Shown here: piece by piece, positions 1 to 21,032 of the stretch
Numbering within the stretch: position 1 is the stretch's first letter
Layout of the letters: each line of letters starts with the position of its first letter
From: a virus
DNA length: 21,032 bases
Reading direction: 5' to 3' (one strand)
Virus record (IMG/VR): IMGVR_UViG_3300033153_004192
Location: 1 to 21,032 of that record
The notes under the pieces: model-generated
Told to the model about the DNA's origin: nothing
Database searches by the model: none
The model's input: the letters and a program-made list of their open reading frames with translations, nothing else
Position numbers and translations under genes: made by a program

Positions 1-77
1 CTCGAATTACCCTCGGCGTAAAACTTTCCAAAGTACCTTTTTATTTTATTTAAAAAAATATTTTTTCCCTAGAAATA

Positions 78-698
78 TCATCGTGCGGTGAGCAATGCTT
101 TTGCCAAGCGCCTTTGAAATGCTTTCTCTATAGTGTTGCGTGTTACGCCAGTGGCTATCTTATGGAAGGGGAATATGGGCTTGTACTCAACGCGCTTATT
201 GAACGCAACCAATAGTCGAATGGCTGTGCTTCTTCTCTTCTTACTCTTGGTGAATTTGCCCTTCTTACTGAAATGGCCTCTCTCATAAACGCCCTTAACA
301 CCATTGAATGTACCAATGAACTGATGCGCTCCCCTTGCAAGCCCTGATTTTTTGCCGGGAATATTCCCATATTTATTCAATTTGATTTCAACGGGTACAG
401 CGATTGCCCGGGAGGTTCTTGTGCCACCTTTGACTTGATATTTCAGGTATGCGTCCTGTATAGGCGCAATGTATACGAATGCTCTGAGGTTATGCTTATT
501 GGAGCGTTGTACCCTGAATCCCCTTAGTGTGAATGGGGTTGGTCTATCGAGGTGTTGTTCAGCACCACGTCTTAATTGCCCAGTGGCCTTTTCAGAGACA
601 TCATTTATGGCTTGTGACGCAGCAAACGGGATCTGCTTGCGCTCAATATTGTTTAATCGTTTTATCGTCTTTGTAAAATCGGCTTTTATTGTGATCAT
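78..698 (-). CDS. Minor tail protein Z-like virion structural protein
   Basis: This is a 206-residue, strongly basic protein. The N-terminal part (about residues 1-50) is a helical stretch ending in a segment rich in small residues and followed by RPTPFTLRGF. I recall that motif from phage minor tail or head-tail joining proteins of the lambda Z / prophage minor tail Z type. The basic middle (about 100-160, many Lys/Arg) and the C-terminal helix starting near RNTIEKAF fit the same family. It would act in virion assembly, probably in the tail tube or tail completion. It is the only structural gene in the window and sits downstream of a 221-base intergenic region, so it probably opens the late module. 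The ATG at 698 is the first in-frame start after a stop, and no good Shine-Dalgarno is visible before it, which is odd for this genome. Family assignment is from memory of motifs, not from a search. Confidence 0.6.
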   Translation of the reverse strand: MITIKADFTKTIKRLNNIERKQIPFAASQAINDVSEKATGQLRRGAEQHLDRPTPFTLRGFRVQRSNKHNLRAFVYIAPIQDAYLKYQVKGGTRTSRAIAVPVEIKLNKYGNIPGKKSGLARGAHQFIGTFNGVKGVYERGHFSKKGKFTKSKKRRSTAIRLLVAFNKRVEYKPIFPFHKIATGVTRNTIEKAFQRRLAKALLTAR

Positions 699-754
699 AA
701 AATAGTCGCAGCATCAATGAACTCGTTGCGATTAGTTTACCCCTATAAGCGCAT

Positions 755-789
755 TTTTAAAATGAAAAAGTATTTTAAAATGAAAAGTA
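755..789. repeat. Tandem AT-rich repeat, two units
   Basis: The unit TTTTAAAATGAAAAAGTA (755-772) is followed directly by a second copy with one A fewer (773-789). The first unit is also the distal part of the left arm of the inverted repeat, so the second looks like a local duplication. Tracts of this kind melt easily. Confidence 0.6.
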
Positions 790-842
790 AATTTTCTTTT
801 TAATAATGACGGGCTGATTATAAATCTCTTAAAACAGACAAA

Positions 843-872
843 TATCCGTATATCCATAATATCCATCTATCC
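843..872. repeat. Iteron-like TATCC repeats
   Basis: TATCC occurs at 843-847, 851-855, 860-864 and 868-872, all in the same orientation (GGATA on the minus strand) and spaced 8-9 bases. Regular spacing close to a helical turn suggests a protein-binding array, although four pentamers in AT-rich DNA is a modest signal. Confidence 0.4.
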
Positions 873-919
873 AAAAGAAGTTGTAAATAAAAACGTGTTT
901 TTTCAGTTTCAAAACACAC

Positions 920-1348
920 TTATAGGGATAAACCCATATTATGCAAAAGCTCCGTTCCCGCCCAGCCTTTGTCCATAATCAAATAAGCCAAGTCATTGAA
1001 TTCTTTATTATTTACACCATAAAACAGCTTGCCGCAATCGCGCCCCCTGAACAAATAATACCGAACCCCAACTTGCACAAATAACCAACTTCCACCCGGT
1101 TTTACACACCACCGAGTCATCAACCAGAGCATTTGATCACGTGTATAGCACTCTAGGGATATTTTTGTGGTACTTTTCACCGGGAACTTCGACAAATATT
1201 TAAGTTCAACCCAAGCGGAATGGCCATCAGCCCAGCCCAAATTGACGTCCGGTGTTCCAGTCTCGCACGTATTTTCAACACGAACATAATGGCAAATTCC
1301 TTTCAACTTGCCTTTGAGCGCACTTCGTAACCCGGCTTCACTTCCCAT
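920..1348 (-). CDS. VRR-NUC family PD-(D/E)xK nuclease
   Basis: This is a 142-residue protein with the compact nuclease core GTPDVNL (D34) followed by AWVELK (E48 and K50), the usual D...ExK catalytic set. It is followed by a TRDQMLWL segment and a hydrophobic strand region ending in YYLFRG, which is typical of phage VRR-NUC proteins. Members cut DNA junctions or flaps, so a role in recombination or processing of replication intermediates is likely. The ATG at 1348 is preferred: GAGG lies 6 bases upstream and the overlap with the preceding gene is then 11 bases. A start at 1393 would need a much longer overlap. The last codons are part of the right arm of an inverted repeat. Catalytic residues look intact. 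Confidence 0.75.
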   Translation of the reverse strand: MGSEAGLRSALKGKLKGICHYVRVENTCETGTPDVNLGWADGHSAWVELKYLSKFPVKSTTKISLECYTRDQMLWLMTRWCVKPGGSWLFVQVGVRYYLFRGRDCGKLFYGVNNKEFNDLAYLIMDKGWAGTELLHNMGLSL

Positions 1349-1610
1349 CCCAAGCCTCAAAAGGTGATTCCATATCAATCTCCCAAGGCTCAATCTCAGT
1401 CCAATTTGTTTTTATATCAACATTTTCACCCACTTCTTTATTTATACATTCAATGAGCTTTCTTATTTGCTCTTCCGTGTATAGGCCATCATTAATCGTA
1501 ACACTAACAACATCAGGCATTGCCGATACGGGTTCAGTCACAAATATTGTTATTGCGGGAACTATGGGTGCTGCTAATAGTGCTTTTAAAAAGTTTCTAC
1601 GCTTCATCAT
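1338..1610 (-). CDS. Small exported protein with Tat-like signal peptide
   Basis: This 90-residue protein starts with KRRNFLK followed by a hydrophobic stretch to about residue 29 and a possible cleavage after PVSA. This matches the RRxFLK consensus of twin-arginine signal peptides, so the product may be exported folded to the periplasm. The mature part (about 60 residues) is acidic, with no domain I recognise. The gene begins with ATGATG overlapping the stop of its upstream neighbour and has GGAG just before, so either ATG (1610 or 1607) could be used. It lies directly downstream of a secreted HNH nuclease gene and a Cys/His-rich gene, suggesting a small envelope-directed group. Function unknown. 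Confidence 0.65.
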   Translation of the reverse strand: MMKRRNFLKALLAAPIVPAITIFVTEPVSAMPDVVSVTINDGLYTEEQIRKLIECINKEVGENVDIKTNWTEIEPWEIDMESPFEAWDGK

Positions 1611-1831
1611 TCACTCTCCATTAACATTCTTAACGCTTCAGTTGAAGCATGTCGCTTGCATAAGTTCTTACCATTAATAAGAATAGTTGCACGACAATGG
1701 CATTCATCAGGTTTGCGCCCACCATGATCCTTGCTCCATTTTTCACTCTTATATAATATTGCTTCATATTGTAACTTTTGTTCGCATGGTGGCAATGGGT
1801 ATGGTGGTGTTGTTATTAGTTTTGCTTTCAC
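1607..1831 (-). CDS. Small Cys/His-rich protein of unknown function
   Basis: This is a 74-residue protein with a Pro-rich N-terminus and a cluster CHCRATILINGKNLCKRH, which could bind one metal ion together with the earlier Cys. The GTG start at 1831 overlaps the upstream stop as GTGA and has a strong GGAGG close before it. No family is recognised. Translational coupling with the secreted HNH nuclease upstream and the Tat-signal protein downstream suggests co-expression. Confidence 0.65.
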   Translation of the reverse strand: MKAKLITTPPYPLPPCEQKLQYEAILYKSEKWSKDHGGRKPDECHCRATILINGKNLCKRHASTEALRMLMESE

Positions 1832-2202
1832 ATATCCTCCGGCTTACAAATATACACCCAGCGCTCCCATCTATCTTTACAAATTCCCGCGCACGTTTTG
1901 ATATCGTTATTAAGCCATTGCATATTATTATAATTATCACAACCGCAACTCGCCAATGGCCTAATGTGATCAACACTCCAACCGGGACACGCACCGTGTA
2001 AACTTCCGTTGGCTGGGCATGGGTTATGCTTTCTGAACAAATATTTTTGTTTGCCGTCCCTTAATATCCGATTAGTCACTGCATGACGAGCCGGTGGCCC
2101 ACAATAGCGAATGTCATTATATTCTTCAATTGAGTATGCATTATCAAATAGTCCGATTAATAAAGCAACCGCAACTGCCCAAAGCACATGTTTGATTTTC
2201 AT
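1828..2202 (-). CDS. HNH endonuclease with N-terminal signal peptide
   Basis: This 124-residue protein begins MKIKHVLWAVAVALLIGLF, a typical Sec signal peptide with a likely cleavage after NAYS (residue 24). The body holds the HNH core WSVDHIRPL (D78, H79) and DNYNNMQWL (N92/N93), and seven cysteines (about 34-119) that could form disulfides or bind zinc. The predicted product is therefore a nuclease sent to the periplasm or outside, which is unusual for a phage HNH protein; most act on phage DNA in the cytoplasm. It could degrade external DNA or act in superinfection exclusion; both are inference. AGAGGAG sits 6 bases before the ATG, so the start is secure. Confidence 0.8.
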   Translation of the reverse strand: MKIKHVLWAVAVALLIGLFDNAYSIEEYNDIRYCGPPARHAVTNRILRDGKQKYLFRKHNPCPANGSLHGACPGWSVDHIRPLASCGCDNYNNMQWLNNDIKTCAGICKDRWERWVYICKPEDM

Positions 2203-2203
2203 T

Positions 2204-2539
2204 TTACACTCCTCTTATGTTAATCCGATTAGCCAAATTGAACTCATGTTTAGTCATAGGCCTGCAACACGCTGATCGCGGGTTATGATCTGATTTGTGA
2301 AATCTGTCCGGGTGATACTTTATCAATACACCCAGCGCACAGGTATGTTTCTGCTCATTAAGCGCCAAGCATCTTCGGTTGCAATGTTTGTATTGTTTAT
2401 TCACCATCATTTCCCTCGGTATTGTTATTTTTAAGAATGGAACACCATTGTATAATCGTTCCCTATTCAGTTCACGCTTCAGTGAAGCAATCTCAGCCTC
2501 AAGCACGTCAATGCGCTTTTCAATCTCCGCATCGGTCAT
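2204..2539 (-). CDS. Coiled-coil protein with Cys/His-rich C-terminus
   Basis: This is a 111-residue protein from the ATG at 2539. Residues 1-32 form a charged heptad-like helix (EKRIDVLEAEIASLKREL), probably a coiled coil. The C-terminal half is rich in Cys and His (HCNRRC, HTC, YHPDRFH, CC), which suggests metal binding. The start at 2539 overlaps the upstream gene by 20 bases; a start at 2584 would add 15 residues and a far longer overlap. The Shine-Dalgarno is weak. No family recognised. Confidence 0.6.
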   Translation of the reverse strand: MTDAEIEKRIDVLEAEIASLKRELNRERLYNGVPFLKITIPREMMVNKQYKHCNRRCLALNEQKHTCALGVLIKYHPDRFHKSDHNPRSACCRPMTKHEFNLANRINIRGV

Positions 2540-2651
2540 TTCTTTCTCGGCACCGCTGCCAACAAACAAGATACCCAAGCCCAAAGCAGATTGCCATTGT
2601 CACCGGGTACTTCCAATCATGGTACATCTCCCACCATTCATTAAATTCCAT
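2520..2651 (-). CDS. Small single-pass membrane protein
   Basis: This is a 43-residue protein. Residues about 16-31 (PVTMAICFGLGYLVCW) are hydrophobic and followed by a basic, Cys-containing tail, so one transmembrane segment with the C-terminus in the cytoplasm is likely. The ATG at 2651 shares one base with the upstream stop (TGATG), the coupling style seen elsewhere in this genome. A small lysis-related or membrane-associated role is possible but nothing specific is recognisable. Confidence 0.6.
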   Translation of the reverse strand: MEFNEWWEMYHDWKYPVTMAICFGLGYLVCWQRCRERNDRCGD

Positions 2652-2950
2652 CAGTGTGTCACCTTTGTCGGGTTCCAACCAAGGCCTGTCGATTTTTCCA
2701 GACCATCCCATGTTGTAAGGGTGTTGCCGGGGTCTATCTTCTTTAGACATTTCTCGGCAACGCTTGAAGCCCCAGCATGAAAATGGGCGGTAACAAGATA
2801 TGTACTTTGTGTAACAGCACCACCCTCTCTAAATCTCCAAGGCACCAAACCAATGTGTTTAATGATGGTCACCTCCTCCCCGTTATACTTCGCAGACTCA
2901 TCAAGCAAATTACAAAGCACAACAATTTCCCCATCAGCAAATTTAGCCAT
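2651..2950 (-). CDS. Small protein, possible SH3-like or beta-rich fold
   Basis: This is a 99-residue protein from the ATG at 2950 (TGATG overlap with the upstream stop, GGAG 8 bases before). The opening FADGEIVVLC and the EEVTIIKHIG segment look like the start of a small beta-barrel, similar to short phage proteins with SH3-like folds. No catalytic motif is seen. The Ser/Thr-rich middle and the Trp-containing C-terminus give no further clue. Confidence 0.6.
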   Translation of the reverse strand: MAKFADGEIVVLCNLLDESAKYNGEEVTIIKHIGLVPWRFREGGAVTQSTYLVTAHFHAGASSVAEKCLKKIDPGNTLTTWDGLEKSTGLGWNPTKVTH

Positions 2951-3150
2951 CAATACTTCTCCCACAAGTCACTGAGTATTGATAATTGTTTATCGGATAA
3001 GAACCCACCATCATCAGAATATGTTTTAATACTCCGAATGAATCCCTGTTCCCATTTGGACAACTTAGGATTACAGGAAAGTGAGACCATAACAAAATCA
3101 ATACTCTTTAAAGTGTTATCGAAACTATATGTCACAATAACAAATCCCAT
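2950..3150 (-). CDS. Small conserved-type phage protein, start uncertain
   Basis: The C-terminal part carries LSKWEQGFIRSI and LSDKQLSILSDLWEKY, a pattern I associate with short phage proteins of unknown function (LSxWExxFIxSI...LSxKQxxxL). The start is unclear. ATG at 3150 (66 residues) and GTG at 3135 (61 residues, GTGA overlap with the upstream stop) both have weak ribosome sites, and a TTG at 3210 would read through most of the small membrane gene upstream. I prefer 3150 or 3135. Confidence 0.65.
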   Translation of the reverse strand: MGFVIVTYSFDNTLKSIDFVMVSLSCNPKLSKWEQGFIRSIKTYSDDGGFLSDKQLSILSDLWEKY

Positions 3151-3242
3151 ATAACAGTGCCCCAGAAAATAATAAAGAACACCGTCAATAGTATAATAGA
3201 CCAACTCCAATTACAAATCGCTTTAAACATCGCTTTAAACAC
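3132..3242 (-). CDS. Very small membrane protein (36 residues)
   Basis: GAGGAG lies 8 bases before a GTG at 3242. The frame gives a short N-terminus with a duplicated MFKA-type unit (MFKAMFKAI, from a 12-base tandem repeat) and then about 20 hydrophobic residues (WSIILLTVFFIIFWGTVIW), clearly one transmembrane helix. Its stop overlaps a possible GTG start of the next gene. The gene starts three bases after the upstream stop. Function is unknown; size and topology would allow a small lysis or membrane-modulating peptide. Confidence 0.6.
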   Translation of the reverse strand: MFKAMFKAICNWSWSIILLTVFFIIFWGTVIWDLLL

Positions 3243-3244
3243 TT

Positions 3245-3418
3245 TCAATTCTCCTCATTAATATCAGCAACAATAGGGCATCGACTATAACAGCACACCC
3301 CTCCATTATTATCCGGGTTAGCACACCATGTCTTTATGATTCTTGTTCCAACTATGGCTTTCTGCTCACAGAACCATTCACACTGGTCTCCCGGGTATAT
3401 GTCCGACTCTTCTATCAC
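3245..3418 (-). CDS. Short Cys-rich protein (57 residues)
   Basis: A GTG at 3418 overlaps the upstream stop as GTGA. The product has six cysteines (DQCEWFC, WCANPDN, GVCCYSRC), in spacing that could bind zinc or form disulfides, and an acidic C-terminus. No export signal is visible, so metal binding is more likely than disulfides. The reading frame is tightly packed between its neighbours, which supports it being real. Confidence 0.65.
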   Translation of the reverse strand: MIEESDIYPGDQCEWFCEQKAIVGTRIIKTWCANPDNNGGVCCYSRCPIVADINEEN

Positions 3419-3606
3419 TTTACAACCCTCCCAATTTTAGCCGCCGCCGCATTAAGGTCACACAGCTCATCATAAGATATTTCCAATGTGAAGTATTTGC
3501 CCAGTGGTGCCTTAATTAAAAGCGCCAATGAGTCATCTGCATTGGAATCCTTCACAATGCTTTCTATTTCACAATCCAAATCGCCGCTGTTCAAACACAA
3601 CCTCAT
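3415..3606 (-). CDS. Small acidic protein of unknown function
   Basis: This is a 63-residue acidic protein (EIESIVKDSNADDS) with a central strand-like segment (YFTLEISYDEL) and an Ala-rich helix. The ATG overlaps the upstream stop as ATGA. No family recognised. It belongs to the chain of small genes coupled downstream of the DNA polymerase. Confidence 0.65.
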   Translation of the reverse strand: MRLCLNSGDLDCEIESIVKDSNADDSLALLIKAPLGKYFTLEISYDELCDLNAAAAKIGRVVK

Positions 3607-3917
3607 TTTTTAAATGCCAACTCAGGCCTCTGCCCAACGGCAATGGCTTTGAGCATTGTATCAATGTCCACCATTTGAGCAAATCCTGTTTCTTTTGCTT
3701 CAATAATGTTTTGTGGACTGCCAGCATTAGTTTGAATAAAATTACTTAATGTTATCCACATACTTGATGTTAACAAAGCGGGCTTATCAACAAAGATGAT
3801 TTCAGCATCAGGTTGATCTGGGCTTTTGTACACCCCTGTTGCTGGATAATTACTGGCAGTGTATTTATTTGTAGCAGTAATGCCCGCTGGTGTGTCTTTT
3901 ATTTCTAAATAGTTCAT
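3603..3917 (-). CDS. Small protein directly downstream of DNA polymerase
   Basis: This is a 104-residue protein with mixed strand and helix character and no recognised motif. The ATG overlaps the polymerase stop as ATGA, and a GAGG lies about 9 bases upstream, so it is translationally coupled to the polymerase. An accessory role in replication is possible from position only. Confidence 0.65.
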   Translation of the reverse strand: MNYLEIKDTPAGITATNKYTASNYPATGVYKSPDQPDAEIIFVDKPALLTSSMWITLSNFIQTNAGSPQNIIEAKETGFAQMVDIDTMLKAIAVGQRPELAFKK

Positions 3918-6739
3918 GATAATTTCCTCAGTTGTTTAACATAAATTTTGCGCCAGTTATCCTTGACTTCACCTTTAATAAGATACCAGTCACCCTCTTT
4001 GCCTGTTTCTGCTATTGCCTTACCAAACTTTTGGTAGTTCCATCGAGACACCGTAACAATAATTGCATCGGTATCATCTTCCATTGTCATGTTAAGGAAT
4101 AACGGATTTTGTTTGATAAGTTTCCCGCCTCTCTTAACAACAGAAGCATATTCATTTAAGTCGCGCAAGTTCTTTTCTTTTAACTTAGCGATAACAATGT
4201 ACATGCCTTCATCTTGCACGTCAATAATATGGCTCACCGGCATTGACTTGATCTTATAGTTCTGCGGGTTCGCATACATATCACCCCATCGGCGCTTGGC
4301 CTCAAATATATCATCAAACGGTGTAACAGGGTTAGTGAGCTTATTCATTTGCCCTTTGGTAAGCATGTCCCCATTACTTCGGCGGCGGAATATATCAGCG
4401 GCGGTCTTTTCACCAACACCAATAATATTCATCATACCGCCAACAAGCAATCCATCTTGTACACTCCACTTTGCTTCACTATGAACGATATCAACCGGCT
4501 TATATTTAAAGCCCTCAACAACTAATTCCCTTAGCATCTTAACACTCTGGTCATCATCACGCGCATTATTGAGACAGGCCGTGGCATACTCCAATGGGTA
4601 TCTTGCTTTCATCCACCCACACCAATAACTTATCAAAGCATAGCTAACCGCATGCGACTTATTGAAAGCCCAACTCCCAAAGGTCATTATGTTTTTCCAT
4701 ATCTTGTCAGCCGTTTCCTCATCCATTCCTAACTTAGCAGCACCATTTTTAAATTTGTCCCAATAGCCGCTGAAGTATTCATCACCAAATGATTTGCTCA
4801 TCGCTTTCCGAATGTTGGTTGTGTCTGACCAATCAAAGTTTCCGATATCACGCACAATTCTCATTACCTGTTCTTGAAACACTACCGTTCCATATGTTTC
4901 TTTTGTAAAGGGCTCTATGCTTGGGTGAATGTATGTAACATGTTCACGCCCGGTGCGTCGATTAATATAATCAGTGGCACCACCATTATGAAGTGGGCCA
5001 GGCCTCGCCAAAGAAGTTATAGCAACGATGTCATCAAAGTGCTCAATGGTCATTTGTCGTGCGAGGGATTTCAATGCATAACCTTCAAATTGAAACACCC
5101 CACTCAATTGCCCTTTGTTAAGCAAATCAAAAACACGTTGGTCATCAAGCTCCAAATCATATAAAGCATCAAACGGAATCCCGGCAAGCCGACAGGCATC
5201 TTCAAGCACCGATAAGGTGCGCAAGCCCAACACATCAATCTTAAGCAAATTGAGATCCTCAGCATCATGCTTATCAATTTGGGCAACTCCGACTTTTGGA
5301 TCCACCGTACAGAACTGATCAATTGGCTCATTAGCAACAAGAATCCCAGCAGCGTGAACCCCGCTATGCTTCGCGTGCCCTTCCATTAATGAACTGATTG
5401 CCATCTCCGGGTACTTTGTTATGTATTGCTTTCCAATGTCCGTGCTTTCCAAGGAATCTTGTATGCACATCGATGCACGCGCATCGGCAGAACTCCGTTC
5501 AAGTATCGACTCTTTCACTTGCTCCGTTTCAAAGAAGTCCACGCCCAGTTCTTTTGCCGTTTCTGATATTGCGCTCTTTGGTTTGTATCTTGATACTGTT
5601 CCAATATGCGATACCTTGTCAGCTCCATACTTCGTTCTTAATGCCGCTATTATGTCTTGCCGCTTTGTGTCCGGGAAATCAATATCAATATCAGGCATAT
5701 CAAATCGATTGACATCAATGAACCGTTCAAATAGCAAATCATACTTAATCGGGTCAATCTCGGTAATGGCGGTTAAAAAACACACCAATGACCCCGCCGA
5801 GCTGCCGCGACTTGGCCCAACCAACATTGTCTTTTTCGCTTCAATAATCATATCAGCAACAACAAGAAAATAATCGGTGTAGCCTTTCTCCGCAATAAGA
5901 TTCAATTCAAACTCTAATCGCTCACCATAATCATTATATGTTCCATCGGTGTTACACAACTCAATGTTCCGCTTCTTAGCACCTTCAATACACATCACCC
6001 TCAAATTCCCTTCAAACGGGTATCTGACATTTTCCGCCTTGGGCAACACAACATGGCAATTGTCGTATATATAATCGGAGTTAGTGAACGCACTATCAGG
6101 CAACCAAGGCATAATCATTCGCAAGGTATCTTCATCGCAGATATGACCCCCCATCGCCATCTCATCAGATTGCAGTCCTGCAAGGATATGATATGCCATC
6201 TTTTGTTCGGGCTCTCCATAATAGTTATCAGACACCGCAAGTAGTTTTATTTTATGTTTTTCACTTAACCCAACCGCGCGTCTTGCCCAACCTAAGTCCT
6301 TTGGGCCAGCTTCAAGATACAACTCACACTCAAATTTAAGCACATCAAGCGCACCCATGTCGGGATTATTCCCGGACAACACAACTAGGTTCTTGCTGAA
6401 TTGCTTTATTTGGCTGTATAAGATTCGCGGCGTATAATAGAATTGTAAGTTGGCCAAGCTAACCATTTGATACAACTTACTCAACCCTTCATTATTGGCG
6501 GCAAAGAATGTCATGTAGTTTGGCCGTGGCTTTGTCCCCTTCTCTAAAGTATCGACCACCGGCAACTCAACACCAAGCACCGCATGCCGTTTTGCTTTTG
6601 CGCATTCTTTAAAGAATGAAACATGACCCCAAGTCCCACTATCAGCAATCCCAACAACATCGGGTATCGCAACGATGTCTTTTATGCGGCCATATGTTTT
6701 CTTGAACCCATATTCTGTTTTTACTTTTAAGTGTTTCAC
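3914..6739 (-). CDS. dnaE: Family C DNA polymerase (Pol III alpha type) with degenerate PHP domain
   Basis: This 941-residue replicative DNA polymerase is shorter than the cellular subunit of about 1160. Catalytic aspartates are in PDIDIDF (about 350-352) and LKIDVLGL (about 501), with the spacing expected for Pol III alpha. RGSSAGS (about 313), FQEQVMRI and NKSHAVSYA (fingers), a helix-hairpin-helix IGVGEKTAA (about 775) and a C-terminal OB-fold-like region (from about 845) follow in order. The N-terminal PHP domain is present but its metal ligands are lost: HLKVKTEYG replaces the usual HxH, and ADSGTWG replaces TDHG. Proofreading is therefore probably supplied by the separate exonuclease at 7402-7944. 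It uses a GTG start that overlaps the upstream stop (GTGA). Family C polymerases are less common in phages than family A or B. Confidence 0.93.
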   Translation of the reverse strand: MKHLKVKTEYGFKKTYGRIKDIVAIPDVVGIADSGTWGHVSFFKECAKAKRHAVLGVELPVVDTLEKGTKPRPNYMTFFAANNEGLSKLYQMVSLANLQFYYTPRILYSQIKQFSKNLVVLSGNNPDMGALDVLKFECELYLEAGPKDLGWARRAVGLSEKHKIKLLAVSDNYYGEPEQKMAYHILAGLQSDEMAMGGHICDEDTLRMIMPWLPDSAFTNSDYIYDNCHVVLPKAENVRYPFEGNLRVMCIEGAKKRNIELCNTDGTYNDYGERLEFELNLIAEKGYTDYFLVVADMIIEAKKTMLVGPSRGSSAGSLVCFLTAITEIDPIKYDLLFERFIDVNRFDMPDIDIDFPDTKRQDIIAALRTKYGADKVSHIGTVSRYKPKSAISETAKELGVDFFETEQVKESILERSSADARASMCIQDSLESTDIGKQYITKYPEMAISSLMEGHAKHSGVHAAGILVANEPIDQFCTVDPKVGVAQIDKHDAEDLNLLKIDVLGLRTLSVLEDACRLAGIPFDALYDLELDDQRVFDLLNKGQLSGVFQFEGYALKSLARQMTIEHFDDIVAITSLARPGPLHNGGATDYINRRTGREHVTYIHPSIEPFTKETYGTVVFQEQVMRIVRDIGNFDWSDTTNIRKAMSKSFGDEYFSGYWDKFKNGAAKLGMDEETADKIWKNIMTFGSWAFNKSHAVSYALISYWCGWMKARYPLEYATACLNNARDDDQSVKMLRELVVEGFKYKPVDIVHSEAKWSVQDGLLVGGMMNIIGVGEKTAADIFRRRSNGDMLTKGQMNKLTNPVTPFDDIFEAKRRWGDMYANPQNYKIKSMPVSHIIDVQDEGMYIVIAKLKEKNLRDLNEYASVVKRGGKLIKQNPLFLNMTMEDDTDAIIVTVSRWNYQKFGKAIAETGKEGDWYLIKGEVKDNWRKIYVKQLRKLS

Positions 6740-6900
6740 TTTGGTAATTCCTCTGGGGTTGCTACTTTTATAACTTCATAACCTTTTCTTTCTGCTAATT
6801 GAATTGCTGTATCGATGTGGTCAGCCTCTACTGTGAGAACTCCTACAACATGATCCATCGTTTCCATTTCCATTGATGCCCATAACTTAAATTCCATCAT
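6736..6900 (-). CDS. Short protein (54 residues) upstream of polymerase
   Basis: An ATGATG start at 6900 overlaps the upstream stop (ATGA), and the stop overlaps the polymerase GTG start (GTGA), so the frame fills the gap exactly. The product has Met-rich EMETMD, a VVGVLTVEADHIDTAIQLA segment and GYEVIKVATPEELPK, reading like a small alpha/beta domain. No family is recognised. Because it is coupled to the polymerase on one side and the zinc-ribbon protein on the other, it is likely co-expressed with replication. Confidence 0.7.
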   Translation of the reverse strand: MMEFKLWASMEMETMDHVVGVLTVEADHIDTAIQLAERKGYEVIKVATPEELPK

Positions 6901-7196
6901 TCCCCATACCTCGCTTTGTAATCACCTTCAGTTGGGCCAGTCTTATGTTTAATGCACCAAACTGTTGCGCCTTCTCTATGTGGATAGTGCGGCTCACCAC
7001 AATTGCAAATATTTTCCTTATTCTTTTTCATTTGCCATTTATCCAAGTAAGTTATTTCATTGCCACAGCTTGGGCATTTTTTCTTATTGACATATTGTTC
7101 AACTTTTCTTTTAAATGAATGCCGTTGCCAACACCTTTGTCCTTTAAATTTCCCGGTCTTATACATAGCACCGGCGCATCGGTATAAATAGCTCAC
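6897..7196 (-). CDS. Zinc-ribbon-like small protein
   Basis: This is a 99-residue basic protein with KCPSCGN (about 40-46) and a second pair ICNCGEPHYPHR, a plausible zinc ribbon. An N-terminal YRCAGAM and later CW and CIKH may form a second site. Such small zinc proteins near phage polymerases often bind nucleic acid, but no specific family is recognised. The GTG start overlaps the upstream stop as GTGA; the ribosome site is weak. Confidence 0.65.
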   Translation of the reverse strand: MSYLYRCAGAMYKTGKFKGQRCWQRHSFKRKVEQYVNKKKCPSCGNEITYLDKWQMKKNKENICNCGEPHYPHREGATVWCIKHKTGPTEGDYKARYGE

Positions 7197-7405
7197 TTTT
7201 TAATGTGCTCTTCAATCGCTTGTAATTGTTTGCTTGCGTGTGATACTTGCCTCGATATAAAACCCATCATCAATGACTGTATCTCCAGCGCAATAAGGAT
7301 CAATCCAATTATAATGGTTGTCCATAGTGCATGAGTTTCTTGCCACGATGCCGCGATTAATCCCCCTGACATCAAGAACCTAGCCAATACTGTTAGTGCT
7401 TTCAT
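7193..7405 (-). CDS. Small membrane protein, two hydrophobic segments, holin-like topology
   Basis: This is a 70-residue protein. Segments about 3-21 (LTVLARFLMSGGLIAASW) and about 28-48 (WTTIIIGLILIALEI, then SLMMGFI) are hydrophobic, and the C-terminus is a charged helix (ASKQLQAIEEHIKK). Two transmembrane helices and a charged tail resemble small class II holins, but no endolysin gene lies nearby, so this is topology only. The ATG overlaps the stop of the exonuclease gene (ATGA). Confidence 0.6.
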   Translation of the reverse strand: MKALTVLARFLMSGGLIAASWQETHALWTTIIIGLILIALEIQSLMMGFISRQVSHASKQLQAIEEHIKK

Positions 7406-7944
7406 AATACCCCCTGTTTACTTAACCATTTACAAACATCAAGAAGGATCTCGCAATCCCCAATTGCCCGGTGTTTTTGTTCCGGGTCTTGGCCATAAGC
7501 GTGCTTGTAAATGTCTTGTAGTTTTGTATACTTGCCTTTGAATAGGCTTTTGCTATTCTCGGCGGTACACGTGTGAATGAATGGCCATGGGAAATGAAAC
7601 TCCATTCCAATTCGCCTTAACTCGAATAATAATAGATTGCGGTCAAATGGCAAGTTGTGCGCAATCATGCGGTCTGAATCTTTAAAGAAGCCAACCAACT
7701 CTGGTAAGTAGTGGCTAAACTTCGGCTGTTTCTTTATGTCTGCCGGTGTTATCCCTGTTATTTTTGTTATGAATGGTGGCAATGATATTGGTGGCTTGCA
7801 TAAGAAGTTCATGCGGCCAATCTCTTTCCAATTATCATCAACCTTAATGGCGCCAAGCTCTATAATGTGCGGCTGTTGTAGCAGTGGTTTTGCCGCGTTC
7901 TTAACAAGCCCGGTTGTTTCTGTATCGAGTATTATTGTATTCAT
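7402..7944 (-). CDS. DEDDh 3'-5' exonuclease (DnaQ / Pol III epsilon-like)
   Basis: This is a 180-residue protein with Exo I LDTETTGL (D7, E9), an ITGIT segment, Exo II AHNLPFDRNLL and Exo III HRAIGDCEIL (H158, D163), the complete DEDDh set. It has the length of the bacterial epsilon catalytic domain. It would remove misincorporated nucleotides, and it probably serves the family C polymerase encoded about 660 bases downstream, whose PHP domain is degenerate. Whether it binds that polymerase cannot be seen. The ATG overlaps the upstream stop (ATGA), with GGAG about 10 bases before. Confidence 0.9.
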   Translation of the reverse strand: MNTIILDTETTGLVKNAAKPLLQQPHIIELGAIKVDDNWKEIGRMNFLCKPPISLPPFITKITGITPADIKKQPKFSHYLPELVGFFKDSDRMIAHNLPFDRNLLLFELRRIGMEFHFPWPFIHTCTAENSKSLFKGKYTKLQDIYKHAYGQDPEQKHRAIGDCEILLDVCKWLSKQGVL

Positions 7945-8135
7945 GAATTTGGATCTCCGTCACATAATACATAATCATCATCAACGACTAAATGCCATAT
8001 TGGGGAATGGCCATTGAGATTCCGATTAAATTTTTCAGCAAGATCTTCTGCTTGCTTTTTAGTTAGGTGATTGAAGCTAACCTGTTTTTCAGGATAATTG
8101 TCAATATTATGATTGCTAGTTTCTATTACTTTCAC
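7941..8135 (-). CDS. Small protein of unknown function
   Basis: This is a 64-residue protein starting at a GTG (8135) with AAGGAG about 7 bases upstream. It has a short helix rich in Lys/Glu (LTKKQAEDLAEKFNRNL) and a strand-like end (WHLVVDDDYVLCDGD). No family recognised. It is the first gene after the structured intergenic segment and is coupled by ATGA to the exonuclease. Confidence 0.65.
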   Translation of the reverse strand: MKVIETSNHNIDNYPEKQVSFNHLTKKQAEDLAEKFNRNLNGHSPIWHLVVDDDYVLCDGDPNS

Positions 8136-8225
8136 AACACACTCCTTAAAAGAAGGTCTTGCCCACTCGCATGATCAACGCAGCGTCAACCAAGGTATTA
8201 TCCAGCAAGCAAGACCAATTCGGGC
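8136..8225 (-). terminator. Intergenic stem-loop, possible terminator or RNA element
   Basis: GGTCTTGC at 8155-8162 pairs perfectly with GCAAGACC at 8209-8216, and two G-U pairs could extend the stem inwards. The loop is 46 bases. Read leftwards, the stem is followed by TTCTTTT and then the AAGGAG of the next gene. A short stem before a T-rich run fits an intrinsic terminator, but the loop is long. It could instead be a structured leader controlling the next gene, or a small RNA. No tRNA fold fits. Confidence 0.4.
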
Positions 8226-8426
8226 TTAACCTAGTTTGCAGCGCAACTTGGCGGCAATGACTGATGCTTTACCAAAGGCCGATAACTGAGAACGGATTGT
8301 TGCCATGTCTTTGCTTTCACCTTTCATGTTATCAATTAGACCGGCCACAATCGCTTTTTTATTTTCGGTCATGATTGCCTTTTGTGCTTTCAGTTCTGCT
8401 TTCACTTTCTTTGTATCAATCTTCAT
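8226..8426 (-). CDS. Small basic helical protein
   Basis: This is a 66-residue, Lys-rich protein, predicted almost all helical (VKAELKAQKAIM, then ATIRSQLSAFGKASVIAAKL). It could bind nucleic acid, but no motif is recognised. The ATG at 8426 has GAGG about 9 bases before, inside the overlapping end of the upstream small gene. It is followed by the stem-loop region, so it may be the last gene of the enzyme cassette transcript. Confidence 0.65.
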   Translation of the reverse strand: MKIDTKKVKAELKAQKAIMTENKKAIVAGLIDNMKGESKDMATIRSQLSAFGKASVIAAKLRCKLG

Positions 8427-8565
8427 TTTTCTTTTCCTCTTGTTTATAAAAGTTGTACATTATTTTGAGCAATGGTGCTCGTGTTTTAACCAGCCACTGA
8501 TAAAATTTTAATGAGTCCTTGATGTTGGCTGGTAAACTATTCCACCAAGGTTCATCTTCATACAT
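8416..8565 (-). CDS. Short protein (49 residues), WW-rich N-terminus
   Basis: The ATG at 8565 overlaps the end of the VOC gene by 8 bases and the frame runs into the next gene by 11 bases, filling the gap exactly. The product (EDEPWWNSLPANIKD, then FYQWLVKTRAPLLKIMYNFY) has a composition typical of real protein, with many aromatics and a charged C-terminus. No strong Shine-Dalgarno is seen, so it may depend on coupling. Function unknown. Confidence 0.55.
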   Translation of the reverse strand: MYEDEPWWNSLPANIKDSLKFYQWLVKTRAPLLKIMYNFYKQEEKKNED

Positions 8566-9022
8566 CTAGCATTATGCGCTGAATGACTTTCAGGTCAAAT
8601 CCGATAGCTTCACGCGTATCAAAAATAACATATTTGTATTTGCGCTTCCCTTTGATGTTTGGATTTGAATGCGATTGCGTTTCTACCTGCTGCGCAATTC
8701 CATAACCGAGCTTTGCCATCTTCTCGATATAAGGCTCAACATCATCAACATGGAGTCCTAAGTGGCTCATGCCTGACTTTTGCTTATGCCGTTCAATCCA
8801 GTTATCCCCGGCGTCATACTTTAATATTTCAAATTCAAATGGTCCAATCTGATAATTAAAGTTCAATGTCGCTTCGCTAACAACCGGCTCACCAAACACT
8901 TCCCCTTTGGCAACAACATGATCTTCTTGCCATTCATCAAAGCCCAATTCGGATAACGCTTCAATTAGCTTGTCCGGGTTTTCGGAATAGATTGCCACCT
9001 GTTCAATTTTAATGTCTTTCAT
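8558..9022 (-). CDS. VOC (glyoxalase/bleomycin-resistance fold) protein
   Basis: This 154-residue protein fits one VOC domain made of two beta-alpha-beta-beta-beta modules: an opening strand IEQVAIYS, a FEFEILKY strand, then HLGLHVDDVEPYIEKMAKLG in the second module. His and Glu residues in these strands are candidate metal ligands (H of MSHLGLHV, E of FEFEILKY). VOC proteins include lyases, epimerases (methylmalonyl-CoA epimerase type), dioxygenases and binding proteins, so the reaction is open. The ATG at 9022 has AAGGAG 6 bases before; an earlier start at 9076 would lie inside the radical SAM gene. It is the last clear enzyme of the cassette. Confidence 0.75.
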   Translation of the reverse strand: MKDIKIEQVAIYSENPDKLIEALSELGFDEWQEDHVVAKGEVFGEPVVSEATLNFNYQIGPFEFEILKYDAGDNWIERHKQKSGMSHLGLHVDDVEPYIEKMAKLGYGIAQQVETQSHSNPNIKGKRKYKYVIFDTREAIGFDLKVIQRIMLDV

Positions 9023-9032
9023 TTTATTCTCC

Positions 9033-9935
9033 TTAAAAGAATGATTTTTTAGTTTCAATGCCATCACATACTTCATTTATCTCAGATAAACGCTGCACGC
9101 AACACGACCTACATATGCTGGGCAAATCTTTGTATTCAAGTTTAGAATAGGCCACAACATTTTTCCAAGTCTCACTCCAATCACCATTTATATAGCCAAA
9201 TGGTTCTGTAAATGTATGAGACTTGGTGTCACCATTGGTGATGCAGCATGGATATACATCACCCTGCGAACCGATGTACAGCTGATATAATACCGCCGAA
9301 CAATGTTTGAACTTACTTACAAATCGAGGCACCGCCGATTGAACGCTGCTCATCGGATAGACCGAGCGCATATCAATTCTGATATCTCTACCTTTAGCAA
9401 ATTCTTGTATCAAAGGCCATTGTGATTCATTTTCCTTATGAATGGTAACACCGAGTTCAACATTCACCCCGGCTGCGATCATACGGTCAATGCCTTCAAT
9501 TATTTTTTTAAGCGGCGTATGGCCACGCACGACTTTGTATACATCTTCCTCAACCGCATCGAGACTCACCCGGATCCAAGCAGCCTCCTTAAGCAAATCC
9601 ATATCAATTGAAGGTGGAACAAAACCGGAGCAAGTAAAGCCAAACGGCAATCCAAGCCCAACATGGTATGCCATCACTTCATTGATGTCGCGATAAGCAA
9701 AAGGATCTCCACCACTATAGCAAACGGACTCAACCCCGTTTGCTACCATGCCACCAAGAAACTTCAACCAATCCTTAACATCGATTGTGTATTGCGTTCT
9801 ATCCGGGTGGTCACACATTATACATCGGTTGAAACATTTATCCGTCAATGCTACTTGTATTGATATCGGTGCACCGGCATAACCACCGGCAACAATCGGA
9901 AAGTATCGTGCAATTTTAGCGGTGCGCTTATCCAT
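9033..9935 (-). CDS. Radical SAM enzyme with SPASM-like C-terminal cysteines
   Basis: This 300-residue enzyme has the CxxxCxxC cluster CFNRCIMC (C34, C38, C41), which binds the 4Fe-4S cluster used to split S-adenosylmethionine. It is followed by YSGGDPF (about 73-79) and further strands of the partial barrel (IRVSLDAV, VELGVTIH). The C-terminus has HCSAVL, GDVYPCC and CRSCC, the pattern of a SPASM-type auxiliary cluster domain. SPASM enzymes modify peptides, sugars or other substrates by carbon-centred radical chemistry. The substrate here is unknown; no obvious precursor peptide lies next to it. The ATG overlaps the methyltransferase stop by 8 bases with GGAG before it. A radical SAM/SPASM gene is uncommon in phage genomes. 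Confidence 0.88.
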   Translation of the reverse strand: MDKRTAKIARYFPIVAGGYAGAPISIQVALTDKCFNRCIMCDHPDRTQYTIDVKDWLKFLGGMVANGVESVCYSGGDPFAYRDINEVMAYHVGLGLPFGFTCSGFVPPSIDMDLLKEAAWIRVSLDAVEEDVYKVVRGHTPLKKIIEGIDRMIAAGVNVELGVTIHKENESQWPLIQEFAKGRDIRIDMRSVYPMSSVQSAVPRFVSKFKHCSAVLYQLYIGSQGDVYPCCITNGDTKSHTFTEPFGYINGDWSETWKNVVAYSKLEYKDLPSICRSCCVQRLSEINEVCDGIETKKSFF

Positions 9936-10719
9936 AACAAATCTCCATTAGTTCATTTTTGAAATTGTCTCTGGTCTTGCGTCCAGCATCATAATAATTC
10001 CGGCCTGCTCTCCGTAAATCTTCAAGCACTTCCAAATCTTCTTTGCGCATCGGAGTGCCTTTCACAAGATTGATGACCTCAAAGCCCCAAAAGGAATTGG
10101 TGCCCCCGTTGGGCAAAAGTTTCAACCGCGTTGGTAACTTATCAACACCAAAACCTTTTTTAATGAGCTCATCAAATACAAATGGCAACAAATACGCGCC
10201 GATTCTTTGGAGCCAATGAATTTCCATACATATCCATTTTAGATTTGGATTGAGTTTGCTTCGCAGCAACATATCATACTCCGAACCTTCAACATCAATC
10301 TTCATACCAACGGGCTTGTATTCTTTTAACAAATCCCGGAACAAAGACACTTTGACCTTCGTGTAATGGTATCGCTCATCTTTTGTATTTTCCGTTATCA
10401 TCGAATTGCAATAATAATCATTTTCAGCGTCTTTCTTATTAGTACGCAAATGCAGTTTCTTATCCTTGCCTACAACAGCAACCCGCTTCACTGAAAATTT
10501 ATGAGCTTTGGCTTGTGCTTTGGCTTTCTTGAATGCTTCCGGGTGCGGTTCAAATCCAACAACCTTTCCAGCACCGGCCTCCATTAAGTAAGCGGCAACA
10601 AGACCTTCATTGCAACCAATATCCAATATCGTCTTACCAATCAGAAACTTCGGGGGGATCTTCTTCAAGTCCCGGATTGTCTGATTGGCTCCGCGTTCTG
10701 CTTTTGTTTTATCACTCAT
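9928..10719 (-). CDS. FkbM-type SAM-dependent methyltransferase
   Basis: This 263-residue protein has the Rossmann methyltransferase motif ILDIGCNEG (about 31-39), an acidic EPHP motif (57-60), and KIDVEGSEYDML (about 140-151), which is characteristic of the FkbM family. FkbM enzymes usually O-methylate sugars or polyketides. The C-terminus (about 210-263) is basic and helical and may be an extension for substrate or partner binding. ATG at 10719 follows AAAGGAG by 6 bases. It is coupled to the radical SAM gene downstream, suggesting successive steps on one substrate. Confidence 0.85.
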   Translation of the reverse strand: MSDKTKAERGANQTIRDLKKIPPKFLIGKTILDIGCNEGLVAAYLMEAGAGKVVGFEPHPEAFKKAKAQAKAHKFSVKRVAVVGKDKKLHLRTNKKDAENDYYCNSMITENTKDERYHYTKVKVSLFRDLLKEYKPVGMKIDVEGSEYDMLLRSKLNPNLKWICMEIHWLQRIGAYLLPFVFDELIKKGFGVDKLPTRLKLLPNGGTNSFWGFEVINLVKGTPMRKEDLEVLEDLRRAGRNYYDAGRKTRDNFKNELMEICYG

Positions 10720-10722
10720 ACA

Positions 10723-10899
10723 TCACTCCTTTAGTTCTGCTTTTGGCTTACTAAATGCCCTGATTGCATTTTTCATGTCGCCAATGTCTTTCATAGCCCA
10801 TAAATCATCAAGCAAGCTTTCCAGCTTATCTATTTTGGTTTGTTGTTCTTTGTTCACCCTCTCTAATTGAGAAATATATCCATGGTTTGCATCAACCAT
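10723..10899 (-). CDS. Short coiled-coil protein (58 residues)
   Basis: ATG at 10899 has GGAG 6 bases before, overlapping the end of the upstream MazG-like gene. Residues about 9-34 (ISQLERVNKEQQTKIDKLES and on) form a heptad-like helix, probably a coiled coil, followed by a shorter helix and a Lys-rich end. The frame fills the gap between its neighbours with three bases left, so it is likely real although it is short. It may act as a scaffold or small regulator; unknown. Confidence 0.7.
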   Translation of the reverse strand: MVDANHGYISQLERVNKEQQTKIDKLESLLDDLWAMKDIGDMKNAIRAFSKPKAELKE

Positions 10900-10902
10900 A
10901 CA

Positions 10903-11175
10903 CTACTCCATGACCGAGGCAAGCATTGCACAAAACACCGCCAAATCCCGGGGGGAGTCTTTGTGATTCTTGTCGGTTGCTATTCGATTTGTTTTTATTA
11001 CAATTTGAACCATTAAGTGAAAGCGCAAATAATCATCAGGGCATGACAGCGTGATGCCTTCCGGGTAAAGTGCGTGGAGAACTTCACCCTGTCGCTTCCA
11101 AGCATCACCATACTCTTTATTTTTCTCCAAATATAAATCGGATAATTCCTTCAAAATCTGGTCAGGTGTTTTCAT
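10903..11175 (-). CDS. MazG/DUF1599-like nucleotide-metabolism protein
   Basis: This 90-residue helical protein has EKNKEYGDAW (about 18-26) and a C-terminal RDLAVFCAML, matching the pattern KxxxYGxxW...DLAxYxxM. I associate that pattern with DUF1599, linked in the literature to nucleotide modification, and with compact all-alpha NTP pyrophosphohydrolases. The usual acidic EExxE metal site of MazG is not obvious, so pyrophosphatase activity is uncertain. A role in the nucleotide pool or with modified nucleotides fits its position beside ThyX and the HAD phosphatase. The start ATG has GGAG about 10 bases upstream. Confidence 0.6.
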   Translation of the reverse strand: MKTPDQILKELSDLYLEKNKEYGDAWKRQGEVLHALYPEGITLSCPDDYLRFHLMVQIVIKTNRIATDKNHKDSPRDLAVFCAMLASVME

Positions 11176-11180
11176 TATTG

Positions 11181-11906
11181 TTATGCTCCGTAAGGTAAGA
11201 TGTTGCCAGATAAGTGAAAATTGTTTTCACGCTTATGTAAAAGGTAGTAAACAAAATTGGCGATTGCCTCTGCCGGGATTTCTTTTCCCGCCACCAATCC
11301 ATTGAGCTGATACTCATGCGCCTTTTCTTCAGACCAACCACGCATTGCGGGAACCGTCTTGTCAATATAATCGCTCATGCCCGTGCCTTCAATTTTAGCG
11401 GGGGAGATCCCAAAGACTGTGATGCCGTTTTTCTTTGTGAGTTCTCTTGCGAGTTGTTGCGTCATTATATGCGCAGCTCCTTTGCTCGCATTATAAGCGA
11501 GGGAAGTTGTCATTGGCATATGTGATGCGTTGCTAACAATATTCAATATCGTGCCTTTGCTGGTTGTTAGCTTCTCCAGACATTCTTTGGCCGTTATAAA
11601 TATTGATTTTGCATTCACCCCGATGAGGTGGTCAAAGTTCGCGCTTGTTTCTTTTTCCAACCATGCGATATGATTAATGCCGGCATTATTAATAAGAACA
11701 TCAATCACCGGAATATTCTGTAAAGCCATTCGCACAGACTCTTCAAATTGGACATAGCATTCAACCCATTGTTCATGACCAAGTTCAGACTCCGGTGCTA
11801 CACAATCGAGGTTCCAAACAAAGTGGCCTTCATCGGCAAACTTAATTGCCATGGCTCTCCCCAATCCGCTACTTGCTCCGGTTATTACAACATTCAACAT
11901 CTTCAT
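11181..11906 (-). CDS. Short-chain dehydrogenase/reductase (SDR)
   Basis: This 241-residue classical SDR has the nucleotide-binding TGASSGLG (9-16), NNAG (73-76), VNAKS (98-102), a Ser in NIVSNAS (about 123-129) and the catalytic Tyr/Lys pair YNASK (Y138, K142). The active site looks complete, so it should reduce or oxidise a carbonyl/hydroxyl with NAD(P)(H). The substrate is unknown; family members act on sugars, sterols, acyl carriers and cofactors. ATGA overlap with the HAD gene puts it in the same transcript as ThyX. SDR genes are rare in phages and suggest a metabolic pathway brought from a bacterium. Confidence 0.9.
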   Translation of the reverse strand: MKMLNVVITGASSGLGRAMAIKFADEGHFVWNLDCVAPESELGHEQWVECYVQFEESVRMALQNIPVIDVLINNAGINHIAWLEKETSANFDHLIGVNAKSIFITAKECLEKLTTSKGTILNIVSNASHMPMTTSLAYNASKGAAHIMTQQLARELTKKNGITVFGISPAKIEGTGMSDYIDKTVPAMRGWSEEKAHEYQLNGLVAGKEIPAEAIANFVYYLLHKRENNFHLSGNILPYGA

Positions 11907-12352
11907 TGTTTAATCTCCACTGTTGGTATTTCCAATTCACGATACATATCACAGATGTCTTCACGGTCATCAATTGCTTGAACTATCTCCAATCCGATTT
12001 CCATCATATGCATTACAACTTGCTTTTTTAAATTTACTGATGATTGCCGGTCACCTTCCTTGCGCATTATTAAATGGTCATGCCTAACCTTCCACCGGGT
12101 AAGTTGCTCAAGCGTTCCCGCTTTATACTTTTCAGGCCTGCCGGTAAGTATAACAACAAGCACATCGCTAGACAAAGAGTTGACCACGTTGATGACGCTT
12201 CTTGCCGGTTCATCAAATTCCATAGCCGAGTGAAACATATCCCACATCTCTTGCCTGCGGTGCGGTGCCACCGCGTCCAGATTGCTTACGATCCAAACGC
12301 GATGTTTAACATCAGCAACACAACCGTCCATATCAATCAATGCGACTTTCAT
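11903..12352 (-). CDS. HAD-superfamily phosphatase, polynucleotide kinase phosphatase-like
   Basis: This 149-residue protein has HAD motif I LIDMDGCVAD (D7, D9), motif II ILTGRPE (about 68-74), a central Lys and the acidic motif AIDDRED (about 126-132). The order and size resemble the phosphatase domain of T4 polynucleotide kinase and some nucleotidases. It would remove a phosphate from a nucleotide, polynucleotide end or small molecule. The start is ATG at 12352 (TGATG with the ThyX stop) or the GTG just before it at 12355; both have the same GGGAG upstream. Its place between ThyX and the MazG-like gene supports a nucleotide substrate. Confidence 0.8.
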   Translation of the reverse strand: MKVALIDMDGCVADVKHRVWIVSNLDAVAPHRRQEMWDMFHSAMEFDEPARSVINVVNSLSSDVLVVILTGRPEKYKAGTLEQLTRWKVRHDHLIMRKEGDRQSSVNLKKQVVMHMMEIGLEIVQAIDDREDICDMYRELEIPTVEIKQ

Positions 12353-13119
12353 CACATAGTTCTCCCGGGTGCGACCAACTCAACATTGGCTTCATGCTCG
12401 AATTTTGACCAAGCTACCTTTGCTGAATCCTTATAGATCTTTTGGTCACTCGGCTTCATTATAAAAGGCCGCACCGGGCACTCTTCATATCGAGGGAAGG
12501 CACAAGTGCCGTGATTGGCACAAAATACCTCGATGAATTCTTCAGCCCATGGGTGTACCGCAACAACCGCCGCTTTCATCGCTTTGAATACGTCTTGGTA
12601 TTCCCCTTGTGTTCTTTTACACAAACGGAGTTCTGCCATTTGGTGAAGGGTTCTCAAGTTAGCATTCATCATGACGCTTGTTTGAATGTTGGTTGGGATA
12701 ACTCCCCGGGCATCTTGTCGCGGCATGCCCATCTCAACCAATTGGCTGTAATCACTTATGGATTGCTCCATCGATAGATCGAATGATTCCATTTGCTCTT
12801 CATTGGCGCCGGGTGGTGTTAACCAATCCGCCTTACTAGCATCAACAACTCTCATCGCTTCTTGAGCATATGATGCGGTTCGGGTTCTTACTAATTGATG
12901 AGTGAATGCCCGGGTAACACCAGAGATTTTGAAAACGTAGTTGACAAACTCCCAACTACTTTTGATTGTATCTCTCATGTAGGCAAGGTGTTCCAATTTC
13001 TCTTCCATTGGTAGCGCCTTCAACCCTTCCATATCTTCAACACCTTGTAGCCGAGTATTTTTTGTGAACAAAAGTAACTCAAGCGCGTCTGGTGTATAAC
13101 TTATTAATTCAACCTTCAT
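12352..13119 (-). CDS. thyX: Flavin-dependent thymidylate synthase ThyX, variant signature
   Basis: This 255-residue protein has the ThyX region HQLVRTRTASYAQEAMR (about 74-90) and the C-terminal RLCKRTQGEY and CAFPRYEECP blocks typical of the family. ThyX makes dTMP from dUMP with methylene-tetrahydrofolate, NADPH and FAD. The signature RHRxxSxNExSxR is altered here: His to Thr at 79, Asn to Ala at 85 and Ser to Ala at 88. The flanking arginines R78, R80 and R90 are kept. Some natural ThyX variants have Gln near position 86, so partial change is tolerated, but the loss of the His is unusual. AAAGGAG precedes the ATG, which overlaps the FAD enzyme stop (ATGA). Confidence 0.85.
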   Translation of the reverse strand: MKVELISYTPDALELLLFTKNTRLQGVEDMEGLKALPMEEKLEHLAYMRDTIKSSWEFVNYVFKISGVTRAFTHQLVRTRTASYAQEAMRVVDASKADWLTPPGANEEQMESFDLSMEQSISDYSQLVEMGMPRQDARGVIPTNIQTSVMMNANLRTLHQMAELRLCKRTQGEYQDVFKAMKAAVVAVHPWAEEFIEVFCANHGTCAFPRYEECPVRPFIMKPSDQKIYKDSAKVAWSKFEHEANVELVAPGRTM

Positions 13120-14090
13120 GTTCGTGCTCCTTTGAATCTGTCATAGGGGTCTGAATTAATCATCGCCCGGATTTTAAAATTGTCTTCATAAACATCATCA
13201 AGCAAAATATTTTGCCAGCAAGCAAACCTTCCCGCTGAATAGATGTTGTACTTTTGAGTCAACATAAGCATAAAAGATCGCCTCACCCGATTGTCAATCG
13301 GACTTATCTTGCCATACTGCTGGGTTGATTGAATGTGATGGCTCAAGTCAATGGCTTCACCCCCTTCAATGCCCAAATTGAAAGTGCTGAGCCCAAAAGA
13401 GTCCAACACATCAATCATATTATTGTGGGATATTATCCCGATGCTCTCAACAATAAGGTTCTCCCCGGTCAATGTCGCTCTATAAACAGGCGTGTTGAAC
13501 TTCGGATAGTAGATGGTTTGATAAACATCACAATCCTTAATCGTGAACCGCGTCACTGTTATTGGTTGGTGATTAAAATCAAGAACCTTATCAGTGTCAA
13601 ATGCTTCACGAACCAAATCAGCCATCACATTCATCGGGATTGTGCTAACAATCGGCTCATCAAAACGCTGAAAGGCAGGGGCATTATTAAAGTAAATGGC
13701 ACCGCTAGTAATAGACTCGACACAATGATTGAAGTGAATATTATCACCAAGCCTATCTGCAAGCATGTTGTGGAAGTCACTGGGGGCTATATATCGCTCA
13801 ACCGTATCGAGGTTGACAATTGATCGTGGTTGAATTTTGCCTGTTACCTTTTGGCTATATTTATTCATCCACTGTGCGCCAAGCATACGCTCTTTGCCAT
13901 CTGCCCAAATTGATTTGTACACCTTAACCTTCTTGAATGGGATTCCCGTTGTCTTGCTTATTTTATCATCGCGGAACCTTAACACCGCGCGATGAGTGTT
14001 TGGCAACCCGGTGGCCGCTTCATAAATTTCAGCACCCGGGTTTAACACGCCCATGAGACAACCAGCCATTCCTGCGCCGAGTATCTTCAT
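13116..14090 (-). CDS. FAD-dependent oxidoreductase
   Basis: This 324-residue protein begins directly with a dinucleotide-binding motif (ILGAGMAGCLM, GxGxxG at 5-10) and ends with YSAGRFACWQNILLDD, a typical second FAD contact near the C-terminus of amine-oxidase/UDP-galactopyranose-mutase-like flavoproteins. The reaction is not evident. The start is ATG at 14090, overlapping the upstream stop (ATGA) with GGAG before it; a start at 14144 would add 18 unrelated residues ahead of the Rossmann motif. It is coupled to ThyX, another FAD enzyme, which suggests action on the same nucleotide pool. FAD enzymes of this kind occur in some phage thymidine hypermodification pathways; whether this is one is inference. 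Confidence 0.8.
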   Translation of the reverse strand: MKILGAGMAGCLMGVLNPGAEIYEAATGLPNTHRAVLRFRDDKISKTTGIPFKKVKVYKSIWADGKERMLGAQWMNKYSQKVTGKIQPRSIVNLDTVERYIAPSDFHNMLADRLGDNIHFNHCVESITSGAIYFNNAPAFQRFDEPIVSTIPMNVMADLVREAFDTDKVLDFNHQPITVTRFTIKDCDVYQTIYYPKFNTPVYRATLTGENLIVESIGIISHNNMIDVLDSFGLSTFNLGIEGGEAIDLSHHIQSTQQYGKISPIDNRVRRSFMLMLTQKYNIYSAGRFACWQNILLDDVYEDNFKIRAMINSDPYDRFKGART

Positions 14091-14656
14091 ACAAGCTCCA
14101 TTGATTGAGAAATTTGATTGGTGAAGGTTAGCTTCTTCAAACAAGATAATGCTGACCGCTCATCAATATCATTTTTGATAGCAAGCCCAACATAATCAGA
14201 CACCGGTAACTTCTTGCGGTTCGCGTTTGCTATAATAATATCATAGCATTGTTTGCGCACTGAACCCTTTTGAAAGATCTTCCCTTCATGCGGCAATATG
14301 GAAATTGTTTTGTCAAGCACCTTTGACTTCCCGGGTTCTTTCTTACCCAGCATTTTGTTCACTGTAGCGGTGCGGGATACAACCGGCGCTTTCTTTCTGC
14401 TTGGTAAGACTGTTGGCCCACTCTTCGTGCCACCCGTTGGTGCGATGTATTTATAGATCCGCTTTGAAGCATCATCTTTGCTAGCAAATCTTTTCACGGT
14501 CTTACCGGTTAGACTTTTATAAAACGCGGTCAATTGAGCACCAGACATCGGCTTAATAGCCCACAGCACTTGCGTCCTAGTCATTAGACAACCCGCAATT
14601 TTAGCGGGGTTCTTAACTGCCATGCCTTTTTTAACTGTAATGAATAATTGTTGCAT
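14087..14656 (-). CDS. Basic protein with possible C-terminal winged helix
   Basis: This is a 189-residue, Lys-rich protein. Residues about 40-72 (LTAFYKSLTGKTVKRFASK and following) match a motif found near the N-terminus of several phage DNA-associated proteins. A basic, Pro/Ser-rich linker (about 73-125) follows, and then a compact helical C-terminus from GSVRKQCYDIII that looks like a winged-helix domain. A DNA-binding or regulatory role is likely, with the target unknown. AAGGAG lies 8 bases before the ATG at 14656. Confidence 0.65.
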   Translation of the reverse strand: MQQLFITVKKGMAVKNPAKIAGCLMTRTQVLWAIKPMSGAQLTAFYKSLTGKTVKRFASKDDASKRIYKYIAPTGGTKSGPTVLPSRKKAPVVSRTATVNKMLGKKEPGKSKVLDKTISILPHEGKIFQKGSVRKQCYDIIIANANRKKLPVSDYVGLAIKNDIDERSALSCLKKLTFTNQISQSMELV

Positions 14657-14682
14657 TGTGTTTCTCCTTATTGAATTTTAAT

Positions 14683-14874
14683 TTAAGTTTTGTCATTCCA
14701 AACTTCGTATGAGTCTACAAAGTTTTGTATGCGTGTTCTAACTTCGACAATTTCACGCTCATCATATACCAACTCACCATTCTTGGCCATTGTAAATCCT
14801 TGGCCGCTTCCTGAAAAGAATGAAATGAAATAGTGTATGCCCTTTCTTCTTTCAACTGCTTTTAAAAATGCCAT
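14683..14874 (-). CDS. Very small protein of unknown function
   Basis: This is a 63-residue protein from ATG at 14874, which has AAGGG about 8 bases upstream. It holds a basic helix at the start (FLKAVERRKG), a FSGSGQGF loop and an acidic C-terminal helix. An upstream start at 14901 would read through the hairpin leader and is not preferred. No family recognised. Confidence 0.6.
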   Translation of the reverse strand: MAFLKAVERRKGIHYFISFFSGSGQGFTMAKNGELVYDEREIVEVRTRIQNFVDSYEVWNDKT

Positions 14875-14882
14875 AATGATTC

Positions 14883-14920
14883 CCTTAAAGGGGGGGCACA
14901 TCCATGTGCCGGGGGTTTTA
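14883..14920 (-). promoter_or_regulatory. GC-rich leader hairpin before a small gene
   Basis: On the minus strand the stem GGCACA/TGTGCC (14895-14900 with 14905-14910) has a four-base loop and is flanked by C-runs. It is followed by CCCTTTAAGGG, whose two halves could pair and so hide the AAGGG ribosome site of the next gene. There is no T-run, so a terminator is unlikely. A translational control or transcript-end stabilising element is more plausible. Confidence 0.45.
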
Positions 14921-14923
14921 TTG

Positions 14924-15994
14924 TTAAGCTACTTCAGCAATGTTTTTCCAATTGCGATCACTCATCTCAAGAATCTGACCACCGATTGTTTCCAACTCGA
15001 TTGCCCGGTCATATGACTTTGTATCATTAGCCACTTTGGTTACGGCATTAAGCATTCCCCATTTGGAATAATCATGGTCAGCAATTAAGTTTTCCAACAC
15101 TGACTCTTGTTCACTCTTCTGGAATGAAAATGCTTTGCCGAGTTCTTCAACAGCCTCAAAAGGGTTATCAATGATGCGGCCTTCAGCCGATGCTTTCATT
15201 TGCTCCATTAGTTTAGCAAACAATTCAGGGTCTGATAAGTTCTTGATTGAATCTCGAATCTTAAGCATCAACGCATGGTCATCAGCCTGCATAGTTTCAT
15301 CGGTGTAAATTGTATAATCCTCACCAACTGAAGTTTGGCGACCAAGATGAGACTTACGCATGCGGCCTTCAGAGAACTCTGAACCCGTTACCATGCCATT
15401 GGTACATACCAATCGATAAATCATCGGTTTGATTATCAGGGAACCTGAACCAATCTCGCTATTTGTAATGATCATGCCGTGCTGTACAACATCACCCTTC
15501 TTAACTTCACCTTCAAGTTTTGGTAAGCGGGCTTGAATGTACATGCGGTTGTCGGTTATCTCACTTGACATTACTTCGATGCCGCTGTTGCTTTCCAATA
15601 AAGCGGGAAGCACGGCTTCAGCAATTTGCTCATTGTCAATGCGGCGGTAGCGATCCGATAAAATAGCCCGGGCATTATTATCAAGAGTCCGAACCATTTG
15701 ACGCTTCGGTTCATTATCCATCCAATGGCGAATATTACTCACAAGCAAATCTGGCGCATCATGCATCATGCGTTCATAATACTTAAAAGGAACATTCATG
15801 CGGCCTGCAATTTGGCGGTGAGCATGGGGGGTGATATCGAAGCTGCCCTGTTTAGGAACATCAACGACAAATTTGTCATCAACATCATCATGAGTGAAAT
15901 TCATTTCACGAGTATCCGCAATGAAGTCTTTTTTCGCTTCTGATTGGCGTTGGATTTCGTTTGCTAATTCTACAATTGTTTTTCCGTTTTTCAT
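14924..15994 (-). CDS. DUF932 family phage/plasmid protein
   Basis: This 356-residue protein matches the DUF932 pattern: SFDITPHAHRQIAGRMNVP, a YYERMM segment, RAILSDRYRRIDN (about 110-125), and a MIYRLVCTNGM segment. It ends in a long helical C-terminus. The family is common in phages and plasmids and lies in replication or early regions; its biochemical role is not established. The start is ATG at 15994, with GGAGA 6 bases upstream; the start at 16039 would add 15 residues inside the leader. The leader shares the sequence ATACTGGAGAAATAAAA with the gene at 16379-16705. Confidence 0.85.
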   Translation of the reverse strand: MKNGKTIVELANEIQRQSEAKKDFIADTREMNFTHDDVDDKFVVDVPKQGSFDITPHAHRQIAGRMNVPFKYYERMMHDAPDLLVSNIRHWMDNEPKRQMVRTLDNNARAILSDRYRRIDNEQIAEAVLPALLESNSGIEVMSSEITDNRMYIQARLPKLEGEVKKGDVVQHGMIITNSEIGSGSLIIKPMIYRLVCTNGMVTGSEFSEGRMRKSHLGRQTSVGEDYTIYTDETMQADDHALMLKIRDSIKNLSDPELFAKLMEQMKASAEGRIIDNPFEAVEELGKAFSFQKSEQESVLENLIADHDYSKWGMLNAVTKVANDTKSYDRAIELETIGGQILEMSDRNWKNIAEVA

Positions 15995-16028
15995 TTTATT
16001 TCTCCAGTATGTTTTTAGGTATGTATTC
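15995..16028 (-). promoter_or_regulatory. Repeated ribosome-binding leader
   Basis: The leader sequence ATACTGGAGAAATAAAA before the DUF932 gene also occurs exactly before the gene starting at 16705. The leader at 16350-16371 is a diverged relative (ACATACCT, then ATACCGGAGAG). The ribosome site GGAGA is inside the shared block, so a translational regulator could bind all three. Confidence 0.5.
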
Positions 16029-16055
16029 AAAAGTGCCATTATTGGCGGTTTGTTT

Positions 16056-16349
16056 TTAACTAAGTAAAGCCTTGACCATTACAACTAATTGTTCCACGCT
16101 CATTTCATCTGCTACAAACTGAAATTCAACTTCAGTCTCCCCAGACTTATCGAACCCGAACAAAATAAAACTCTCATCATCAACGAGACTTACAAAATAC
16201 TCATAAGAGGTTCCGGCACTATCACTATCAATAAATAATGAGGTGTTGAATTCATATGGCAAATTCATATCATACTCAAATTTGTTATTGATAACACCTT
16301 TGTTGTACGCTTCTTGAAATGCTGCGATAAATTTTTGGCTCTCGTTCAT
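16056..16349 (-). CDS. Small acidic protein of unknown function
   Basis: This is a 97-residue, strongly acidic protein with an N-terminal helix and several short strands (YEYFVSLVDD, SFILFGF, EVEFQFVADE), and a C-terminal helix. Such acidic small proteins in early regions may mimic DNA or inhibit host proteins, but nothing specific is recognised. ATG at 16349 has GGAG 8 bases upstream in the diverged copy of the shared leader. Confidence 0.65.
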   Translation of the reverse strand: MNESQKFIAAFQEAYNKGVINNKFEYDMNLPYEFNTSLFIDSDSAGTSYEYFVSLVDDESFILFGFDKSGETEVEFQFVADEMSVEQLVVMVKALLS

Positions 16350-16378
16350 GATATTCTCTCCGGTATCTTAAAGGTATG

Positions 16379-16705
16379 TTAGTGAGTTGGCATGTAATTT
16401 GCGTTTACATCATCGACTAATCGCAACGCGGCTTTTAAAGTCCTTGTTGGCGCGCATGCTTCACAGCTAGGAACCCAAACGTCAAATTCATATCGACCTG
16501 ATTGAATGATTTTAAAACCTTTATATAGGGTGACTGTTTCTGATGGTTTGAGGTTGATGATTTCTTCGGTCTTTTCTGAGATAAAACCGATTTGCTGATT
16601 TGTGTTATTAAAGCGGCGAATGATCTTGCCTGATGCCAAATATGCTGCTGTGTCTTTAGCAATCTGGGCGCGTTTTTCACTGTTGTTGATATTATGTAAG
16701 TTCAT
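16379..16705 (-). CDS. Small protein of unknown function
   Basis: This is a 108-residue protein with an N-terminal helix, a strand-rich middle (TVTLYKGFKII, RYEFDVWVPSC), CEAC, and a C-terminal helix. No family recognised. The ATG at 16705 has GGAGA in the repeated leader ATACTGGAGAAATAAAA, shared with the DUF932 gene. Confidence 0.65.
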   Translation of the reverse strand: MNLHNINNSEKRAQIAKDTAAYLASGKIIRRFNNTNQQIGFISEKTEEIINLKPSETVTLYKGFKIIQSGRYEFDVWVPSCEACAPTRTLKAALRLVDDVNANYMPTH

Positions 16706-16707
16706 TT

Positions 16708-16773
16708 TTATTTCTCCAGTATAGTGGTTCGGTATTCCCCTTGGGGAGACTTATTGTAATCGCAACAGGCCAT
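16708..16773 (-). CDS. Possible tiny peptide gene (21 residues)
   Basis: ATG at 16773 has AAAGGG about 9 bases before and a frame ending in RTTILEK just before the next gene, so its stop lies in that gene's ribosome site. The product includes CC and looks polar. The same frame is open further upstream for about 23 codons without a normal start, so it may be a remnant of a longer gene. Evidence is weak. Confidence 0.25.
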   Translation of the reverse strand: MACCDYNKSPQGEYRTTILEK

Positions 16774-16820
16774 TGAAGTAAACCCTTTGACCACCTTATT
16801 TTCACAAGCATTAGCATATT

Positions 16821-18314
16821 CTAATGTTGTTTTGGGATCTGATATTCACCCGGCAATCCCCTCCGGTCAATCCATAACTTACCCTTTGCCCGGGTAGCAC
16901 CCACAAAGAATACCCGGTGTTCATCGTCCGGGAATTTGTCCAAATTTTTAATTGTCCGGGGAGTCATACGCATGGACAATACCACATTGTCAGCCTCCCC
17001 TCCTTTGACCGAGTGAATTGTACCTATGTAAATGCGCCCGGTGTCCCGTAAATTTCCACCGCGCCTTAAAACGGCTCTGTAGTATTCCCGTTGCGCTGGA
17101 ATTATACCAGTGAGAATAGTAAACCAAGCCCCATCGCCAATAAGCCTGTAATCGGCTCTCAATTGGTCTAATGTGAATTCACCAGAACCCAAGCGAAACT
17201 CCCAATTTGACATATAATCGGCAACGTGTTGAATATCCTCGGCGGGTATTGATTCCCCTTTCCTTAATCGCTCCCATGCATAAATTGCCCGGGCGTGTTC
17301 CGGGTTCACCGATGAACCATAATTAGTGCTGAATCCGTATCCGGCAATTTTCATTTGCTCTTCATAATCCTTAACCCCTGTGCCCGTCCTTGCTAGGAAG
17401 AACCATGACCCATTATCCAAATCATATTTGTTCAAACTCCACGGAGCATAGTCAACGGAACCTTCGTGGCCACTCGGTGTTATCTTTTTATCATATCGCT
17501 TTTTAATTCTCTTCACGATGCTTTGTGATGATTCAAAAATTTCTTTTGGGAGTCTGAAGCTATGCGGTAAAATTTCACGCTCCGCTTTTAAGTTCAAAAA
17601 GAAATCTACATCAGCACCATTCCAACGATAGATGGCTTGGTCATCATCACCGGCAATATAAATCTTTTGGGCGGTATCTTTGAATGCTTTCCTAACAACG
17701 CCCCATTGTAATGTGCTAAGGTCTTGGGCTTCATCAATGATGGCAATATCAACATCAATTGGATCTCCATTATCAATATATAAGGATAACAAGTCATCAA
17801 AATCAAATTTGCCGTTCTCTCTCTTCCATTCGGTTAGGGATTTGCTAAACCATTCCAAATCCCACCATCGAACATTGCTGCCGTTGCCATGGTCGCGCCA
17901 TATTTCTTTCAGCGGTTTGCGGAGTGCGCCAGCTAATCGGTGAAGGTGCAACAACCTATCCCCTTTATTTTGAGCAATCACATCAACCGAATCAACATAC
18001 CCGGATATTCTAACCCCAAGCAATTTGCTCACCTCGATGTAATCATTACTGCGCATCATTTGAAACGGGTTCATGCCCGCCTCTTTAAAACAAAATGAAT
18101 GTATGGTGCTGAATAATGGAAGGTCATCTGGATCCAGATTAAACTTTTCACAAGCGCGGTCTGATGCTTCGGTTGCGGCCTTCTTTGTGAATGATACAAA
18201 CGCGATTCTGCTTGGCTCAATGCCTTCCTTAATGCAATTGGCCATGATATCTAATAGGCGTGTTGTTTTGCCGCACCCTGGCCCACCTAAAATCATTTTG
18301 ATATCAGAACTCAC
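16821..18314 (-). CDS. SF1A (UvrD/Rep-like) DNA helicase
   Basis: This 497-residue helicase has Walker A GGPGCGKTT (about 9-17), motif Ia FVSFTKKAA, motif II AIIDEAQDL, motif III AGDDDQAIYRWNGAD, motif IV LPHSFRLP, motif V GTIHSVKGGEADNVVL and motif VI FVGATRAKGKL, in order. It is shorter than UvrD (about 720 residues), with reduced accessory domains. It would unwind DNA 3'-5' using ATP. The start is taken as GTG at 18314, because AAGGAGG lies 6 bases before it; TTG at 18338 has no ribosome site. It overlaps the primase stop by 11 bases, so the two are probably made together and may work as a pair. No DnaB-type helicase is visible in the window. Confidence 0.92.
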   Translation of the reverse strand: MSSDIKMILGGPGCGKTTRLLDIMANCIKEGIEPSRIAFVSFTKKAATEASDRACEKFNLDPDDLPLFSTIHSFCFKEAGMNPFQMMRSNDYIEVSKLLGVRISGYVDSVDVIAQNKGDRLLHLHRLAGALRKPLKEIWRDHGNGSNVRWWDLEWFSKSLTEWKRENGKFDFDDLLSLYIDNGDPIDVDIAIIDEAQDLSTLQWGVVRKAFKDTAQKIYIAGDDDQAIYRWNGADVDFFLNLKAEREILPHSFRLPKEIFESSQSIVKRIKKRYDKKITPSGHEGSVDYAPWSLNKYDLDNGSWFFLARTGTGVKDYEEQMKIAGYGFSTNYGSSVNPEHARAIYAWERLRKGESIPAEDIQHVADYMSNWEFRLGSGEFTLDQLRADYRLIGDGAWFTILTGIIPAQREYYRAVLRRGGNLRDTGRIYIGTIHSVKGGEADNVVLSMRMTPRTIKNLDKFPDDEHRVFFVGATRAKGKLWIDRRGLPGEYQIPKQH

Positions 18315-19818
18315 GCACATCCTCCTTAGTAGTTTCAAATGATTCTGTTTGTAATTCTTCAGGCATCGGAATGCTCCAGCACTTCACACAACTACCTTGT
18401 ATGTTGAGTTGATGGTGCTTCAATGGCATTTGATATCTTAGCACCGCCCATATTTCATTCTGCTTGAATTCTGTAAATTTATGATTGCGCAAAAATTCCA
18501 TAAGGTCGCCACCCCGGAAATAAACACGCTTGTTAACTTCATCAAGATAAGGCTTGCCCATTAGCAACTCCCCTTTGTTCCGGGCTTCAGTGCTTTCCAT
18601 AAACTGACTTAATAGGAATTTAAGTTGCCCTGATGGCGTGGCATCTTCGGGTGTCTCAACTCGCTCAGCTGCTGCTAATAAATCATTGATCATTTTTCGC
18701 CAAGCATCTTTCTTTAAAGAGCGTGGCATGAAATCGATTGCTTCCATACATAATAATTGGAACCTGTTTTGTTGTAGCAAATCTGCGGCGGTACATTTAA
18801 ACCGGCTGCCATTGACTTGGGCATAGTATGTCGGTGGCTCCCCTTCATACTTCGTTATGGAATCGAAGTTAACATCAAAGGTATCATTTTCAGCATTACC
18901 AACACCATACTTTCTTTGGCGGCATATCGACTTGCTGCAATATTGACTTATCGGATCTCGATTGCAGGTGTAAAAATAATCCTTTTTACTAGCAAACTTA
19001 GCAACTTCAGTAACTTCTTTATGGCCTAGTGGCGGGTTGAAAAATTTTGAATTGTATTCATCTAATTTGCTTTGCCAATCATCTTCGTGCCTTAACCTAG
19101 CATACACCGCGAAATTGAACAGCGCATTATTGCGATTGCCTTCTGGTATTCCTTGTGAGCCGAGTATTTGAAGGCATGGTGGAGCATCTTCCAAACCTTC
19201 GGGCTCAGGCGTTTCAACAACAATTAATTTTGTTGGGTCAATTCGGTGCTTCTCTGCATAGTCTAGCCATTTTGAGGCGCTCAACTTCTTGCCGTTTACA
19301 ATGCCATAGCGTTCTGTTTTTTCGGCATCGAAGTAAGGCATGTTGATCCAGTTGCCAACATCATTTTCATTTGCCAACTTATCTTGCTTTGGGAATACCT
19401 CAACACCGGGGAACCCTAGCGCAACCGCCCATGTTGATAACAATTCCCTTATGTATTGTGCTTCGGCCTCGTAAGTTAGAAACAGCCACAAATGAGCACC
19501 GCCAGATTTTGAGCGAGTCAATATCAATGGCAGCGATAATGCTTTGACCCGCTTTTCTAATTCTTTTAAATCAAAATCGATGTAATTATCGATATCAATG
19601 CCGGCAAATAATACGGTGGCACTATCTTTTATTGGTACAATACCAACCGAGCTTTTGCCGCTCAAGTGATTGTTCCATAACTCTTCAGTCACTTTGTCTT
19701 TATATGTTATGGCTTGCCCGCCAACTTTGCCTTTAGCGGATACTTCACCATTTGTTTTATATGCACCATATGCGCGGTCTAACCCGTCAAATAATGCCAT
19801 GAATCTTTTGGTATCCAT
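18304..19818 (-). CDS. Archaeo-eukaryotic primase (AEP) superfamily primase
   Basis: This 504-residue protein has the AEP metal motif FAGIDIDNY (D76, D78), the second motif SKSGGAHLW (about 104-112, the SxH-type motif), and a conserved VEVFPKQ region further on. A Cys cluster follows at about 285-303 (TCNRDP, QYCSKSICRQ), which resembles a motif I recall from phage AEP primases and could bind zinc or iron-sulfur. The C-terminus is helical with a possible winged helix (FKQNEIWAVLRYQM). It would synthesise primers, taking the place of a DnaG-type primase. ATG at 19818 has AAGGGG 6 bases before; the TTG at 19821 is less likely. A hairpin precedes the gene. Confidence 0.85.
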   Translation of the reverse strand: MDTKRFMALFDGLDRAYGAYKTNGEVSAKGKVGGQAITYKDKVTEELWNNHLSGKSSVGIVPIKDSATVLFAGIDIDNYIDFDLKELEKRVKALSLPLILTRSKSGGAHLWLFLTYEAEAQYIRELLSTWAVALGFPGVEVFPKQDKLANENDVGNWINMPYFDAEKTERYGIVNGKKLSASKWLDYAEKHRIDPTKLIVVETPEPEGLEDAPPCLQILGSQGIPEGNRNNALFNFAVYARLRHEDDWQSKLDEYNSKFFNPPLGHKEVTEVAKFASKKDYFYTCNRDPISQYCSKSICRQRKYGVGNAENDTFDVNFDSITKYEGEPPTYYAQVNGSRFKCTAADLLQQNRFQLLCMEAIDFMPRSLKKDAWRKMINDLLAAAERVETPEDATPSGQLKFLLSQFMESTEARNKGELLMGKPYLDEVNKRVYFRGGDLMEFLRNHKFTEFKQNEIWAVLRYQMPLKHHQLNIQGSCVKCWSIPMPEELQTESFETTKEDVREF

Positions 19819-19821
19819 CAA

Positions 19822-19862
19822 TGTCCCCTTAAAGAATCCCGGGTGTTACCCCGGGACAATGC
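19822..19862 (-). promoter_or_regulatory. Leader hairpin before the primase gene
   Basis: TCCCGGG at 19837-19843 pairs with CCCGGGA at 19850-19856, 7 perfect base pairs with a 6-base loop. On the minus strand it is followed by TTCTTTAAGGGG, which includes the primase ribosome site. Without a long T-run it is a poor terminator. It may set expression of the primase relative to the upstream gene or protect the transcript end. Confidence 0.5.
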
Positions 19863-20666
19863 TTACATTTCTTCAGAATCACCAACAACAGAATCATCTT
19901 GGCTTTTCGCGTGATCAACTTGCGCAGCACCAGAAGAGATTAATTGACGGAATTGTTTAGCATCATCAAGAATTTTTGAATAGCTATCTTTAAACACCTT
20001 GAAGATAAGTCCAATTGGTTCAGTTGTAAGAACTGACCATGTATTATCATCTTTGGTGCGTTTTTTAGTTCCGAGCTTCCAAACTTGAGCAAACATCGCA
20101 GCGCCATTACCATTGGGCAATTTCCACTTCTTCATTTTGCTCATCCAATCTTTTGAAGATTTGATTTGAGTCCGGGATAGTGAAATGATTGCAGGCTCGA
20201 ATCCATCAACATCATCTTCAACGAGCATGTAATGAACCCGGGTGTCCTGTAGCTCATTGCTGTTTGGTAGAATGTCGCGGTTTGTTTCTTCATCGCGTGT
20301 ACAAGTTTGAAGTAAAGATGCACCGGCATCGGCTTCAAATACGTTAGCAAGCCCACCACCAGAAGTGCGAGGGATCCATTCAAGAAAGCTCCGAACATAA
20401 TGACAAGGGATTACATTAAGCCCATCAGGGTACAACTTGCCAGTCACGCTATTAAATAACATGCCCGCTTTTGCACCATCAATGTGATCTTCGTGATCTT
20501 CATCGACCTGTGGTGATAGTTTCTGAAGCACTTTAATAAATGGGACGGAAAAAGAATCACCATCAGCATTTTCAAAGCCGCCACCATCACTGGTGTCCAT
20601 GCCTTCATACATTGCCATTTCTGTGTCTTCTTTCTTTTTAACTTCTTTTGTTTTTGCTTTAGCCAT
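19863..20666 (-). CDS. Conserved phage replication-region protein
   Basis: This 267-residue protein starts with a Lys-rich, disordered-looking N-terminus and has FSVPFIKVLQKLSPQV, AGMLFNSVTGKLYP and NVIPCHYVRSFLEWIPR, a set I recall from phage proteins near primases and helicases, often suggested to bind single-stranded DNA. The C-terminus is acidic (DSVVGDSEEM), as is common in single-stranded DNA-binding proteins that recruit partners. Binding to DNA is inference. The ATG at 20666 has AAGGA about 11 bases upstream. Confidence 0.6.
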   Translation of the reverse strand: MAKAKTKEVKKKEDTEMAMYEGMDTSDGGGFENADGDSFSVPFIKVLQKLSPQVDEDHEDHIDGAKAGMLFNSVTGKLYPDGLNVIPCHYVRSFLEWIPRTSGGGLANVFEADAGASLLQTCTRDEETNRDILPNSNELQDTRVHYMLVEDDVDGFEPAIISLSRTQIKSSKDWMSKMKKWKLPNGNGAAMFAQVWKLGTKKRTKDDNTWSVLTTEPIGLIFKVFKDSYSKILDDAKQFRQLISSGAAQVDHAKSQDDSVVGDSEEM

Positions 20667-20722
20667 TTTTGCTATTTCCTTTTCATCTTACAGTTTGTTG
20701 ACTAATTTTACACCCGCCAACA

Positions 20723-21032
20723 TCAAGGTGCTTTTTTCACGGTTGCCCGCTTGTAAAAGAATAATCCAAAGGTTGCTTCAGGAACATCAACACCTTGCTC
20801 CATAAGCTCTTGCAGTGCTGATTTCACACTCGTTGTATTAATAGTCGGAGCAACTGAAAAATCCGATACTCCATTTTGCTCTAGCATATCAATGAAGTCG
20901 CGCACCTTCTCTCCTTCACCCTTATCAAACGGGACAACCACATTTTCTTTTATCAGGGATTCAAGGTCATGTTCCATCAGCCACTTAATTGCCGCCGGTT
21001 TATTTTTCTTTGTTATTGATGCGGTTAGCTTT
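20723..21032 (-). CDS. Conserved phage protein, truncated at the window edge
   Basis: The frame stays open to the right edge of the window: 18 codons without a stop precede the ATG at 20977, so that ATG is probably internal and the gene begins outside the window. The visible part has AAIKWLMEH, VVVPFDKGEG, VRDFIDMLEQNG and a TINTTSVKSALQELMEQGVD stretch followed by PEATFGLFFYKRATVK. This looks like a small family I have seen in phage replication regions, but I cannot name it. The partial product is at least 102 residues. Confidence 0.65.
   Translation of the reverse strand, partial: KLTASITKKNKPAAIKWLMEHDLESLIKENVVVPFDKGEGEKVRDFIDMLEQNGVSDFSVAPTINTTSVKSALQELMEQGVDVPEATFGLFFYKRATVKKAP

Follow-up and report, generated by a model that had tools for sequence, protein, structure and literature searches.

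A phage gene cassette joining ThyX and a predicted UDP-galactopyranose-mutase-like flavoprotein to exchangeable tailoring enzymes, a candidate pathway for modified thymidine

The closest relatives of the gene cassette analyzed here are found in the PB1-like phages of the family Lindbergviridae (Wifcevirus, Myosmarvirus, Carpasinavirus, Kylevirus, Plutovirus and Pbunavirus), to which most cultured carriers belong (PMC12451628). In these phages, genes for a flavoprotein (FAD), a ThyX-family enzyme and a HAD/MazG protein are followed by an SDR oxidoreductase and a VOC protein, both missing from Pbunavirus, and then by an exonuclease and DnaE. Though deposited in dozens of cultured phages, the FAD-ThyX-HAD/MazG-SDR-VOC set has no function described in the open-licence literature searched. 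The kinase-dependent thymidine hypermodification systems of phages M6, ViI, phiW-14 and SP10 share with the cassette an entry enzyme of the thymidylate-synthase type, the use of radical SAM and tailoring enzymes, and a location among phage replication genes. In the system described by MetaGPA, the proven case of 5hmC carbamoylation, a phage carbamoyltransferase and a ThyA-type enzyme make 5-carbamoyloxymethylcytosine, and MazG-like domains co-occur with them (PMC8670742).

The window, which is the whole 21,032-base virus fragment under study (IMG/VR record IMGVR_UViG_3300033153_004192), carries nine intact cassette frames, all on the minus strand, in the order FAD, ThyX, HAD, SDR, MazG-like, coiled coil, FkbM, radical SAM/SPASM and VOC (Table 1). 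Neighboring genes overlap by 4-8 bases or are separated by gaps of 3-10 bases in window coordinates, a spacing that suggests co-transcription. The original prediction had named these nine genes in their order, and this stands, the frames being intact, co-directional and tightly packed; of the extent it proposed, 8416-14090, the lower end is corrected, as the set stops at 8558. Its domain identities agree with the Pfam and NCBIfam matches, the MazG-like protein being recognized through phrog_4889. The 189-aa upstream protein gave an HMM match of 1.5e-10 to the c0 family, which comprises 20 cassette-linked genes elsewhere, mostly placed between FAD and ThyX.

Table 1 Genes of the cassette and its borders, in window coordinates
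Feature	Position	Strand	Remarks
189-aa upstream protein	14087..14656	-	4-base overlap with FAD; N-terminal part resembles phrog_4730-like c0 family
FAD, UDP-galactopyranose-mutase-like flavoprotein (predicted), phrog_4828	13116..14090	-	4-base overlap with ThyX
ThyX-family enzyme, divergent	12352..13119	-	Pfam Thy1, NCBIfam thyX; 4-base overlap with HAD
HAD-superfamily phosphatase, PNKP-phosphatase type	11903..12355	-	HAD_PNKP match; 4-base overlap with SDR
SDR oxidoreductase, phrog_3142 FabG-like	11181..11906	-	adh_short match; gap of 5 to MazG-like
MazG-like protein	10903..11175	-	C-terminal part of phrog_4889; gap of 3 to coiled coil
Small coiled-coil protein	10723..10899	-	gap of 3 to FkbM
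FkbM-family SAM-dependent methyltransferase	9928..10719	-	FkbM, TIGR01444; 8-base overlap with radical SAM
Radical SAM/SPASM enzyme	9033..9935	-	Radical_SAM and SPASM matches; gap of 10 to VOC
VOC (glyoxalase-fold) protein, SDR partner	8558..9022	-	Glyoxalase_4 match; start at 9022 or 9076
DEDDh exonuclease, PolIII epsilon-like	7402..7944	-	conserved downstream border of cassette
DnaE-type PolIII alpha	3914..6739	-	conserved downstream neighbor of cassette

The FAD protein matches phrog_4828 (1.3e-76), a PHROG family without an assigned function. Its AlphaFold model (pLDDT 90.2) returned UDP-galactopyranose mutases (UGM) as the best Foldseek matches, with E 3.4e-12, TMq of 0.65-0.71 and 11-15% identity. 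A sequence-profile search of the PDB with this protein gave no match, and the link to UGM comes only from the predicted fold, which is that of a nucleotide-sugar flavoenzyme. The ThyX assignment comes from matches to Pfam Thy1 (6.6e-37; 127.6 bits against a cut-off of 24.8) and to NCBIfam thyX (92.9 against 87.9), the latter passing the equivalog cut-off. The canonical ThyX motif is RHRxxSxNExSxRY; in the window RHR reads RTR, and the conserved arginines are kept. An alignment of 89 sequences has T or S in place of H79 in 84/89 and V or A in place of Y91 in 79/89, with arginines 78, 80, 138, 156 and 165 invariant and R90 present in 88/89. The HAD protein matches HAD_PNKP at 5.8e-15, and the MazG-like protein has no Pfam match above the cut-off. 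The N-terminal part of phrog_4889 matches the first of these proteins and its C-terminal part the second, such that domains encoded by two separate genes in the window form a single polypeptide in several relatives.

How widespread is this arrangement? A tblastn search with the FAD protein recovered 359 phage records, 291 of them from Pseudomonas, and the closer ThyX matches in cultured phages fell in the organism groups that had also yielded FAD (291 Pseudomonas, 27 Escherichia, 9 Serratia and 6 Xanthomonas). Annotated regions of Pseudomonas 14-1 and Burkholderia WTB have the order FAD-ThyX-HAD/MazG-exonuclease-DnaE. The form with SDR-VOC placed before the exonuclease is found in Xanthomonas XcP1, Luteibacter Pluto, Pantoea Kyle, E. 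coli Mansfield, Serratia MTx and Aeromonas Gekk3-15, and looser versions occur in Rhizobium RHph_Y65 and Vibrio VA-RY-3. Scanning IMG/VR with a FAD profile gave 238 relatives, and 80 loci were examined; the collection scans were seeded by short patterns, and relatives can be missed. Clustering FAD at 75% identity yielded 50 clusters with a locus reaching the exonuclease and polymerase, among which ThyX was linked to FAD in 50/50, the MazG-like protein in 42/50 and HAD in 41/50, counts that were taken without phylogenetic correction and for much of which related phages with conserved synteny account. Gene content and order show a conserved core of FAD, ThyX, HAD and MazG-like genes beside phage DnaE, joined by exchangeable tailoring enzymes.

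The slot between this core and the exonuclease varies, holding SDR and VOC, a radical SAM enzyme (loci L026, L067, L079 and L080), a carbamoyltransferase, a sulfotransferase (L006) or a methyltransferase (phrog_6636 in L029; cluster members in L014, L035 and L084). The carbamoyltransferase, which is NodU/Nol-like, sits at one position in L083 and at another in L069/L072, and in these loci it occurs together with a MazG-like protein and an enzyme of the thymidylate-synthase type, as in the MetaGPA system. Unlike that system, the cassette uses ThyX rather than ThyA and probably concerns uracil/thymine rather than cytosine, and the window is without a carbamoyltransferase. SDR and VOC, which in the window match adh_short (1.2e-33) and Glyoxalase_4 (8.3e-9), travel as a pair: across FAD clusters both were present in 15, SDR alone in 2 and VOC alone in 0 (Fisher 6e-11, clusters counted without phylogenetic correction), and in a separate VOC profile scan SDR was present at 79/79 further VOC loci.

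The radical SAM protein (Radical_SAM 1.7e-17; SPASM 9.6e-7) has an intact CxxxCxxC motif (C34, C38 and C41) and intact SPASM cysteines. It is ~50% identical to those of L026, L067, L079 and L080, all within this cassette, and an IMG/VR profile scan gave no further close relative beyond four phage contigs; more distant radical SAM enzymes are also near ThyX in loci L101 and L102. The same four loci encode an uncharacterized 235-245-aa partner protein, and a ThyA-like identity considered for it was unsupported by a PDB profile search, by comparison with the M6 ThyA and by AlphaFold (pLDDT 42). For the FkbM protein (FkbM 2.8e-10; TIGR01444 7.3e-21), no relative was found in cultured phages and a single-sequence IMG/VR scan returned distant ones only, and the small coiled-coil protein had no relative among the first 80 cassette loci.

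Judged by its gene content, the window is an unusual variant that combines SDR and VOC with FkbM and radical SAM and keeps HAD and MazG-like as separate genes. Its FAD, ThyX, SDR and VOC proteins are ~36-47% identical to those of Lindbergviridae, in which a single polypeptide usually carries both HAD and MazG-like and neither FkbM nor radical SAM is present. Its order differs in that the MazG-like gene comes after SDR; FAD-ThyX-HAD, followed by the exonuclease and DnaE, is otherwise of the Lindbergviridae type. The original prediction had taken the combination with FkbM, SDR and VOC to be undescribed and had proposed looking for the gene set in other phages and in bacterial islands. Novelty is not supported for the SDR and VOC part, which has the same order in dozens of cultured phages, and the unusual element of the window is the added pair of FkbM and radical SAM; no close phage relative of FkbM was found, and the bacterial and archaeal genomes gave one phage-like MAG contig.

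Does the cassette then follow a known route to hypermodified thymidine, as had been suggested by analogy? In contrast to M6, ViI, phiW-14 and SP10, the cassette has no ThyA-type hydroxymethylase, 5-hmdU DNA kinase or amino-acid:DNA transferase (ADDT), and has ThyX and the UGM-like flavoprotein. Among 29 cassette records, neither the kinase (PF18723; 0/29, including 10 cultured-phage records searched whole) nor a ThyA-type dUMP hydroxymethylase (PF00303; 0/29) was found, and ADDT (PF18724) was found in 0/24, with the M6 control positive in each case. A genome search for the first two of these enzymes and for a glycosyltransferase had been proposed with the original prediction, and the window's set holds no glycosyltransferase either. 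The kinase-dependent pathway was therefore rejected as the mechanism, kinase, ThyA and ADDT being absent from all carriers tested, and the analogy to it was given up.

We propose that the cassette is probably one variant of a widespread phage set that makes a non-standard thymidine, or another 5-substituted deoxyuridine, for phage DNA. The earlier idea of a modified nucleotide is thereby kept as the best reading, and the linkage of ThyX to FAD in every cluster that reaches the exonuclease and polymerase points to one thymidylate-centred functional unit. Beyond gene association, we infer a pathway in which the divergent ThyX would add a one-carbon unit at C5 of dUMP to give dTMP or a related product that is reactive or hydroxylated, the UGM-like flavoprotein would act alongside it on the pyrimidine nucleotide, and the MazG-like hydrolase and HAD phosphatase would clear competing unmodified pyrimidine nucleotides or trim an intermediate. 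The variable module would decorate the resulting handle, here through oxidation or reduction by SDR, VOC, radical SAM and methyl transfer by FkbM, either on the nucleotide or on DNA, and the modified residue in DNA would block host restriction enzymes. A wider hypothesis, to which we give an even chance, is that ThyX and the UGM-like flavoenzyme underlie a kinase-independent thymidine hypermodification with exchangeable modules across PB1-like phages, podoviruses, jumbo phages and actinophages, that radical SAM and FkbM added to SDR and VOC lead in the window to an undescribed base, and that this chemistry explains restriction resistance in Wifcevirus. If true, phages would have a second way to hypermodified thymidine, one based on ThyX, with a modular enzyme set for pyrimidine nucleotides; PB1-like phages are, moreover, widely used in P. 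aeruginosa therapy.

An alternative hypothesis, which we consider unlikely, is that the cassette serves nucleotide supply only, with ThyX providing dTMP for rapid replication, the MazG-like and HAD proteins cleaning the pool, and the oxidoreductases recycling cofactor or belonging to unrelated auxiliary metabolism. The adjoining DnaE polymerase and exonuclease, the ThyX score above the NCBIfam equivalog cut-off and the very fast replication reported for Wifcevirus (PMC11990801) are consistent with such a role, but it leaves unexplained the tie between FAD and ThyX, the SDR-VOC pairing and the use of one slot by radical SAM enzymes and by transferases of carbamoyl, sulfo and methyl groups. More doubtful still is counter-defence small-molecule chemistry, in which a nucleotide signal or inhibitor (e.g. 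a viperin-like product) would be made or destroyed rather than a DNA base. The radical SAM protein shows weak similarity to prokaryotic viperins (3.1e-5), and breakdown of nucleotides would be a plausible activity of the HAD and MazG-like hydrolases; however, the PADLOC matches are weak, other radical SAM families score higher, the protein carries a SPASM domain, and the variable transferases suit a product, polymer or nucleotide, that is being decorated. Sugars are frequent substrates of FkbM enzymes, and the presence of FkbM together with the UGM fold would fit a surface-sugar or host-metabolite pathway in which UGM-like FAD, SDR and FkbM modify polysaccharide, yet this reading, ranked by the original prediction as the main alternative, is highly improbable given that a profile scan for the FAD family, seeded by patterns and covering 84,980 bacterial and archaeal genomes, found one relative only, on a phage-like MAG contig that also carries ThyX, HAD, MazG-like, SDR, VOC and exonuclease genes, and that the cassette sits among phage replication genes and is without a glycosyltransferase.

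The proposal of a modified thymidine makes the cassette a concrete genetic candidate for the restriction resistance of four laboratory E. coli phages, BASEL Bas98-101 (Wifcevirus). ManiWeber (Bas99) has the whole cassette, and VOC was found in Bas98, Bas100 and Bas101. Mansfield, of the same genus, contains 16 EcoRI, 5 EcoRV and 5 EcoKI sites, and site loss alone is therefore no explanation for resistance. The candidate link between cassette and resistance is a correlation within one genus. EcoP1_I still acts on Wifcevirus, and another gene could cause the resistance.

No nucleoside chemistry of cassette carriers was found in the open-licence literature, and ThyX might do no more than supply dTTP. 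Pbunavirus AA20 DNA is resistant to 10 of 16 restriction enzymes (PMC11945000), which was discounted as evidence because several of these enzymes find few sites or none in the genome of Pbunavirus 14-1, and the restriction of yeast-made JG024 DNA (PMC10913387) was discounted because it is confounded by host methylation. Some restriction sites (BamHI, XhoI and SmaI) are under-used in Pbunavirus and Wifcevirus, a behavior known from unprotected phages. Site avoidance was likewise set aside as a sign of thymidine modification: Mansfield avoids GC-only palindromes, but so do the unmodified T7, N4, T1 and LUZ24, and a test for T-rich sites escaping avoidance drew no line between control phages with and without modification.

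More distant gene sets share part of this content. Locus L102, on a 192-kb virus contig, holds a distant ThyX, a UGM-like FAD, HAD and radical SAM within 7 kb. The actinophages Microbacterium Ajin and Gordonia Xenia2 have an oxidoreductase, an NT5C-like phosphatase, SDR, in some cases VOC, ThyX and DnaE in common with the window; they differ in that the FAD protein is only distantly similar, ThyX lies apart, and a glycosyltransferase or methyltransferase is present with no radical SAM. In Ajin, the order is oxidoreductase-phosphatase-SDR-VOC-DnaE, with a glycosyltransferase and ThyX in addition. The phosphatases of these actinophage sets match weakly to NT5C, a pyrimidine deoxynucleotidase family.

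The gene set of Microbacterium phage Ajin (L118) is a counterpart of the cassette in an actinophage. A cassette-like enzyme group also occupies ~13 kb of L102, a 192-kb virus contig, and is a distant form of the cassette.

Coordinates of selected genes in the window and compared loci
Locus	Positions	Content
Window	14924-16039	371-aa protein, phrog_1362, flanked by cassette and helicase/primase genes
L102	2928-15617	ThyX, UGM-like FAD, HAD, radical SAM/SPASM, uracil-DNA-glycosylase-family protein, NAD-dependent epimerase
L118	5775-16429	oxidoreductase, phosphatase, SDR, VOC, split DnaE, glycosyltransferase, ThyX
L083	13514-15337	NodU/Nol-like carbamoyltransferase
L069, L072	10900-12612	NodU/Nol-like carbamoyltransferase

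The carbamoyltransferase genes lie at two different cassette positions, one in L083 and the other in L069 and L072, which suggests that they were gained independently. In the four cassettes with a radical SAM ~50% identical to that of the window (L026, L067, L079 and L080), a 235-245-aa protein, encoded between the MazG-like and radical SAM genes, is seen solely alongside this radical SAM and has no relative in Pfam, PHROG or PDB.

BamHI, BglII, XhoI and SmaI sites are strongly under-used in the core-carrying phages Mansfield (L109-L112) and 14-1 (L113-L116), as is GATC in Mansfield (O/E 0.38).
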